Below, one piece after another: positions 1 through 64,000 of a stretch of 64,000 nt of DNA. Below the pieces are notes generated by a model. That model was given only the letters and a program-made list of their open reading frames with translations. It made no database searches and had not been told where the DNA came from. The stretch's first letter is position 1; the number at the start of each line of letters is the position of its first letter. The DNA comes from Bacteroidota bacterium (GTDB lineage Bacteria; Bacteroidota; Bacteroidia; JAHEXY01), in assembly GCA_023251875.1 (NCBI GenBank), contig JAHEXY010000001.1:186001-250000 (forward strand). The letters are read 5' to 3'. Made by a program: the position numbers and the translations under genes.

Positions 1-1
1 T

Positions 2-754
2 TCTATAACTTTAGGGCAAAAAAAAGATGCAGTTGAACTTATTAAGTTTATTGAAATAGATTGCAATTCATTTAAACCTATTATAGACAAAACTTATAAC
101 CTTTGTAATTCATTGCATTTTTCTCCTTATTATTTAGATTCATATTCTTCAAAAAAGAAAGGAAGTGGACAACAAATACCTGATCTAAGACTTCAATATT
201 TTTTTGTTGACGAGCAATTTGCCTATCTTATTTCACAAAGATCAATTACTAAAAAGGGCCTTTTAGGAGATATTTATATATGTAAAATAGATGTAAACAA
301 TAGTATTCCAATGCAGACTATTTCAATTCCAATAAATCAGAGAGTTGGAAATCCGGATTTATGTGGCTTCGCCTTGGCACCAAACATGGCAAACACCATA
401 TCACATAATTATAACTATGGAATAATAAAGAGAGAAGATTGTTTATTTATAGTTTTTCCGGAAAACATCAACCAATCTTCAATAAAGCCGAATAGCATGT
501 ATTTAAAAACTGAAATGTGGCCTTATCACATAATAGGCGCAAATAAAAATTCATGTTTGTCTATAGTTTCAATAAAAGATGATGCTCCCATCAAAAAAGA
601 AAAAATTATGAATCTTGAAGATTTTCCTATTTATCCTATATGTAGTTCTATTAAACAAATTAGTAATGGAAAATATGCTATAGTGTCAATAGATGGACAA
701 GGTCCAGACTCTATTTCATTAGATATTTTAAATCTAGAGAATTATGGGAAGTAA
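2..754 (+). CDS. Hypothetical protein, 5' end cut off by the window edge
   Basis: The reading frame is open from base 2 to a TAA at 752-754, so the true start lies outside the window; the first in-frame start-like codon inside it is only a TTG at 113. About 250 residues are visible. I see no signal peptide, metal-binding motif or repeat that names a family. The visible part mixes short hydrophobic beta-type stretches with polar loops, and Cys residues are few and scattered. It is followed by a convergent pilin-like gene 36 bases downstream. I do not recognise the family and do not assign a function. That it is a real gene is inferred from the long open frame running off the edge. Confidence 0.6.
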   Translation, partial: SITLGQKKDAVELIKFIEIDCNSFKPIIDKTYNLCNSLHFSPYYLDSYSSKKKGSGQQIPDLRLQYFFVDEQFAYLISQRSITKKGLLGDIYICKIDVNNSIPMQTISIPINQRVGNPDLCGFALAPNMANTISHNYNYGIIKREDCLFIVFPENINQSSIKPNSMYLKTEMWPYHIIGANKNSCLSIVSIKDDAPIKKEKIMNLEDFPIYPICSSIKQISNGKYAIVSIDGQGPDSISLDILNLENYGK

Positions 755-789
755 GAATTATTTTGATTGCAATAGCTAAATACTATAAA

Positions 790-1203
790 CTAGTCTTTAA
801 CCGTATTTATCAACTTTTTGTCCTGGTCAATTTCCCATACATCAAAAGTACCATCTTGATCAAAATCAACAACGGCAGTAGCGCGGGCTTTAAAGCCACT
901 TACAGAGGCTTCAATAATTTCATATTGATAATTTGCTGTACCATCTTCAGTAACAGTTTTAGGAGCTTCAAAGCTAATTTCTGCTAAATCATTACTGAAT
1001 TTAGAATTGGTCATTTGGTAGCTTTTTTCCATGGTAAAAATCTGATTAAGCTGCAATTCAGCTTCTGTAGATTTTGCTTTGGTAATTAAAGGCATTAAGT
1101 TAGGTAAGGCTAACATAACGAGAATACCTACAATTACTAATACTACCAACAATTCAGTTAAGGTAAAGGCAGGTAGTTTTTTATTGAGCATAGTTGTTTT
1201 CAT
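790..1203 (-). CDS. Type IV pilin-like / pseudopilin protein
   Basis: A 137-residue protein with a classical class III (prepilin) leader. A short basic leader of about 12 residues (MKTTMLNKKLPA) precedes FTLTELLVVLVIVGILVMLA, where F is the expected methylated residue after cleavage and E at +5 is present. The usual Gly before the cleavage site is Ala here. The hydrophobic helix runs to about residue 35, followed by an amphipathic segment and a small C-terminal domain with an Asp-rich stretch (DFDQDGTFD, about 113-121), which could bind calcium as in GspG-type pseudopilins. The protein would be processed by a prepilin peptidase and inserted in the inner membrane. No other pilus or type II secretion genes are nearby, so it is a solitary gene. 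The family call is firm; the machine it serves is unknown. Confidence 0.88.
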   Translation of the reverse strand: MKTTMLNKKLPAFTLTELLVVLVIVGILVMLALPNLMPLITKAKSTEAELQLNQIFTMEKSYQMTNSKFSNDLAEISFEAPKTVTEDGTANYQYEIIEASVSGFKARATAVVDFDQDGTFDVWEIDQDKKLINTVKD

Positions 1204-1305
1204 GGCATTAGGTTTTTAGGTTTATACGAGAGAACCTGATTTTAGGTTTCAATGTATAAAAAATCTTGTGATTTTCAAGAAATCTGTAAAATCAAATGCT
1301 TAAAA

Positions 1306-1653
1306 TTACAGGACTATTCTAAGTCCATTATCTGTTACTACTGTAAAATGGTTAATGATATTTTCAGAATAATTGCTTATCAAAGTAGAGATAACTTTAA
1401 TTCTATTTTTTACAGAACCGTCTGTTAATCGTAACAGCACTATTCCTTTATGGGGGAGCTTGTCTTTATATACCAATTCTCCAAAGTCTTTATCACTGGT
1501 AATAATTACGTAGCTTTCATTACAAGCTTTATTTAAAATATTTACATCATCCAGTCCTCTAGCTTGAGTAAAAATGCAAAACACATCGTGTCCTGATTCG
1601 ATAAGCCATTTTGAAATCCAAGGACCTGTACATTCATCCACAATAAATCTCAT
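1306..1653 (-). CDS. DUF5615 PIN-like protein, probable toxin
   Basis: A 115-residue protein starting at MRFIVDECTG. The longer frame upstream is rejected because this ATG overlaps the stop of the upstream gene as TAATG, a typical coupling arrangement. The start FIVDE, the segment GHDV and the pair of ITSDKDFGEL and IVLLRL motifs fit the DUF5615 PIN-like family. The conserved acidic residues (D and E near 5-6, D near 52-54) would form the metal site of a PIN-type nuclease. It is co-encoded with a DUF433 protein, the usual partner, so the pair is read as a type II toxin-antitoxin module. RNase activity is inferred from the fold. Confidence 0.85.
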   Translation of the reverse strand: MRFIVDECTGPWISKWLIESGHDVFCIFTQARGLDDVNILNKACNESYVIITSDKDFGELVYKDKLPHKGIVLLRLTDGSVKNRIKVISTLISNYSENIINHFTVVTDNGLRIVL

Positions 1654-1898
1654 TACGCAGATTTTAAAAGTGGATAAAAGGTATTGTTCTCTAGAGTATT
1701 TGCGGCAAAGAGTAAGCAAGCTAGTAAGTCATCTTTCTGTAATCCTTGGTACTCATTTAAAATTTCTTCAAAGGAAATTCCTTGAGCTAAAAGTCCAACC
1801 ATATGCTGTACACTTAATCTTGTTCCCTTAATAACAGGTTTTCCTTTAAGTATAGTTGGTTTAATCTCTATTCTATCTAAAAGATGTTGTGTTTCCAT
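1653..1898 (-). CDS. DUF433 protein, probable antitoxin
   Basis: An 81-residue protein with the DUF433 pattern: an N-terminal strand segment (IEIKPTILKGKPVIKGTRL), then an HTH-like part (MVGLLAQGISFEEILNEY) and a hydrophobic helix (LLACLLFAA). KPVIKGTRLSV is the signature stretch of the family, which folds as a small winged or homeodomain-like DNA-binding unit. It is the first gene of a two-gene unit and its TAA overlaps the ATG of the PIN-like gene, so translation is probably coupled. Autoregulation of the module is expected from the family but no operator was identified. Confidence 0.85.
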   Translation of the reverse strand: METQHLLDRIEIKPTILKGKPVIKGTRLSVQHMVGLLAQGISFEEILNEYQGLQKDDLLACLLFAANTLENNTFYPLLKSA

Positions 1899-1941
1899 AT
1901 TGTTTTTATTTGTTTAGAAAGTATAAAAAAATAAAATTGCA

Positions 1942-2742
1942 TCAAACTCCCAAAACTTTTGGATTTACGCCCATATTTGAAAAACCTCCATCATGATACA
2001 AGTTTTGCATGGTAACGTATTTGGTTAAATCAGAAAACATGGCAACGCAGTAGTTTGCACAATCTTCGGCAGGGGCATTGCCTAGAGGAGACATATTATT
2101 GGCATAACTAAAAAAGTCTCCAAAGCCTTTTACTCCTGAGCCGGCAGTGGTTACTGTTGGTGATTGAGAAATTGTGTTTACTCTCACTTTTTTTCTTGTT
2201 CCATAATGGTAACCGAAACTACGAGCGATAGATTCAAGAACTGCTTTTGCTTCGGCCATATCATTGTAATCAGGAAATGTGCGTTGAGAAGCAATATAGG
2301 TTAATCCAACTACAGAGCCCCATTCGTTTAAGGCATCTAACTTCCAGGCGGTTTGTAATACTTTATGTAATGAAAGTGCAGAAATATCTAATGTTTTTTG
2401 AAAAAATTCATAATTGGTATCTGTGTAAACTTTGCCTTTGCGCACATTAGGCGACATGCCTATAGAATGCAATACAAAATCAAGAGGACCGCCTAAAACA
2501 TCCATTGATTTTTTAAATAGATTTTCTAAATCTTCCATACTCGTTGCATCGGCTCCTATAACTTGGGCATTGCATTTTTCTGCTAGTTTATTAATCTCAC
2601 CCATACGCATGGCAACAGGAGCATTACTTAGCGTAAAGCTTGCGCCTTCAGCATGGCAGCGTTCAGCAACTTTCCAGGCGATAGAGCGTTCATCTAGTGC
2701 GCCAAAAATAATTCCTCTTTTTCCTTTTAAAAGATTGTTCAT
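1942..2742 (-). CDS. fabI: Enoyl-[acyl-carrier-protein] reductase (NADH)
   Basis: A 266-residue short-chain dehydrogenase of the FabI type, which performs the last reduction of each fatty-acid elongation cycle. The N-terminus carries GIIFGALDERSIAWKVA (about 10-27), the FabI version of the cofactor-binding glycine motif. The catalytic set is visible: Tyr149 (LTYIAS), Tyr159 and Lys166 spaced Y-x6-K (YNDMAEAK), matching Tyr146, Tyr156 and Lys163 of E. coli FabI. Length is normal for the family. The gene ends 43 bases before the DUF433 gene starts on the same strand and begins 10 bases after the YoeB-type toxin gene, so it may be cotranscribed with that module. Confidence 0.96.
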   Translation of the reverse strand: MNNLLKGKRGIIFGALDERSIAWKVAERCHAEGASFTLSNAPVAMRMGEINKLAEKCNAQVIGADATSMEDLENLFKKSMDVLGGPLDFVLHSIGMSPNVRKGKVYTDTNYEFFQKTLDISALSLHKVLQTAWKLDALNEWGSVVGLTYIASQRTFPDYNDMAEAKAVLESIARSFGYHYGTRKKVRVNTISQSPTVTTAGSGVKGFGDFFSYANNMSPLGNAPAEDCANYCVAMFSDLTKYVTMQNLYHDGGFSNMGVNPKVLGV

Positions 2743-2752
2743 GAGTATTTTT

Positions 2753-3007
2753 TTAATAATGATATTGGCAAGAAGCTATTAGAATAGCGTTTTCTGATAC
2801 TTTATAAATAAGACGATGTTCTTTGGTTATTCTTCTACTCCAATATCCTCGAAAATTATGTTTTAAAGCTTCTGGTTTTCCAATTCCTTGAAAAGGATTT
2901 TGTACAATCGCTTCTATGAGTTCAAGAATTTTTTTGAATATCTTTTTATCATGTTTTTGCCAATACTCAAATTGTTTGTTGGCAGTATCTGAAAAAGTAA
3001 TTTTCAT
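2753..3007 (-). CDS. yoeB: YoeB/Txe-family mRNA interferase toxin
   Basis: An 84-residue protein that aligns by eye over its full length with YoeB. It has WQKHDKK, then NPFQGIGKPE and GYWSRRI..EHRLIY, and ends in CQYHY. The residues known to cleave ribosome-bound mRNA in YoeB are all present: Glu46, Arg65, His83 and Tyr84, at identical positions. The protein should therefore be an active toxin. The start codon overlaps the stop of the antitoxin gene by ATGA (3004-3007), which couples translation and keeps antitoxin synthesis first. The partner is the 77-residue protein upstream. Confidence 0.95.
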   Translation of the reverse strand: MKITFSDTANKQFEYWQKHDKKIFKKILELIEAIVQNPFQGIGKPEALKHNFRGYWSRRITKEHRLIYKVSENAILIASCQYHY

Positions 3008-3237
3008 TTTAGTTTTAGTAATTCATCTAGCGTTCTAGTTACTACTTTTCCATTTTCAATTTCTTGAATGCTATCTAATAGCATTTGCTTATTAGCTTTT
3101 GAGGCAAGAAGATATTCCGTTTCATCTAAGTCTGGCTCTATAACAACAGAAATTTTACGCCCTTTAAACAAAGCCTTAATTGACTTTAAAAAAGAACTAT
3201 CCAGATCATCAGCATTTAAATGAAATTCAGCATTCAT
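3004..3237 (-). CDS. Antitoxin of the YoeB module, YefM-like only in its C-terminal half
   Basis: A 77-residue protein. Its second half reads ETEYLLASKANKQMLLDSI followed by a short polar tail, which matches the toxin-wrapping segment of E. coli YefM (ETAYLLRSPANARRLMDSI). The first half (about 1-38) does not look like the usual Phd/YefM DNA-binding fold. It resembles the short strand-helix start of other antitoxins (EFHLNADDLDSSFLKSIKALF, then KISVVIEP), possibly ribbon-helix-helix-like. It is the first gene of the module and overlaps the toxin gene by four bases. The antitoxin role is secure from context; the DNA-binding class is inferred. Confidence 0.85.
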   Translation of the reverse strand: MNAEFHLNADDLDSSFLKSIKALFKGRKISVVIEPDLDETEYLLASKANKQMLLDSIQEIENGKVVTRTLDELLKLK

Positions 3238-3264
3238 ATATTTATATTTTTGTCAAAATTACGA

Positions 3265-4134
3265 TTATTTACTTACTGCCAACAAAGTATTCTTCAACAA
3301 CATTGCAATCGTCATAGCGCCAACGCCACCGGGTACAGGGGTAATGTAACTACACTTAGGTGCTACTTCGTCAAATTTTACATCGCCTTTTATTTCGTAT
3401 CCTTTAGGATTTTTATCTGTATTAATTCTAGTAATGCCTACATCAACCACAACAGCTCCTTGTTTTACCATATCGGCAGTAACAAATTCAGGTTTGCCTA
3501 AAGCAGCAATAATTATATCTGCCTGAAGCAACATTTCTTTTAAATTTTTTGTTTTACTATGGCAAAGGGTTACGGTACAATTTCCTGGATAAGCATTTCG
3601 GGCAAGCAGAATACTTACCGGTGTACCAACTATATTACTTCTCCCTAACACCACACAATGTTTTCCGGAAGTTTCAATAGTATATCTTTTCAATAATTCA
3701 ATAATGCCGTAAGGAGTTGCGGGTAAAAATGTGGGTAAGCCTAATGTCATTTTTCCCACATTAGCAGGATGAAATCCATCTACATCTTTTTTAGGATCTA
3801 CGGCATTGATTACTTTATCAACTGAAATATGGTTAGGAAGCGGAAGCTGAACAATAAAACCATCAATCTCTTTGTCTTTATTTAATTCATCAATTTTTTT
3901 TAATAATTCAGATTCAGTAACGGTGTTTTCAAAACGAATTAGACTTGATCCAAAACCAATTTTCTCGCATGATTTTACTTTGCTGGCAACATATGTTTCA
4001 CTTGCGCCATCATGCCCAACCAAAATTGCAGCTAGATGAGGAATTTTTTTACCTGCTGCTTTTAATTGAATTACTTCTTGAGCAATTTCAGCTTTTATTT
4101 GGTCAGCTATTTTTTTACCATCCAATAATATCAT
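3265..4134 (-). CDS. folD: Bifunctional methylenetetrahydrofolate dehydrogenase / cyclohydrolase
   Basis: A 289-residue enzyme that interconverts 5,10-methylene-THF, 5,10-methenyl-THF and 10-formyl-THF in one-carbon metabolism. Family marks are [15 protein letters not shown] with the catalytic Tyr48 and Lys52, VQLPLP (substrate loop), the Rossmann motif GRSNIVGTP and the C-terminal signature [11 protein letters not shown]. Length matches the family. The start ATG is followed by the expected MILLDGK. The 98 bases between this gene and ffh hold only low-complexity heptamer repeats. Confidence 0.97.
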
Positions 4135-4195
4135 AGAAGTTGAAAGTTTGAAAGTTCAAGGTTCAAAATTTAAAGCAATCAACTTTAAACTTTCT

Positions 4196-4233
4196 AACAT
4201 TGAACATTGAACATTGAACATTGAACATTGAAC
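4196..4233. repeat. Tandem heptamer repeat AACATTG
   Basis: Five complete copies of the 7-mer AACATTG in a row plus AAC, directly at the 3' end of ffh; the last bases touch the ffh stop codon. The flank 4141-4195 contains related degenerate units (GAAAGTTTGAAAGTTCAAGGTTC). The array is not a multiple of three per unit and lies between genes. It belongs to a loose family of TTGAACATTGAA and GTTCAAAGTT repeats that recurs at 22.5 and 33.0 kb. Confidence 0.9.
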
Positions 4234-5567
4234 TACTTCTTCATAAAAGGCATATTCTTCATCATTCTTGCCATGTTGTTTTTATCGCTCATCATGCGCA
4301 TCATTTTGCGGGTTTCTTCAAATTGTTTCATCAACTGGTTTACTTCTTGAATATCTCTACCGCTACCTGAAGCAATTCTTTTTCTTCTGCTGCCATTGAT
4401 CACATCAGGATTTTTTCTTTCTTGTGGAGTCATGGAATGAATAATGGCTTCGATGTGTTTAAAGGCATCGTCATTTATATCAATATCTTTTATTGCCTTT
4501 CCAATTCCGGGAATCATACCAAGCAAGTCTTTCATGCTTCCCATTTTCTTAATCTGCTGTATTTGGTTGATGAAATCTTCAAAATCAAATTGGTTTTTGG
4601 CAATTTTCTTTTGGAGTTTTTTGGCTTCTTCAACATCAAATTGTTCTTGAGCACGTTCAACCAATGAAATTACATCACCCATGCCCAAAATACGATCGGC
4701 CATACGAGCAGGATAAAATACATCCAATGCTTCAAGCTTTTCACCTGTTCCAATAAATTTAATGGGCTTGGTAACAACAGAGCGAATGGTTAAAGCAGCT
4801 CCACCACGTGTGTCACCATCTAATTTGGTAAGAATAACGCCATCAAAATTTAATCTATCATGAAAAGTTTTTGCAGTATTTACAGCATCTTGCCCCGTCA
4901 TTGCATCTACAACAAATAAAGTTTCGTGAGGCTGTATGGCAGCTTTCACTCTTTCTATTTCTTGCATCATTTCTTCGTCAATAGCTAATCGACCGGCAGT
5001 ATCTATAATAATTACATTGTAATTTTCTGACTTTGCTTTTGCAATGGCATTTTTAGCAATTTCAACCGGATTTTTATTTCCTTCTTCTGTATAAACCGGT
5101 ACTCCAATTTGTTCTCCCAGTACTTTTAACTGATCAATAGCGGCAGGACGGTAAACGTCACAAGCAACAAGAAATGGTTTTTTACCTTTTTTTGTTTTTA
5201 AGAAATTGGCAAGCTTTCCGGAAAAAGTTGTTTTTCCTGAACCTTGTAAACCCGACATTAAAATTATGGTAGGCGTATTTTTTAAATTAAGTTCAGCTTC
5301 TGTGCCCCCCATTAAAGCAACCATCTCTTCATGTACCAATTTGGTCATGAGTTGACCCGGTTGTAATGCAGTAAGTACGTTTTGACCCAAGGCTTTTTCT
5401 TTTACATTTTCGGTAAAAGTTTTGGCTACTTTATAACTAACGTCAGCATCGAGTAATGCTTTTCTGATTTCTTTTATTGTTTCCGCAACGTTAATTTCGG
5501 TAATGGTACCATGTCCTTTAAGAACTTTAAACGCCCGGTCGAGTTTATCACTTAAGCTTTCAAACAT
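4233..5567 (-). CDS. ffh: Signal recognition particle GTPase (SRP54 homologue)
   Basis: A 444-residue Ffh protein. The N-domain helical bundle covers about 1-95. The G-domain contains the P-loop GLQGSGKTT (106-114), DVYRPAAIDQLK, DTAGR and TKLDGDTRGG. The M-domain (about 330-444) is rich in methionine (KMMRMMSDKNNMARMMKNMPFM) and binds SRP RNA and signal peptides. It targets nascent membrane and secreted proteins to FtsY. A TAACTTTG box 47-54 bases upstream of the ATG suggests a promoter of its own. Length is normal. Confidence 0.97.
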   Translation of the reverse strand: MFESLSDKLDRAFKVLKGHGTITEINVAETIKEIRKALLDADVSYKVAKTFTENVKEKALGQNVLTALQPGQLMTKLVHEEMVALMGGTEAELNLKNTPTIILMSGLQGSGKTTFSGKLANFLKTKKGKKPFLVACDVYRPAAIDQLKVLGEQIGVPVYTEEGNKNPVEIAKNAIAKAKSENYNVIIIDTAGRLAIDEEMMQEIERVKAAIQPHETLFVVDAMTGQDAVNTAKTFHDRLNFDGVILTKLDGDTRGGAALTIRSVVTKPIKFIGTGEKLEALDVFYPARMADRILGMGDVISLVERAQEQFDVEEAKKLQKKIAKNQFDFEDFINQIQQIKKMGSMKDLLGMIPGIGKAIKDIDINDDAFKHIEAIIHSMTPQERKNPDVINGSRRKRIASGSGRDIQEVNQLMKQFEETRKMMRMMSDKNNMARMMKNMPFMKK

Positions 5568-5613
5568 ATAATTAGTTGTTGGTTGATCGTTATTTGTTGT
5601 TCGATAAGAAGTG

Positions 5614-5621
5614 CAAAGTTA
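5614..5621 (-). promoter_or_regulatory. Candidate -7 box (TAACTTTG) for ffh
   Basis: On the minus strand the bases read TAACTTTG, matching the Bacteroidota -7 consensus TAnnTTTG. It lies about 47 bases before the ffh start. The same octamer occurs upstream of rplU and gyrA in this window. No convincing -33 TTTG was seen. Confidence 0.5.
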
Positions 5622-5678
5622 GTAAAAATATAGCTATTGTTAAGGGTAGTTTGTTCACTTGAAAGTTCTTTCGAGGGT

Positions 5679-5928
5679 TTATATTCTTTTTTTCATTGAA
5701 GTATTTAATTGGCTTAATTCTTCTAAATATAATTTTTTGTATTGCTCTTTTGTATCATTGCCTAGGTATGAATGTGTAATCATTGCATGAACAGCTTGCT
5801 ACGTTATCTAATTTCTGTTGATAATTAAGTCGTTTCCTCTTGTCATATGTATAAAATTTCGCCAATGCCTTAATAGAACTCCCAATAATTTTATTAAAGT
5901 TATTTATTTCTTCAATAATACGGATCAT
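5679..5928 (-). pseudogene. Short frameshifted gene remnant (about 82 residues)
   Basis: On the minus strand an ATG at 5928 opens a frame (MIRIIEEINNFNKIIGSSIK ...) that becomes cysteine-rich nonsense and stops after about 55 codons. In the next frame a coding-like stretch continues (AVHAMITHSYLGNDTKEQYK ...) to a TAA at 5679-5681. Removing one base near 5793-5796 (GCAAGCTGTT) joins both halves into one helical, Lys/Glu-rich protein of about 82 residues. The family is not recognised. It could instead be two chance frames; the shared composition and helical pattern argue for a decayed or frameshifted gene. Confidence 0.4.
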
Positions 5929-6209
5929 CTTGCTTATATTTCAGAGTAAATATTTAGTCCATTTCAACATACTTAGATCCATGTTACAATACGTTTTAAT
6001 TATTAATCTACATGGCCTAAAAATTAATTGCGTACAAATAATAATCATAATAAATCGGGCAAGTAGCAGCACCTTAAGTTGGATTTTTGAAACATTATGA
6101 ATTTTGTCAAACCCCATATTACTTTTCCAACATATATGACCTTGCGCCCCATTCCTCTCCTTGAAAAAGGAGAGGGGGAGTTTGGAAATGTTCTAAAATA
6201 GATACTACT
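5929..6209. other. Gene-free spacer before the GreA-like gene
   Basis: Together with the remnant above, this forms a stretch of about 640 bases (5568-6209) without an intact gene. Apart from the ffh promoter box, the frameshifted remnant and the palindromic repeat at 6146-6184, I see nothing conserved: no tRNA-like fold, no tandem array and no coding frame longer than about 40 codons with plausible composition. Confidence 0.6.
6146..6184. repeat. CTCTCC palindromic repeat, copy 1
   Basis: A 9-bp perfect stem CCTCTCCTT/AAGGAGAGG (6154-6162 and 6167-6175) with a GAAA loop, flanked by CGCCCCATT and GGGAGTTTGG. It shares the core and flanks with copies at 18.6, 20.4, 53.3 and 57.4 kb. It is intergenic, 26 bases before the start of the next gene, and no direct repeat was found around it. 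Confidence 0.8.
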
Positions 6210-6671
6210 ATGCAGAAATTTCCCTTAATAAAAACAAAACTTTATCAACATTGTGTTGATTATGTAAATACTCGCATTAATCATATTCAAGTGGCTATGC
6301 AGGCTGCACAAGAATCAATTAATGGAGAAACAAAAAGTAGTGCAGGAGATAAGCATGAAACCAGCCGTGCAATGGCACAATTAGAACAAGAAAAATTATC
6401 TACTCAATTAACAGAAGCTCAAAAATTACAGGAGGTGTTATCGGGTATTCATTCCAATAAAAACACTGTTAAAGCAGATTTAGGGAGTCTTGTTATCACA
6501 AGCAATGGCAATTATTATATCTGCATAAGCGCAGGAAAAATAGAAATTGATAAAGAAGTTTATTTTGCGGTTTCAATGGCATCTCCCATAGGTAAGGCAT
6601 TACTAAATGTTCGAGAATTAGATACGGTAGAGTTTAATAAGCATCGCTTGTTGGTAAAAAAAGTGGTTTAA
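6210..6671 (+). CDS. GreA/GreB C-terminal-domain-like protein
   Basis: A 153-residue protein typical of Bacteroidota that databases often label '3-oxoacyl-ACP synthase', which the sequence does not support: there is no thiolase-fold motif and it is far too short. The first half is a predicted helical hairpin containing QESINGETKSSAGDKHETSR (about 34-53), a stretch shared by this family. The second half (about 90-153) has LGSLVITSNGNYYICISAG and SPIGKALLNVRELDTVEF, resembling the FKBP-like C-terminal domain of GreA/GreB. Coiled coil plus C-domain suggests a factor acting at the RNA polymerase secondary channel. That role is inferred. Confidence 0.8.
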   Translation: MQKFPLIKTKLYQHCVDYVNTRINHIQVAMQAAQESINGETKSSAGDKHETSRAMAQLEQEKLSTQLTEAQKLQEVLSGIHSNKNTVKADLGSLVITSNGNYYICISAGKIEIDKEVYFAVSMASPIGKALLNVRELDTVEFNKHRLLVKKVV

Positions 6672-6745
6672 AAACAACTAAACTTAGTTCGTAAAATGGA
6701 ACAAATAGTTGTGGGAAACGCATAAAAAAATCATATCTTCATTTA

Positions 6746-7201
6746 ATGAAAATAATAATTTATACAGATGGTGCTGCCAAAGGTAATCCTGGTATTGGAG
6801 GCTATGGTATTGTAATGATGGCAGGATCACATCGCAAAGAAATTTCTCAGGGTTATAAGCACACCACAAATAATCGAATGGAATTACTAAGTGTAATAGT
6901 GGCATTGGAAATGCTTAAAAAACCAGAAGATGATATTACTATCTATTCTGATTCAAAATATGTAGTTGATTCAGTAGAGAAGCGATGGGTTTTCGGTTGG
7001 GAACAAAAAGAATTTAAGGATAAAAAAAATTCAGACCTCTGGAAACGTTTTTTACGAGTATATAGAAAACATAAGGTAAAATTTGTTTGGGTAAAAGGTC
7101 ATGCTGATAATATTGAAAACTCTAGATGTGATGAATTGGCTGTTCGAGCAGCAATGGGAAATAATTTACTGGTAGATACCGGTTATATGGCATCCTTTTG
7201 A
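6746..7201 (+). CDS. rnhA: Ribonuclease HI
   Basis: A 151-residue RNase H that cleaves the RNA strand of RNA-DNA hybrids. The catalytic set is complete: Asp8 (YTDGA), Glu46 (NNRMELL), Asp69 (YSDS), His119 (KGHAD) and Asp129 (RCDELA). The handle region (RWVFGWEQKEFKDKKNSDLW) is present, so this is the bacterial type HI rather than an archaeal short form. It lies 74 bases after the GreA-like gene on the same strand and could be cotranscribed with it. Confidence 0.97.
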   Translation: MKIIIYTDGAAKGNPGIGGYGIVMMAGSHRKEISQGYKHTTNNRMELLSVIVALEMLKKPEDDITIYSDSKYVVDSVEKRWVFGWEQKEFKDKKNSDLWKRFLRVYRKHKVKFVWVKGHADNIENSRCDELAVRAAMGNNLLVDTGYMASF

Positions 7202-7287
7202 ATGCTCTATAAAAAAGGCATTATCACCGAGTAAAAAAATATTCTATTTATGTCCATTTATGCAATCCGTGTCTAATTTTTTTTCAA

Positions 7288-8439
7288 TTATTTTTTCTTT
7301 TGCAAGGTGCCAGATCCAATTACTACATTGTCTTGAATAATTTTATAAGTATAATAGCCTTTTGCTAAAGAAGAACAACTTACTTTTACTTCTTCGGCAG
7401 ATGAATTTTTAACATCTATCACAATATTATAAGAGCTGCTGTAAATTATTATTTCACACTCTTCGTATTCACATTTTTCTAAATCAGAAAAATCAAAAGT
7501 TACATCTTTGTTAAAGGGGTTTGGATAAACAGTTATAGTTTTATCATCGTCATCATCATCACTTTCTTCATGATTATTTGATTTACCACCATCATGATGG
7601 TCTTCGCTATTATAACAAGATGATCCGTCATGATCATCATCTCCATCATGATCCTCCTCCTCATCATCTCCATATTCGTCATCATTATATCCGGCACAGG
7701 GTCCGCAACTATCACCTTGACTTAAATAAGTAATAGCTGTTGCTTGATCAACACATACTGTTTCATATTTATCACATCTTGAAGATACTTTATGGCAAAT
7801 TTGAACTTTGCCTGTTTCGCAAGCATACGAAGTACAATATTCTTTAGGTGCAACAGTAACATTGTCGATAGCAATTCTATCATCGCCTTTTGGTGCAGTA
7901 CTATACTCTAATAAAATTGTAATACTTGTAACATTCGACATCAATTGAGCCCAATCACTTTCCGTTAGGCCCCAAGCAGCAGCAGATAAACTTCCTTCAA
8001 ATCTGCCATATGTAGGAGAAGGTATTGTATCTGCAATATCTAATGAGGCCGTTCCCCAAGCACCGGTTATGGTTACCAAGCCAAACTTGGCTCTTTCTGT
8101 TGTAATATCAACATCACCGGAAACAGCGCGTGCATCAAATGAAATATTGCCATTTATGTAACTTGATAAATCACCTAAAAACTTTGCAGGAGCAACTCCA
8201 TAAAACGGGCCGGAAAGATTGTCTTCAATTTCAATATGTCCACCCGGATTACCATCGGTAGAATAATATTGAGTAGCGCCATTTTTACCATAATTTCCGG
8301 AACCGTCATTGTCAATAACAGTCCAGCCCTCATCATTGGTATCAAAGGTACAAACGATGTTTTGCGAATAAACAGTGTCTATAGTAGTAAATACAACAAG
8401 AAGTGAAAAGAGGATATTAAGATAGTTGAAGGTTTTCAT
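7288..8439 (-). CDS. Secreted laminin-B-domain protein with T9SS type A sorting domain
   Basis: A 383-residue protein. Residues 1-25 form a signal peptide ending YSQ. Residues about 30-200 contain a laminin B (domain IV) module (DEGWTV, GGHIEIED, YGVAPAKFLGDLSSY, LEYS, DRIAIDNV). A Cys-containing segment follows (about 203-250), then an Asp/His/Glu-rich linker (about 252-302) built of DDDHDG-like units. The C-terminus (VYPNPFNKDVTFDF ... GYYTYKI) is a T9SS type A sorting domain, so the protein should be exported and anchored or released at the cell surface. The acidic-His linker could bind divalent metal; that is inference. The ligand of the laminin B module is unknown. Confidence 0.88.
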   Translation of the reverse strand: MKTFNYLNILFSLLVVFTTIDTVYSQNIVCTFDTNDEGWTVIDNDGSGNYGKNGATQYYSTDGNPGGHIEIEDNLSGPFYGVAPAKFLGDLSSYINGNISFDARAVSGDVDITTERAKFGLVTITGAWGTASLDIADTIPSPTYGRFEGSLSAAAWGLTESDWAQLMSNVTSITILLEYSTAPKGDDRIAIDNVTVAPKEYCTSYACETGKVQICHKVSSRCDKYETVCVDQATAITYLSQGDSCGPCAGYNDDEYGDDEEEDHDGDDDHDGSSCYNSEDHHDGGKSNNHEESDDDDDDKTITVYPNPFNKDVTFDFSDLEKCEYEECEIIIYSSSYNIVIDVKNSSAEEVKVSCSSLAKGYYTYKIIQDNVVIGSGTLQKKK

Positions 8440-8767
8440 AATAGTAGATTTAAATTAATAATCAAATTTGTATATCAATATATTGAACAAACTATGATAA
8501 TATAAATTGCAGATATTACTTTAATATGTATGCTAAAAATGAAGTCCTTTGAATTTTATATTCTATTACTTCCTTATACGTAAAAATCGAGAAAAGGTTT
8601 CGATTTGAGTACAAATAATTTTAACATTATTATTAAAAAAATAAATGGGTACAGGACTTTATCTTGGGAGAAATTACTCTGCTTTATTGACACAAAGATA
8701 TAAATTATATGTTTTATTTCTATCATAAGATATAGCTATATTTGTGACCTCAAAAAATATATAATTT
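8440..8767. other. Divergent intergenic region between the laminin-B gene and glyS
   Basis: A 328-base gene-free stretch, very AT-rich, carrying the 5' regions of two divergent genes. A TATATTTG box lies 24-31 bases before the glyS ATG. No palindromic repeat of the families seen elsewhere is present and no small coding frame stands out. Confidence 0.5.
8737..8744 (+). promoter_or_regulatory. Candidate -7 box (TATATTTG) for glycyl-tRNA synthetase
   Basis: TATATTTG matches TAnnTTTG and lies about 24 bases before the ATG at 8768, giving a 5' UTR of roughly 15-20 bases. No clear -33 TTTG was seen at the expected distance. Confidence 0.5.
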
Positions 8768-10237
8768 ATGGCATCACAAGAAGACATTTTTAAAAAAGTA
8801 GTTTCTCACTGCAAAGAGTATGGATTTATTTTTCAATCATCTGAAATATATGATGGCTTAAGCGCCATTTATGATTACGGACAAAATGGTGTAGAACTCA
8901 AAAATAACATCAAAAACTATTGGTGGAAAGCCATGGTGCAATTCAATGAAAATATTGTGGGCATTGACTCTGCCATTTTTATGCATCCAAAAATTTGGAA
9001 GGCATCTGGCCATGTGGATAGTTTTAATGATCCAATGATTGACAACAAAGATTCTAAAAAACGTTATCGTGCTGATGATTTGATTGAGAATAAAATTGCC
9101 CAATATGAAAATAAAGGCAAAACAGATAAAGCAAAAAAATTAACGGATGATCTTACAAAATGTCTGCAAGAGAGTGATCTAGAAGGTATGTACAATTTAA
9201 TTGTAGAGCATGAAATTGCTTGTCCGTTTTCAGGAACAAGAAACTGGACTAAAGTGCGTCAGTTTAATTTGATGTTTGGAACCCAAATGGGCTCAGATGT
9301 TGAAGAAGCAGAAACCATTTATTTACGACCGGAAACAGCTCAAGGTATTTTTGTTAATTTTTTAAATGTGCAAAAAACTGGTAGGATGAAAATCCCTTTT
9401 GGTATTGCGCAAATAGGAAAAGCATTTAGAAACGAAATTATTGCACGTCAATTTATTTTTCGCATGCGCGAATTTGAACAAATGGAAATGCAATTTTTTG
9501 TTCGACCGGGAGAAGAAATGAAATGGTTTGAACATTGGAAAAATGAAAGATTAAAATGGCATTTAGCCATGGGATTAGGCGAAAGCAAATACCGATTTCA
9601 TGTGCATGAAAAATTAGCGCATTATGCCAACGCAGCTGAAGACATACAATTTGAATTCCCATTTGGATTTAAAGAAATGGAAGGTATTCATTCACGTACT
9701 AATTTTGATTTGAACCAACACCAACAATTTTCAGGAAAAAAATTACAATATTTCGATCCTGAACTAAACCAAAATTATGTGCCTTATGTAGTAGAAACTT
9801 CTGTGGGATTAGATCGTACTTTTTTAGCTGTAATGTGCGCTTCATATAAAGAAGAAGAAATTGTAAATGGAGATAAAACAGATGTGCGTGTGGTGCTTGC
9901 ATTGCCGGCATTTTTAGCACCAGTAAAAGTTGCAATTTTACCCTTGATGAAAAAAGACGGCCTACCGGAAAAAGCCCGTCAAATTATGGATAGCCTTAAA
10001 CAAGAATACAGCTGCGCCTATGATGAAAAAGATGCCATTGGTAAGCGTTACCGCAGAAATGACGCCATTGGCACACCATTTTGCATAACAGTAGATCATC
10101 AAACATTAGAAGACAATACCGTTACCATCCGTTACCGCGATAGCATGCAGCAAGAAAGAATACCTATTGATGCCATTGAAAATATTGTGAGAGAGAAGTT
10201 GAAGGTTGGTGTAAAGGAGGTAAAATTGGTGGTGTAG
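8768..10237 (+). CDS. glyS: Glycyl-tRNA synthetase, dimeric (alpha2) type
   Basis: A 489-residue class II aminoacyl-tRNA synthetase of the eukaryote-like dimeric type. The N-terminus (GFIFQSSEIYDGLSAIYDYG) and motif 1 region (NNIKNYWWKAMV) are typical. TYLRPETAQGIFVNF-type residues occur as IYLRPETAQGIFVNF, motif 2 as FRNEIIARQFIFRMREFEQM, and motif 3 near SVGLDRTFLAVM. The C-terminal anticodon-binding domain (about 385-489) begins APVKVAILPLMKKDG. The short insertion (about 105-140) replacing a zinc finger is usual in this phylum. A REP palindrome begins ten bases after the stop. Confidence 0.97.
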   Translation: MASQEDIFKKVVSHCKEYGFIFQSSEIYDGLSAIYDYGQNGVELKNNIKNYWWKAMVQFNENIVGIDSAIFMHPKIWKASGHVDSFNDPMIDNKDSKKRYRADDLIENKIAQYENKGKTDKAKKLTDDLTKCLQESDLEGMYNLIVEHEIACPFSGTRNWTKVRQFNLMFGTQMGSDVEEAETIYLRPETAQGIFVNFLNVQKTGRMKIPFGIAQIGKAFRNEIIARQFIFRMREFEQMEMQFFVRPGEEMKWFEHWKNERLKWHLAMGLGESKYRFHVHEKLAHYANAAEDIQFEFPFGFKEMEGIHSRTNFDLNQHQQFSGKKLQYFDPELNQNYVPYVVETSVGLDRTFLAVMCASYKEEEIVNGDKTDVRVVLALPAFLAPVKVAILPLMKKDGLPEKARQIMDSLKQEYSCAYDEKDAIGKRYRRNDAIGTPFCITVDHQTLEDNTVTIRYRDSMQQERIPIDAIENIVREKLKVGVKEVKLVV

Positions 10238-10246
10238 GAATGTTTA

Positions 10247-10308
10247 ACCGCTACGCGGTATATTTTATTGTGGCATATTTTTCTACAATAATGAATGCCC
10301 TACGGGCA
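10247..10308. repeat. REP pair left of the transposase gene (direct orientation)
   Basis: Two 13-mer palindromes: ACCGCTACGCGGT (10247-10259; type A, preceded by GTTTA) and TGCCCTACGGGCA (10296-10308; type B). Both have a 5-bp stem and a TAC loop. TTCTACAA (10281-10288) lies exactly seven bases before the type B palindrome. The same arrangement is repeated in direct orientation after the transposase gene (10906-10972). Confidence 0.92.
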
Positions 10309-10350
10309 AGGTTAAAATGAAGATATTCCCCATGGTGATCATGAAGCTAT

Positions 10351-10414
10351 ACACCGTAGGTGTATAATTATTGTAGAAATAATAAATTATAAGACAAACT
10401 TACCGCGTAGCGGT
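10351..10414. repeat. REP pair left of the transposase gene (inverted orientation)
   Basis: ACACCGTAGGTGT (10351-10363, type B) is followed after seven bases by TTGTAGAA (10371-10378), the complement of TTCTACAA, and then by ACCGCGTAGCGGT (10402-10414, type A). This is the mirror image of the pair at 10247-10308, so the two pairs form one large bipartite element. The transposase start codon follows 19 bases after the last palindrome. Confidence 0.92.
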
Positions 10415-10432
10415 TTAAGAATAGAAAGAAAT

Positions 10433-10897
10433 ATGAAACCCGGCACATTCACACAATTATATACCCATCTTGTATTTGCGGTAAAATATCGTGAATCTCT
10501 TTTACATAAAAATATTCGCCCGGATGTTTTTAAATATATGAGCGGAATTTTAACGAACATGAAACACAAATCCATTATTATAAATGGAATGCCAGATCAT
10601 GTGCATATTTTATATGGCATGAATCCAAATGTTTCGGTTTCTGATACCGTACATGATATAAAACGAAGTTCTTCTTTGTGGATAAAAGATAAAAAAATAT
10701 TTAAAGGCGCATTTGCTTGGCAAGAAGGTTATGGTTCATTTTCGTATAGCCGTTCGCAACTAAATAATATTTACAAATATATTGAAGACCAAGAGCAACA
10801 TCACAAAGCAAAAACGTTTAAAGAAGAATATATGGAGATTCTCAAAAAGTTTGAGGTAGAATATGAAGAAAAATATTTGTTTGAATTTTTTGAATGA
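10433..10897 (+). CDS. REP-associated tyrosine transposase (Y1, IS200-like)
   Basis: A 154-residue HUH single-strand nuclease of the Y1 transposase family. The HUH motif is His56-Val-His58 (GMPDHVHIL). The catalytic tyrosine lies in NNIYKYIEDQEQHH, probably Tyr116, with the family segment WQEGYGSFSYSRSQLNNI ahead of it. A single copy flanked on both sides by REP palindromes and without IS200 ends or a tnpB partner fits a RAYT, a domesticated transposase that acts on REP elements in trans. The start was chosen at MKPGTFTQLYTHLVFAV, the usual N-terminus. All key residues are present, so it is probably active. The RAYT label rather than plain IS200 comes from context. Confidence 0.93.
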   Translation: MKPGTFTQLYTHLVFAVKYRESLLHKNIRPDVFKYMSGILTNMKHKSIIINGMPDHVHILYGMNPNVSVSDTVHDIKRSSSLWIKDKKIFKGAFAWQEGYGSFSYSRSQLNNIYKYIEDQEQHHKAKTFKEEYMEILKKFEVEYEEKYLFEFFE

Positions 10898-10905
10898 AAT
10901 GTTTA

Positions 10906-10972
10906 ACCGCTACGCGGTATAAATAATTTGTGGGCTTAATGTTTTTCTACAATAATAAATGCCCTACGGGCA
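10906..10972. repeat. REP pair right of the transposase gene
   Basis: ACCGCTACGCGGT (10906-10918) and TGCCCTACGGGCA (10960-10972), with TTCTACAA at 10945-10952, seven bases before the second palindrome. With its flank (AATGTTTA before, CAA after) this is a near-exact direct copy of the pair at 10247-10308. The transposase gene is therefore bracketed by direct repeats of about 70 bases. Confidence 0.92.
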
Positions 10973-11050
10973 AAAAATATTCTAGCATATACAGCAAACC
11001 ATCTTAGGGATAATTTTATAGACAATCTTTTAAACAATTAATAACATAAA

Positions 11051-11674
11051 ATGGCAGATTGGTTTAGACGGAAAACTTGGACAGAAAATGACGAAAAAGA
11101 ATTTTTAGCAAAACTTGGACGCGCAAGAAAAGGCAAGAGCGAACAGTATTTGAAAATTCAAGCAATGGAACTTGTTGAAACTAAAGATAAAAAATTGTTG
11201 CTAGTCGCAGAGTCGTTGTTAAACAAATTACTTGTGGAATATCCTGATGACAAATTCAATAGGAGTTCTGCATTACAAACACTAGGACATATTTATAAGC
11301 TATTTGATGACTTTGAAAAAGCGATTGATTATTACAAACAGTCGATTGAATTTGAAACAAATTATCCAAACATAAGAACTAATTCATATTTGGACTTTTC
11401 AGAATTGATAATAAAAACAAAAAAGAATAAACAGTATGACTACGTTGAAAGTATTTTACTTAAAGAGTTACCCGAACAAATATTCCCAATTCTAAAATAT
11501 AAGACCTATTCTATTCTGTCAATTATTAGCATCTATAAGAACAACGAAGAACAGGCAAGATATTTTGCAGATTTGGCAAACAAATATGCCAACGAGAAGA
11601 CATCGGGACTTCGATATCATAAATATTTAGGTGTAGTAAAGGAAAGGGGCAATTGGTTAGACAAACTTGGATGA
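11051..11674 (+). CDS. Tetratricopeptide-repeat-like protein, function unknown
   Basis: A 207-residue soluble protein starting MADWFRRKTWTENDEKEFLAKLGRARK. Residues about 60-110 contain a TPR-like helical pair (ALQTLGHIYKLFDDFEKAIDYYKQSIEFE), with further helices to the C-terminus (AEKAR-type pattern ARYFADLANKYA). TPRs bind other proteins; the partner is unknown. There is no signal peptide or membrane segment. It stands between two REP clusters, an insertion-prone intergenic zone. I recognise the N-terminal pattern as a recurring hypothetical protein but know no function. Confidence 0.75.
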   Translation: MADWFRRKTWTENDEKEFLAKLGRARKGKSEQYLKIQAMELVETKDKKLLLVAESLLNKLLVEYPDDKFNRSSALQTLGHIYKLFDDFEKAIDYYKQSIEFETNYPNIRTNSYLDFSELIIKTKKNKQYDYVESILLKELPEQIFPILKYKTYSILSIISIYKNNEEQARYFADLANKYANEKTSGLRYHKYLGVVKERGNWLDKLG

Positions 11675-11705
11675 AAAAAATAAAAAGTAATGCGAATAAG
11701 GGCAT

Positions 11706-11821
11706 ACACCGAAGGTGTGTAATTGTTGTAGAAATAATTAATCGTAGGATAAATTTACCGCGTAGCGGTTCTATTATTGTAGAAAATAAATTATCTAAAA
11801 CAAACGATACCGCGTAGCGGT
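11706..11821. repeat. REP cluster with three palindromes
   Basis: ACACCGAAGGTGT (11706-11718), ACCGCGTAGCGGT (11757-11769) and a second ACCGCGTAGCGGT (11809-11821). TTGTAGAA follows the first two palindromes after exactly seven bases (11726-11733 and 11777-11784). The loop of the first is GAA instead of GTA, and its stem is intact. The cluster ends 23 bases before the next gene. Confidence 0.9.
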
Positions 11822-11844
11822 TTAACAATTCGATAAGAACAAAT

Positions 11845-12492
11845 ATGAAAAACATAATTATCACCGGAAGCAATGGAATGATCGGCAAACTCGTGCTAGA
11901 AAATTGCTTAAATAGGGAAGATGTAAAAACGGTTACATCAATAACCAGAAAATCTATTGGAATTAAACATCCAAAATTATTTGAAATTATTCACGATAAT
12001 TATTTAGATTATTCTAAAATAGAAAACCAATTAAAAAATCAAGATGTTTGTTTTTATTGCATAGGTGTGTATACCGGACAAGTTCCAAGTGCTGAATTTA
12101 AAAAAATTACGGTTGATTTTACCCGAGCCTTTGCTAATGCTTTAAGAAAAAACAATAATGAAACTACTTTTTGTTTTTTGAGTGGACAAGGCGCAGATTC
12201 ATCTGAAAAAAGCAGCATTTTATTTGCACGCGAAAAAGGTATTGCCGAAAACATTTTACTCAATCTTAAATTTAAGCACACGCATATTTTTAGACCCGGT
12301 TATATTTATCCTGAAACACCAAGAAAAGAACCCAATTGGACATACAGCCTTATGAGAACTCTTTATAAACCCATTTCTATGATTTATCCAAATATGGGGG
12401 TTACCTCAACTCAGCTTGCCAATAAAATGATAGCTGTTGGAATAAATGGCGGAAATAAAACTATTTTTGAAAATAAGGATATTCGACAATAA
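11845..12492 (+). CDS. NAD(P)-binding atypical short-chain dehydrogenase
   Basis: A 215-residue Rossmann-fold protein with the dinucleotide motif ITGSNGMIGKLVLENCL (about 6-22) and FYCIGVYTG at the end of the fourth strand. The pattern resembles the HTATIP2/YwnB-like atypical SDR group. The catalytic Tyr-x3-Lys is not evident; residues near SGQGAD and REKGIAENILL occupy that region. The substrate is unknown and the enzyme may be a redox sensor or small oxidoreductase. It is a single gene between repeat clusters. Confidence 0.8.
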   Translation: MKNIIITGSNGMIGKLVLENCLNREDVKTVTSITRKSIGIKHPKLFEIIHDNYLDYSKIENQLKNQDVCFYCIGVYTGQVPSAEFKKITVDFTRAFANALRKNNNETTFCFLSGQGADSSEKSSILFAREKGIAENILLNLKFKHTHIFRPGYIYPETPRKEPNWTYSLMRTLYKPISMIYPNMGVTSTQLANKMIAVGINGGNKTIFENKDIRQ

Positions 12493-12500
12493 AAAACAAA

Positions 12501-12632
12501 AATTTTAACCACATAGATATACATAGAAAATGAGAAGCTTTGCTTGACATAGATAAAGGTGAATTTCTTCTATGTTTTCAATACTAGCTTTCTATGCATT
12601 CTTTAAACCTATGTACCTATGTGGTTAAAATT
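12501..12632. repeat. AACCACATAG palindromic repeat
   Basis: The ends AATTTTAACCACATAG (12501-12516) and CTATGTGGTTAAAATT (12617-12632) are a perfect 16-bp inverted repeat. The 100 bases between them carry further imperfect pairing (ACATAGAAAA against CTATGTTTTC). The whole can fold as one long hairpin. It has the size and structure of a MITE-like intergenic element; no flanking direct repeat was clear. Confidence 0.85.
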
Positions 12633-12660
12633 GTAATTAGAAATTGTAAAACTACATCAA

Positions 12661-14970
12661 ATGCTCCCACACGAAAGCGCAACACTACATGTAACAGGAG
12701 AGGCTGTTTATATAGATGATATCCCAACATCAGAACAATTGCTTCATGGACGTGTTGTGTATAGTCCGCATGCACATGCGAAAATTAAATCATTTGATTT
12801 GGAAGAAGCGAAAAAGGTAGACGGTGTGTTTGCTGTACTTTGCTACAAAGATATTCCCGGCCATAATGATATGGGTCCTGTTTTTAAAGATGAACCTGTT
12901 TTGGCAAGCGATACAGTTAATTGTGTGGGGCAAGCCATTTTTTTAATTGCAGCAGAAAATGAAACAATTGCCCGACAAGCAGAAAAATTAATTAAAATAG
13001 AATATGAAATTTTAGAGCCCATTCTTACTATTGAACAAGCCATCAAAAAAAATAGCAAACTACAGCCTTCCCGAAAAATTGAATGTGGCAATATTGAAAA
13101 GGGCTTTAAAGAAGCCAAACATATTATTGAAGGCGAATTAAGAACAGGGGCGCAAGAACATTGGTATTTAGAAACACAAACTTGCTTGTGTATTCCAGGA
13201 GAGGGAAATGAAATTACGGCTTATAGTTCTACACAACATCCATCCGAAACACAAGCCATTATTGCAGAAGTATTGCATATTCCAAAACATGAAGTAGAAG
13301 TGCAAATTCGTAGAATGGGCGGGGCATTTGGAGGAAAAGAAACGCAAGCCAATCATACTGCAGCATGGGCAGCTTTGCTTTGTAAAGCAACTAATCGTCC
13401 TGTTAAAATAAGATTGTTTAGAGATGACGATCAAAAAATAACCGGTAAGCGACATCCATTTTTATTTAAATACAAAGTGGGGTTTGACGATGATGGAATT
13501 ATTACTGCTATTGATGAAGAACAAAATACAGACGGGGGGTGTGCAACAGATTTAAGCATGGCCATTTTAGAACGGGCCATGATGCATGCCGACAATTCTT
13601 ATTTTATTCCCAATATGAAAATTATTGGCCATGCCTGGAAAACCAATTTGCCATCGAATACTGCATTTCGTGGATTTGGCGGACCACAAGGTGTTGCATG
13701 CATGGAAACCATTATTGATCGTATTGCTCGTTATCTTAAAAAAGATGCGGCTGAAATTCGGTTCAAAAATTTTTATAAAATTTCTGATCGCAATACAACT
13801 CCATATGGGCAATTGGTAGAACAGAATCGTTTGTATTTATTGTGGGATCAATTTTATGAATCATCTGAATATTCAATAAGACGAAAAGCAATAAATGAGT
13901 TTAATAATAAAAATGAATTTTATAAAAAAGGATTGGCATTAACACCTGTTAAATTTGGAATTTCATTTACGACATCTTTTCTTAATCAAGCAGGGGCATT
14001 GGTAAATGTATATAAAGATGGAACAGTTCTGGTAAATCATGGAGGTACAGAAATGGGGCAAGGTATCCATTCTAAAATTCAACAAATTGCAGCATGGGAA
14101 TTTGGTGTATCAACAGATCGAATAAAAGTAAATGCTACTAATACTTCTAAAGTGCCTAATACATCAGCAACCGCTGCTTCTTCAGGAACTGATTTAAATG
14201 GAATGGCCGTTAAAAATGCAATAGATACTTTGAAAAAAAGAATTGCTGCTGTTGTAGGCAATGAGTTCAGAAAAAAATATGATGGAGAGAAAACCACACG
14301 TGATGAGCATATCCGTTTTGAAAATGATTTTCTTTTCGATCAAGATCACCAAGAAAGAAAAATAAAATTCGAGGATGCTATTTCCATTGCCTATTTACAA
14401 CAAACCAGTTTAAGTGCAACCGGATTTTATAAAACTCCTGATATTTATTTCGACAGAGAAAAAGGCAAAGGAAAACCCTATCATTATTTTGCTTTTGGAA
14501 TGGCCATCACAGAAGTTTTATTGGATACACTTACCGGCCATCATCAAATTGTAAGAGCAGATATTTTGCATGATGTAGGAGAATCTATTAATCCTCGAAT
14601 TGATATTGGACAAATTGAAGGTGCCTATATACAAGGGGTAGGCTGGTGCACAACAGAAGAATGTAAATGGGATGCCAAAGGAAATTTATTAAACCATTCT
14701 CCTGATACCTATAAAATTCCTAATGTACAGGATATTCCAAAAGATTTTAGGGTACAACTATTAAAAGGAGCGTCCAATCATAATACCATAAGAAAAAGCA
14801 AAGCCGTTGGAGAACCACCATTCATGTTGGCTATGTCATGTTGGTTGGCTATTAAAGATGCAATTTCGGCAATAGGCAATCATAAATTAGAACCGGATTT
14901 TTCTTTGCCGGCTACCAATGAGGTAATGTTATTATCTATTGATAAAATAAAATTGCAATTGCTCTATTAG
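12661..14970 (+). CDS. xdhB: Xanthine dehydrogenase, molybdopterin-binding subunit
   Basis: A 769-residue molybdenum hydroxylase large subunit. The N-terminal a/b hammerhead domain begins HESATLHVTGEAVYIDD. The cofactor-binding domain carries GGAFGGKE (220-227), with the Glu that contacts substrate, AFRGFGGPQG (335-344), with the substrate Arg, EMGQGIHSK near 463 and GEPPFMLA near 730, with the catalytic Glu. These match XdhB of the purine hydroxylases, so the predicted reaction is hypoxanthine/xanthine to urate. No FAD or [2Fe-2S] subunit (xdhA) and no xdhC lie next to it, which is unusual because the electron path requires them. A downstream biotin carboxylase follows after 32 bases but has its own promoter box. 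Confidence 0.93.
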   Translation: MLPHESATLHVTGEAVYIDDIPTSEQLLHGRVVYSPHAHAKIKSFDLEEAKKVDGVFAVLCYKDIPGHNDMGPVFKDEPVLASDTVNCVGQAIFLIAAENETIARQAEKLIKIEYEILEPILTIEQAIKKNSKLQPSRKIECGNIEKGFKEAKHIIEGELRTGAQEHWYLETQTCLCIPGEGNEITAYSSTQHPSETQAIIAEVLHIPKHEVEVQIRRMGGAFGGKETQANHTAAWAALLCKATNRPVKIRLFRDDDQKITGKRHPFLFKYKVGFDDDGIITAIDEEQNTDGGCATDLSMAILERAMMHADNSYFIPNMKIIGHAWKTNLPSNTAFRGFGGPQGVACMETIIDRIARYLKKDAAEIRFKNFYKISDRNTTPYGQLVEQNRLYLLWDQFYESSEYSIRRKAINEFNNKNEFYKKGLALTPVKFGISFTTSFLNQAGALVNVYKDGTVLVNHGGTEMGQGIHSKIQQIAAWEFGVSTDRIKVNATNTSKVPNTSATAASSGTDLNGMAVKNAIDTLKKRIAAVVGNEFRKKYDGEKTTRDEHIRFENDFLFDQDHQERKIKFEDAISIAYLQQTSLSATGFYKTPDIYFDREKGKGKPYHYFAFGMAITEVLLDTLTGHHQIVRADILHDVGESINPRIDIGQIEGAYIQGVGWCTTEECKWDAKGNLLNHSPDTYKIPNVQDIPKDFRVQLLKGASNHNTIRKSKAVGEPPFMLAMSCWLAIKDAISAIGNHKLEPDFSLPATNEVMLLSIDKIKLQLLY

Positions 14971-14981
14971 CCTAAAAAAAG

Positions 14982-14989
14982 TATATTTG
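14982..14989 (+). promoter_or_regulatory. Candidate promoter (TTGC ... TATATTTG) for the biotin carboxylase gene
   Basis: TATATTTG at 14982-14989 matches the -7 consensus and a TTGC at 14959-14962 sits about 20 bases ahead, close to the spacing of Bacteroides promoters. It overlaps the short spacer after xdhB and lies 14 bases before the ATG at 15003. Confidence 0.5.
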
Positions 14990-15002
14990 GTTAAACTCTA
15001 TT

Positions 15003-16967
15003 ATGATCTCAAAATTACTTATCGCCAATAGAGGCGAAATTGCCGAAAGAATAATTCGTACTTGCCGTAAAATGGGTATTATTAGCATTGCCGTTTTTTC
15101 TGATGCTGATAAAAATGCTCGCTTTGTGAAAAAAGCAGATGAGGCAATATATATTGGAGGTTCTGCTCCATCAGAATCCTATCTCAATATTGAAAAACTA
15201 ATTGAGGCAGCTCAAAAAATGCGAGCTGATGCCATACATCCAGGATATGGATTTTTATCAGAAAATGAAGATTTTGCTGCTGCTTGTAAAAAAGCAAAAA
15301 TTATTTTTGTGGGTCCTAGTGCTGAAGTAATTCATGGCATGGGTTCAAAAAAGGCGGCCAAAGAATTGGTACAACAATTAGAAGTTCCTGCTGTGCCCGG
15401 CTATAATGGAAACGATCAAAACATAGAAGTGTTAGCTAAAGAAGCTAAGAAAATTGGTTTTCCGGTTTTAGTGAAAGCCGCAATGGGAGGAGGAGGAAAA
15501 GGAATGAGAATAGTAAATGCTGAAAAAGATTTAATATCCTCTCTTGAAGCTGCTAAGCGCGAAGCTGAAAAAAGTTTTGGAGATGACACTTTAATTTTAG
15601 AAAAATATTTTACTTCAGTTCGTCATATCGAAATACAAATTATTGGAGATAACCACGGAAATTATTTCCATTTGTATGAAAGAGAGTGTAGTATACAACG
15701 CAGGCATCAAAAAATTATTGAAGAATCTCCTTCAAAGGTTTTAACAAACGATGTAAGAAAACAAATGACAGCTTCTGCTGTTGCCATTGCAAAAGCATTA
15801 AATTACACAAGTGTTGGAACAGTTGAATTTATTGTTGATGAGCAATTGAATTATTATTTTTTAGAAGTAAATACACGTTTACAGGTTGAACATCCTGTAA
15901 CTGAAATGGTAACGGGTTTAGATTTAGTAGAATTGCAAATTCGTATTGCAGAAGGCCAAGCTCTTTCATTTAAACAAGATGCTATTAAACAAAACGGACA
16001 TGCAATTGAATGTCGTATTTATGCTGAAGATCCATCAACTCATTTTCTTCCCTGCACAGGCACTATTCTTAATTGGAATGAAGCCTGTATTGAAGGCTTA
16101 CGTTACGACAGCGGAATAGAAGTAGGAAGCAAAATAGATATTTTTTATGATCCTATGTTGGCAAAAATTATTGCTTATGCCCCTACACGACAAGAAAGCA
16201 TTCGTAAAATGAAATATGCTTTACAGCAATTGCATGTGTTGGGTTCTATTACCAACAAAGATTTTTTACTGCAAATTCTTTCAAATTCCGATTTTGAAAA
16301 AGGAAATTTTGATACTCATTTTATCGACCATCATTTTAAAAATTATAAAAAAGAATGGAATGAAGAAGCTATAAACCATATGGTAATTGCTGCCTTTGTT
16401 GCCGATTTTCAAAAACGCCAATCCTCTTCAACAATTTTAAATCATGTTCCATCGGGTTGGAGAAATAATTTCTATCAAGCACAATCTTGTATGTTTTCTT
16501 ATAAGGATTATGCTTTGCCCCTTGCCTATAAATGTTTGGAGAAGAATAATTACGAATTACACATTACAAATTACAAATATGCTATTAGCATATTGTCGCA
16601 TTTTGAAAATAATTGGCAATTACTCATAAATGGAGTCGTACATCATTTTGCATGTATTGTTGAACGAAATAAGTTTTATGTTTCGCATTCCAATTATGGT
16701 AATTTAGAATTGCAAAAACAAAATCGATTTATTGATCCTGCAGAAGCAGAACAAAAAGGAACCTACAAAGCTCCCATGCCGGGTGAAATAATTAAGCTTA
16801 ACATAAAAGTGGGAGATACTATTAAAGCTGGTCAAACACTGATGATTCTTAGTTCTATGAAAATGGAAAATACTATTGAGGCTTTTGAAGATGGAGTTAT
16901 TGAAGAAGTTTATGTAAGTGAAAAGGGATTTGTAGAAGCCGATACTGTTTTGTTGAAAATTAATTGA
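15003..16967 (+). CDS. Acyl-CoA carboxylase alpha subunit (biotin carboxylase plus biotin carrier)
   Basis: A 654-residue fusion. Residues 1-445 are biotin carboxylase (LLIANRGEIAERIIRTCRKMG, the ATP-grasp loop GGGGKGMR, YLEVNTRLQVEHPVTE). A linker region (about 450-580) is followed by a biotinyl domain with SSMKMEN, where Lys620 is the biotin site. This layout is that of the alpha subunit of methylcrotonyl-, geranyl- or propionyl-CoA carboxylase. Its likely partner is the carboxyltransferase at 34932, about 18 kb away. The linker contains residues 515-526 (NNYELHITNYKY), encoded by a tandem ATTAC-type repeat that looks inserted in frame. Substrate specificity cannot be read from this subunit. 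Confidence 0.94.
   Translation: MISKLLIANRGEIAERIIRTCRKMGIISIAVFSDADKNARFVKKADEAIYIGGSAPSESYLNIEKLIEAAQKMRADAIHPGYGFLSENEDFAAACKKAKIIFVGPSAEVIHGMGSKKAAKELVQQLEVPAVPGYNGNDQNIEVLAKEAKKIGFPVLVKAAMGGGGKGMRIVNAEKDLISSLEAAKREAEKSFGDDTLILEKYFTSVRHIEIQIIGDNHGNYFHLYERECSIQRRHQKIIEESPSKVLTNDVRKQMTASAVAIAKALNYTSVGTVEFIVDEQLNYYFLEVNTRLQVEHPVTEMVTGLDLVELQIRIAEGQALSFKQDAIKQNGHAIECRIYAEDPSTHFLPCTGTILNWNEACIEGLRYDSGIEVGSKIDIFYDPMLAKIIAYAPTRQESIRKMKYALQQLHVLGSITNKDFLLQILSNSDFEKGNFDTHFIDHHFKNYKKEWNEEAINHMVIAAFVADFQKRQSSSTILNHVPSGWRNNFYQAQSCMFSYKDYALPLAYKCLEKNNYELHITNYKYAISILSHFENNWQLLINGVVHHFACIVERNKFYVSHSNYGNLELQKQNRFIDPAEAEQKGTYKAPMPGEIIKLNIKVGDTIKAGQTLMILSSMKMENTIEAFEDGVIEEVYVSEKGFVEADTVLLKIN
16548..16578. 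repeat. In-frame ATTAC(A/G)AATTAC repeat inside the biotin carboxylase gene
   Basis: Four tandem units of the type AATTACGA / AATTACAC / ATTACA / AATTACA occupy codons 516-526 in the linker between the biotin carboxylase and biotinyl domains. Similar TTTACAATTTACAATC units lie between kbl and nadD (about 41597-41632). The reading frame stays open through the repeat. Confidence 0.6.
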
Positions 16968-17014
16968 GATATAAGTATAATTCGTGTTTAATTTATATTT
17001 AGAGTGGGCTCGGT

Positions 17015-17815
17015 TTATTTATTTTCTTGATTCCAATTCCAAGAAGATAAATTTATTGTAGCCTCTATTTTATTTTCAATATCATTGGGTAAGGCAGAAA
17101 AAAAATCTAAATGGGTTACTGCTTCAACGCTATCAATTGAAACAATAAACGATTGTATATTTTCTTTAGAACCTTTATTAGGGATAATCACGCCAATTGC
17201 ATTAAAATTATTATTAGAATAGATGAGAAGTGCCTTGTAAAAATAATTGGGAACAACTACTTTGTTTGGCCCAATTGTTTTTAAGCCATTTGATAAAACA
17301 GGGCCCGTAACAACATAAACAGAATCATACTCAACAGCCCAAACTCTTACTTGTTCTTCTAATTCTTCCCAAATACCTCTATTAAAAGCTGGAACTTGCG
17401 GACTCATATTACTATAATAAAAAGATTCTTTCATTGCAATATCTGTCCATTCCATATCTCCTGCAGGGGCCAAATGCCCTCTATCATAACCTGATTTTTT
17501 ATAATCAATATCACTTGCTGTGTTTTTTATTTGAGGATCGGTCGTAAATTTATTACTTCGCTTAACTAAAGATTTTGTTTCATTTGCAGTTAAAATATAA
17601 GCAACCCAATTGGCTTGTTTATATACTTTATTATAGGATAACGTATAGGCAGTATGATGCACAATTTCTTCTTCTGTAAGAGGTGCCGGAATTTCAATAT
17701 TGGCAATTTTTTTTGAATCACGTTCTTCTTGCTTATGCCCTACTTTTATAGAAGAACATCCACTAAAAATTAAAAATACAATTGTTGTTATTTTATAAAT
17801 ATTTGAGAAAATCAT
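17015..17815 (-). CDS. DNA/RNA non-specific endonuclease, lipoprotein
   Basis: A 266-residue nuclease of the NucA/Serratia type (beta-beta-alpha metal fold). The catalytic motif is DRGHLAPAGDM with His114. Asn136 (NMSPQVPAFN) and Asn145-Arg146 form the magnesium site. The N-terminus is a lipoprotein signal with Cys20 in FSGC, so the mature protein is lipid-anchored, facing the periplasm or surface. It probably degrades external nucleic acids for nutrition. The stop is near the poorly conserved C-terminus SWNWNQENK; length is normal. Confidence 0.93.
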   Translation of the reverse strand: MIFSNIYKITTIVFLIFSGCSSIKVGHKQEERDSKKIANIEIPAPLTEEEIVHHTAYTLSYNKVYKQANWVAYILTANETKSLVKRSNKFTTDPQIKNTASDIDYKKSGYDRGHLAPAGDMEWTDIAMKESFYYSNMSPQVPAFNRGIWEELEEQVRVWAVEYDSVYVVTGPVLSNGLKTIGPNKVVVPNYFYKALLIYSNNNFNAIGVIIPNKGSKENIQSFIVSIDSVEAVTHLDFFSALPNDIENKIEATINLSSWNWNQENK

Positions 17816-17828
17816 GAAATTTATTTAT

Positions 17829-17885
17829 GCCTCATCCCATCTTTTATAAAGAGCTATCCTCTCCACTTTGGGAAGCGGTAGAGAA
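17829..17885. repeat. Degenerate CTCTCC palindromic repeat at the 3' end of miaB
   Basis: The segment CTCATCCCATC ... ATCCTCTCC ... TTTGGGAAGCGGTAGAG resembles the complement of the copy at 53.26-53.30 kb (CCCTCATCCCATCCTTCTCCC). It contains the miaB stop codon (17844-17846) and encodes the last dozen residues of MiaB ([10 protein letters not shown]), which exceed the usual C-terminus. The match is partial, so this is a probable but eroded copy. Confidence 0.45.
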
Positions 17886-19310
17886 AGGTATTCCTAATAG
17901 TGTTGCACTGGTGCATTCTGTCACCAACACATTAACATAATCTCCCGGCTTAAAATTTTCTTTAGGAAAAACCACAACTGTATTTTGGGTATTACGGCCA
18001 TAGAGATGTTCTGTAGATTTTTTAGATACTCCTTCAACTAAGACTTGATGTGTTTTTCCTACAGCTTTTTTATTGTTTTGATGTGAGTGTTCCTTTTGCA
18101 GCGCAATTATATCTTGCAATCTTCTGTATTTTATTTCTTCAGCTACATCATCTTTGTATTTACGTTCAGCCAAGGTATTGGGGCGCTCAGAATACATAAA
18201 CATATAAGCAAAATCATATTTTACAAACTCCATCAATGATAAGGTTTCTTGATGTTGTTCTTCTGTTTCTGAACAAAAACCTGTAATAAAATCTGATGAA
18301 ATTCCACAATCAGGGATAATGGTACGAATGGCTTTTATCCTATCCATATACCATTCCCGCGTATAGCCACGATTCATTTTCTCGAGTACCGCAGAATTTC
18401 CGGATTGAACCGGCAAATGAATATAATTGCAAATATTATCGTACTTAGCAATAGTGTGCAATACATCATCCGTCATATCTTTTGGATGAGAAGTTGAAAA
18501 ACGAACACGCAATTGTGGACTTACTAATGCTACCCTTTCTAATAATTGCGCAAAAGTTATCATCTGAGTTAAGCCCTCACCCCCAGCCCCTCTCCCTTGG
18601 GAGAGGGGAGCGGCATATTTATACGAATCAACATTTTGCCCTAGCAAAGTAACTTCTTTATAGCCTTGTTCAAATAATTGTTTGGCTTCATTTACAATAC
18701 TTACAGCATCACGGCTACGCTCACGCCCACGCGTAAAAGGCACCACACAAAATGCGCACATATTATCACAGCCACGCATAATGGAAATAAATGCTGAAAT
18801 ACCATTACTGTTTAAACGAACAGGGCTAATATCTGCATAGGTTTCTTCCCGAGAGAGCAATACATTTACAGCTTTGTTGCCTTCAAAAGCGGTATCCACC
18901 AATCTTGGCAAATCTCGATAAGCATCAGGACCAACAACTATATCTACCAACTTTTCTTCTTCCAAAAATTTTGTTTTGAGTCTTTCGGCCATACAGCCCA
19001 ATACACCAACAATCAATTCAGGATTATTTTTTTTATGAATTTGAAATTCCTTTAGCCTGTTTCTTACTCTTTGTTCAGCATTATCACGAATGGCACAAGT
19101 ATTAATTAATACAACATCAGCTTCACTGGCTGTTTGAGTAGTAGCAAAACCTTCTTTGGCAAGTATAGAGGCTACAATTTCACTATCAGAATAGTTCATG
19201 GCACAACCATGGCTTTCTAAAAATAGTTTTTTGTTAATAGGCTTGTGATTGGTAGTTTCAATCATTACCGCTTCGCCTTGGCGTGATTCATCTAAGAGTT
19301 GCTTTTCCAT
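17844..19310 (-). CDS. miaB: tRNA-2-methylthio-N6-dimethylallyladenosine synthase
   Basis: A 488-residue radical-SAM methylthiotransferase that modifies A37 of tRNAs reading UNN codons. The N-terminal UPF0004 domain has Cys36, Cys72 and Cys106 for one iron-sulfur cluster. The radical SAM cluster is Cys181, Cys185 and Cys188 ([20 protein letters not shown]). A TRAM domain closes the protein (about 410-475). Residues about 234-250 ([17 protein letters not shown]) lie between NVDSYK and FAQLLERV and are encoded by a palindromic repeat inserted in frame. The last about 12 residues also come from a degenerate copy. A TAATTTTG box only 8 bases before the first ATG suggests that translation may start at Met16 (19265) or that the mRNA is nearly leaderless. 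Confidence 0.95.
18574..18610. repeat. CTCTCC palindromic repeat, copy inserted in frame in miaB
   Basis: CCCCTCTCCC (18587-18596) and GGGAGAGGGG (18599-18608) form a perfect 10-bp stem with a TT loop, preceded by CCCTCACCCCCAG. The element encodes residues about 234-246 of MiaB (minus strand) without breaking the frame. It is the best preserved stem of the family in this window, which suggests recent insertion or selection on the structure. Confidence 0.9.
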
Positions 19311-19317
19311 AAGGGTA

Positions 19318-19325
19318 CAAAATTA
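19318..19325 (-). promoter_or_regulatory. Candidate -7 box (TAATTTTG) for miaB
   Basis: On the minus strand TAATTTTG matches TAnnTTTG. Transcription would start at about 19311, essentially at the first ATG of miaB (19310), so the box bears on which start codon is used. Confidence 0.4.
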
Positions 19326-19368
19326 CCCAAAAAAATGGGAGGGAGCAAGCCTGCAACTCACAATTAGA

Positions 19369-19674
19369 CTATAATTTCTTCAGTTTATTAGGATCCTGAG
19401 ATGTATGAAAGACTCTTGAAATAACAACTTTTTGTTTGGTTACACGATATATAATTTTATAACTCCAAGCAACTAAAAATCTATATTCAGACTTTTTATG
19501 ATCAAGAAAAGGCTCTATTGAACCCATTTTAGGAAACTTATCCAAATTGCGAGTAGTGGCTAATAATTTGTCTAAGACAAGTTCCGCATAAAAAGACCCT
19601 CTTTCTTTTTTAAGATAACGAACAGCACTTTCAAGTTGAGAAGTAGCTTTTTTTGTCCAAATTACTTCAACCAT
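19369..19674 (-). CDS. RelE/ParE-family toxin
   Basis: A 101-residue protein with the ParE/RelE pattern: VIWTKKATSQLESAVRYLKKE at the N-terminus (strand then long helix), FPKMGSIEP, SEYRFLVAWSYKIIYRV (central strands with conserved Arg and Tyr) and ISRVFHTSQDPNKL at the end. FHTSQDP resembles the C-terminal FHTRQDP-like signature of ParE toxins. ParE proteins poison gyrase, while RelE proteins cleave mRNA; the sequence leans to ParE. It overlaps the upstream antitoxin gene by 13 bases. Confidence 0.88.
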   Translation of the reverse strand: MVEVIWTKKATSQLESAVRYLKKERGSFYAELVLDKLLATTRNLDKFPKMGSIEPFLDHKKSEYRFLVAWSYKIIYRVTKQKVVISRVFHTSQDPNKLKKL

Positions 19675-19853
19675 TTCTTAGACATTTTTTCAACTTGTTT
19701 TTGGGTAAAAATCTTTCCATTTCTCTCTTGTTCTTCGCTTTCTTCAATATCTAATAAAAAGGCAAGTTGATTATAAATATCTTCAACAGTTGTTTGATCA
19801 TTTACCTTCTCCGCTATTTCTATTAAAGATTTCTTTAGTTTTATCTTTTCCAT
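19662..19853 (-). CDS. Antitoxin paired with the ParE-type toxin
   Basis: A 63-residue, mostly helical, charged protein (IEIAEKVNDQTTVEDIYNQL, then an Arg/Lys-rich C-terminus) immediately before and overlapping the ParE-type toxin gene. Small helical proteins of this kind are the usual partners of ParE toxins in Bacteroidota. The DNA-binding type cannot be told from the sequence. The role is assigned by context. Confidence 0.8.
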   Translation of the reverse strand: MEKIKLKKSLIEIAEKVNDQTTVEDIYNQLAFLLDIEESEEQERNGKIFTQKQVEKMSKKWLK

Positions 19854-19934
19854 GAATTATTAATTAAAAATCTAAAATACATGATCCATTTATATTAACA
19901 AAATGAAATAAAGGTATCTTCCGCTCATTTTTTT

Positions 19935-19985
19935 AATACAGAGTTTTTAAAACAGAGAGCCGCAGAGGGTCTATTCCCTCTGTGA
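19935..19985. repeat. CAGAGGG palindromic repeat
   Basis: CAGAGGG (19963-19969) and CCCTCTG (19976-19982) form a 7-bp stem with a TCTATT loop, preceded by ACAGAG..AACAGAGAGCCG. The unit resembles the dispersed 'ACAGAGAACCACAGAGG' repeats of this phylum. It lies after the end of the small secreted-protein genes, where it could also stop transcription. Confidence 0.6.
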
Positions 19986-20008
19986 ATTGTGCTTCAATGG
20001 TTATTTTA

Positions 20009-20383
20009 TCAATAAGTCTCAATACAAACTTCAACGGTATAGGTATTCCCTGCTTTAAGATTATTCATACCAAAAGCGGTTTTAGATTGCACTTTATCCA
20101 GCATTAGTTTATCATATTTTTTACCCCAGCTTTTGTATAGAGTAGGATTTTTCACTTTTCCTTCTTCATCTAAATAAAAATCGACATAAGAACAATAGCA
20201 CTTAGGATATCTTTGTTTTGAATATTTATTTTTCTTCGAGTAATCATAAATGGTATCGCTTGCAATTATTGCTCTATGAGGTTTCTCAATTTTAAAAACA
20301 CCATACTTGGTAGTATCTACACTTTGAGCCATACAGAACTTAATTGTAAAAAGAAACAGTAATATGGTTTTTAATATTTTCAT
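20009..20383 (-). CDS. Small secreted protein, TonB-C-like
   Basis: A 124-residue protein with a signal peptide (about 1-20, ending CMAQ). The mature part starts SVDTTKYGVFKIEKP, a motif shared with the neighbouring secreted protein (DTTKYGTFKIEK). The C-terminal half (VDFYLDEEGKVKNPTLYKSW and DKVQSKTAFGM) resembles TonB C-terminal or related periplasmic domains. Two adjacent Cys (KCYCSY) and a C-terminal Cys could form disulfides. It is a divergent paralogue of the following gene on the same strand. No function is assigned. Confidence 0.75.
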   Translation of the reverse strand: MKILKTILLFLFTIKFCMAQSVDTTKYGVFKIEKPHRAIIASDTIYDYSKKNKYSKQRYPKCYCSYVDFYLDEEGKVKNPTLYKSWGKKYDKLMLDKVQSKTAFGMNNLKAGNTYTVEVCIETY

Positions 20384-20405
20384 AACAACACAATATTATA
20401 CCTCC

Positions 20406-20489
20406 GGCTTTCTAAAAATTGTATTTTTTATTTCCTCTCCCTTTATCCCTCTCAAAGAGAGGGACTCAAATTGTAATTTTTAGAAAGCC
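20406..20489. repeat. CTCTCC palindromic repeat in the apex of a 15-bp inverted repeat
   Basis: Outer arms GGCTTTCTAAAAATT (20406-20420) and AATTTTTAGAAAGCC (20475-20489) are perfect complements. Between them lies a CTCTCCC/AGAGAGGG element (CCTCTCCCTTTATCCCTCTCAA..). The element is bracketed by imperfect direct repeats, AAATTGTATTTTTTA (20416-20430) and AAATTGTAATTTTTA (20468-20482), which match at 14 of 15 positions. Without the element and one repeat the site would be a plain 15-bp hairpin with a GT loop. Confidence 0.8.
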
Positions 20490-20500
20490 TTTAAATAGGC

Positions 20501-21037
20501 TTATTGCTTTAAAGATTGTTTTATTGCTTGATTATACATAATTCTAAAATCGACAATTACTCCAATAAATGAAGGAATAAATTGATTGTTCTTTTTTGCA
20601 GGAATCCAATCTTTTTCGCTTTGTATTTCATTTACAATTGCAGTACTAATTTTTTCATTCAAGATAGCCTTTTCACTAAAATTTACTTTTGTAATATTTC
20701 CCCTATCATCAAAATAAATAAAAATGGTAACCGATGCATCTTGTTTAAACTGATCTTTTAAAATTTGAATACTAGTATTGGCAATTATAATACTTTCAAT
20801 ATGATCGTAAAATTTTTGAAGTCCTACTTTATACTTTGGAGGAGATTCAGTTAAAGAATCGAAATAGAATGGATCATATCCATATTTTATAGGTGATGTA
20901 TACAGTAAAATTACAGGATAATATTTAAGTGATTTTTCAATTTTAAAAGTGCCATATTTTGTTGTATCGGTATTTTGTGCAATACAAAAACTCATAGTTA
21001 AGAGTAATAGCAAAATAGTAATTGTTGCTTTCATCAT
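20501..21037 (-). CDS. Small secreted protein, TonB-C-like paralogue
   Basis: A 178-residue protein with a signal peptide (MKATITILLLLLTMSFCIAQ, one Met in front). The mature start NTDTTKYGTFKIEK parallels the downstream gene. A C-terminal region (ASVTIFIYFDDRGNITKVNFSEKAILNEKI and KDWIPAKKNNQ) is close in style to TonB family C-terminal domains, where a strand-loop-strand is followed by a helix. It is longer than its paralogue by about 50 residues. Both probably act in the periplasm; partner and function are unknown. Confidence 0.75.
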   Translation of the reverse strand: MMKATITILLLLLTMSFCIAQNTDTTKYGTFKIEKSLKYYPVILLYTSPIKYGYDPFYFDSLTESPPKYKVGLQKFYDHIESIIIANTSIQILKDQFKQDASVTIFIYFDDRGNITKVNFSEKAILNEKISTAIVNEIQSEKDWIPAKKNNQFIPSFIGVIVDFRIMYNQAIKQSLKQ

Positions 21038-21097
21038 TTTTATTTTAAGATATGCCCTAATATTTTATTTTAAAAAATACTAGGGCATGTTCTTTAT

Positions 21098-21502
21098 TTA
21101 CCTGCATTTTCCAAGAGGCTTGGCTCTGGCATCATAATTTTCAATAACATTATTAACAACACTCAATGTACGAGTTTCAATATTTTGATCATCTTGATAA
21201 ATAAACATTTCTCCCTTTTTAACTTTATTAAAATCCATAGGAGGTATCAAAGCAAATATTTCTCTATTATCTACTATCAATTCATTAGGGCAAATATAAT
21301 CTGCAACAATAACAAGTGAATAAAGCCCATTTGCTTGTTCAATAACAATCGTATCAATTTGAAGGGGTTTTAAATTAGATAGATTTAATGCTGCATTATT
21401 GTCCCTACTATAAGATTCTGTACCAATACATATAACAATTATTAATAACGCAAGTACAAGTTTTAGTTTTTTACTGTTTGTTGCTTTTTTTTGATTTAAC
21501 AT
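21098..21502 (-). CDS. Small secreted protein, unknown
   Basis: A 134-residue protein with a basic N-terminus and one hydrophobic segment (KLVLALLIIVICIG, about 14-28) that looks like a signal peptide or anchor. The mature part has beta-strand character (DTIVIEQANGLYSLVIVADYI, EIFALIPPM, GEMFIYQDDQNIETRTL) and two Cys (ICPNE and GKCR). No family is recognised. It follows the sigma/membrane pair on the same strand, separated by 72 bases, and may belong to its regulon or operon; this is inference. Confidence 0.7.
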   Translation of the reverse strand: MLNQKKATNSKKLKLVLALLIIVICIGTESYSRDNNAALNLSNLKPLQIDTIVIEQANGLYSLVIVADYICPNELIVDNREIFALIPPMDFNKVKKGEMFIYQDDQNIETRTLSVVNNVIENYDARAKPLGKCR

Positions 21503-21574
21503 TTTGACCTCCTTTTTAAAATTAATTGATTTTACTATATATTTAGCTTATGAGCCCAGTATTAATTTGACACC

Positions 21575-23266
21575 TTAAAATTTAAGCAAAGCTTTCATTT
21601 CTTCTAGATTTTTCACTTCAATTACATTCATTTTAAAAGTATAACTACCACGAGTTTGATTTATCTTCTTAAAATCAGCAGCCGTATAAACTCCTAACTT
21701 ATTATTAGGCATAGCACACCAAAGCACACTTTCAGATCTTGGATTAAATTTTACTGTTCTGCCCATGGTATACATAGCATTTCTATCTTTATCAGCCAAC
21801 ATTGGATTTTGATACACAAAAATATTCTTATCATTTTGAAAAATATTTCCCCCATTTTGATCTGTAAACTGACAAGGCGTAAGCTCTGCTCCTTGTGGAG
21901 GATTGCCAAGCGGATGATCGCAATTGTAAATTCCAAAGCCTTTGATTTCAAATTCTGTCATTATAGAATTATTGAGTTGCCCTTGCTCTATCATATTATT
22001 TACTTGCTCTTCTTGCTTCTCTTCTCTTGCTTTTTTATCTGCCTCCCATTTAGCTATCGCTTCTTTTTTTTGCTGTTCCGCTTCTGCTTTTAAACGTTTT
22101 TCTTCAGCTTTTCTTGCATCAAGTGCAACTGTATACTCCTGGTATTTTTGATCGTATACTTTTTTAGCTTCATCATATTGCTCGCCTTCAAATACAGGAT
22201 ACACTGAAAATACTTTTCTAATTTCTCCTTTTACCAATGTTAGTTCATAATTATTGTCCCCATTTAATTTTTTTAGCAAGGCATCTTCCCATTGCACATT
22301 GTACAATTTTGGATCAAAATCTTTATGTTTGGGATTTATTTCAAACAACACATCCTTATAAATAGAAAGCTCGGGAAATTCTTTGGTGTTAACATCAATG
22401 TTAAACCTGTAATTTTCTTCTTTTGCTTTTACAGGTTTAGCAGGCTCAATGGGTTTTGGTTTTTCTTGCAAAACTTCTAATTGCACTTCAGCAGGGCATT
22501 TCTTTTCTATCGGTGCTGAAGTTTCTTTTTGTGTAGGAGCATCATTAGAACCCAACTTTGAACTCCCCAACTCTGAACTTTGAACCATTTTATCCTTCCC
22601 TAAATAGGTCCAACATCTTTTTAAGGTATCTAAGTAATACATATTGTATTCCGATCCATGGTAATTAGAATTCATTTTTACATCTATCATTTTGCCTTGA
22701 GCTATTGCAATGGGTTTGTTATTTAAATAGCCTTGTATTTGCATCATTCCGGCCGATTCAAATGTGTATTGAACTCCTGCAGAATCATACGTCATGGGAA
22801 TGCCGCTTACAAAACAATCAACCACATCATGAAATTCTCTATAACGTATTTCAACTTCTCCATTGATTAAATTTCCTGCGCTATCGGCAAAACAATTTTG
22901 AGGTATCAATAATTTACTTCCTTTATAATTTATTTCTCCGCCTTTTTGCGCATCAATTTTATAAGATGAAAAAGGCACATCAATATTTTGCATAGGAGGA
23001 TTAATGAAACGTTGTTGCAAACTTGCTATAGATACAGAATCTTTTGCAGCTACTGCTATTTCTATTTTTTTATGGTGCAAGTGCATCAACATATTCATTA
23101 CAACTATTACAACCAATGCTGCTCCGGCTGCGCCCCAAAACCATCTGGTTTGATAAAAAGGCTTAACCATTTTATTGTATTGCTTTGTGAGCTTATCGTA
23201 ATCCTGATAGTTATCAATTTCGCCATCAGAGATTTTTTTGCGGTTAATGTTAAATTTCGTTTTCAT
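21575..23266 (-). CDS. Sigma-linked single-pass membrane protein
   Basis: A 563-residue protein with a cytoplasmic head (1-40), one membrane segment (about 43-62, WFWGAAGAALVVIVVMNML) and a large exported part. The first part of the ectodomain (about 95-215) has the pattern IDAQKGGEINYKGSKLLIPQ with an immunoglobulin/ZU5-like start. A Lys/Glu/Ala-rich coiled-coil-like stretch follows (about 370-430). The C-terminal part (YNCDHPLGNPP ...) is conserved in this phylum. It sits directly after the ECF sigma gene, so a sigma-regulating role is likely but not proven. Residues 228-240 (VQSSELGSSKLGS) come from an in-frame GTTCAAAGTT repeat. Confidence 0.8.
   Translation of the reverse strand: MKTKFNINRKKISDGEIDNYQDYDKLTKQYNKMVKPFYQTRWFWGAAGAALVVIVVMNMLMHLHHKKIEIAVAAKDSVSIASLQQRFINPPMQNIDVPFSSYKIDAQKGGEINYKGSKLLIPQNCFADSAGNLINGEVEIRYREFHDVVDCFVSGIPMTYDSAGVQYTFESAGMMQIQGYLNNKPIAIAQGKMIDVKMNSNYHGSEYNMYYLDTLKRCWTYLGKDKMVQSSELGSSKLGSNDAPTQKETSAPIEKKCPAEVQLEVLQEKPKPIEPAKPVKAKEENYRFNIDVNTKEFPELSIYKDVLFEINPKHKDFDPKLYNVQWEDALLKKLNGDNNYELTLVKGEIRKVFSVYPVFEGEQYDEAKKVYDQKYQEYTVALDARKAEEKRLKAEAEQQKKEAIAKWEADKKAREEKQEEQVNNMIEQGQLNNSIMTEFEIKGFGIYNCDHPLGNPPQGAELTPCQFTDQNGGNIFQNDKNIFVYQNPMLADKDRNAMYTMGRTVKFNPRSESVLWCAMPNNKLGVYTAADFKKINQTRGSYTFKMNVIEVKNLEEMKALLKF
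22548..22587. repeat. GTTCAAAGTT repeat in frame in the sigma-linked membrane gene
   Basis: On the minus strand the bases read as GTTCAAAGTTCAGAGTTGGG followed by GAGTTCAAAGTTGGGTTC. It has the same unit as the heptamer-type repeats near ffh (4141-4170) and hydA (32985-33012). It encodes VQSSELGSSKLGS and keeps the frame open. Confidence 0.6.
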
Positions 23267-23284
23267 GTTTTTTTAATTTTAAAA

Positions 23285-23307
23285 GTGGCTTCGAGAGCCT
23301 CAGCCAC
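23285..23307. repeat. GTGGCTGAGGCTCTCGAAGCCAC palindromic repeat, copy 1
   Basis: GTGGCT and AGCCAC form a 6-bp stem around CGAGAGCCTC, in the 99-base spacer between the sigma gene and its membrane partner. A near-identical copy in the other orientation is at 36618-36640. The unit resembles the CTTCGACAGGCTCAGCCAC-type dispersed repeat known from many genomes. Here it may also limit readthrough between sigma and membrane gene. Confidence 0.75.
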
Positions 23308-23351
23308 CGAATTATTTTTCTAAATTTTATTTTTTATTGCTTTCATTATCT

Positions 23352-23380
23352 CATCCGCTCATTAGCTAATCAGCTAATTT
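23352..23380. repeat. GCTAATTAGCTAATT repeat at the sigma gene 3' end
   Basis: ATCCGCTCATTAGCTAATCAGCTAATTTT overlaps the stop codon of the ECF sigma gene and encodes its last residues (LAD). Further copies are at 23936-23972 and 43430-43458. Confidence 0.6.
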
Positions 23381-23926
23381 TTTCTTCAATTTATCAATCA
23401 CCCTATACGTTTTCACTTTTGCATTGTTTTCAGTAATCTCAAGTATCTCTCCTATTTCTTTAAACGATCGTTTTTCAAAATAGCGCATCTCGATGAGTTG
23501 AGCATCATCGGCATCTAAATCGCCAATGGCATTCATCAATTTTTGTTCACGTTCGATAGAGTCTTGCTCTTTTAATTCAGTAATAATTTCTTGCAAGTGC
23601 TCTTGCTCTGCATTATAAGCTCTTTGCACTTTTTCTGAACGAAAGCTCATGTTTAATTCATTTAAAGCAATTCGATAAAGCCAAGAAGAAAATGGCAAGC
23701 CTTTAAACTCATATTTTTTAATATTGAGTAATGCCTTTAAAAATACCTGTGAGGTAATATCAGCAGCATCTTCTTTGCTATCTAGCCTTTGGTATACAAA
23801 CCTAAAAATAGGCTTGTAGTATTGCTGGTAGAGCAATTTAAACTGATCCGGATTTTTTTGAGCAGCCTTTATTTGCTGTTCTTCCGGACTTAGTTTTTCA
23901 TTTGTTTGTTGAAAGATCGAAAGCAT
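23366..23926 (-). CDS. ECF-type RNA polymerase sigma factor
   Basis: A 186-residue sigma-70 family factor. Region 2 covers about 28-95 (FKLLYQQYYKPIFRFVYQRL, EDAADITSQVFLKAL, FSSWLYRIALNELN) and region 4 about 125-180 (DDAQLIEMRYFEKRSFKEIGEILEITENNAKVKTYRVIDKLKKKL). No region 3 is present, as expected for ECF factors. It is followed by a gene for a single-pass membrane protein that may control its release. Its own C-terminus (LAD) is encoded by a dispersed repeat. Target genes are unknown; the small secreted proteins downstream are candidates. Confidence 0.94.
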   Translation of the reverse strand: MLSIFQQTNEKLSPEEQQIKAAQKNPDQFKLLYQQYYKPIFRFVYQRLDSKEDAADITSQVFLKALLNIKKYEFKGLPFSSWLYRIALNELNMSFRSEKVQRAYNAEQEHLQEIITELKEQDSIEREQKLMNAIGDLDADDAQLIEMRYFEKRSFKEIGEILEITENNAKVKTYRVIDKLKKKLAD

Positions 23927-23935
23927 ACTTTATTA

Positions 23936-23972
23936 ATTTGATGATGGGCTAATTTGATAATTAGCTGATGAA
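23936..23972. repeat. GCTAATTTGATAATTAGCTGATG repeat upstream of the sigma gene
   Basis: A degenerate array of GCTAATT and TGATAATTAGCT units begins ten bases before the sigma start codon. With the copy at 23352-23380 it brackets the sigma gene. It may overlap the promoter. Confidence 0.5.
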
Positions 23973-24119
23973 AAATTTAATTTTAAACATATAATGCAAT
24001 GCAAGCCGAAAAGATACAAGAAATAACAAAATAGATTATAAACAACTGATTATATGGATATTTATTTTATTAGTAAAACTCCGTTTTTGCAAGACATTTA
24101 CCATTTTGGTAACTTTTTT

Positions 24120-24127
24120 TATCTTTG
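24120..24127 (+). promoter_or_regulatory. Candidate -7 box (TATCTTTG) for the HigBA module
   Basis: TATCTTTG matches TAnnTTTG and lies 19 bases before the higB ATG at 24146. An out-of-frame ATG at 24141 stops after two codons, so 24146 is the functional start. Confidence 0.45.
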
Positions 24128-24145
24128 TACGTATAATAAGATGCA

Positions 24146-24439
24146 ATGAGAGTATTTTCGAAAGCAATTTTAAGAGATTTCTGGAAAAAGCATGCCGATA
24201 GCGAACAACAATTAAAAGCATGGTTTAAAGAATCGGAAGATGTTATTTGGAAAGCTCCTGTTGATGTTAAGAAAGAATATCCACAAGCTAGTATTGTTGC
24301 TAACAATAGAGTAGTTTTTAATATAAATGGCAATAAATACAGATTAGTCGTAAAAATTAATTATCAACGTGGATGGGTATTTGTAAAATTTATTGGTACG
24401 CATAAAGAATACGATCACGTTGATGTAACAACAATTTAA
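24146..24439 (+). CDS. higB: HigB-type mRNA interferase toxin
   Basis: A 97-residue protein with the HigB pattern (PF09907 type): MRVFSKAILRDFWKKHADSEQQLKAWFKE, then YPQASIVANNRVVFNINGNKYRLVVKINYQRGWVFVKFIGTHKEYD. The central strands and the GTHKEYD end are the family's catalytic region. It cleaves mRNA on ribosomes. The toxin gene comes first, as is typical for hig modules, and the antitoxin follows after ten bases. Confidence 0.93.
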   Translation: MRVFSKAILRDFWKKHADSEQQLKAWFKESEDVIWKAPVDVKKEYPQASIVANNRVVFNINGNKYRLVVKINYQRGWVFVKFIGTHKEYDHVDVTTI

Positions 24440-24449
24440 TATTACAATT

Positions 24450-24806
24450 ATGAAACTAGCTATTTTAAAAACAGATAAGGAATATAAAAAAGCATTAAAA
24501 CGATTTGAAGAAATATTTGATGCAAAAGAAGGAACTTCTATTGGAGATGAAGCAGAAATACTTTCTATTTTAATTGAAAAATATGAGGACAAACATTTTC
24601 CAATTGATTCTCCAGATCCAATAGAGGCTATTAAATTTAGAATGGAACAAATGGGCTTATCGCAAAAAGACCTTTCTGAAGTGATAGGCTATAAAAGTCG
24701 TGTTTCTGAGATTTTGAAGAAAAAGAGAAAACTTACCTTGGATATGATTCGTAAGCTCAGCCACTATTTGCATATACCTACAGATGTATTAGTGCAAGAG
24801 TATTAA
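24450..24806 (+). CDS. higA: HigA-type XRE antitoxin
   Basis: A 118-residue protein. The N-terminal half (about 1-55) is an acidic, helical toxin-binding region (EDKHFPIDSPDPIEAIKFRM at its end). The C-terminal half is an XRE helix-turn-helix (MGLSQKDLSEVIGYKSRVSEILKKKRKLTLDMIRKLSHYLHIPTDVL). It neutralises HigB and is expected to repress the operon. It belongs to the longer HigA subclass in which the HTH is C-terminal. Confidence 0.93.
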   Translation: MKLAILKTDKEYKKALKRFEEIFDAKEGTSIGDEAEILSILIEKYEDKHFPIDSPDPIEAIKFRMEQMGLSQKDLSEVIGYKSRVSEILKKKRKLTLDMIRKLSHYLHIPTDVLVQEY

Positions 24807-24846
24807 GCCACATTTTCTTGGACTTGAACTTAAATAGAATCTGAAA

Positions 24847-26028
24847 CTAAGTCTTATTTGCCTGCTGCAACACAATTCTAAATGTAGTGCCTTCGTCAAT
24901 TTTTGAATCTTTTACAAAAATTTTGCCTTGGTGGTATTCTTCAATAATTCGTTTTACAAGCGTAAGACCTAAACCCCAGCCTTTTTTCTTAGTAGTATAA
25001 CCGGGATTAAAAATAGATTTGAATTTCGATTTCGGAACCCCTTTACCGGTATCTGTAAAATCAATATTTACTTCATTTTGTTTTTCTGATAAAGAAACAA
25101 GCACATCCATTTTCCCGGAAGCGCCCATGGCATCAACAGCATTTTTACACAAATTTTCAATGGCCCATTCAAATAAAGGAATATTCAAAGCCACTTGAAT
25201 AGATTGTTCCGGGATAAAAGTAAAACTATATACTACTTTTTTAGGTGAACGCGTTTGCATATACTGAACCGCTTTTTCAAGAACTAATTTTAAATCACTG
25301 GATGTAAGTTGAGGCAAAGAGCCAATTTTAGAGAAACGTTCTGTAATGGTGCTTAAGCGTTCTAGATCTTTTTCAAATTCATCAGTAATAGATTGATCTA
25401 TTCCTTTTATTTTTAGTATTTCAACCCAAGCCATCATAGATGATAATGGAGTACCCAATTGATGAGCCGTTTCTTTTGCCATGCCCACCCATACGCGATT
25501 TTGTTCTGCCCTGCGAGAACTACTAAAAGCAAAATAAGCCACCAATACAAAAACAAAAATAATGGCCAGTTGAACAAATGGATAATAACGTAATTGGGTT
25601 AGAATGACGGAATTTTCATAATAGATAAAATTCTTTTTACCATTGGCAAGACTCACTTCAATGGGGTCATGAACGGAGCGCATTTGAACAATTTGTGCTT
25701 TTAAATATGTTGAATCGAGGGCGCGAAGAGAATCTAAATTTCTATATGAAATAATATTATTGTTTTCATCTGCTAGTATTACAGGAACCGTTTCATTATT
25801 TTTTATTACCTCCAGAATAAATCCTAAACCACCGGCATCACCTGTTGGGTCTGCAAGTATTCTGGTTCCTTCGGCCCAAAGTTCAACTTTTTTTCTTTCT
25901 TCATCAGCTAATTTATTTACCAATTTAGATGTATAGGAAAGTGAAAGCCCTCCAATTAATAGGGCAACTAGAATTAAGCCAATTTTCCAGCGTTGTTTTT
26001 GAGAGTATATGTCGGATTGAAGATTCAA
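24847..26028 (-). CDS. Sensor histidine kinase with two membrane segments
   Basis: A 393-residue kinase. It has membrane segments at about 15-35 and 148-170, enclosing a periplasmic or extracytoplasmic sensor part (about 36-147). The H-box is AKETAHQLGTPLSSMMAW with His189. The ATPase domain has ENLCKNAVDAM (N), DTGKGVP (G1), IFNPGYTTK (F) and GWGLGLTLVK (G2), all intact. The His-Gln-Leu-Gly-Thr-Pro form is the Bacteroidota-typical H-box. The start is TTG (26026-26028); an in-frame stop lies two codons upstream and no internal ATG precedes the first membrane segment. No response regulator is adjacent. Confidence 0.92.
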   Translation of the reverse strand: MNLQSDIYSQKQRWKIGLILVALLIGGLSLSYTSKLVNKLADEERKKVELWAEGTRILADPTGDAGGLGFILEVIKNNETVPVILADENNNIISYRNLDSLRALDSTYLKAQIVQMRSVHDPIEVSLANGKKNFIYYENSVILTQLRYYPFVQLAIIFVFVLVAYFAFSSSRRAEQNRVWVGMAKETAHQLGTPLSSMMAWVEILKIKGIDQSITDEFEKDLERLSTITERFSKIGSLPQLTSSDLKLVLEKAVQYMQTRSPKKVVYSFTFIPEQSIQVALNIPLFEWAIENLCKNAVDAMGASGKMDVLVSLSEKQNEVNIDFTDTGKGVPKSKFKSIFNPGYTTKKKGWGLGLTLVKRIIEEYHQGKIFVKDSKIDEGTTFRIVLQQANKT

Positions 26029-26065
26029 ATATTAGAATATATTTTATTAATGTAAGAAAATTTTA

Positions 26066-26073
26066 CAAATATA
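26066..26073 (-). promoter_or_regulatory. Candidate -7 box (TATATTTG) for the histidine kinase gene
   Basis: On the minus strand TATATTTG matches TAnnTTTG, 38-45 bases before the TTG start. It supports the short N-terminus and the rare start codon. Confidence 0.45.
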
Positions 26074-26203
26074 GTTTTTATTGTATATCAATCAATTATG
26101 ATTATTTCTAACCTTTAAGAGCCTTTTTGGGCATTAACATTTTAGTCAAAAACGGTAATTGAGATAAAATATATAACCATTAATTTACTTCAAAATTGTT
26201 TTT

Positions 26204-26827
26204 ATGACTAAGCTAATGCTATGTTTTCTATTATTAATGAGATTATATCTATCTGATTCTTTTGCTCAAGCAGGAATCTTTAAAACAAAAGATGATTATA
26301 TAAATAATAGAGTTGAAAAAATTGACACGAATGACTTAATATTGGGCAATATTTTTGGAGAAGATTTTTTAACTGTAAAAATAAAGGGCGTAAAAGTTAA
26401 ATACAAAGTTGAAGATATTTATGGATTTAGGGATTATGATGGATTTATGTATAGAAAATACAATACCGGATACCATGAGTATTTTGTTAAAATGCATATT
26501 AGAGGAGCCATTTGTTTTTATGGAAACAACATTAGCGATCTTCGAAGAGCAGATAAATCTACGGATTTATTTGCCTGTTACGGAAGTGATTTCTCTAAAA
26601 GCTCATCCTATATTGTATCTAAAGGATTAACAGGGGAGCTTATATGGTTAAAGAAGAAAAAAGATAACAAGGCATTTATTAGTTTCGATCAAGATGCACT
26701 AAACTATTACGATAAAAATGGTATAATTGGGGCCATAGTTTATTATAATTCTAAGCATCCAACGGAAAATGAATATATCAAATACTTTTACTACGACAAG
26801 TTTAAACTAATAAAAGTGGGTTATTGA
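26204..26827 (+). CDS. Secreted protein, unknown
   Basis: A 207-residue protein with a signal peptide (about 1-22, ending SFAQ). The mature part is rich in Tyr, Asp and Lys and alternates short strands (LTVKIKGVKVKYKVEDIYGF, AFISFDQDALNYY). A few Cys (AICFYG and LFACYG) may pair. The C-terminal YIKYFYYDKFKLIKVGY is strongly aromatic. I do not recognise the family. It stands alone between the kinase and the VCBS-repeat gene, with a repeat-rich spacer after it. Confidence 0.7.
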   Translation: MTKLMLCFLLLMRLYLSDSFAQAGIFKTKDDYINNRVEKIDTNDLILGNIFGEDFLTVKIKGVKVKYKVEDIYGFRDYDGFMYRKYNTGYHEYFVKMHIRGAICFYGNNISDLRRADKSTDLFACYGSDFSKSSSYIVSKGLTGELIWLKKKKDNKAFISFDQDALNYYDKNGIIGAIVYYNSKHPTENEYIKYFYYDKFKLIKVGY

Positions 26828-26917
26828 AGCAACCCACTAAAAGTGTGGTACTAAAAGAGATAAAGGGATTATTTAACAGAAAATAGATTTTAATTGCCTA
26901 AAATACCTATACCAGCA

Positions 26918-26964
26918 GGTGCTAGGCTCTGCCTAGTGCCAATTATTACACGGCATTTTGCCGT
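26918..26964. repeat. Two palindromes before the VCBS-repeat gene
   Basis: GGTGCTAGGC-TCT-GCCTAGTGCC (26918-26940, ten pairs including two G-T) and ACGGCA-TTT-TGCCGT (26950-26964). They are REP-like in size and pairing, but lack the TAC/GTA loop and the TTCTACAA box, so they belong to another family. They sit 63 bases before the next start codon. Confidence 0.65.
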
Positions 26965-27026
26965 AACTAAATAAAGAATAATTAATTAATGATTAAAATC
27001 AAAACCCAAATCAAATATGAAACATT

Positions 27027-29075
27027 ATGAAACATATTTTATCTTTTCTATTTATTCCATTTTTAGTATTTACTACTAAATCTTATAGCCAATGTGAATT
27101 TGAAATTTCTGATACTTCATTACAAAATGTCACAAGTTTTCTCTTATTTACGCATCCTACTTTTGTTGATATAGATAATGATGGAGATATGGATGTCTTT
27201 ATTGGAGATGATAATGGTGTAATTAATTATTACAAAAACACGGGCAGTTCTACAAGTCCTGTGTTCAGCCGACAAATCGGTAGCGGCAATCCTTTTGATG
27301 GGGTTGATGTTGGCGACATCAGCGCACCTACATTTGTTGATATTGATAATGATGGGGATATGGATGCCTTTATTGGAGAATATGATGGTGGAATTTATTA
27401 TTACAAAAACACGGGCAGTTATACAAGCCCGGTGTTCAGCTTACAAAACAGTAGTGGTAATCCTTTTGATGGAGTTGATGTTGGATACGCCAGCGCACCT
27501 ATTTTTGTTGATATAGATAATGATGGAGATATGGATGCCTTTATTGGAGAAAATTATGGTGGAATTTTTTATTACAAAAATACGGGCAGTTTTGTAAGCC
27601 CTGTGTTCAGCCAACAAAATGGTAGCAATAATTCCTTTAATGGAGTTGATGTTGGCCAATACAGCGCACCTACATTTGTTGATATAGATAATGATGGAGA
27701 TATGGATGCTTTTATTGGAGAAAATGATGGTGTAATTAATTATTACAAAAATACGGGCATTTCTACAAGCCCTGTGTATAGCCTACAAGCCGGCAGCAGT
27801 AATCCTTTTGATGGAGTTGATGTTAGCCAATACAGCGCACCTACTTTTGTTGATATAGATAATGATGGAGATATGGATGCCTTTATTGGAGAAGGAGAAT
27901 TTGAGGGGATAATTAATTATTACAAAAATACGGGCAGTTATACAAGCCCTGTGTTCAGCTCACAAAGCCCTAGCAATAATCCTTTTGATGGAGTTGATGT
28001 TGGAGATGATAGCGCACCTACGTTTGTTGATATAGATAATGATGGGGATTTGGATGTCTTTATTGGAGAATCATTAGGTGTAATTAATTATTACAAAAAC
28101 ATGGGCAGTTCTACAAGCCCTGTGTATAGCCCACAAGCCGGCAGCAGTAATCCTTTTAATGGGATTGATGTTGGCACTGAAAGCGCACCTACATTTGTTG
28201 ATATAGATAATGATGGAGATATAGATGCCTTTATAGGAAAATCAGATGGGAACATTAATTATTACAAAAATACGGGCAATTCCTCAAGCCCGGTGTTTAG
28301 TTTACAAAGTGGTAGCAATAATCCTTTTGATGGATTTGATGTTGGAGATGATATCGCACCTACGTTTGTTGATATAGATAATGATGGAGATATAGATGCC
28401 TTTATAGGAAAAACGGATGGGAACATTAATTATTACAAAAATACGGGCAATTCCTCAAGCCCGGTGTTTAGTCTACAAAGCGGTAGTCTTAATCCTTTTA
28501 ATGGGATTGATGTTGGCACTGAAAGCGCACCTACCTTTGTTGATATAGATAATGATGGAGATATAGATGCTTTTATTGGAGAAAATGATGGTGGAATTTT
28601 TTATTACAAAAATACGGGCAATTCCTCAAGTCCAGTGTTTAGTCTACAAAGCGGTAGTCTTAATCTTTTGGATGGAGTTGATGTTGGCCACTTCAGCGCA
28701 CCTACATTTGTTGATATAGATAATGATGGAGATATAGATGCCTTTATTGGAGACTATGATGGTGAAATTTTCTTCATTAAAAACGCTTGTATTAATGGTT
28801 CATCAGCTATTTATTCAGAGCAACTTAAAGAAACAAATAGCTTAGTTGTTTATCCTAATCCAAGCAATGGTATTGTAAATATCGAATTTCAATCATCTCA
28901 AAATAATTCCAGCACAATTACGCTGTTTGATGTAGTCGGAAAAATGGTATATCAAAATGCTATTATAGGAAATACAACGCAACTTTCAGTTGCTAAATTA
29001 CCCAATGGTATTTATTTATTAGTGGTTAAAACAGAAGTTGAAATATTAACTAAAAGAATAGCAGTAGTACATTAA
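27027..29075 (+). CDS. VCBS/FG-GAP-repeat surface protein with T9SS type A sorting domain
   Basis: A 682-residue protein. A signal peptide (1-21) is followed by ten repeats of about 57 residues (171 bp), each with TFVDIDNDGDMDAFIGE and IxYYKNTG and ending NPFDGVDVG. DIDNDGDMD is a calcium-binding FG-GAP/VCBS loop, so the repeats probably build a beta-propeller-like surface domain. Repeat 5 is two residues longer (GEGEFEG). The C-terminal about 80 residues (VVYPNPSNGIVNIEF ... GIYLLVV) are a T9SS type A sorting domain. The repeats are nearly identical at DNA level in places, which suggests recent duplication and variable copy number. A surface adhesion role is inferred. Confidence 0.93.
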   Translation: MKHILSFLFIPFLVFTTKSYSQCEFEISDTSLQNVTSFLLFTHPTFVDIDNDGDMDVFIGDDNGVINYYKNTGSSTSPVFSRQIGSGNPFDGVDVGDISAPTFVDIDNDGDMDAFIGEYDGGIYYYKNTGSYTSPVFSLQNSSGNPFDGVDVGYASAPIFVDIDNDGDMDAFIGENYGGIFYYKNTGSFVSPVFSQQNGSNNSFNGVDVGQYSAPTFVDIDNDGDMDAFIGENDGVINYYKNTGISTSPVYSLQAGSSNPFDGVDVSQYSAPTFVDIDNDGDMDAFIGEGEFEGIINYYKNTGSYTSPVFSSQSPSNNPFDGVDVGDDSAPTFVDIDNDGDLDVFIGESLGVINYYKNMGSSTSPVYSPQAGSSNPFNGIDVGTESAPTFVDIDNDGDIDAFIGKSDGNINYYKNTGNSSSPVFSLQSGSNNPFDGFDVGDDIAPTFVDIDNDGDIDAFIGKTDGNINYYKNTGNSSSPVFSLQSGSLNPFNGIDVGTESAPTFVDIDNDGDIDAFIGENDGGIFYYKNTGNSSSPVFSLQSGSLNLLDGVDVGHFSAPTFVDIDNDGDIDAFIGDYDGEIFFIKNACINGSSAIYSEQLKETNSLVVYPNPSNGIVNIEFQSSQNNSSTITLFDVVGKMVYQNAIIGNTTQLSVAKLPNGIYLLVVKTEVEILTKRIAVVH

Positions 29076-29094
29076 ACAAGGTTACAATAATATT

Positions 29095-30435
29095 TTATTC
29101 ATTAACATCTATTTCCTTTTCCTTTAAATGTATCCCAAAATTTTCTAATTCTTTTAAAACCGGTTCATAAATTTCCTTATGAATAGGAATAACAACGCCT
29201 TTAATAGAAATTTGATTTTGTAAAATTAATTTAGCTGCTATTGCAACAGGTAAACCTACGGTTTTAGCCATGGCTGTATAAACAGGATCATCTCCTTCAA
29301 CACAAAGTGAAGATTGAATTTGTTTTCTTTTTCCGTTTAAAGTAAAATCAAATTTATGAAGCATTACAATCATGTCATGGTCTTCCGGCTTAAGCCCTAA
29401 TTTTTGCTCCATTATTCGCTGTAATATTTGAGCTGGTGTGGCATTGGGTATGCCCACGTTGGTATCATCAAAAATTCCTAACCATCGCAAACGCTCCATG
29501 GTTGGAGAATCTAATCGTATTCCACAATGGTAAGCCAGTTTTAAATCAACAGAATCATTTTTTCTATAAATGAGAAATGAATTGGTAAAATCTTTGTAGG
29601 TCATGTGCTCAGTATTTTCCATAACAAAGGAATCATCCGTCATACCTAGTTGTACCAAAATATCCCAAGCTTTACAAAAGCCTGGTTTGCGAAGCGTACC
29701 ACGATACATGGTTTTGATATTTTGCAAACCATATAACTCGCGATATTTTAATGAGTCGCGATTGGCATAGCCCTCAAATTCTCCGTATTCATCAACATGT
29801 AAAATTTCTATTCTGCTAAAAACCTTATGATACGGAATATATTTATACTCTCCCTGGTGCAAAAATTTAACGCCTCCTTGTCCGGCCAGTACTACATTTC
29901 TCGGATTCCAAGTAAATTTATAATGCCAGGGATTATCATCACTTTTAGGAGCAATTAATCCTCCGGTAAAAGTTTCAAAACCTTCTAATTGAATTTCTTT
30001 ATCACGTAATTCATCAATTATTTTCATCGCGCTCATGTGATCAATACCCGGATCAACACCAATTTCATTTAGAAAAATAATTCCCGCATTTTTTACTTCA
30101 GCCTGCATTTCTTGCATTTCTTTAGACACATACGAAGCTGTAATAAAATTTTTCTTAAACTTTAAACAATCTTTTGCAATGGTAACATGCATGTGTGCAG
30201 GAAGCATTGAGATGATAAGATCTGCTTGTTGAATAGAAGCTTCTCTCAACGCTTGATTATTTGAATCAAATAAAACAGCTTCTGCATTGGGGTGATTCGC
30301 AATTTTTTGTTTTGCATTTTCTAAAGAAATATCCCCTACTTTTATTTTCCATTGTTCTTTGGCAGCATGATTTAATAAATATTTTATTAAATATGAAGAG
30401 GATCTTCCTGCACCTATGATTAAAATGTTTTTCAT
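29095..30435 (-). CDS. Saccharopine dehydrogenase family protein
   Basis: A 446-residue enzyme with an N-terminal Rossmann domain (ILIIGAGRSSSYLIKYLL) and the saccharopine dehydrogenase C-terminal domain. The lines FLNEIGVDPGIDHMSAMKIID (about 130-150), FETFTGGLIAP and DNPWHYKFTWNPRNVVLAGQG are typical of the LYS9-like C-terminal-reducing type. In the LYS9 family it reacts with saccharopine to give lysine or with aminoadipate semialdehyde; in bacteria the role is often lysine catabolism. Length matches. Substrate is inferred from the family. Confidence 0.92.
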   Translation of the reverse strand: MKNILIIGAGRSSSYLIKYLLNHAAKEQWKIKVGDISLENAKQKIANHPNAEAVLFDSNNQALREASIQQADLIISMLPAHMHVTIAKDCLKFKKNFITASYVSKEMQEMQAEVKNAGIIFLNEIGVDPGIDHMSAMKIIDELRDKEIQLEGFETFTGGLIAPKSDDNPWHYKFTWNPRNVVLAGQGGVKFLHQGEYKYIPYHKVFSRIEILHVDEYGEFEGYANRDSLKYRELYGLQNIKTMYRGTLRKPGFCKAWDILVQLGMTDDSFVMENTEHMTYKDFTNSFLIYRKNDSVDLKLAYHCGIRLDSPTMERLRWLGIFDDTNVGIPNATPAQILQRIMEQKLGLKPEDHDMIVMLHKFDFTLNGKRKQIQSSLCVEGDDPVYTAMAKTVGLPVAIAAKLILQNQISIKGVVIPIHKEIYEPVLKELENFGIHLKEKEIDVNE

Positions 30436-30474
30436 TTATGAGAGAAAATTTATTCTTTCTGTGGCGTATTTATG

Positions 30475-31530
30475 TTACTCACATTTTTGAAACCGTATAG
30501 CCTCACTAAAATGAACGGTGCTACTTTGTTGATAAGAACCCCCACCTACATATTCTTCAGAATATGTGAATTCTCTATATCGGCACCATTTATCCCCCGG
30601 CATTTTATAAAGTATAATTCCTGTATGGTACCTACTTAATGGAACACCAAGTTCATTTTTGGAAATAGAATAATCAGGATATAGCATGGCAGTTTTTATT
30701 ATTTTTTCTATTCCTTTTAATTGTTTTTTAGCAATACTTTCTGCTTTTTCATCATGGGATAATCCGGAAGGAAAGGAATAGTTAGGAGCCGTTTGATCAA
30801 CCTTTTCCCAGAGCTCATCTAACTTTTTATCAAGTGGATCAAAAAAATTAGCAGGGATTGTTTTGCCTGCAGCAGTATACTTTGGTTCAAGATTTTTGGT
30901 AATGTCCGCTTTACCTTTGGGCAGGTCATATATTAGGTTATATGCTATGTTACCACTGGGAGATAACCAACCTTCATGACTGAGACCTTTTATTGCATCG
31001 TCTATAAGTCCTAAATAAAAATCTAAATCTTTATCCATTGATTTTTTGATTGAATTAGAAACAATTGAAGGTGCCGCAGATGCTGTTCCGCAAATTAATT
31101 CAGGTTTGCAATAATAGTCTGAGCTTGGATTATTTTTTAAACCAGGATATTCGTTTTTACAAATGCTATCTATAGTTTTTAGCTGAACAAGATATTTATC
31201 ACCTAAATTTTGATTATACTGGTTGATCCAAGCATTGCTACCGGCCTCTTCAAAAGCATTGTCAAAATAGTCTATAGCTTGTTTATAATCTTTTATTTTT
31301 TGATAAAATTCTTGAATTTTTTGTTTGTCTCCAGAAGCATCCATTGTATTTCCGCTACTGCTTGTATTTGAATTAGATTCAGAATTTGAATTAGTATTCT
31401 TGTCTGTTGATTTTTTTTTAGCAGGTAATTTTATGTTAGAAGGAACCTTAATATTAATTTGTGAATAAAGAGTACAAGGAAAGTTACAAATTGTTACAAA
31501 TAGAAAAATGGTAATTATTTTTTTTGTCAT
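30475..31530 (-). CDS. Secreted protein, unknown
   Basis: A 351-residue protein with a signal peptide (about 1-23, ending LYSQ) and a low-complexity Ser/Asn/Lys linker (about 36-70, NTNSNSESNSNTSSSGN). The rest is probably alpha-helical with several Cys (ICKNEYPG, DYYCKPELICG, KWCRY, FQKCE) that may form disulfides. Residues about 280-351 (YRE-FTYSEEYVGGGSYQQSS) may form a beta region. No family is recognised and no T9SS domain is visible. It stands between saccharopine dehydrogenase and dihydropyrimidinase on the same strand. Confidence 0.7.
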   Translation of the reverse strand: MTKKIITIFLFVTICNFPCTLYSQINIKVPSNIKLPAKKKSTDKNTNSNSESNSNTSSSGNTMDASGDKQKIQEFYQKIKDYKQAIDYFDNAFEEAGSNAWINQYNQNLGDKYLVQLKTIDSICKNEYPGLKNNPSSDYYCKPELICGTASAAPSIVSNSIKKSMDKDLDFYLGLIDDAIKGLSHEGWLSPSGNIAYNLIYDLPKGKADITKNLEPKYTAAGKTIPANFFDPLDKKLDELWEKVDQTAPNYSFPSGLSHDEKAESIAKKQLKGIEKIIKTAMLYPDYSISKNELGVPLSRYHTGIILYKMPGDKWCRYREFTYSEEYVGGGSYQQSSTVHFSEAIRFQKCE

Positions 31531-31596
31531 GGGTTTGGGGTATTAGATTATTATTTTATCAAAATTATTATATCGAGTTATTTAATCCAAATTAAA

Positions 31597-32970
31597 TCAA
31601 TTAGCGCTTCTCTTCACAAACTCTCCATATCCTTTATTTACAAAGCAATGATTATTTTCAATCACGACTTTTCCTCTGTGTAAAACAGTTTTCACTTTTC
31701 CTGTTAGTTCCCAACCTTCATAGCCCGAATAATCCACATTCATGTGATGCGTTTTAGCAGAAACGATATGTTTTTCTTTTGGGTCAAAAATTACCAGATC
31801 CGCATCGGCACCCGGAGCAATACTTCCTTTTTTAGGAAACATACCAAATATTTTTGCAGCATTGGTTGATGTTACTTCAACAAATTTATTTGCGCTGATG
31901 CGGCCTTTGTTTACCCCTTCTGAAAACAATAATTCCATACGGTGTTCAATTGCAGGATGGCCATTAGGGATTTTTGAAAAATCATTTTCGCCCATTAATT
32001 TTTGTTTCCACATAAAAGGACAATGATCTGTTGCTACTAACTGAACCAAACCTTGATTAATACCTGCCCATAATGCTTCTTGGTCTTTCTTTTCTCTCAA
32101 TGGCGGACTCATTACCCATTTGGCAGATTCAAATCCTTTATCGTATAAAGAAGCGTCAATCACTAAATATTGAATGCAGGTTTCAGCATACACTTGTTGA
32201 TTGCGGAAAGTAGCTTCACGTATGCGATTGAGTGCACCCTCGCATGTCATGTGTACGATATAACCTTTTTTTGATCCCGTTTGATTGAGTAAATCCGTAA
32301 ATCGACCTGATGCTTCTGCTTCTGTGATTTCAGGTTGTGATAAGTAATGGTAAAGTGGAGAAAGTTTTCCTTCTGCTTTGTGTTTAGCCACTAAATAATC
32401 TATCATATCACCATTGGTAGCATGTGTTGTAACAAAACCTCCGTATTTTTTTACTTCGTTCATCAAGCCAACCATTTGGCGATCGTCAACCATCAAAGCT
32501 CCTTTATATGCCATAAAAGTTTTAAAAGAAGTGATGCCATCTTTCTCAATAATGTCCTTTATTTCTTTTTGAGTATGCTCATTAAAATCGGTTACAGCCA
32601 TGTGGTATGAATAATCACAAAGGGCATTGCCTTTTGAGCGACCGTTCCATTCATCCAATGCCGAACGTAAAGATTTGCCTTGTGTTTGCAACACAAAATC
32701 AATTACCATAGTTGTTCCACCAAACAGAGCAGCACGGGTTCCTGTTTCATAATTATCGCTTGAATAAGTACCCATAAAAGGCATATCCAAATGCACATGC
32801 GGGTCAATGCCTCCAGGGAAAACCATTAGGCCTTTAGCATCGATTATTTTTTCAGCTTTTGCATTTAAGTTTTTTCCAATGGCAGAAATGGTTTCACCTT
32901 CGATAAAAATATCTCCGGTAAAGTTATCGGTAGCTGAGATAATTTGAGCATTTTTGATTATGATTGACAT
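31597..32970 (-). CDS. hydA: Dihydropyrimidinase / hydantoinase
   Basis: A 457-residue cyclic amidohydrolase. The metal ligands are visible: His58-x-His60 (DPHVHLD), the carboxylated Lys156 (TFMAYKGAL), His183 (TTHATNG), His240 (YIVHMTCEGAL) and Asp315 (ATDHCPF). Tyr155 next to Lys156 is the usual catalytic residue. The enzyme hydrolyses 5,6-dihydropyrimidines in reductive pyrimidine breakdown, or related hydantoins. Length matches. No other pyrimidine-degradation gene is adjacent; an xdhB-like purine enzyme is 17 kb away. Confidence 0.95.
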   Translation of the reverse strand: MSIIIKNAQIISATDNFTGDIFIEGETISAIGKNLNAKAEKIIDAKGLMVFPGGIDPHVHLDMPFMGTYSSDNYETGTRAALFGGTTMVIDFVLQTQGKSLRSALDEWNGRSKGNALCDYSYHMAVTDFNEHTQKEIKDIIEKDGITSFKTFMAYKGALMVDDRQMVGLMNEVKKYGGFVTTHATNGDMIDYLVAKHKAEGKLSPLYHYLSQPEITEAEASGRFTDLLNQTGSKKGYIVHMTCEGALNRIREATFRNQQVYAETCIQYLVIDASLYDKGFESAKWVMSPPLREKKDQEALWAGINQGLVQLVATDHCPFMWKQKLMGENDFSKIPNGHPAIEHRMELLFSEGVNKGRISANKFVEVTSTNAAKIFGMFPKKGSIAPGADADLVIFDPKEKHIVSAKTHHMNVDYSGYEGWELTGKVKTVLHRGKVVIENNHCFVNKGYGEFVKRSAN

Positions 32971-33002
32971 CCTGTTTTTTCAATGTTTAAAGTTTGTAAG
33001 TT

Positions 33003-33010
33003 CAAAGTTA
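33003..33010 (-). promoter_or_regulatory. Candidate -7 box (TAACTTTG) for hydA, inside a GTTCAAAGTT-type repeat
   Basis: On the minus strand TAACTTTG matches the -7 consensus 33-40 bases before the hydA start. The octamer is part of a GTTAACTTTGAAC-like repeat unit, so the repeat may have supplied the promoter. Confidence 0.4.
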
Positions 33011-33043
33011 AACGATTGTATCAAATATGCCTATATTCTTATT

Positions 33044-34816
33044 CTAATTTGAAGCATGAATTACCAATTTCCGGAAATTATGTTTTTTATTTTGGATAAT
33101 ATCAACAAAGTAAATGCCTGCATTTAATGCAGAAACATCTATTTCATTTATGCCATTATTTTTTTCTATCATTAATTGAAGCATAGAATTATAAATTTTT
33201 AGAGAATAATTATTTAATGACCGATCAAACTGAATTGTTACTTTATTTTCTGTAGGATTAGGATAAAGTTTGAAAATTAACGATTCAGGATAATTAATAT
33301 TGCTGATAGGAGAATACTCCTCAATAATAATAGGATTGCTTGAAAGAGGAAGCGGTATAAGTGCAACATCAAGTGTATCCATATTGCCATAAATATCGGT
33401 AACAATTTTTGGTCCTGTTAAATACCACGGTAACGAATCCAAGCCCCATAATACTTCAGTAGGGTCTCCATCTTTCCATATCCGAATATTTCCATATTGA
33501 AAAGCAGAATCGGTTGAAAAACTTTCTGCAGAGGCAGAATCTATTTCTCGAAACTTAGATTCTAATAATTTTAAAGTATAAACGGATAATTTAAGATGCC
33601 TGTAACCAGACCCTTTCTCCAATAGAGAAGAAGAACCTATGCCACTTATTGAATCTCCTTGCTCATCGTAAAAGAACATAGAAATATTTTCAGAAAGTCC
33701 CCAAGCATAAAACTTAGCATAGTTGGCTGCTTGTTCTTCTTCGCTAACATAAGGGAGCGGAAGATAAAAACTATTTATACCACTAGTCGGGCTTCCATGA
33801 TATATACCCCACTCTGTAACCCACGTATTCCAATTTATTCCTAAAGAATCTCTTTTTCTATCAATCATACGAGTTTGAATTCCCATATCATTATCAAAAT
33901 CAAACGGTTCAGTTCTTGGTTCATTCACATGAATGTTTGCTATGTCAATATAATTTTGACCATAAGTAAAAACTGAATCCCAATACATAGAATCCGTTTC
34001 ATGATCCCACCCCCCATTAAGAATACTACATTCACTACAAGCTGATTTAATTGCAGTAGCTGTTATTCTAATATCTCTTAAATAATCTATAGCTGTATAA
34101 TTTGTACAGCCCTGATACCAGGGTTCATTTGCAAATTCCCAAACCCTTATTGGATTTATTAATCCAGGCATATCACTTATTCCATCGCCATCATATCGTT
34201 CAACAGTTTTTCTGATAAAGTTGATATACGTTACAGTATCTTCATTACAAATAGGCCCCGTTTTTCCGTTATTTACCCAATACATTGCAGACCCAGTAAA
34301 AAGTGGACACATTGTGTTAGAATCATTACATTCCATTGCAAAATCATTTTTCACATCTATTGTTCCTAACACATGTATATTATTTAAGTCGGCATATTTC
34401 ATAATCGTATCGTATAGCTGAAAAAAATATTTTCCGGAATCAGGCTCTATCATTCCCCAGCTAAAGCTTTCAGGAGAACGCATAATATAGCCCCCTAATT
34501 GACGGGCTATTACAAAATAGTTTTTCATATTGATTGAAGCCACTTTTAATGCATTTGAGAATAATAAAGAATCAGAATATAAATACAAAACACTAGTGGT
34601 ATCAACTATATTAATGGCAGTATTCCCTAGTCCAAGTGGACCCATAGCTCCTTGAAACAAACCAATTCTACCCGTATCTTGTGATAGCTTTAGATCTTTC
34701 AACCATTGTGCGGCCTTTGCAGCAGTTACAGTTTCACTAAAAGTGGTATCGACTTGAGCAAATGTATTTTTTGTAAATACAGAAATAATAATTAATAGAT
34801 AAATTTTTCTCATCAT
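33044..34816 (-). CDS. Secreted glycoside-hydrolase-like (clan A) protein with T9SS type A sorting domain
   Basis: A 590-residue exported protein with a signal peptide (1-20, ending TFAQ) and a (beta/alpha)8-like domain (about 30-440). VWEFANEPW places a catalytic acid/base candidate at Glu231, and WVTEWGIYH places a nucleophile candidate at Glu335, in the order and spacing of clan-A glycoside hydrolases such as GH39 or GH5. The C-terminal about 80 residues (LYPNPTENKVTIQF ... AGIYFVDII) are a T9SS type A sorting domain. Substrate is unknown. The exact GH family could not be fixed by eye. Confidence 0.8.
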   Translation of the reverse strand: MMRKIYLLIIISVFTKNTFAQVDTTFSETVTAAKAAQWLKDLKLSQDTGRIGLFQGAMGPLGLGNTAINIVDTTSVLYLYSDSLLFSNALKVASINMKNYFVIARQLGGYIMRSPESFSWGMIEPDSGKYFFQLYDTIMKYADLNNIHVLGTIDVKNDFAMECNDSNTMCPLFTGSAMYWVNNGKTGPICNEDTVTYINFIRKTVERYDGDGISDMPGLINPIRVWEFANEPWYQGCTNYTAIDYLRDIRITATAIKSACSECSILNGGWDHETDSMYWDSVFTYGQNYIDIANIHVNEPRTEPFDFDNDMGIQTRMIDRKRDSLGINWNTWVTEWGIYHGSPTSGINSFYLPLPYVSEEEQAANYAKFYAWGLSENISMFFYDEQGDSISGIGSSSLLEKGSGYRHLKLSVYTLKLLESKFREIDSASAESFSTDSAFQYGNIRIWKDGDPTEVLWGLDSLPWYLTGPKIVTDIYGNMDTLDVALIPLPLSSNPIIIEEYSPISNINYPESLIFKLYPNPTENKVTIQFDRSLNNYSLKIYNSMLQLMIEKNNGINEIDVSALNAGIYFVDIIQNKKHNFRKLVIHASN

Positions 34817-34931
34817 TTTTAGAATTAGACCCTCAATTATTTTATAGTAGTTTGGGTAAATATAGATAAAATTGATATATAATAAAATACTGAAAAGTAT
34901 GTATATTGCAGCTCGATTTTAACTCATAAAT

Positions 34932-36569
34932 ATGACTGAAACCAAAGAAAAGAAAAGCGAGCTTGAATTCAATAAAAATGAAGATGCCAATAAACAATTG
35001 CTCACTAAACTCAAGCAAAAACGTGAAGCCGTTTATTTAGGTGGAGGAAAAGATAAAATAGCAAAGCATCACGAAAAAGGAAAAATGACTGCACGTGAAC
35101 GTGTAGCATATTTAATAGATAAAAATTCTCATTTTTTAGAAATTGGAACTTTTGCCGGTGATGAAATGTATGCCGAACATGGAGGTTGTCCTTCTGGGGG
35201 AGTGGTTACAGGCTTAGGGTATATTAAAGATAGATTATGTGTGATTGTTGCCAATGATGCAACAGTAAAAGCCGGAGCTTGGTTTCCCATAACAGGTAAA
35301 AAGAATTTACGTGCCCAGGAAATTGCAATGGAAAATCGCTTGCCTATTATTTATTTGGTTGATAGCGCAGGAGTATATTTACCCATGCAAGATGAAATTT
35401 TTCCGGATAAAGAACATTTCGGAAGAATTTTCAGAAACAATGCGATTATGTCTTCTTCGGGAATAATACAAATTTCTGCCATTATGGGAAGCTGTGTTGC
35501 CGGTGGAGCATATTTACCCATTATGAGTGATGAAGCCATGATTGTAGAAGGAACAGGCTCTATTTTTCTTGCAGGTTCTTATTTAGTTAAAGCTGCCATT
35601 GGAGAAAATATCGACAATGAAACCTTAGGTGGCGCCACTACACAATGTGAAATTTCGGGTGTTACAGACTACAAATGCAAAAACGATAAAGACTGCTTAG
35701 ATCGCATAAAAAATATTATTGATAAAATTGGCGAAAATCCTAAAGCAGGTTTTTCAAGAGCAAAAACGCAAGATCCAAAATTTGACGAAAGTGAGTTGTA
35801 TGGCATTATTCCAAAAATGCGTACCGACCAATACGACATGTACGAAGTAATAAAACGTTTGGTTGATAATTCAGAATTAGAAGAATACAAAGAAGGTTTT
35901 GGAAAGAGTATTATTTGCGGATTGGCTCGTATTGATGGTTGGGCAGTGGGCATTGTTGCCAACCAACGCAAAGTGGTAAAAAGCAAAAAAGGCGAAATGC
36001 AATTTGGTGGTGTTATTTATTCTGACTCGGCAGATAAAGCTTCACGCTTTATTATGAACTGCAATCAGAAAAAAATTCCATTGGTATTTTTGCAAGATGT
36101 AACCGGATTTATGGTAGGTTCAAAATCGGAACATGGTGGCATTATAAAAGATGGTGCCAAAATGGTGAATGCCGTTTCCAATTCTGTTGTTCCTAAGTTT
36201 ACTATTTTTATTGGTAATTCATACGGAGCCGGTAATTATGCCATGTGTGGAAAAGCGTATGACCCTAGATTAATATTTTCATGGCCAAGTGCTGAGCTTG
36301 CTGTTATGGGCGGCACACAAGCTGCGAAAGTAATTATGCAAACACAAGTAGGAAACAAAAAATTAAGTGCAGAAGAAGAAAAAGCCATGTATGATTCCAT
36401 AAAAGAAAGATACGATAGACAAACATCGCCTTATTATGCAGCAGCTCGTTTATGGATTGATGATATTATTGATCCATTAGAAACGCGTAAAGCCATTTCG
36501 ATGGGAATTGAAGCGGCTAATCATGCACCAATTGAAAAACAATTTAGTGTGGGGATTTTGCAAACTTGA
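34932..36569 (+). CDS. Acyl-CoA carboxylase carboxyltransferase (beta) subunit
   Basis: A 545-residue carboxyltransferase. It has two crotonase-fold halves: KMTARERVAYLIDKNSHFLEI at the start, DSAGVYLPMQDEIFPDKEHFGRIF (oxyanion region of the first half) and FLQDVTGFMVGSKSEHGGIIKDGA in the second. The QDEIFPDKEHFGRIF pattern favours methylcrotonyl-CoA or geranyl-CoA carboxylase over propionyl-CoA carboxylase. The alpha subunit is probably the biotin carboxylase at 15003. An AtuA-C protein follows three genes on, which fits branched-chain or terpenoid acyl-CoA breakdown. The start ATG follows a TATATTGC box. Substrate is inferred from motifs. Confidence 0.94.
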   Translation: MTETKEKKSELEFNKNEDANKQLLTKLKQKREAVYLGGGKDKIAKHHEKGKMTARERVAYLIDKNSHFLEIGTFAGDEMYAEHGGCPSGGVVTGLGYIKDRLCVIVANDATVKAGAWFPITGKKNLRAQEIAMENRLPIIYLVDSAGVYLPMQDEIFPDKEHFGRIFRNNAIMSSSGIIQISAIMGSCVAGGAYLPIMSDEAMIVEGTGSIFLAGSYLVKAAIGENIDNETLGGATTQCEISGVTDYKCKNDKDCLDRIKNIIDKIGENPKAGFSRAKTQDPKFDESELYGIIPKMRTDQYDMYEVIKRLVDNSELEEYKEGFGKSIICGLARIDGWAVGIVANQRKVVKSKKGEMQFGGVIYSDSADKASRFIMNCNQKKIPLVFLQDVTGFMVGSKSEHGGIIKDGAKMVNAVSNSVVPKFTIFIGNSYGAGNYAMCGKAYDPRLIFSWPSAELAVMGGTQAAKVIMQTQVGNKKLSAEEEKAMYDSIKERYDRQTSPYYAAARLWIDDIIDPLETRKAISMGIEAANHAPIEKQFSVGILQT

Positions 36570-36600
36570 AATGATTGTAAAATTGGAAGATTAAAAATTG

Positions 36601-36652
36601 AAAAATTGTGGGATATGGTGGCTGAGGTTCTCGAAGCCACTGTACAATTTTT
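36601..36652. repeat. GTGGCTGAGGTTCTCGAAGCCAC palindromic repeat within AAAAATTGT inverted arms
   Basis: The palindrome lies at 36618-36640 (stem GTGGCT/AGCCAC) and is the second copy of the unit at 23285-23307 with one change in the loop. It is enclosed by AAAAATTGT (36601-36609) and ACAATTTTT (36644-36652), which pair perfectly. No direct repeat was found. It lies between the carboxyltransferase gene and the small membrane protein gene. Confidence 0.75.
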
Positions 36653-36666
36653 GAATACGAAAGATT

Positions 36667-36816
36667 ATGAAAGAAGATTTACCCGAGTTATTATCAGATC
36701 TATTATTCTATTCCAAAGATGAAGATCCTAATAAATGGAAAAGAAACTTCTTTATCGGATTGATTGTAACAATATTGATTGCACTAATATTTATTTTAAT
36801 TAATCATTATAAATAG
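36667..36816 (+). CDS. Small single-pass membrane protein (49 residues)
   Basis: A short gene easily missed by length cut-offs: ATG at 36667 and TAG at 36814-36816. The protein has an acidic N-terminus (MKEDLPELLSDLLFYSKDED), a PNKWKRN turn and one hydrophobic segment (about 28-45, FFIGLIVTILIALIFILI) with a short NHYK tail. The stop is two bases before the ATG of the AtuA-C gene, so both are almost certainly one operon. The KWKR ahead of the segment fits a cytoplasmic N-terminus. No family is known to me; a role as membrane tether or partner of the carboxylase complex is speculative. Confidence 0.75.
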   Translation: MKEDLPELLSDLLFYSKDEDPNKWKRNFFIGLIVTILIALIFILINHYK

Positions 36817-36818
36817 AA

Positions 36819-37130
36819 ATGAAAAAACAACTTCTCGAAATAGCCTTCACTCGCTCCGGAGATAAAAATGATGTTTGTAATATTGGTGTACTTGCTAAAA
36901 AGCCGGAACATTATGAATTACTCAAGCAACAACTAACTCCTGAAAAAGTAAAAGAACATTTTAAAGGATTAATAAAAGGAGAAGTTATTCGCCATGAATG
37001 GCCTGCTATTGAAGGGTTAAATTTTGTTTGCCAGCAAGCACTTGATGGCGGAGGATCACGCTCCTTACGAATGGATACGCTTGGTAAAAATTTTGCCAGC
37101 CACATGTTGAGAATGGAAGTAGATATTTAG
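36819..37130 (+). CDS. AtuA C-terminal-domain (ferredoxin-fold) protein
   Basis: A 103-residue protein matching the C-terminal domain of AtuA, an acyclic terpene utilisation protein: AFTRSGDKNDVCNIGVLAKKPEHYELLKQQLT, then NFVCQQALDGGGSRSLRMDTLGKNFASHML. RSGDK.D..N.GV and GGGSRSLR.D are its hallmarks. AtuA normally carries this after an about 450-residue DUF1446 domain; here the domain is a separate gene and the DUF1446 part is not in the window. The gene lies in a tight unit with the carboxyltransferase gene. Its biochemical function is unknown. Confidence 0.9.
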   Translation: MKKQLLEIAFTRSGDKNDVCNIGVLAKKPEHYELLKQQLTPEKVKEHFKGLIKGEVIRHEWPAIEGLNFVCQQALDGGGSRSLRMDTLGKNFASHMLRMEVDI

Positions 37131-37167
37131 TTATTGGTTATTAGTTGTTCGTTATTTGTTATTAGAA

Positions 37168-38157
37168 ATGCATGTTTTTCGTACAGAAATTATAGTTCCT
37201 CTTTTCGAAAAGAAAATTAATTACAGTTCTTCTATTCTATTAATAGGTTCATGTTTTTCAGAAAACATTCAGCAAAAATTTTCTTATTATAAATTCAGTT
37301 CACTTAGCAACCCCTTCGGCATTATTTACAATCCCATTTCTATTGCAAAATCAATTGAAAGAATTGTTGAAAATAAATTTTATACCGAAGATGAATTATT
37401 ATTGGTAAATGAAAACTGGATAAGCTTAGACCATCATGGTTTATTTTCTGGAACTGATAAAAATATTGTCTTACAAAACATCAACCAATCTATTGAAAAC
37501 TGGCATCAAGCAATAAAAAAAGCTTCTCATATTTTTATCACTTTAGGAAGTGCTTGGGTATATAAACACAAAGCAAAAGATAGTATAGTTGGTAATTGCC
37601 ATAAACTACCATCTACTGCTTTTGAAAAACAGTTATTATCTACACATGATATTATAAATGCTTTACAAAACGCAATCTTATACCTCAAAAAAATCAACCA
37701 TCAAATTCAAGTAATTTTCACCATTAGCCCTGTACGCCATTTGCGTGATGGTTTTACAGAAAATCAAACAAGTAAAAGCATATTGTTTGTAGCCTTGCAT
37801 GAATTAATGCAAAAAGAAAAATCCGCTTCTTATTTCCCTGCTTATGAAATTTTAATGGACGATTTACGCGATTACCGTTTTTATGCCGATGACATGGTTC
37901 ATCCCAATAACCAAGCAATAGCATACATTTGGGAAAAATTAAAGAATACTTTTATTCAAGAAGATTGTTTTTATTTAATGGATGAAATAGAAAAAATAAA
38001 AAAAGCCATTGCGCACAAGCCCTTTAATACATCTTCAGATCAGCACCAAGCTTTTTTAAAAAACCAATTATTTAATATTCAAAAAATAGAAAATAATTTT
38101 TCTCGAGATTTTTTTAAGAAAGAAAAAGAACTACTTCAGATCCAATTAAATTCATGA
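37168..38157 (+). CDS. GSCFA domain protein
   Basis: A 329-residue protein starting MHVFRTEIIVPLF; a TTG twelve bases upstream is rejected because this ATG fits the family start. LLIGSCFSENI (about 24-34) gives the family its name (PF08885), with NPFGIIYNPISI and TLGSAWVYKH as further conserved blocks, TISPVRHLRDGF and DMVHPNNQAIAYIWEKL towards the end. GSCFA proteins are related to SGNH/GDSL hydrolases: Ser in GSCF, Asn in NPFG and Asp/His in DDMVHP are the likely catalytic set. The substrate is unknown. Confidence 0.93.
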   Translation: MHVFRTEIIVPLFEKKINYSSSILLIGSCFSENIQQKFSYYKFSSLSNPFGIIYNPISIAKSIERIVENKFYTEDELLLVNENWISLDHHGLFSGTDKNIVLQNINQSIENWHQAIKKASHIFITLGSAWVYKHKAKDSIVGNCHKLPSTAFEKQLLSTHDIINALQNAILYLKKINHQIQVIFTISPVRHLRDGFTENQTSKSILFVALHELMQKEKSASYFPAYEILMDDLRDYRFYADDMVHPNNQAIAYIWEKLKNTFIQEDCFYLMDEIEKIKKAIAHKPFNTSSDQHQAFLKNQLFNIQKIENNFSRDFFKKEKELLQIQLNS

Positions 38158-38172
38158 ACATCATCAGGCTTA

Positions 38173-38312
38173 AACCGCTACGCGGTATGAATGTATTTGA
38201 TAAAGACTTTCTACAATACTTTAACGCCTATGGCGTATTTTTAAATGATTGACCGTAGGTCATATATTATTGTAGGGGAAATAAATAATCTATATTAATA
38301 CCTCGTAGAGGT
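38173..38312. repeat. REP cluster with four different palindromes
   Basis: ACCGCTACGCGGT (38173-38185), ACGCCTATGGCGT (38224-38236), TGACCGTAGGTCA (38250-38262) and ACCTCGTAGAGGT (38300-38312). TTCTACAA (38208-38215) lies eight bases before the second, and TTGTAG (38270-38275) lies seven bases after the third. It is a full bipartite element like that at 10.2 kb but with different inner stems and no transposase gene, consistent with mobilisation in trans. Confidence 0.92.
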
Positions 38313-38330
38313 TTAAGCAATCCATGAATC

Positions 38331-39758
38331 TTATTTAAGTTCATACAGGTCTAACTCCTTTGTATCAAGAGCCATTTTCTGATACTTCTCAATATCTTTA
38401 ACACTACAGGTTTTTGAAAGCACTATATATTTTCTATTGGTATTTCGCTTATCAAGACTAATATTATAATACCTTCCAAAATAAGCCTGAACACCCCAGT
38501 TTTGATAGAGCTCAGGGCACTCTCCTACTATTTGATCTGCACCTACAATACTGCCAATTATTTTTATGTCTTTAATCTTCTCAACTTCTCTTCCTATTTT
38601 TCCGTACTTTAAAATTGAAAATCCTATTGTGATAGCAAAAAAGCCAACACTACTTAATCTAATCACCTTATAATATTTTGCTTCAATATTTATTTTATCC
38701 ATCCATTCTTTAATAACAGGTAAGAGAATAAGTGAAAAAGCTAAAGCGTAATAGGGCATGGATGGTATCAAATAAAATCCCATTTGCTTATTGCTAACCA
38801 TAATGGGAAATGAAGAGGCAATAGCTAAGAATAAAAAGAAAAATAGCCATTGTCTATTTATCTTGTTTAAAACACGAATTGATTTATTTTTTATTTTATA
38901 AATCCCCATCACAATCAAACTAATGATCATTATCGGCAATAATTCTTTTCCTAATTTCTGAAGAATAAAAAAACGACTTTCTTCTTTTAAACTGCCACTC
39001 AAACTTGAAAATAATTGCAAATGAATATATTTTTGAATAAATATTTTTGACTCTTCAACATTCATTAAAGTAAATGAGATTATAGCAAGTAGCAAGAGTA
39101 TAATAAAGAAACTCATTGCTACTTTTGCCAACTCCGCATTTTTAATTGAAATCCAATAAACAAATGGAATTGCAATAGGAAATAAACCAAGTGGACCTTT
39201 AGTTATGAGTGCTAAAAAAATAAAGATTGCGGCAAGTATTGAATAAAATAAAAGTGACTTTTTTAATACAAACAATTGAAGCAATGAGACACTTGATAAT
39301 AAGCAAAAAAAACATTGCGTATTATCAAGCATATTATTTGCATATGACCATGAAACAACAGGAATAGCAGCCCATAATAAAACCGGTAACCAAAATAGTT
39401 TTAGCTCTGGCTGTGAATCTTTATGAACAACCTTCCATATTTTAATAATGAGAAACATACTTATTATACCCATTAAAAAAGAATACATTCTTTCTACAAA
39501 CAAATGATCGCCAAAACATTTAAACAATAGCGCTTCCATAGCCATTGCCATGGGTGGATGGCCATAAAATATTTTATCATTAATAACTGTATAACAAGGA
39601 GCCCAAAAAGAGCCCAATCCCTTTGCCATATTTCTTGCAATAGTAGCATATAAGGTACCATCCAAAAACATGCCCTCTTGCATAAGGGGAGGCAAAACTA
39701 AAATCAGAAATAGAGAAATAGAAAATAGTAGAAAGGGAAAATTTTTGTCTTTAAACAT
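38331..39758 (-). CDS. Glycosyltransferase family 39-like membrane protein
   Basis: A 475-residue integral membrane protein (start ATG at 39758; the longer frame begins with TTG). The N-terminal extracytoplasmic loop has FLDGTLYATIARNMAKGLGSFWAP, the acidic D-containing motif of ArnT/PMT-type enzymes, which transfer a sugar from a polyprenyl phosphate donor. About ten to twelve hydrophobic segments follow and the protein ends in a soluble domain. It probably modifies lipid A, another lipid or a surface glycan. A GtrA-like protein, which flips or binds such lipid-linked sugars, is encoded 160 bases upstream on the same strand. Confidence 0.85.
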   Translation of the reverse strand: MFKDKNFPFLLFSISLFLILVLPPLMQEGMFLDGTLYATIARNMAKGLGSFWAPCYTVINDKIFYGHPPMAMAMEALLFKCFGDHLFVERMYSFLMGIISMFLIIKIWKVVHKDSQPELKLFWLPVLLWAAIPVVSWSYANNMLDNTQCFFCLLSSVSLLQLFVLKKSLLFYSILAAIFIFLALITKGPLGLFPIAIPFVYWISIKNAELAKVAMSFFIILLLLAIISFTLMNVEESKIFIQKYIHLQLFSSLSGSLKEESRFFILQKLGKELLPIMIISLIVMGIYKIKNKSIRVLNKINRQWLFFFLFLAIASSFPIMVSNKQMGFYLIPSMPYYALAFSLILLPVIKEWMDKINIEAKYYKVIRLSSVGFFAITIGFSILKYGKIGREVEKIKDIKIIGSIVGADQIVGECPELYQNWGVQAYFGRYYNISLDKRNTNRKYIVLSKTCSVKDIEKYQKMALDTKELDLYELK

Positions 39759-39784
39759 AAGTGCTATACAATAAGAAAACAATC

Positions 39785-39862
39785 AGATTGCTTCGCATAG
39801 CTCGCAATGTGATGACGCTATTTACTACCGTCATTGCGAACGAGGCACGAGTGAAGCAATCT
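39785..39862. repeat. AGATTGCTTCGC...GTGAAGCAATCT inverted repeat
   Basis: The ends AGATTGCTTC and GAAGCAATCT are complementary, with inner blocks CTCGCAATG and CATTGCGAAC also paired. The unit is the well-known 'GATTGCTTCG...CGTCATTGCGA' type of dispersed palindrome. It lies between the GT39-like and GtrA genes; a degenerate half copy (AGATTGCTTCAATCGTTCGCAATGG) is at about 53600. Confidence 0.85.
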
Positions 39863-39917
39863 AATTTTAACGTCATTTTATACTAATAAAAAACCACTTT
39901 CCCGAATGACAATTAAT

Positions 39918-40346
39918 TTAATTATTATGAAAAGTAAAATATTTATTGGCTCCAAAATTCCAAAATGCAACTAAAAAAGAAGCCATAAATTTAGCCCAAT
40001 AAAAATTTATTCCTTTTATATGAACATTAAATTTTCCTATTGAAAATTGAATATTAAATGGTCGGTTTACAATATATATGATAAGCGTATTTAGACCAAG
40101 ACCTACAAGCGACACCAATAAAAACTGAGAATATTGCACACCATAATTAGTACTATGATCATGAAATGTCCAGAGTTTATTGATGAAAAAATTATTTGTT
40201 GAACCAAGAACAAATCCCAATGAATTGGCAAAAAATTTATTGGCTTTAATTTTTTCTTTAAAAACATAGGTAACTGAAAAATCAATAAATAATCCACTAA
40301 AACCAACTAAACAAAACTTAATAAATCTAAGAGGCAGATGATGCAT
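39918..40346 (-). CDS. GtrA-family membrane protein
   Basis: A 142-residue protein with four hydrophobic segments in the GtrA layout: RFIKFCLVGFSGLFIDFSVTYVF, ANSLGFVLGSTNNFFINKLWTF, QFLLVSLVGLGLNTLIIYIV and WAKFMASFLVAFWNFGANKYFTF. NNFFxNKLWTF is the family signature. GtrA proteins help move or bind polyprenyl-linked sugars for glycosyltransferases. The GT39-like gene follows on the same strand, which suggests that both serve one glycosylation pathway. Confidence 0.93.
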   Translation of the reverse strand: MHHLPLRFIKFCLVGFSGLFIDFSVTYVFKEKIKANKFFANSLGFVLGSTNNFFINKLWTFHDHSTNYGVQYSQFLLVSLVGLGLNTLIIYIVNRPFNIQFSIGKFNVHIKGINFYWAKFMASFLVAFWNFGANKYFTFHNN

Positions 40347-40380
40347 AAATTATTTTTTGGGATACAAAAACGGAATGGAT

Positions 40381-41580
40381 TTATGCATTTTGCATCGATT
40401 GTTTTACAATATGATTTACTTTCACAAAAGCATTAATGGCTTTATTTAAATGTTCGCGCGTATGCGCAGCAGAAAGTTGTACCCGAATACGAGCTTGGCC
40501 TTTTGCAACTACAGGAAAAAAGAATCCAATTACATAAATACCTTCTTCTAAAAGTGCATTCGCAAATTCTTGTGCTAACTTAGCATCATATAGCATGATA
40601 GGCACAATAGGTGTATTTCCGGGTTTAATATCAAAACCTGCTTCAGTCATTTTATTTCTAAAGTAAGCAGCATTCTCTTCTAACTTGTCTCGTAAAATTG
40701 TGGTTTCATTTAAAAGTTCAAAAACCTGTAAAGCAGCTCCAACAACTGCCGGTGCCAAAGAATTTGAAAATAAATAAGGTCGAGAACGTTGACGTAACAT
40801 TTCTATTATCTCCTTTTTTCCGCTGGTAAAGCCGCCCATTGCTCCCCCCAAAGCTTTGCCTAATGTACTTGTTATAATATCAACCCTACTCATTACATTA
40901 AAATGTTCCGGAGTACCTCTTCCGGTTTTGCCAATAAATCCCGTTGCATGGCTATCATCAACCATTACCAAGGCATTGTATTTATCTGCCAAATCACAAA
41001 TTTGGTCAAGCTTAGCCATATCTCCATCCATTGAAAAAACACCATCTGTAACAATTAAACGATGACGCAAGTTTTGTGTTTCTTTCAATATATTTTCCAA
41101 TTCGGTCATATTACCATGCTTATATCGAGAGCGCTGTGCTTTGCAAAGCCTCACTCCATCAATAATTGAAGCATGGTTTAATTCATCAGAAATCAATGCA
41201 TCCTCTTCTCCCAATAAAGGTTCAAAAACCCCTCCATTGGCATCAAAGCATGCAGCATATAAAATGGTGTCTTCTGTTTTAAGAAACGAGGAAATAGTTT
41301 GTTCTAATTTTTTGTGAATATCCTGTGTACCGCAAATAAATCGTACTGAAGACATACCATAGCCATGTGTATCCATTTCTTTTTGTGCCGCAGCAATTAC
41401 TTTGGGATGAGATGAAAGCCCTAAATAATTATTAGCACAAAAATTTAATACAGTTTGTCCGCTACTTACTTTTATTTCTGCTCCTTGTGCACTGGTAATA
41501 ATACGCTCTTGCTTATATAAGCCGGCTTCTTTAATACCGCTTAACTCCTTTTGTAAATATTCCTTATAGGATGTATACAT
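40381..41580 (-). CDS. kbl: Glycine C-acetyltransferase (2-amino-3-ketobutyrate CoA ligase)
   Basis: A 399-residue pyridoxal-phosphate enzyme of the alpha-oxoamine synthase family. It has [14 protein letters not shown] at the start, [13 protein letters not shown] (about 179-191), [11 protein letters not shown] with Asp208 and His211, and the cofactor lysine Lys242 in [10 protein letters not shown]. The family converts 2-amino-3-ketobutyrate and CoA to glycine and acetyl-CoA, completing threonine breakdown. The specific match to Kbl is strong in [26 protein letters not shown]. No tdh gene is adjacent. Confidence 0.95.
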
Positions 41581-41594
41581 ATTTTATTTTTGAG

Positions 41595-41602
41595 CAAATT
41601 TA
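41595..41602 (-). promoter_or_regulatory. Candidate -7 box (TAAATTTG) for kbl
   Basis: On the minus strand TAAATTTG matches TAnnTTTG, 15-22 bases before the ATG. It lies at the edge of an AATTTACAATC-type low-complexity repeat. Confidence 0.4.
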
Positions 41603-41675
41603 CAATTTACAATCAACAATTTACAATCTCTTCTTACCTTCGTGTTTTAAATTATAGTTTTCCTATAAAAATATT

Positions 41676-41760
41676 GAGACACGAATTTCACAAATTATCA
41701 CGAAAACACATAGGTAATCTATTTCCTTCATTTGTGTTAATTCGTGCAATTAGTGTCTTA
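41676..41760. repeat. GACACGAATTTCAC inverted repeat
   Basis: GAGACACGAATTTCACAAATT near the left end can pair with AATTCGTGCAATTAGTGTC near the right end, with mismatches. It is of the type 'CACGAATTTCACGAATT' common in this phylum, and begins 96 bases before the nadD start and ends 29 bases before it. A related fragment (ATGCAATCCGTGTC) lies near 7260-7274. Confidence 0.65.
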
Positions 41761-41788
41761 TGTTTAATAAAATCGATTTTATACACAA

Positions 41789-42361
41789 ATGATTGGCTTA
41801 TTTTTTGGATCTTTTAATCCCATTCATGTTGGGCATCTTATTATTGCCAATTACATGGTTGAATTTACTGATTTAAAAGAAGTATGGTTTGTTATAAGTC
41901 CGCATAATCCGCATAAAGCAAAGGAAACTTTATTGAACGATAATCATCGTTTGCAATTGGTGCGCATTGCAATAGAATACAACAATAAACTAAAAGCATC
42001 TACTATAGAATTTAGCATGCCACAGCCATCGTATACCGCAGACACATTGGCCTATTTAAAAGATAAGTATCCTAAAAAAAAGTTTGCTCTTATTATGGGA
42101 TCTGATAATTTAGAAAGCTTTCACAAATGGAAAAACTATGAATACATTTTGAATCATTATTCCATTTATGTTTACCCAAGACCTAAATCAGATGGGGGAA
42201 TTTTAAGAAATCATGAAAATGTAAAAATGATTAATGCTCCATTAGTAGAAATATCTGCAAGCTTTATACGCAATGCCATTAAAGAAAAAAAAGATGTAAG
42301 ATATATGCTTACTGATTCTGTTTACCAATATATTCAAGAAATGCATTTTTATAAGAAGTAA
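41789..42361 (+). CDS. nadD: Nicotinate-nucleotide adenylyltransferase
   Basis: A 190-residue NAD biosynthesis enzyme that adenylates nicotinate mononucleotide. The nucleotidyltransferase motif GLFFGSFNPIHVGHLIIANYM (GxFxPxHxGH) is at the N-terminus, followed by SPHNPHK, SYTADTLAYLK, ALIMGSDNLESFHKW and the C-terminal VEISASFIRNAIKEKKDVRYML (ISxTxxR type). Length fits NadD. It has no signal peptide. The gene is in the same orientation as the transketolase half downstream, separated by a repeat-containing spacer. Confidence 0.96.
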   Translation: MIGLFFGSFNPIHVGHLIIANYMVEFTDLKEVWFVISPHNPHKAKETLLNDNHRLQLVRIAIEYNNKLKASTIEFSMPQPSYTADTLAYLKDKYPKKKFALIMGSDNLESFHKWKNYEYILNHYSIYVYPRPKSDGGILRNHENVKMINAPLVEISASFIRNAIKEKKDVRYMLTDSVYQYIQEMHFYKK

Positions 42362-42449
42362 AACATTTTTCTGTTATATTTAAAGTCTATCAATATTATT
42401 TGAACAAAATACTAAAAAGGGATAAAGTATTACATGGTTAATCACAAGG

Positions 42450-42495
42450 CTAGAAGTCGGAAGGCCGAAGACGGAAGTACTTCTGACTTTGGACA
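42450..42495. repeat. GAAGTCGGAAGRCGGAAGT tandem repeat
   Basis: Degenerate units AGAAGTCGGAAG, GCCGAAGACGGAAGT and a partly complementary CTTCTGACTTTGG follow one another. The spacer before the transketolase gene (42362-42557) holds nothing else of note. Confidence 0.55.
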
Positions 42496-42557
42496 AAAAA
42501 ATAATGCAGAAATTTATCTTCTGCGCAGTATAACAAAATCAACCAACAACTAAATAT

Positions 42558-43424
42558 ATGCTTGTAGCAACTGAAACTTCAAAAACAACCGACTTAAAAA
42601 AAATCACTTCACAAGTAAGACGTGATATTGTTAGAATGGTAAATGCTGTGGAAAGTGGCCACCCGGGAGGATCATTAGGGTGTACAGAATTTCTAGTTGC
42701 ATTGTATTTTGAGATAATGCAACACAATCCCGGAAATTTTCAGATGGACGGGAAAGGAGAAGATGTATTCTTTCTTTCAAACGGTCATATTTCTCCTGTT
42801 TTTTACAGTGTATTAGCGCGTAGTGGTTATTTTGAGGTAAAAGAATTAGCTACATTTCGAAAAATAAATAGCCGTTTACAAGGCCATCCTGCAACAGCAG
42901 AACATTTACCCGGTATTCGTGTTGCTTCCGGCTCATTAGGCCAAGGCCTATCTGTTGCATTAGGAGCTGCTTTAGCAAAGAAATTAAACCATGATACAAA
43001 TACGGTTTATAGTTTACACGGTGATGGTGAATTACAAGAAGGCCAAATATGGGAAGCCGCAATGTTTGCCGCAGCCAATAAAATTGATAATATTATTTCG
43101 ACCGTTGATATGAATGGTAAACAAATTGACGGAAATACAGATGATGTGTTAGCTCTTGGCGATTTAAAAGCCAAATGGCAAGCCTTTGGATGGGATGTAT
43201 TGGAATTAAACGATGGAAATAATATGCAATTGGTAATTGATACACTAAAGCTTGCTAAAACACGTTTAGGTAAACAAAAACCCGTACTTATTTTAATGAA
43301 AACCATAATGGGTAAAGGTGTAGATTTTATGGAAGATAGTTACAAATGGCATGGCGTTGCTCCTGATGCAAAACAAACTGAAAGTGCATTAAAGCAATTA
43401 GAAGAAACATTGGGTGATTATTAA
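42558..43424 (+). CDS. Transketolase, N-terminal half (thiamine-diphosphate binding)
   Basis: A 288-residue protein corresponding to the PP (pyrophosphate-binding) domain of transketolase. VESGHPGGSLGC (about 30-42), YSLHGDGELQEGQIWEAAMFAA (GDG...N-type motif) and TVDMNGKQIDG are seen. The Pyr domain and C-terminal domain that complete the enzyme are absent here, so a second gene must encode them. In many Bacteroidota the two halves are adjacent, but here the next gene is a VWA protein. It takes part in the non-oxidative pentose phosphate pathway. Confidence 0.92.
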   Translation: MLVATETSKTTDLKKITSQVRRDIVRMVNAVESGHPGGSLGCTEFLVALYFEIMQHNPGNFQMDGKGEDVFFLSNGHISPVFYSVLARSGYFEVKELATFRKINSRLQGHPATAEHLPGIRVASGSLGQGLSVALGAALAKKLNHDTNTVYSLHGDGELQEGQIWEAAMFAAANKIDNIISTVDMNGKQIDGNTDDVLALGDLKAKWQAFGWDVLELNDGNNMQLVIDTLKLAKTRLGKQKPVLILMKTIMGKGVDFMEDSYKWHGVAPDAKQTESALKQLEETLGDY

Positions 43425-43429
43425 AAAAT

Positions 43430-43458
43430 GAGATAATTAGCTAATTAGCAAATGAGAT
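43430..43458. repeat. GATAATTAGCTAATTAGCAAATGAGATAATG repeat
   Basis: Another copy of the GCTAATTAGC family seen at 23.35 and 23.94 kb, in the 35-base spacer between the transketolase and VWA genes. It may supply the VWA start ATG. Confidence 0.5.
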
Positions 43459-43459
43459 A

Positions 43460-44881
43460 ATGATAAAACGGTCTTCTACTACTAACTTTATTTTCAAATT
43501 TTCAAATTTTCAAATTGTTTGTTTGCTTTTTTTACTTCTTTTATCAAATCCTATCTTTTCTCAAAAACCAAGTCCACTCAAAAAAGAAAAACCAACTACC
43601 CGCATTCTCTTTATTTTTGATGCCTCACAAAGCATGATCGGCCAGTGGAACAGTGGTACAAAAATGGATATTGCAAAAAAACTCTTTTATAACCTGCTTG
43701 ACAGTTTAAACAATATTGAAAATCTTGAATTAGGGCTCAGAATTTACGGTCATCAAAAACCATATCCTCCAGGTGATTGCAATGATACGCGCTTAGAAAT
43801 TCCCTTTGGGAAATACAATGTGGCCCGTATAAAGAGTAAAATGGAAACCATTCAGCCTACAGGCACAACGCCTATCGCAAACTCATTAAAAGAAGCAGGA
43901 AATGATTTTAAATATTGTAACAATTGTAGAAATCTTGTTATTCTTATTACAGATGGTATTGAATCATGTGAAGGTAACCCTTGTGAAGTTTCATTAGAAC
44001 TACAAAAAAAAGGAATTTTTATCAAACCATTTATTATTGGTGTTGGATTAGACGCTGATGCTAAAAGTTCATTTGAATGTGTAGGAAAATATTATGATGC
44101 TGCTACAGAAGAATCTTTCAAAACGGTTTTAAAAATTGTTATTACACAAGTATTAGATGAAACTACTTGCCAAGTTAATTTATTAGATGATTATGGCAAA
44201 CCAACAGAAACCAATATTCCATTAATTTTTTATGATCGAGTTTCAGGAAAAGAAAAATACGGATATGTGCATACCATGAATCAAAAAGGAAATCCTGATA
44301 CTTTATATTTAGATGCCTTAAACACTTATAAAGTTGTTGCTCACACTATTCCTCCTGTTGAAATTGATAGTGTAAATCTTACTCCCGGCAAACATAATAT
44401 TATTCCATTAAATACACCGCAGGGATCATTAGTAGTTGATCCCGGTAGCATGAGCGAGTATAAAGATTTAGATTGTATAATAAGGCAATCGGGAAACAGC
44501 CAAACACTAAATATTCAAAAAATAAAAGCATCACAAAAATATTTGACTGGTAAGTATGATATTGAAGTTTTATCCATACCACGATTAAATATTAATGGGG
44601 TAGACATAAAACAGAGTCACACTACTACTGTTCAAATACCCCTACCCGGAATTCTTTCCATCTCTTTTGCATCTGTAGGCTATTCTCAAATTCTTAAAGA
44701 CAATAATGGCATATTAGAAAGCGTGTATAATTTTAATGAAAATGCATTGCAAGAGAATCTTCAATTATTACCCGGAAAATATAAAGTAATTTATAGACCA
44801 AAATCTGCCAAAGAAACCATCTATACACAGGAGCAATCTTTTACCATTGAATCTGGTAAATCCGTTTCGGTGAAATTATAG
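43460..44881 (+). CDS. Secreted VWA-domain protein
   Basis: A 473-residue protein with an N-terminal signal peptide (about 1-34, ending FSQ). The von Willebrand factor A domain follows, with a perfect MIDAS motif DASQS (Asp54, Ser56, Ser58) and TGTTPIANSLKEAG and LITDGIESCEG as the other metal loops. The C-terminal half (about 235-473) is beta-rich and divergent, with no T9SS domain visible. The n-region of the signal peptide (IFKFSNFQI) is coded by an ATTTTCAAATTTTC repeat. VWA proteins bind partners through a metal ion; its partner is unknown. Confidence 0.88.
   Translation: MIKRSSTTNFIFKFSNFQIVCLLFLLLLSNPIFSQKPSPLKKEKPTTRILFIFDASQSMIGQWNSGTKMDIAKKLFYNLLDSLNNIENLELGLRIYGHQKPYPPGDCNDTRLEIPFGKYNVARIKSKMETIQPTGTTPIANSLKEAGNDFKYCNNCRNLVILITDGIESCEGNPCEVSLELQKKGIFIKPFIIGVGLDADAKSSFECVGKYYDAATEESFKTVLKIVITQVLDETTCQVNLLDDYGKPTETNIPLIFYDRVSGKEKYGYVHTMNQKGNPDTLYLDALNTYKVVAHTIPPVEIDSVNLTPGKHNIIPLNTPQGSLVVDPGSMSEYKDLDCIIRQSGNSQTLNIQKIKASQKYLTGKYDIEVLSIPRLNINGVDIKQSHTTTVQIPLPGILSISFASVGYSQILKDNNGILESVYNFNENALQENLQLLPGKYKVIYRPKSAKETIYTQEQSFTIESGKSVSVKL
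43490..43517. repeat. ATTTTCAA repeat inside the VWA signal peptide
   Basis: Three tandem ATTTTCAA units run from 43490 to 43513 and are followed by ATTG. They code for IFKFSNFQI in the signal peptide region (residues about 11-19). The frame is kept. Confidence 0.55.
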
Positions 44882-44891
44882 AACTAAATAA

Positions 44892-44936
44892 AAAACAAAA
44901 CCCGAACTTGATTTCAAGTTCGGGTTTTGTTTTTTG
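44892..44936. terminator. Bidirectional rho-independent terminator
   Basis: A perfect 19-bp stem (44892-44910 paired with 44915-44933) closes on an ATTT loop; the core reads CCCGAACTTG/CAAGTTCGGG. Poly-T runs follow on the plus strand and, by symmetry, on the minus strand. It separates the VWA gene from the convergent rpmA gene. Confidence 0.9.
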
Positions 44937-44951
44937 CATTTAAATTATTTT

Positions 44952-45221
44952 TTATGCTTGAGCAGCAGCAAAAGGAAGAACAGATACATAAGATCTATCG
45001 TCTTTTTTCTTTCTAAAAGATACGGTTCCATCAATCAATGCAAATAGCGTATGATCTTTTCCCATACCTACATTTGCTTCAGGATTATGTTTTGTACCTC
45101 TTTGACGAACAATAATGTTACCCGATTGTGCAACTTGTCCACCAAATATTTTTATGCCCAGTCGTTTACTATGAGATTCTCTACCGTTCTTAGAACTACC
45201 GACTCCTTTTTTGTGTGCCAT
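44952..45221 (-). CDS. rpmA: Ribosomal protein bL27
   Basis: An 89-residue ribosomal protein. The start [42 protein letters not shown] is the conserved N-terminal half, and [16 protein letters not shown] follows. It binds 23S rRNA near the peptidyl transferase centre. No N-terminal cleavage extension is present. It is the second gene of the rplU-rpmA operon, 44 bases after rplU. Confidence 0.98.
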
Positions 45222-45265
45222 TGTAGTGAAATATTAATGATTATAAATTTTCTTTTAATTACTCT

Positions 45266-45580
45266 TTAGTTAGCTGAAATGCCAGATATTTCAATTTTAG
45301 TAAACTGTTGTCTGTGACCATTCATTTTTTGATAACCTTTTCTTCTCTTTTTCTTAAAAACAAGAACCTTATCACCTTTAAGATGAGAAAGAACTTTTGC
45401 TGAAACACTGGCTCCTTTAACAGTAGGAGTCCCAACAGTTGCTTTTCCTCCGTTATCAACTAATAATACTTTGTCAAAGGTAAGAGCATCACCTTCATTA
45501 CCTTCTAAACGGTGAACATAAATTTGCTGGCCTTGCTCAACCTTAAATTGCTGTCCGGCTATATCAACGATTGCGTACAT
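45266..45580 (-). CDS. rplU: Ribosomal protein bL21
   Basis: A 104-residue ribosomal protein; the start is taken at [19 protein letters not shown], the family start, rather than an ATG four codons upstream. [20 protein letters not shown] and [21 protein letters not shown] are family marks. It is the first gene of the L21-L27 operon. A TAACTTTG box lies 42-49 bases upstream. Confidence 0.97.
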
Positions 45581-45621
45581 GTTTTTAATCAATTTTATTA
45601 AAAAAAATATTAATAGGGCTG

Positions 45622-45629
45622 CAAAGTTA
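45622..45629 (-). promoter_or_regulatory. Candidate -7 box (TAACTTTG) for rplU-rpmA
   Basis: On the minus strand TAACTTTG matches the -7 consensus 42-49 bases before the rplU start. The same octamer is used before gyrA and ffh, supporting it as a housekeeping promoter element in this genome. Confidence 0.55.
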
Positions 45630-45699
45630 ATAAATATTCTGCAGCATACAAAAAATAATACCTCAAAATATCATTTGATGCCATAATCTAGCTCATTTT

Positions 45700-48324
45700 T
45701 TATTTCTCCGTTTCATCCCCAGCCCCTTCTTCACCTAAATCATCATCATCTACAACATCATCATCCGTTTCAATTTCTTCTTCAGCCAATGGAGTTTGTG
45801 TGGCAAGTTCAGCTTGAATTTCTTCATCAGATACTAATAAGTCCGTTGCTTCTTCTACTTCTATGGCTTCTTCACCTAATCTTGATGCGTCAATTTTTTC
45901 TACAGCAGCAATAGCATCTCCATCTGTAATTTTAATCAATCTCACACCTTGTGTTGCTCTACCCATTAATCTTAGTTTAGAAACAGACAAGCGAATTACT
46001 AAGCCTGATTTATTGATAATCATTAAATGATCATTATCAGTAACATCTTTGAGTGCTACTAAAAATCCTGTTTTATCGGTAATGCTAACTGTTTTTACAC
46101 CTTTACCACCACGGTTGGTCATGCGGTAATCTTCATACTTGGTACGTTTTCCATATCCTTTTTCAGTTACAATTAAAATGCTGGCCTCTTTGTCTTCAAT
46201 ACAAACCATGCCAATTACTTCGTCTTCGGCATTGGCTAATCTTACCCCTCTTACGCCAGAAGCATTACGACCCATTGGTCTCACTTTGGTTTCAGGAAAA
46301 CGAATGGCTTTACCGGAACGCACAGCCATTAATATTTCACTTGTGCCACTTGTAAGTTTAGCTTCTATTAATTGATCTCCTTCACGAACAGTAATGGCGT
46401 TGATTCCATTTTGGCGTGGACGCGAATACGCTTCTAAAGAAGTTTTTTTGATCACACCTTGTTTGGTGCAAAGAATAATAAAATTGTTATTGAGATATTC
46501 CGCATCTATTAAGTTTTTCACATTCAAGAATGCTTTTACTTTATCTCCAGGTTCAAGATTAATCAAGTTTTGAATGGCTCTTCCTTTAGAAGTTTTATTG
46601 CCTTCAGGTATTTCGTATACTTTTAACCAAAAACATTTTCCTTTTTCTGTAAAGAAAAGCATGTAATTGTGGTTAGAGGCAATAAACAAACGTTCTACAA
46701 AATCTTCATCTCTTGTGGCACTTCCTTTCGATCCTCGGCCACCTCTGTTTTGTTCTCTAAATTCAGTAATAGGTGTGCGTTTAATATAACCCATGTGAGA
46801 AATGGTAATGGCCATGTGATCATCAGCAATCATGTCTTCCATACGGAAATCATCACCCGTATATTGAACTTCGGTTCTTCTTTCATCACCGTATTTAGCT
46901 CTCACCTCTTCTAATTCAGTTTTGATGATTGCCATTCTTCTAGGCTCATTGGCCAATATGTCTTTTAAGTCGGCAACTAAAGCCAAAACTTCAGCTAATT
47001 CTTCTCGTAATTTATCTGATTCAAGACTGGTTAATTTTTGCAATCTTAAATCGAGAATGGCTTTGGCTTGAACTTCAGAAAGCGCAAACTTCTCTATTAA
47101 TCCTGTTTTAGCATCATCAGGCGTGCGCGAAGCGCGAATCAATTCAATTACTGCATCTAAATTATCCAGCGCAATAATTAATCCTGCTAAAATATGTGCC
47201 CTGTCTTCTGCTTCTTTTAATTCAAATTGTGTTCTGCGAACAATCACTTCATGCCTATGATCAACAAAATGATGAATCATGTCTTTTAAATTCAACATAA
47301 CCGGCCTTCCGTTTACCAAGGCAATGTTGTTTACATTAAAAGTAGATTGCAGTGCAGTATATCTGAATAAATTATTCAAGACTACATTGGCAACAGCATC
47401 TCGTTTTAAATCATATACAATGCGCATTCCATCTCGGCCTGATTCGTCTCTGATATTACTTAATCCTTCAATTTTTTTCTCATTAATTAATTCGGCAGTT
47501 CTTTCTATCATCATAGAAGGATTTACCTGGTAAGGCATTTCGGTAACGATGATTTGTTCTTTTCCGCTGGCAGTAGTTTCAATGGTAGTTTTGGCGCGCA
47601 TTACAATTCTACCTCTGCCGGTTTCAAAAGCTTCTCTTACGCCTTCGTATCCATAAATAATAGCACCTGTAGGAAAATCAGGAGCGGTAACAAACTTCAT
47701 TAAATCAGCAACAGTAACTTCTTTATTCTCTATGTAAGCAATAGTAGCATTTACAATTTCTGTAAGATTATGAGGTGGCATGTTGGTTGCCATACCCACC
47801 GCAATACCAGAGGCTCCATTTACCAATAAATTGGGGATACGTGTAGGTAATACTTTTGGCTCTTGAAGAGAATCATCAAAGTTGAGTTGAAAATCAACAG
47901 TGTCTTTATCTAAATCTCTTAAAACCTCCTCAGCAATTTTTTTCAATCTTGCCTCTGTATAACGCATAGCTGCAGGGCTATCTCCATCTAATGAACCAAA
48001 GTTACCTTGTCCATCAATTAATGGATAACGTAGTGACCAAGGCTGAGCCATACGAACCATGGCATCATACACGGCAGTATCTCCGTGTGGGTGATACTTA
48101 CCCAATACCTCTCCAACAATTCTTGCCGATTTTTTATAGGGACGATTAGAAAGCATGCCTAAATCGAGCATACCATACAAAATACGTCTGTGAACGGGTT
48201 TTAAACCGTCACGTACATCAGGTAAAGCACGAGAAACAATAACCGACATCGAGTAATCGATGTAGGCTGTTTTCATTTCATCTTCAATATTAATATTTAG
48301 AATTTTTTCTCCTTCGTGAGCCAT
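45700..48324 (-). CDS. gyrA: DNA gyrase subunit A
   Basis: An 874-residue type II topoisomerase subunit. The catalytic tyrosine Tyr122 ([10 protein letters not shown]) is at the E. coli position and the quinolone region reads [19 protein letters not shown], so position 83 is Thr and 87 is Asp. The C-terminal domain begins with a GyrA-box-like [10 protein letters not shown] (one change from QRRGGKG), and a strongly acidic tail (about 835-874) ends the protein. It introduces negative supercoils with GyrB. The ATG follows a TAACTTTG promoter box. No GyrB gene is in the window. Confidence 0.97.
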
Positions 48325-48630
48325 AGCAATATCTATTATTTAGGTTATTTGCGTAAAAAACAAAGTTACGATTTTTTACTGTAAAATAGATTATAATATG
48401 CTATTAGTTTTGTTGAAAAAACAGTATTGGATTTTGGTGTTTTATAAAACTATCATAGGAGTATATTAGCACTAATAAAGGAAGCCAAACAACCAGAGTG
48501 GAATTTTATTTTCAACCCTCACTTTTTTTAGGAGCAAGCGGTTTGCTCTATAAATGCTATAATTCTTGTTTTTGCCAAAACACTATTGTATATTAGCATA
48601 TAATATGATAGAATCCAATGGTGTTTTAGC
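48325..48630. other. Divergent spacer between gyrA and the AAA/DUF4143 gene
   Basis: Carries the gyrA -7 box (48361-48368) and a small GAGCAA/TTTGCTC hairpin near 48532-48547. AT-rich otherwise, with several TATATTAG and TAATATG stretches before the ATPase gene that may hold its promoter. No gene or repeat of the major families is seen. Confidence 0.5.
48361..48368 (-). promoter_or_regulatory. Candidate -7 box (TAACTTTG) for gyrA
   Basis: On the minus strand TAACTTTG lies 37-44 bases before the gyrA ATG and matches TAnnTTTG. A -33 TTTG is not obvious. Confidence 0.5.
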
Positions 48631-49998
48631 ATGAACCGACAGATAATACAAGTATTAAAGGATTGGAAGAAGAGGGCTAATAGAAAGCCATTGATTGTAA
48701 GAGGTGCAAGACAGGTTGGAAAAACTTATGCTATTGAAGAATTTGCCGTAGCTGAATTTGAAAATTACATTAAGTTAAACCTTGAAGAGCGTCCTGATTG
48801 TAAGAAACTTTTTCATGATTCCGATGTATTAAACATTGTAAGTGAACTTTCCGTTTTATTTAATCAAAAAATAATACCGGAAAAAACTTTATTGTTTATT
48901 GACGAAATTCAAACCTGCCCCGAAGCAATTTTGGCCTTGCGCTATTTTAAAGAAAAAATGCCGAACCTTCATGTAATTGCTGCAGGATCATTACTTGATC
49001 ATACTCTCAATGAAATGAATTATTCAATGCCTGTTGGCAGGGTAGAGTTTTGTTATATGTATCCCATGAGTTTTAAAGAATTTCTATGGGCTATTGGAGA
49101 AGAGGCTGTTGTCAATTATATTGAAGCTTTCAATTTTAAAAAATTATTTAGTGAAACAATCCATAAGCAACTATTAAAATATGTAAGAACTTATTTCTTT
49201 ATTGGAGGAATGCCCGAAGTTGTAAAAACCTATATTGAAAATAAAAATGATTACTCGGATGTAGAACGAATTCAAAGCAGTATCATCACTTCATTTCAAT
49301 ATGATTTTGCGAAATACGGAACCAAAACCCAATTAGAAAATCTCTTAAAAGTTTTGCGATATTGTGGTAATAACATCGGCAAAAAAATAAAATATAGCAA
49401 TATTGATAGAGATTCGAGATCAACAAATTTAAAAGAGGCTATTAAGAAACTAGAATACAGTAGAATTGTACATCTAATAAAACATACTCAAGCCGGTAAA
49501 ATTCCATTATCAAATCATGTTAAGGATGAAATTTACAAACCTTTGTTTATGGATATTGGTTTGGCAAATCATTTGTCGGGTATTCAATTAGTTGATATCG
49601 AAAATTTATTAACGGCTCATGAAGGCACATTGGCAGAACAATTTATTGGCCAAGAATTATTAGCAAATACAAAACCCTATCTTGATCCTACTTTGTATTA
49701 TTGGACAAGAGAAGAAAAAAATTCAAATGCTGAAATAGATTTTTTGTACCAACACCATAACACCATTTATCCCATTGAAGTAAAAGCAGGAAAGGGAAAC
49801 ACATTAAAATCTTTACATGTTTATTTATTTGAGAAAAAATTAAAAATGGGAATTCGATTCAATACGGAACTACCCAATACAATGAATGCAAAAGTAAAAG
49901 TACAGGCAGCTAATAAAAATGAAGAGCTTGTGTATAACCTATTATCATTACCAATATACTTATGTTCAGAGCTGGAAAGAATACTTTCACGCACATAA
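48631..49998 (+). CDS. AAA family ATPase with DUF4143 domain
   Basis: A 455-residue protein. The Walker A is VRGARQVGKTY (23-33) and the Walker B is LLFIDEIQTC (87-96), followed by AAGSLLDH and PVGRVEFCYMYPMSFKEFL, the standard AAA_14/DUF4143 set. The DUF4143 part (about 215-410) contains YWTREEKNSNAEIDFLYQHHNTIYPIEVKAGK, which resembles a PD-(D/E)XK-like E-x-K core (EIDFL ... IEVKAGK). The family is widespread in Bacteroidota and archaea with unknown function. It is probably unrelated to the divergent operon nearby. Confidence 0.92.
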   Translation: MNRQIIQVLKDWKKRANRKPLIVRGARQVGKTYAIEEFAVAEFENYIKLNLEERPDCKKLFHDSDVLNIVSELSVLFNQKIIPEKTLLFIDEIQTCPEAILALRYFKEKMPNLHVIAAGSLLDHTLNEMNYSMPVGRVEFCYMYPMSFKEFLWAIGEEAVVNYIEAFNFKKLFSETIHKQLLKYVRTYFFIGGMPEVVKTYIENKNDYSDVERIQSSIITSFQYDFAKYGTKTQLENLLKVLRYCGNNIGKKIKYSNIDRDSRSTNLKEAIKKLEYSRIVHLIKHTQAGKIPLSNHVKDEIYKPLFMDIGLANHLSGIQLVDIENLLTAHEGTLAEQFIGQELLANTKPYLDPTLYYWTREEKNSNAEIDFLYQHHNTIYPIEVKAGKGNTLKSLHVYLFEKKLKMGIRFNTELPNTMNAKVKVQAANKNEELVYNLLSLPIYLCSELERILSRT

Positions 49999-50014
49999 AA
50001 TTTTACTTTTCATT

Positions 50015-50404
50015 CTAGGTATTTTTCCTCTCCAACAAAGCAATAATTTTATCTTTTAAAACCAACTCTTTCTTTAGAGCCGCCATTTCATTTTGTAAAA
50101 CTTGTAATTGCATTTGTATGTCTGAGCCGGTATTAGCACTAGAAGTTTTTGATTTTTTGCTTTTATACGGAATAAGCGGCTCGCTCAGTTTAGAATTTTC
50201 AATAGCATTGGGTTGGTAGTGTTCGAAAAAGTTTACATCAAGGGCTGTACTTAATTTTTGCAAAAGAACAGTATCAATACTTTGGCGCCTGAAAATACCA
50301 TACATATTTTCTCTAGAAGTATTAATGCGCCTAGCCAGTTCACTCACTTTCATGCCACGCATTTTTATAGCCTGTTTAACCAATTTACCTATGTGTATTG
50401 CCAT
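50015..50404 (-). CDS. XRE-family regulator with C-terminal coiled coil
   Basis: A 129-residue DNA-binding protein. Residues about 5-60 form a Cro/CI-type helix-turn-helix (KQAIKMRGMKVSELARRINTSRENMYGIFRRQSIDTVLLQKLSTALDV). A linker follows and residues 92-128 form a Leu/Glu/Lys coiled coil (QMQLQVLQNEMAALKKELVLKDKIIALLERK), a probable dimerisation unit. It is transcribed away from the nuclease/MBL operon across a 122-base spacer that contains a palindrome, so it may control that operon; this is inference. It could also be an independent regulator. Confidence 0.85.
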   Translation of the reverse strand: MAIHIGKLVKQAIKMRGMKVSELARRINTSRENMYGIFRRQSIDTVLLQKLSTALDVNFFEHYQPNAIENSKLSEPLIPYKSKKSKTSSANTGSDIQMQLQVLQNEMAALKKELVLKDKIIALLERKNT

Positions 50405-50464
50405 AACCTAAAGTTTATGATTATGGCTGTATGAACGAATATGTAATTAGGTGTTATTAAATAA

Positions 50465-50523
50465 CGTATAAGTAATTATTTATACACATAATTGTAACTA
50501 ATTAGTTTCATTTTGCGTATAAG
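50465..50523. promoter_or_regulatory. Candidate operator sites before the nuclease/MBL operon
   Basis: CGTATAAG occurs twice (50465-50472 and 50516-50523), and GTATAA...TTATAC (50466-50471 and 50480-50485) forms a 6-bp palindrome with an 8-base spacer. Both lie in the spacer between the XRE gene and the divergent operon. They are candidate binding sites for the XRE protein; no other evidence supports them. Confidence 0.35.
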
Positions 50524-50544
50524 GTAGTGCAATACAATAATATC

Positions 50545-51507
50545 ATGATCATGACAAAACCTCGCAAAGGAAAATCAAGAAGCCTCGATCCAGAATTTAT
50601 TACTGCTTTAAAAGCTGGAATATTAACACCCTTTTGGGAAAGAGTAAAAAACGACAAAACCCTATGTCTTGAGATTCGGGAAAATTACATCAATATTTAT
50701 TACAGAGGATGTAGTATTTCTAAAATAGCGCAAAATAAGGATACGAAATCATATACCTATTCATTTGACGAAGAGTATTTCAAAAAGGAAACCATTAAAT
50801 TACCCAATGAAAATATTTTAGAAATAGACTCAGCAAAAGCTTGGATAAATTATTTCCCTACTCTAAAGAATATTATTGACATGTCCTCTAAAGGGGGAGA
50901 AAGAGAATTTCAACAATTAGTTGTTAGAGAAAATAATGATAGAAATACAGGTAATAGTACCGACTATTACATTTGTGATGTCGAATATACCTCTGCTAGA
51001 AAAAATGGAAGATTTGATTTAATTGCGTTGAAATGGCTGTCAAAAGGAGCTGAAAGAAAGATAAACAAAGAGTTAAAACTAGCATTCATTGAAAAAAAAT
51101 ATGGAGATGGGGCAATTGGAGGCGAGGCTGGCATTTTGAAACATATACGAGATTTCACAAAATTTATCACTAAAGATGCCGATTATCTTCATGAAGAAAT
51201 GAAAGAGATTTTCAACTTAAAATTGAACTTAGGTTTAATCAAAGGATGTAAAAAAAAGATAGAATCAATTCAATCAATAAAAAAATACAAACCAGAAGTA
51301 ATTCTCTTATTAGCAAACCATGACCCTGAAAAAACTGGACTAAAAAAAATATTACTTGAGCTAATTGATTCCGATGACTATAAAGAATTTTGTAAAATAG
51401 CAGAATTAAAATTTGCAGTTGCGTCATTCATGGGGTATGGGCTTTATGAACAAGGGATATATGATTTACCTACATTCCTTAATCGTTTTGAAAAATTTCT
51501 ACGATGA
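50545..51507 (+). CDS. PD-(D/E)XK-like nuclease protein, uncharacterised
   Basis: A 320-residue protein from the ATG at 50545 (ATG at 50551 is equally possible; the open frame begins earlier only with GTG). The middle part shows Glu120 (GGEREFQQL), Asp158 in GRFDLIALKW and Glu183-x-Lys185 in AFIEKKYGDG. This is the E...D...ExK pattern of PD-(D/E)XK nucleases, and GAIGGEAGILKHIRDF follows the core. The N-terminal about 100 residues and the C-terminus are not recognised. The stop overlaps the next start as ATGA, so this is the first gene of a coupled operon. The nuclease call rests on the motif only; a Shedu-like role is one possibility. Confidence 0.65.
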   Translation: MIMTKPRKGKSRSLDPEFITALKAGILTPFWERVKNDKTLCLEIRENYINIYYRGCSISKIAQNKDTKSYTYSFDEEYFKKETIKLPNENILEIDSAKAWINYFPTLKNIIDMSSKGGEREFQQLVVRENNDRNTGNSTDYYICDVEYTSARKNGRFDLIALKWLSKGAERKINKELKLAFIEKKYGDGAIGGEAGILKHIRDFTKFITKDADYLHEEMKEIFNLKLNLGLIKGCKKKIESIQSIKKYKPEVILLLANHDPEKTGLKKILLELIDSDDYKEFCKIAELKFAVASFMGYGLYEQGIYDLPTFLNRFEKFLR

Positions 51508-52766
51508 AAATAATTGTCCATAGAGGTACTAATCAAATTGGAGGCTCCTGCATAGAAATTTGCACAGAACAAGCTAGAATTATATTTGATGTTGGCGAAG
51601 AGTTGCCAAATAAATTTCAACCTGAAAGAGAAAAGAAACTATTAATTGTTGATGACTTATTTATCAATTCGAAAACAACAGATAAAAAAATTGATGGTAT
51701 TATAATTTCACATAATCATGGCGACCATATTGGTTTAATTGATTCGACCAAGGAAGATATTCCTCTTTTTATTGGAAAAATATCAGCAGATGTACACAAT
51801 ACAATTTGTGATTTTACGAGTAAAGGCAAAAAAATAAAAGCACACAAATATCTTGAACACGAGAAGCCGTTTAATATTAAAGATATTATAATTACGCCTT
51901 TTTTGGTTGATCACTCCGCTTATGATTCCTATGCATTTCTTATAGAAAATAATAGCAAAAGAATTCTATATACTGGAGATTTTAGGACACATGGGGCAAA
52001 AGGGAAATTAACAGAATGGTTTTATAAAAATCCGAAAATTAATAATGCGGACGTTTTATTAATAGAAGGGACGAATTTATATAAAGAGAATTATATTGCA
52101 GAAACTGAAATTCATTTAGGAAAAAGAGCAGAAGAATTTATGCAACAAACAAAAGGGAATATTTTTGTGCTTCAATCCTCTGCTAATATTGACCGTCTCG
52201 TTCAAATTTACAAAGCTGCTAAACAAACTAACCGCCTGTTTTTGGTAGATATATTTTCTGCAAATATTTTAGCTCAAATGCCAAGCTCTATTCCAAACCC
52301 TAAAACCTTTAAAGATGTAAAAGTTTTTTATCCATATTGGCTTACTCAACGTCTTTTTAATGAAGAAAACAAAAGCAGCTTAGCCAATAAATTTTCAAAA
52401 TATAAATTAGAAAAATCTGAATTAAAACACAGAAATGATTTATGTATTTTAGTTCGTGAAAGTATGTTAAGTGATATTAAGAAAAACATGAACTATTCAG
52501 AATCAAGTGTTATTTATTCAAAATGGGAAGGATATAAAACAGATGAAAAAGTAGAATCATTTTTAAACTTTTTCAGAAAAAATAATTGCGTAATAGAAAG
52601 TATACATACTAGTGGACACGCTGACACTAATACAATTAAGGATTTTATAAAACATTCCAACCCAAAGAAAATAATCCCTGTACATACAGAAACACCGAAA
52701 AAATATGTTGAACTTTTTGGCAATATTGTTGTAGAAATTAAAGACGGAGTTGAATATTCCCTGTAA
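51504..52766 (+). CDS. Metallo-beta-lactamase/beta-CASP nuclease, RNase J-like
   Basis: A 420-residue protein with an N-terminal metallo-beta-lactamase fold. The metal site is HNHGDH (His70, His72, Asp74, His75), with His137 (FLVDHSAYDSYAF) and Asp159 (YTGDFRTHG). The beta-CASP block adds LLIEGT, HTSGHAD (His368, His372) and the final PVHTE (His394). This full motif set is that of RNA or DNA processing nucleases such as RNase J, CPSF73 and Artemis. It is shorter than the classical about 550-residue RNase J because the C-terminal domain is missing. Translation is coupled to the upstream gene by ATGA. Confidence 0.9.
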   Translation: MKIIVHRGTNQIGGSCIEICTEQARIIFDVGEELPNKFQPEREKKLLIVDDLFINSKTTDKKIDGIIISHNHGDHIGLIDSTKEDIPLFIGKISADVHNTICDFTSKGKKIKAHKYLEHEKPFNIKDIIITPFLVDHSAYDSYAFLIENNSKRILYTGDFRTHGAKGKLTEWFYKNPKINNADVLLIEGTNLYKENYIAETEIHLGKRAEEFMQQTKGNIFVLQSSANIDRLVQIYKAAKQTNRLFLVDIFSANILAQMPSSIPNPKTFKDVKVFYPYWLTQRLFNEENKSSLANKFSKYKLEKSELKHRNDLCILVRESMLSDIKKNMNYSESSVIYSKWEGYKTDEKVESFLNFFRKNNCVIESIHTSGHADTNTIKDFIKHSNPKKIIPVHTETPKKYVELFGNIVVEIKDGVEYSL

Positions 52767-52780
52767 AATAAAATTACATT

Positions 52781-53194
52781 ATGAGTTCCGAAAGAATTAA
52801 TATAAACGCAGATTTTTTAACATTCAAAACCCAAATAGTAAATAAATTTGGCGAACAATATTTTAACCAAGCAGAAATATTTTTTGAACGCGCAATGGCT
52901 CAAGCGGAACAAGGGCTTTTATACAGTGCAATTGCAGACGGTAAATTTGCTTTAGACTTGAGCAACTACTCAAACGACAAATCAGGTATTCAATATCTTA
53001 TTGGCTTTCTTTCTCAACTTCATTGCGACCTTGGACAAATTAGCAAATCAAAAACATATTACGAACTTGGAATAAGACTTCTTGATCCTAACGATAAGGA
53101 GTATGAGGATGATAAACAATTATTCCAAAACCTTAAAGAACATATTGATGGTGAAGCTTGGAAAGGAAGTGTTGAAGATAATATGGACGAATAA
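52781..53194 (+). CDS. Small helical-repeat protein (TPR-like), third gene of the nuclease/MBL operon
   Basis: A 137-residue protein starting MSSERININADFLTFKTQIV, fourteen bases after the MBL gene. Residues about 25-95 form helical pairs with TPR-like spacing (EIFFERAMAQAEQGLLYSAIADGKFALDLS and DLGQISKSKTYYELGIRLLDPND), ending in an acidic tail. It has no signal peptide. It may be a partner or scaffold of the nuclease and the MBL protein; nothing proves it. The family is not recognised. Confidence 0.7.
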   Translation: MSSERININADFLTFKTQIVNKFGEQYFNQAEIFFERAMAQAEQGLLYSAIADGKFALDLSNYSNDKSGIQYLIGFLSQLHCDLGQISKSKTYYELGIRLLDPNDKEYEDDKQLFQNLKEHIDGEAWKGSVEDNMDE

Positions 53195-53216
53195 ATTAAA
53201 AAAACATAAGCCCATT

Positions 53217-53332
53217 AGAGTTTATATAAGTTAAAGATGTTATTCACAATTCCAAACTCACCTTCTCCCTTGGGAGAAGGATGGGATGAGGGCTTACAAA
53301 AAAGATGATATTCCTTAACTTATATAATCTCT
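53217..53332. repeat. CTCTCC palindromic repeat in the apex of an 18-bp hairpin
   Basis: Outer arms (53217-53234 and 53315-53332) pair at 17 of 18 positions: AGAGTTTATATAAGTTAA against the complement of TTAACTTATATAATCTCT. The inner element CCTTCTCCC-TT-GGGAGAAGG (53261-53280) is followed by ATGGGATGAGGGCTTA. It is bracketed by the imperfect direct repeats AAAGATGTTATTC (53233-53245) and AAAGATGATATTC (53301-53313), 12 of 13 identical. The direct repeats correspond to the loop of the outer hairpin. Confidence 0.8.
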
Positions 53333-53398
53333 ATTGTTCATTGCCCCTTTAGGATAAAATAGCCTACCTAAAGACAGGCTTGAAATTGCATCTTTTTT

Positions 53399-53426
53399 TT
53401 CTACAAATATTGTTAGCCTAAAGGCT
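53399..53426. repeat. Diverged REP unit (TTCTACAA box plus AGCC/GGCT palindrome)
   Basis: TTCTACAA (53399-53406) is followed after eight bases by AGCC-TAAA-GGCT (53415-53426). This matches the box-palindrome spacing of the type B REPs at 10.3, 10.9 and 38.2 kb, with a different stem and loop. Confidence 0.6.
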
Positions 53427-53653
53427 CAATTACCACGAAGATTAAGATGCTGCTTAAAGTTAATAAAGTAATGCGTTTACAATTTATGGTAAATGTATTT
53501 ATGAAATAGAATAGTAAAAATCAGTTTGATCATTGGATATTTTCTTTGTAAAAACCGTATCTTTATTTAAATATTTAATACCATGAGCGATATTTCAATA
53601 AAGATTGCTTCAATCGTTCGCAATGGGTCTTTCAAGACAACCTCTTTCATTTT

Positions 53654-54493
53654 CTATTTCACTACCGGATAATCTTCTAAATCCAAGACCATTGAATGAA
53701 TCTGTATTTCAAACCAGTCTCTAAACATTTTGTATGATCGGTGTTGAGGCCATTTTCTCTTATCATCACACCATTCCTCTAATTCAATGGTAAAAATTTT
53801 ATCAAAATTCTTTTTTAGCCAATTTTCAACGTCCTCATCATTATCCATTTCTTTCACTAAATAGGCCCCGGCTATTTCAGAAATAGATTCCACAGATTCA
53901 TCTGGAGAGAAAGTCCGAACCCAATCAATAAAGACTTGTTTAGGTTTTACGGAAACAGAACTTCTATCCACATAACCTGATTCATATTGAGTTTCATCAT
54001 ATTCATCTTTCTGTTGCTGAGTTCCTATTCTTTTAACATACTCTTCAAAGGTTTGGCAAACGGCAACTACATTACACATTCCATCATTTGTATCTTTTAT
54101 ATCAATATCGGCAATGCATAAATCATATTGAAAGTAATTTTTAGTTTTCGTATCCATTATATCTTCCAACATTTTAATCTCAGTTGAAGAAAGATCGTTT
54201 TCTAAATCCGAAAGATTGGCCCTAAATAAAGCATCAAAAAGGTCAGGGAGTTTTTGCTTAGCATTAGCCATATTCCATGCATGTTTTGCAATTTCAAGTT
54301 TATCAAATAAATCATCCGGATCGGGATATTCATCTAAATACGGACTTACTAAATCCATAATCATAGTTGAATATTTTACGTCAGAATCATTTCTCACAAC
54401 CATTCTTCCCATTTTTGCCTGCTCTATTTCTACTTGGCGCATGTGTTCATCCTGATAAGGTAATACCCCCTCATCTTTTATAATTTTCATCAT
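53654..54493 (-). CDS. Hypothetical protein
   Basis: A 279-residue soluble, acidic protein (YPDPDDLFDKLE, KDTNDG, KKNFDKIF). It seems to be mainly helical with a middle beta portion (DLCIADIDIKDTNDGMCNVVAV) and ends in a Trp/Phe-rich stretch (WPQHRSYKMFRDWFEIQIHS). No signal peptide, membrane segment or known catalytic motif is visible. It is convergent with the nuclease/MBL operon and stands alone before clpC, which is divergent. Family unknown; I assign no function. Confidence 0.7.
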   Translation of the reverse strand: MMKIIKDEGVLPYQDEHMRQVEIEQAKMGRMVVRNDSDVKYSTMIMDLVSPYLDEYPDPDDLFDKLEIAKHAWNMANAKQKLPDLFDALFRANLSDLENDLSSTEIKMLEDIMDTKTKNYFQYDLCIADIDIKDTNDGMCNVVAVCQTFEEYVKRIGTQQQKDEYDETQYESGYVDRSSVSVKPKQVFIDWVRTFSPDESVESISEIAGAYLVKEMDNDEDVENWLKKNFDKIFTIELEEWCDDKRKWPQHRSYKMFRDWFEIQIHSMVLDLEDYPVVK

Positions 54494-54817
54494 ATTATTT
54501 TTATTTAGACATCAAATTTACAAATTGAAAAGGAAATTGTAGTATTAGTAATAAAGTTTACATGAAAATAATTTTATGAATAGATAAAGTCGGTATAAAA
54601 TAATTCTTTGTGATTGTTTGTAATAAGCCAAATCGTCATATCTTTATGCGCTGCATGATTTTTGAGTAAAGACGAAATCTTGTAATTAAAATTATCCTTA
54701 GTTTGGAAATCATAAAGGTTTTAATTTTATTTACCAAATAAGAATTTATTAGAAAGATGTAACCTTTCAAAAAATATGTCGTTAAACAAGGGAAGGATTG
54801 ATTAAACTCAAAAAACT
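54494..54817. other. Divergent spacer between the hypothetical gene and clpC
   Basis: A 324-base AT-rich stretch. I see no palindromic repeat, RNA gene or coding frame of note. The clpC promoter must lie here; TAACCTTTC at about 54758 is one-off from the -7 consensus and is the only hint. Confidence 0.4.
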
Positions 54818-57349
54818 ATGGAAGCAAAATTTTCACCAAGAGTAAAAGATGTTATCACCTACAGCAGAGAGGAAGCCCTTCGTTTGGGTCATGATTACAT
54901 AGGCACAGAACATCTGCTTTTGGGCATCGTTAGAGAAGGTGACGGAGTGGCCATAAAACTATTAAAGTCTTTGGGTATAGATCCTAAAGAATTGCGAAAG
55001 CAAATAGAAAAATCTATAAAAGCCGGAAATAGTACCAATAGCCAGCTAGGCAACATCCCTCTTGTTAAACAAGCTGAGAGGGCATTAAAAATAACTTATT
55101 TAGAAGCAAAACTTTTTAGAAGCAATATGATAGGAACAGAACACCTTTTACTAGCCGTTTTGAAAGATCAAGATAGCGTAGTAACCAAAGTACTTCAACA
55201 ATACGGTATAGATTACGATACTGTTAAGCACGAACTCGAATTATTATTGAACACACCAAGATCAGAAGCGGCCAATAATCCTATTGATGATAATAACGAT
55301 GATGACGAAAGAAATTTCTTGAATCCTAAAAAAGTTACGGATTCAAAATCAAAAACGCCCGTATTGGATAATTTTGGTAGAGACCTTACTAATCTTGCTG
55401 AGGAAGGGAAACTTGATCCTATAGTTGGTCGTGCAAAAGAAATTGAACGTGTATGTCAAATTTTGAGCAGAAGAAAGAAAAACAATCCAATATTAATTGG
55501 AGAGCCTGGTGTAGGTAAATCTGCCATTGCAGAAGGTTTGGCTTTAAGAATTATACAAAGAAAAGTTTCTCGTGTACTTTTTAATAAAAGAATTGTTACG
55601 CTTGATTTAGCTTCATTGGTTGCAGGCACAAAATACCGTGGTCAGTTTGAAGAACGTATGAAAGCATTAATGAATGAACTTGAAAAATCTCCGGACGTAA
55701 TTTTATTTATTGATGAAATACATACCATTATTGGTGCAGGTGGGGCATCAGGCTCATTAGATGCATCTAATATGTTTAAACCGGCCTTGGCTCGTGGAGA
55801 AATACAATGTATTGGAGCTACAACGCTCGATGAATACCGCCAGTATATTGAAAAAGATGGCGCTTTGGATAGACGTTTTCAAAAGGTAATTGTTGAGCCA
55901 ACTTCAATGGAAGAAACGGTTGAAATTTTAAATAACATTAAGTCAAAATACGAAGACCATCACAATGTAACCTATACCAAAGAAGCCATTGAGGCTTGTG
56001 TTCAATTAACTTCAAGATATGTTACCGATCGTTTTTTACCTGATAAAGCTATTGACGCTTTGGATGAGTCAGGTTCTCGTGTACATATTACCAATATTAA
56101 AGTACCACAGGTAATTGTAGATGTTGAAAAACAAATTGAAGATATTAAAGAAGAAAAAAACAAAGTAGTAAGAAGCCAAAAATATGAAGAGGCTGCTAAA
56201 TTAAGAGATACTGAACGTCAATTGATGGCTAAATTGGATGAAGCTAAAAAAGCTTGGGAAGATGATTCAAAAACCCATCGCGAAACAGTTGACAAAGAAA
56301 ATGTAGCTGAAGTAGTAGCCATGATGACAGGTGTGCCGGTACAGCGTATTGCTCAGTCAGAGGGTAATCGACTTTCAAAAATGGGAGAGTCATTACAAGG
56401 TAAAGTAATAGGGCAAGATGAGGCCATTGTAAAAGTAGTAAAAGCGATTCACCGTAACCGTGCAGGATTAAAAGATCCAAGTAAACCGATTGGTTCATTT
56501 ATTTTCTTAGGACCAACCGGTGTGGGTAAAACGCAATTAGCAAAAGTACTTTCTACCTATTTATTTGACAATGAAGATGCGCTTATTCGTATTGATATGA
56601 GTGAATACATGGAAAAATTTGCTGTATCACGTTTAATTGGTGCACCTCCCGGATACATTGGTTACGAAGAAGGTGGTCAATTAACAGAAAAAGTGAGAAG
56701 AAGACCTTATGCCGTAGTATTGCTTGATGAAATTGAAAAAGCACATCCTGATGTATTTAATATTTTACTTCAAGTATTAGATGATGGTCAGATTACAGAT
56801 AGTATGGGCCGTAAAGTAGATTTTAAGAATACTATTATTATCATGACTTCTAATATTGGTTCAAGAACTTTAAAAGATTTTGGACAAGGAGTAGGTTTTG
56901 GAACAACAGCTAAAAAAGAAAGTGCCAATGATCATGAAAAAGGAGTAATTGAACGTGCACTTAAAAAAGCATTTGCTCCTGAATTTTTGAATAGGATTGA
57001 TGATGTAGTGGTATTCAATTCTCTTAAACGTGAAGATATTCACAGAATCATTGATATTGAATTAAAGCACCTTTACACTCGAATTGAAAAACTTGGCTAT
57101 AAGGTAAAATTGACTGACGAAGCAAAAGATTTTATCGGGGAAAAAGGCTACGATGCTGATTTTGGTGCTCGTCCTTTAAAACGGGCTATTCAAAAATACC
57201 TCGAAGATCCTTTAGCAGAAGAAATTATTGGATCTACCCTTACTGAAGGAGATACTATTGCAATTGGCTTTAATAAAGAAAAAGGTGAAATAGTAATTAA
57301 AATTACCAAGCCAAGAAAGAAAACAGAAAAAGAAGAAAAAGAAGAATAA
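54818..57349 (+). CDS. clpC: ATP-dependent Clp protease ATP-binding subunit ClpC
   Basis: An 843-residue AAA+ unfoldase. Two Clp_N repeats occupy about 1-145 (FSPRVKDVITYSREEALRLG, MIGTEHLLLAVL). The D1 ATPase has GEPGVGKS (228-235), the UVR motif region about 430-470 (KVVRSQKYEEAAKLRDTERQL) and the D2 ATPase has GPTGVGKT (about 566-573). The C-terminal ARPLKRAIQKYLEDPLAEEI is typical, and an acidic-basic tail (KKTEKEEKEE) ends the protein. With ClpP it degrades misfolded or tagged proteins. The stop codon lies in the left copy of a 9-base direct repeat around a palindromic element. Confidence 0.97.
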   Translation: MEAKFSPRVKDVITYSREEALRLGHDYIGTEHLLLGIVREGDGVAIKLLKSLGIDPKELRKQIEKSIKAGNSTNSQLGNIPLVKQAERALKITYLEAKLFRSNMIGTEHLLLAVLKDQDSVVTKVLQQYGIDYDTVKHELELLLNTPRSEAANNPIDDNNDDDERNFLNPKKVTDSKSKTPVLDNFGRDLTNLAEEGKLDPIVGRAKEIERVCQILSRRKKNNPILIGEPGVGKSAIAEGLALRIIQRKVSRVLFNKRIVTLDLASLVAGTKYRGQFEERMKALMNELEKSPDVILFIDEIHTIIGAGGASGSLDASNMFKPALARGEIQCIGATTLDEYRQYIEKDGALDRRFQKVIVEPTSMEETVEILNNIKSKYEDHHNVTYTKEAIEACVQLTSRYVTDRFLPDKAIDALDESGSRVHITNIKVPQVIVDVEKQIEDIKEEKNKVVRSQKYEEAAKLRDTERQLMAKLDEAKKAWEDDSKTHRETVDKENVAEVVAMMTGVPVQRIAQSEGNRLSKMGESLQGKVIGQDEAIVKVVKAIHRNRAGLKDPSKPIGSFIFLGPTGVGKTQLAKVLSTYLFDNEDALIRIDMSEYMEKFAVSRLIGAPPGYIGYEEGGQLTEKVRRRPYAVVLLDEIEKAHPDVFNILLQVLDDGQITDSMGRKVDFKNTIIIMTSNIGSRTLKDFGQGVGFGTTAKKESANDHEKGVIERALKKAFAPEFLNRIDDVVVFNSLKREDIHRIIDIELKHLYTRIEKLGYKVKLTDEAKDFIGEKGYDADFGARPLKRAIQKYLEDPLAEEIIGSTLTEGDTIAIGFNKEKGEIVIKITKPRKKTEKEEKEE

Positions 57350-57389
57350 AACCTCTCCCTAGCCTCTCCAAAGGAGAGGGAAGGATAAG
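57350..57389. repeat. CTCTCC palindromic repeat directly after clpC
   Basis: CCTCTCC-AAA-GGAGAGG (57363-57379) is preceded by AACCTCTCCCTAG. The element is flanked by the perfect 9-bp direct repeats GAAGAATAA (57341-57349, which contains the clpC stop TAA, and 57390-57398). This arrangement resembles an insertion with target duplication at the clpC stop. Confidence 0.75.
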
Positions 57390-57428
57390 GAAGAATAATA
57401 AATTGAATGTAGATTTGAAAGCAGAAAG

Positions 57429-57462
57429 CGGGAGGTTCAAAATTTTGAGCCTCCCGTTTTTT
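57429..57462. terminator. Rho-independent terminator between clpC and the surface-protein gene
   Basis: CGGGAGGTTCAAAA and TTTTGAGCCTCCCG can pair over 14 positions with one G-T pair (57429-57456), followed by TTTTTTGTTTT. It stops clpC transcription; the opposite strand is only weakly suited. Confidence 0.85.
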
Positions 57463-57543
57463 GTTTTATTGTATAATCTCTTTGTCTTTGCACCTCAGGG
57501 GCAAATCTTTTTAAAAAAATGTATAGATAGAAAAAGAAGATTT

Positions 57544-60500
57544 TTATTTACTATCTAAAAGCAATTCAACAAATCCGGTTTGGGTATTTTGTTTATCGGG
57601 AGCACAAAGTGTACTGTAAGTTAGACTCCAGAAATAAGTTCCTTGTTCAGGTTTTTTTCCATTCACTTCACCATTCCAAGAATAATCTTTGCTTGATGAT
57701 TCAAATATTTGTTTTCCCCATCTGTTCCAAATAGTAATATGAAATTGATCGATGTTATCAAGATGTGCGTAAAACAATTCATTAAAGCCATCATTGTTGG
57801 GAGTAAACACATTTCCAATTTTAAAGTTTTCTTCAGAAATATTTTCTACAGTAATGGTATCAGAACTTTTACAATCTTTGTTGCTTACTTCTACCCAGTA
57901 AGTACCTTCTTTTTTAATGGTAATGTTTTGAGAAGTTTCTCCTGTAGACCATAAGTAATTTCCAACATAAGATCCTCCAACTTCAATTGGAGACTCAACA
58001 CAAATTTGCATGTTGGCAGGTAGGTCAGCAAAAGGCTCATTGATTACTGATGAAAAATCAACATAAAAAGAATCTGTAGTAGAACATTTACCATCGTTCA
58101 ATTTTACCCAATAGTATCCGCTACTGGCAACAGTAATTGTATCAGCCGTTTCTCCTGTTGACCATAAGTTAGAATAACCCGGTGTTACTGCTAACGAATA
58201 TTCATTATTGCAACTATGCATTGAATCGGGTTGCAAGCCTGAATAAGGTAAAGCCAACAAATTAATTTGAATGCTATCAGTATAATTACAATTTTTATTA
58301 TTGATTTGAACCCAATAAGTACCACTTGTAGCAACCATAATACTGCTTGTTGTAGCTCCGGTTGACCATAAGTAATTTGAATAACCGCTTCCTGCGCTTA
58401 ATTGAATGGCTTTATCAGTACATACGGTAGAATCTTTTAATGTAAATGGTTCTTTTACTATTTGAGAAAAGTCAACATAAATAGAATCTTCTATTTGGCA
58501 TTTACCGTTGTTAATCATTACAGAATAAGTACCGCTGTTGTGAACAATCGTAGTATCATTAGTTGATCCGGTTGACCATACATAGGTATACATATTAGCA
58601 AGTGGGCCTAATACAACATAAGTATCACAAGTAACTAATGAATCTCCACTTTCAAATGCCTTGTTAGGAAGATCAAGTATACTAACATTGATAGTATCTT
58701 GTGCCATACAATTTCCATTATTAATGGTTATCCAATAAGTGCCACCAACTTTTACTAATAAATTACTTGTAGTATCACCTGTTGACCAAACATAATTATC
58801 ATAACCATTTCCTGCATTTAAAACCAAAGGAATATTTGAACAAACAGCAGTATCTGTTGAAGCAAAAATATTAGCAATGGTTCCTGAAGTAATGGCAATA
58901 CTATCTGTGGCTGAACAAATACCGCTAGATACGGATAATGTTACCCAATCACTTCCATTAGGGAACACAATTGAATATGGGCCAACATTGCTTCCTGAAA
59001 CAATACTTCCATTGCCAAAATTCCAATTGAAGGTCATGTTGCTATTTGATGTTCCGGTATAAGTAAAGATTACGGTATCGCCTTTACAAACTGCATTAGT
59101 AGAAGCAACTATACTTGCATCAACAACTGGATTTACAATTACACTCATGGTATCACTAACTTTACATCCGCCTAATGCATTACTTGCAGTTAAAATATAG
59201 TTTAAAGTTTCTGCAATTGCTGAAGTATTATTGATGAAAACAAATGGCTGGGCAATTGTAGAATCACTTAATCCTATTGACGGAGACCAATTGTAATTAA
59301 CATTATTAATTGCTTGCGCTCCTATTAATGTATTTATGCCCGAACAAATATTGATATCTGTAAGTGGTGCAATAATAGGTGCCGGAGTTTCATAAGCCAT
59401 TTCATCCGATAAACATGAACAACTTAAATTAGGTCCGGATGTATTGATTACTGCAATAAGCATACAAGAATAACCTGGAGTAACAGAAAGTGTATCTAAA
59501 TAATTGTAAGTGGCATTTGCAGCAATAGTAGCAAGGGTTGTAGTATAACCTAAGAAATAATCTCCTGTTGAATAAACTCCATTGGCATCGGTATCATAAT
59601 AAATATTTAAGTAAATAGTATCTGTTGAGGCCGAAGTTCCAATATTTTTAACAGAAACATTTAAATATAAATCATCTTGTGTGGCAGAAATATTTTTTAC
59701 CGTAGATGAAAAACTACTTAAATCTAATTCCATTTTTTCTTTTGAAATAGTTCCAATTGCACTTGATGATAAAAAGTAAACAGTACAAGAATCTCCGGTA
59801 GCAACACACAACACATTTCCGCTTTGAGCAGTAAACATATCTAATGTGTATGTACCACAAATAAATGTTGCGTTTTCTTTAATATCAAAATCAAATACCA
59901 CCGAATCTCCTGCTAAAACATAAGATGGCATTATCCAATCAATAATTATTTTTCCGTTAAGTGTATCAATTGTTGGCAACCCTATCGTATTTGCATTGAG
60001 TATGCTGATGAAAGATCCTGCAACATAATCATAAGTACTTGGCATTTCAAATACATAATGGTTGCTAGATAAATCTGTTGAAGGACCCAAATTTACCACA
60101 CTCACATGACATTTTACAGTAGTATCGCACAAAGTAGAATTATCAAGAGCAAAATGAACAGTAGTAAATTGTTTTTGTGGAGCTCCTTTTATTTCTAGCG
60201 GAAGCGATGATAAAGATTTTGATGTTGTTAATGCACCACAAGCAAATTCTCCTTTTGCTGTAAAGTCAACTACAAAACCTGAAACAAAATCACAATTGGT
60301 AGTTGCATCAAACTTCAATTTAAAATAATTTTTGGTTGTATCACTAATTCCCGTTAAACCTAATGAATCAATTACAAGACTATTAGCATCAATATTCCAT
60401 TGGTACAATCCATTTCCAATTGAATCAGGATCTCCAATACTTACAAATGAATTTGATTTTGGATTTTGTAATTCAGATGAATTTGAATACAAATGTATGC

Positions 60501-63500
60501 CATAAGGAATTTGAGCAGTTACAGTAATATTTTGTAATGCTCCCAATTGAATGCTGCTTACTTTTACTTCGTAAGTTGCTGTATCACATAAATCGATATT
60601 GGTTGGTGATTGTGTAATTTCTAAATCAATTTTTGATGGTTGAGGATCTAAATACAACATCATACTTTGAGAAAAACAGCTTGATGAAGCTAAATTTGCC
60701 GGATATCCGCTGCAATTCCAACCGGTATAGGCTTCAATGCTATCATCATCACATGTAGTATAGGTGCATACGATATTTAAATTAGTAAGACTTGCAATAG
60801 CCATGGTTCCCAATTGAAAAATATCTCCAACAGGATAAATAGTATCATTAGTAGCAGTATTCACCACATATTTTATGTTAATATTTCCTGACTGAGATTT
60901 AAAAGCTACCCAAACATGAGATGCATCAGAATAAATTGAATTATTTTGCAAACTAAAATTCCAGCTTGCAGTAAGATCTGTACCTTGAATAATAGCAAGA
61001 CTTGGTGAAATATTTAAATCAGGAACCGTACTTGTAATGTTATCTTGTGTATTTAATACATTAAATGGATCTGAAAAATAAACGTAAGGCTCAGTATATC
61101 CCTTAATATAATTGTTGGGCGCAGAAAAGCCATTTAACCATTTAATAGTGTCTACTATATTGGGCGCGATGCCGCATGTTGGTACTATTTTACACGACAT
61201 GGTGCCAATATATCCATCATCTCCCATGATAAATGAAGTACCACCAAATTCTTGGTAATATTTTTCAATATTAAAATATACCGTATCTCCGCTAAATGCA
61301 TCAGGAGTCATTGACACAACTGTGCTCAATGTTTTTCCTGTACCCGCAGTTTGACTAAAAGTATAAGAAGCACTTGCAAAATTATAACCCGAAGGAAGAA
61401 TTAATTTAACATAGTTTACATAACTCCATACTCTATATTCATATGGAAATAAATTTCCACCGGCAAAATTGGTACAGCATGGGCCTATCGACATTCTAAA
61501 TTGTTGATCGATAGTTGTGCTATCGCAAGCACCAGTAACGTATTCACTCGGGCCAAAATTAGCCATAACAAAACCTGCCACATTAAAATATCCATTGTAA
61601 TTATCGCAACTGTAACGTGCTTCATTGGTATCGGGCAAAGCAATATTGCTTGCATAAAAATGATTGTATACGGTTGTAGTATAAATATCATTTCCGGGAT
61701 TATTTTCAATCACATAACGAGGGGTAAACCAAATTGAATCTCCATTTTCAAAAACAAAATTAGTGGGGAGAACTCCATTCTTAGCTAAAGAATCAATTGA
61801 TAAATAATATTTATAAGTGCTATCGCTAAGGCTATAAGAAATAGAGTTACATGTATAATACACATTGGCAGATGCATCATAAATTTTTAAAGATGCATCA
61901 AGTGCAACAGCATCTTGTTCAGTAAATGCTGACTCAGCATATAGATATTTCCAATTTGGATTACCGGATGTAGTTACAATAACAGCTTTAAAATAAGCAG
62001 ATAAAGTATCATGGTACATGGCAGTATGAAGGTTGATAGAATCCATATTAATTATACCATTGTTATCCGGCTGTCCATTGTTATCGTTATCAGGCAAACC
62101 AAAACTCGAACGTTGAATATCGTAGCTGTACGTCCAAACACCACCGCTGTCGCATGTTACAGCACAATGTGTATTTACAGTAGCGGTAACCGTTCCTAAT
62201 TCAGATTCGCATCCGCAACTTGGGCTTGGAATATAATACGTATTCATTACCACATCTTTTGCGCCATTTTGTGTGCAAGAAGCACAATCCATCATAATAT
62301 CAATTGATGTAGTGGTTGTATTCGAAATTTTAAATTTTTTCATTTGTGCCGAACCAAAATAGGCATCCACAATTGAATCATGTGTTACAATAGAATCTGC
62401 CACCCAAATATTTCCTGTTTTATCAACAAATGTTACAGAATTACCAACCGCTTTCACGCAAGCTGGAATAATAAATTCAAACTTAAAATACCATAAATTG
62501 GTTTCGCCAGGTAATAAAACAAAACTGGAAGTTGAAAATTGAAATGACGCAGTATCTCCCTCATTCATATCCGCAGGATTACTGGTTATTTGTGTAACCA
62601 TTTTGGTTTTATTACTGGTTCTTCCACTTTTTACTCCTGAAGCAAATGTATTTGTTCCACATTGGTTGCTATAGGCAACTTCATAATTCCAACCGTTTAT
62701 TTCTTTGTCTGCATTAAATGAACTGGTAGTGGAGTCGAGGCTAACACAGCATGTATATACATTCCAATTAATATATAGAGTATCTCCTTTATCTAAAGCT
62801 GGAATAGTAATTCTTACATAAGCTTTTGGTGCAGTAGTATTAAAACAACTGTAAGGCGTATTCAATACAGTTGAATCAACAACAGCACTTACGGCACTAC
62901 CATTAGCACCATATTGATAAGTAAAAGAGGCATCATCTATATACGAATAAAAGGTATTCTGCATGGCATAGGCAGAAGACTTTGCTTGGTAAACCTCAAT
63001 TGAAATATCGGAAGCAGGACCTGTACCTGTGTTAACAATTCTTATTTGTTGTGCATTGGGAATACTACTATCATAACAACCCGATTGAGATGATGTTGCT
63101 ACATAAGAAAAATTAGGAGTAGAACCCGTAACAGATACACTTGCATAAGCATTTACTTCTTGGCAAGGCTCGTTGTTACATCCCCAATAGGCATCATAAG
63201 TTGATTGAAGGTTCACGCATCCATTAACAATTACTTTTTCACTGATGGTAATTTTTTCGTTTTGTTCGAAGCTTGCATCTCCATCACCAAATTTCATGAT
63301 ATCAGAAGATGATAATGAAATAAATGCGGTATCACCATTAGTAGTATAAGTACCATTATTTAAACTTGCAATACTCAAATCACTTCCATTTACTACATAA
63401 AATTCTAAACTGCTTAATGAACCGGAACCTCCATTAACAATTGAAATGGTTCTTGAAACAGTATCTCCAACATTAGCTGTTGCAGAATTGTTACTTACTG

Positions 63501-63993
63501 TTAATGTAATGTTGGGTTCATAAACAGTGATGCTTGTTGATTTGTGATTTTCGGCAAAAGTAGTGCTGCCTTTTTTATAAGTAATAGCAATATTTGCTTT
63601 TAAGCTATCAACATTACTAATAATAGACATGATGTTACAATCAGCCGAAACAGAAAAACTAAATAAATTTAAATTTCCGGATGCTAAAGAACTGATAGTA
63701 AAAATAGGCTTGTTTGTATTGCTTGAATTTACAGTTACACCTGTTCCGGATAAAGAACCAGTTGAATACGACATACCTGTTGGCAGATCATATGTAACAA
63801 CAATATTAGAAATACTAGATGTAGTAATATTAGAAACCTGAAAGGAAATAGTTTTATTTCCACCACAAATTACTAATGGATTACTAATGTTTGGAACACC
63901 AGAAGTGTCGACAAGGATGTTGCCTTGCGAATATCCCAATAAACAATACAATAAAAGTACACTTAGGAGTGTAAGGGGCTTTCTCATATACAT
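57544..63993 (-). CDS. Large surface protein with gliding-motility-associated (T9SS type B) C-terminal domain
   Basis: A 2149-residue exported protein. The signal peptide (about 1-22, LLSVLLLYCLLGYSQ) is followed by a long series of beta-sandwich and CARDB/Ig-like segments. Near the C-terminus about five repeated units (LWSTGETxxxITVxxxGTYWVxxNNxxC) each carry two Cys and an SxTI pattern. The last about 90 residues (NVFTPNNDGFNELFYAHLDN, IWNRWGKQIFESSSKDYSWNG, GTYFW) are the type B (TIGR04131-like) sorting domain. Such proteins serve adhesion or gliding. The first ATG at 63993 is 7 bases from the window end, so upstream context is lost; an alternative start is Met3. Confidence 0.93.
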   Translation of the reverse strand: MYMRKPLTLLSVLLLYCLLGYSQGNILVDTSGVPNISNPLVICGGNKTISFQVSNITTSSISNIVVTYDLPTGMSYSTGSLSGTGVTVNSSNTNKPIFTISSLASGNLNLFSFSVSADCNIMSIISNVDSLKANIAITYKKGSTTFAENHKSTSITVYEPNITLTVSNNSATANVGDTVSRTISIVNGGSGSLSSLEFYVVNGSDLSIASLNNGTYTTNGDTAFISLSSSDIMKFGDGDASFEQNEKITISEKVIVNGCVNLQSTYDAYWGCNNEPCQEVNAYASVSVTGSTPNFSYVATSSQSGCYDSSIPNAQQIRIVNTGTGPASDISIEVYQAKSSAYAMQNTFYSYIDDASFTYQYGANGSAVSAVVDSTVLNTPYSCFNTTAPKAYVRITIPALDKGDTLYINWNVYTCCVSLDSTTSSFNADKEINGWNYEVAYSNQCGTNTFASGVKSGRTSNKTKMVTQITSNPADMNEGDTASFQFSTSSFVLLPGETNLWYFKFEFIIPACVKAVGNSVTFVDKTGNIWVADSIVTHDSIVDAYFGSAQMKKFKISNTTTTSIDIMMDCASCTQNGAKDVVMNTYYIPSPSCGCESELGTVTATVNTHCAVTCDSGGVWTYSYDIQRSSFGLPDNDNNGQPDNNGIINMDSINLHTAMYHDTLSAYFKAVIVTTSGNPNWKYLYAESAFTEQDAVALDASLKIYDASANVYYTCNSISYSLSDSTYKYYLSIDSLAKNGVLPTNFVFENGDSIWFTPRYVIENNPGNDIYTTTVYNHFYASNIALPDTNEARYSCDNYNGYFNVAGFVMANFGPSEYVTGACDSTTIDQQFRMSIGPCCTNFAGGNLFPYEYRVWSYVNYVKLILPSGYNFASASYTFSQTAGTGKTLSTVVSMTPDAFSGDTVYFNIEKYYQEFGGTSFIMGDDGYIGTMSCKIVPTCGIAPNIVDTIKWLNGFSAPNNYIKGYTEPYVYFSDPFNVLNTQDNITSTVPDLNISPSLAIIQGTDLTASWNFSLQNNSIYSDASHVWVAFKSQSGNINIKYVVNTATNDTIYPVGDIFQLGTMAIASLTNLNIVCTYTTCDDDSIEAYTGWNCSGYPANLASSSCFSQSMMLYLDPQPSKIDLEITQSPTNIDLCDTATYEVKVSSIQLGALQNITVTAQIPYGIHLYSNSSELQNPKSNSFVSIGDPDSIGNGLYQWNIDANSLVIDSLGLTGISDTTKNYFKLKFDATTNCDFVSGFVVDFTAKGEFACGALTTSKSLSSLPLEIKGAPQKQFTTVHFALDNSTLCDTTVKCHVSVVNLGPSTDLSSNHYVFEMPSTYDYVAGSFISILNANTIGLPTIDTLNGKIIIDWIMPSYVLAGDSVVFDFDIKENATFICGTYTLDMFTAQSGNVLCVATGDSCTVYFLSSSAIGTISKEKMELDLSSFSSTVKNISATQDDLYLNVSVKNIGTSASTDTIYLNIYYDTDANGVYSTGDYFLGYTTTLATIAANATYNYLDTLSVTPGYSCMLIAVINTSGPNLSCSCLSDEMAYETPAPIIAPLTDINICSGINTLIGAQAINNVNYNWSPSIGLSDSTIAQPFVFINNTSAIAETLNYILTASNALGGCKVSDTMSVIVNPVVDASIVASTNAVCKGDTVIFTYTGTSNSNMTFNWNFGNGSIVSGSNVGPYSIVFPNGSDWVTLSVSSGICSATDSIAITSGTIANIFASTDTAVCSNIPLVLNAGNGYDNYVWSTGDTTSNLLVKVGGTYWITINNGNCMAQDTINVSILDLPNKAFESGDSLVTCDTYVVLGPLANMYTYVWSTGSTNDTTIVHNSGTYSVMINNGKCQIEDSIYVDFSQIVKEPFTLKDSTVCTDKAIQLSAGSGYSNYLWSTGATTSSIMVATSGTYWVQINNKNCNYTDSIQINLLALPYSGLQPDSMHSCNNEYSLAVTPGYSNLWSTGETADTITVASSGYYWVKLNDGKCSTTDSFYVDFSSVINEPFADLPANMQICVESPIEVGGSYVGNYLWSTGETSQNITIKKEGTYWVEVSNKDCKSSDTITVENISEENFKIGNVFTPNNDGFNELFYAHLDNIDQFHITIWNRWGKQIFESSSKDYSWNGEVNGKKPEQGTYFWSLTYSTLCAPDKQNTQTGFVELLLDSK

Positions 63994-64000
63994 TTGCTTA

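Follow-up and report, generated by a model that had tools for sequence, protein, structure and literature searches.

A probable REPtron-like module in a Bacteroidota genome: composite two-hairpin repeats with a 3' tag beside a subclass 1.2 Y1 transposase

Next to most homologues of one HUH/Y1 transposase across the Bacteroidota lies nearly the same small repeat unit, composed of two short hairpins and a tag that lies a constant distance 3' of the first. The case analysed here is located in a 64,000-nucleotide stretch of a Bacteroidota genome (the window), which we interpret, with a probability of roughly 0.7, as a REPtron-like module in which a single-copy TnpA of subclass 1.2 is flanked by these composite repeats and probably mobilises them in trans. 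In the classification of Quentin et al. (2018), subclass 1.2 is a Cyanobacteria/Bacteroidetes group of low, divergent copy number for which no REP is listed (PMC6006769), so that the role of its TnpA proteins had been open. The window protein fits this subclass and the published absence of REPs is contradicted by the loci described below. The initial annotation had considered the palindromes REP-like and tied to the Y1 transposase, which is borne out here, but had taken them for a local oddity of known REPs; they represent instead a Bacteroidota-wide layout of another transposase subclass, with a Y---Q--HH motif. A description of such repeats was not found in the open-access literature, the scope that was searched.

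The ORF at the centre of the module is recognised as a Y1 transposase by Pfam, and its nearest solved structures in the PDB are the TnpA proteins of ISDra2 and ISHp608. It possesses the DH[IV]H, WQ and Y---Q--HH motifs, the size (about 148 aa in the subclass) and the conserved C-terminal tail that define subclass 1.2. The Y---NP motif of class 2 (TnpA-REP / RAYT) is absent, the corresponding residues being Y116-I-E-D-Q-E-Q-H-H. The gene, its hairpins and boxes, and the related copies elsewhere in the window are listed in Table 1.

Table 1. Transposase gene, hairpins and boxes of the window (CM, covariance model)
Feature	Position	Strand	Evidence
Hairpin A, first half unit (ACCGC loop GCGGT), outer flank TTTAA	10247..10259	-	sequence; CM match G000:C11:196242-196309 minus
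Box TTGTAGAA, + strand reading TTCTACAA	10281..10288	-	sequence
Hairpin B, TGCCC stem	10296..10308	-	sequence + CM
Hairpin B, second half unit (ACACC GTA GGTGT; stem extends to 10348-10366)	10351..10363	+	sequence + CM match 196350-196419
Box TTGTAGAA, 7 bases past 5-bp stem	10371..10378	+	sequence
Hairpin A, flank TTTAA	10402..10414	+	sequence
TnpA-Y1, 154 aa, subclass 1.2 (DHVH, WQ, YIEDQEQHH), residue 107 = Arg	10433..10897	+	Pfam Y1_Tnp E 4e-28; PDB ISDra2/ISHp608 TnpA; PMC6006769 motif
Hairpin A, downstream of TnpA-Y1 gene	10906..10918	-	sequence + CM
Box	10945..10952	-	sequence
Hairpin B	10960..10972	-	sequence + CM
Hairpin B, loop GAA	11706..11718	+	sequence + CM match 197705-197774
Box	11726..11733	+	sequence
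ACCGC hairpin, A of one unit and B of the next, own box after it	11757..11769	+	sequence + CM
Box	11777..11784	+	sequence
Hairpin A, flank TTTAA	11809..11821	+	sequence
Complete dispersed A-B-B-A element	38174..38312	.	sequence + CM; folds as single-stranded DNA, z = -5.4
Parts of this element: A 38174-38186, box 38209-38216, B 38224-38236, B 38250-38262, box variant TTGTAGGG 38270-38277, A 38300-38312			
Single B-type unit of another family (box 53399-53406, hairpin AGCC TTTA GGCT, TAG at +10)	53399..53427	-	sequence

Each unit consists of hairpin B, seven bases, the box TTGTAGAA, some 22-23 bases and hairpin A; on the active strand it reads 5'-[hairpin B, 5-bp GC-rich stem, 3-4 base loop]-NNNATNNNN-(A/G)TAG-AA-[~22-23 bases]-[hairpin A]-NNNAT-3'. 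Every palindrome named in the initial annotation is present in the window sequence. The separation of box and palindrome by "seven or eight bases" is indeed a fixed distance, but with a 5-bp stem it is always seven: exactly 7 bases intervene between stem and box at 10296, 10351, 10960, 11706, 11757, 38224 and 38250, which places the TAG of TTGTAGAA at +10, and the distance is also 7 at 53415, where the loop has four bases and the outer pair is mismatched. A TTGTAGAA-type box in all eight cases, as had been claimed, does not hold, the copy at 38250 being TTGTAGGG. Among the 17 TTGTAGAA/TTCTACAA boxes in the window, a perfect 5-bp hairpin stands at the 7-base offset in six, with a chance expectation that we estimate at far below one (about 31 such hairpins are listed in the 64 kb). 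Three TTGTAGAA strings (27255, 27768 and 28116) lie in similar, apparently coding repeats devoid of hairpins and are chance occurrences of the box. The window also holds longer perfect palindromes of another kind with an AAA loop (20446-20464 and 57363-57379; TCCCTCTC..., CCTCTCC AAA GGAGAGG), and a similar string, CCTCCAAAGGAGAGG, was seen in the flank of one homologous locus (L306). An ORF encoding TPR repeats (11051-11674) is situated between two facing half units (10972 / 11706), as though this ORF had been inserted or captured within a single element, separating its halves.

The repeats are dispersed through the 4.8-Mb genome as well as flanking the gene. A covariance model of the half unit gave 53 matches at E<0.05 and, as these are mostly inverted neighbours, they amount to about 20 full elements, in which two inverted units form a REPIN-like structure. 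Most copies have the order A, box, B, central spacer (typically 11-13 bases), B, box, A, measure about 150 bp and have TTAA-like outer flanks; the type A hairpins at their outer ends carry no box. Two patterns were searched genome-wide, TTGTAGAA-N15-34-ACCGCGTAGCGGT (15 matches) and TTCTACAA-WA-N4-ATGCCCTAYGGGCA with at most 3 mismatches (20 matches), both with 0 matches in the reversed controls. That stems change while pairing is kept, another earlier claim, was confirmed: double changes occur in 7 of 10 stem pairs, 99.6% of cells are paired, a value reached in 0 of 500 shuffles, and stem covariation amounts to 0.522 vs 0.119 in shuffles. The variety is partly positional, however, and does not reflect four drifting copies of one stem, since in most elements each hairpin position has its own stem (in order ACCTC, TGCCC, ACGCC and ACCGC). 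The TTAA outer ends were considered as a target-site duplication and rejected because left and right ends differ by type (TTAA vs TAAA) and do not match within an element.

Within the same genome, the sole representative of its genus, family and order among the genomes compared, six TnpA relatives share 29-53% identity over full-length matches and near-identical copies of the gene are absent. One paralogue (L002) has the same layout with other stems, the loop GAA and the box TTATAG; its repeat family is the exception to dispersal, being confined to its own locus. A second (L004; G000:C22:252340-252783) shows a variant geometry with hairpins farther apart and a shifted box (TTGTAA). The gene of a third (L005; G000:C5:315926-316372) is broken by two stops, and about six hairpins with longer stems (6-8 bp) flank it to either side, a related but altered and more complex version of the element. 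At the loci of two others (L003 and L006), no comparable cluster of paired hairpins was seen.

Beyond this genome, TnpA relatives are encoded at 80 loci from Bacteroidota and Ignavibacteria (one labelled Anaerolineales). Hairpin density is 6.94/kb within 350 bp of 83 homologous genes vs 0.62/kb at 1.4-2.8 kb, and the orientation of the units is mirrored between the two sides of the transposase gene. TAG stands at +10 in 186 of 453 hairpins, vs 2-15 at each of the other offsets up to +27; in a second, independent set of 110 loci from genomes of the same class it does so in 202 of 619, vs 1-22 at other offsets up to +23, 30 of these loci being without a B unit as we defined it. The gap from B to A peaks at 36-40 bases (327 pairs). 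Loops and stems vary between lineages, the consensus being A-[RYCCC]-GAA/GTA/GTTA-[GGGRY]-GAAATNWTT-(A/G)TAG-AAA. At the 5' foot of the hairpin there is no conserved tetranucleotide, only a bias towards A, mainly at -1; RTAG is found at +9 to +12. Two loci (L026 and L028) have similar spacers and share about 16 bases beyond hairpin A (TTCAAGTAGAAAAGAA), probably by a recent duplication. In one genus (g77; L293, L294 and L300), the REP elements are nested in a larger inverted-repeat element with the ends GGCTACCGTGTACCC.

The repeats are linked to the enzyme in several ways. Loop and box types follow the TnpA tree, the box base requiring 12 changes vs at least 37 in shuffles. In one genus with 61 genomes, the motif is present in 26 of the 37 genomes with the transposase and in 2 of the 24 without (Fisher 1.4e-6), and the more similar a genome's enzyme is to the cognate one, the more copies of the motif are present (Spearman 0.42, p 0.011). 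The purine of the tag is moreover associated with residue 107 of the protein: box A goes with His107 in 36 of 42 cases and box G with Lys/Arg107 in 28 of 31 in the first set, while in the second set box A goes with His107 in 21 of 39 and with Lys/Arg107 in 3 of 39, and box G with Lys/Arg107 in 27 of 33. On phylogenetically independent pairs, residue 107 ranks first among 393 column tests (3.4 in the same direction, 0.0 opposite), with a sign test that taken alone is not significant (p 0.125) on only 6 supported independent pairs. The residue lies 11 positions after the conserved Trp of Trp96-Gln97; in E. coli TnpA-REP, GTAG is contacted by residues between that Trp (W94) and R104, 10 past it and both included (PMC6006769). 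As TnpA-REP is not among the matches of a PDB search with the window protein, this placement rests on the shared W-Q/E motif, by which the two proteins were aligned, together with the residues quoted in the same paper.

These associations bear on the proposal of the initial annotation that the box is a guide sequence read by the HUH protein. Reading by the protein receives indirect support, since across 133 homologues the purine of the box varies with residue 107. A guide in the sense of IS608 would base-pair with a cleavage site, and a pairing partner of the box inside the unit was looked for and not found: no other position of the half unit switches between T and C with box A and G, which speaks against a fixed pairing partner there. 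This favours a protein-read tag over guide pairing with a fixed site in the unit.

We propose a scheme in which hairpin B would fold out for TnpA when the DNA is single-stranded, e.g. on the lagging strand. A TnpA dimer would bind hairpin B and, at the near-constant spacing, probably hairpin A too, and would read the loop and, nine bases 3' of the stem, the (A/G)TAG tag, the latter by means of the segment following Trp96-Gln97, including residue 107. By nicking and joining single-stranded DNA, the enzyme might then copy or move units in trans. Counting against this reading are the 30 second-set loci without a B unit, the aberrant layouts or missing hairpin clusters at paralogous loci, the confinement of the L002 family and the non-significant sign test for residue 107. 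No precise empty site was found either: in another genus, an element of genome G337 is missing from G413, whose flank is 96% identical, yet the intergenic spacer differs along its entire length.

Alternatively, the box could be a cleavage site instead of a tag, TnpA cutting about ten bases 3' of hairpin B as it does in IS608 3' of the right-end hairpin. In IS608, the right cleavage site is located on the 3' side of the hairpin, and the box likewise occupies a fixed distance on that side. The IS608 cleavage sites are TCAA and TTAC (PMC5934647), and the complement strand of the box contains CT (TTCTAC), the dinucleotide at which TnpA-REP cuts (PMC8266576). Against this stand the type A hairpins, which form the outer ends in the window's genome and have no box, and the manner of recognition: cleavage sites in IS608 are recognised through DNA pairing, whereas the base of the box here varies with a protein residue and with no other position of the unit. 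We consider a cleavage site unlikely, while giving it more weight than any other alternative.

Lower in probability is an origin from an ordinary IS200-like insertion sequence, of which the repeats would be the termini and the derivatives without a gene (MITEs); the element would be [B box A] gene [A box B], the dispersed copies having lost the gene. It is in line with the IS200/IS605 transposases being the closest solved relatives and with genus g77, in whose dispersed elements B is the outer and A the inner hairpin, as around the gene and contrary to the window's genome. Conversely, most dispersed elements of the window's genome have A outside and B inside, the divergence of its TnpA relatives leaves no near-identical gene copies, and the flanking hairpins are mutually inverted, unlike IS608 ends, where a guide lies 5' of every hairpin on the same strand (PMC5934647), all of which makes this origin improbable.

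Conservation of the box merely through box-box pairing, by which an inverted pair would fold into one long hairpin with no reading by a protein, seems quite improbable. As single-stranded DNA the element at 38.2 kb does fold far better than shuffles, with box paired to box, but both sets show a single offset for TAG, near many single or unpaired half units around genes, and pairing alone would not keep TAG throughout the phylum while positions +7 to +9 vary. That the palindromes act as RNA (terminators or mRNA-stabilising hairpins) and the transposase link is hitch-hiking, which short GC-rich hairpins in intergenic, AT-rich DNA might suggest, is very improbable in view of the eleven times higher hairpin density beside the TnpA gene family, the mirrored unit orientation, the dependence of the motif on presence of the gene and the change of the box with the transposase.

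Beyond the single module, the data may point to a phylum-wide class of HUH systems with mirror-image reading of single-stranded DNA, in which a hairpin is followed at a fixed distance by a protein-read 3' tag, with a second hairpin as partner site, and in which enzyme and repeat co-evolve with one residue setting the tag base; we put this forward tentatively, at slightly less than even odds. A tagged REP class beside most members examined provides a candidate substrate for subclass 1.2 TnpA, whose enzymes apparently spread small repeats in many Bacteroidota. With it, co-evolution of REPs and transposases reaches into a class 1 (IS200-like) lineage, and many palindromes left unannotated between the genes of Bacteroidota are explained. 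The natural variation in loop, tag base and residue 107 moreover offers ready-made swaps for studying how such enzymes read folded single-stranded DNA.

Compared with known systems, the protein resembles TnpA-Y1 subclass 1.2 (PMC6006769) in its DHVH, WQ and Y---Q--HH motifs, size, host phylum and low divergent copy number, and differs from that subclass as published (no REP, PMC6006769) by the REP-like units flanking most members examined. With the TnpA-REP / RAYT systems (class 2; E. coli, Pseudomonas, Stenotrophomonas) it has in common a single-copy, divergent HUH/Y1 gene flanked by short palindromes and, with their REPs and REPINs, dispersed inverted pairs, short loops and a (G/A)TAG tag. 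In contrast to these, the tag stands 3' of the hairpin at a fixed nine bases and not at its 5' foot, the units are two-hairpin composites with a period of about 50 nt, and the protein is class 1 (Y---Q--HH); the module is not assigned to the REP/RAYT family because it lacks both the GT[AG]G at the 5' foot and the Y---NP motif. The IS200/IS605 family (IS608, ISDra2) comprises the closest solved protein relatives and likewise combines an HUH/Y1 transposase with hairpins as recognition elements, IS608 also having a second hairpin, downstream of its left-end palindrome. Here, however, a guide tetranucleotide 5' of each hairpin is not conserved, a layout that sets the units apart from IS608 and known REPs alike; the ends are inverted instead of lying on the same strand, and near-identical gene copies are absent from the window's genome. 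The group 3 REPtron Mb of Marinomonas (PMC8266576) shares a perfect 5-bp stem and a GTAG set off from the stem by a gap, which in Mb is 2 bases long and on the 5' side.
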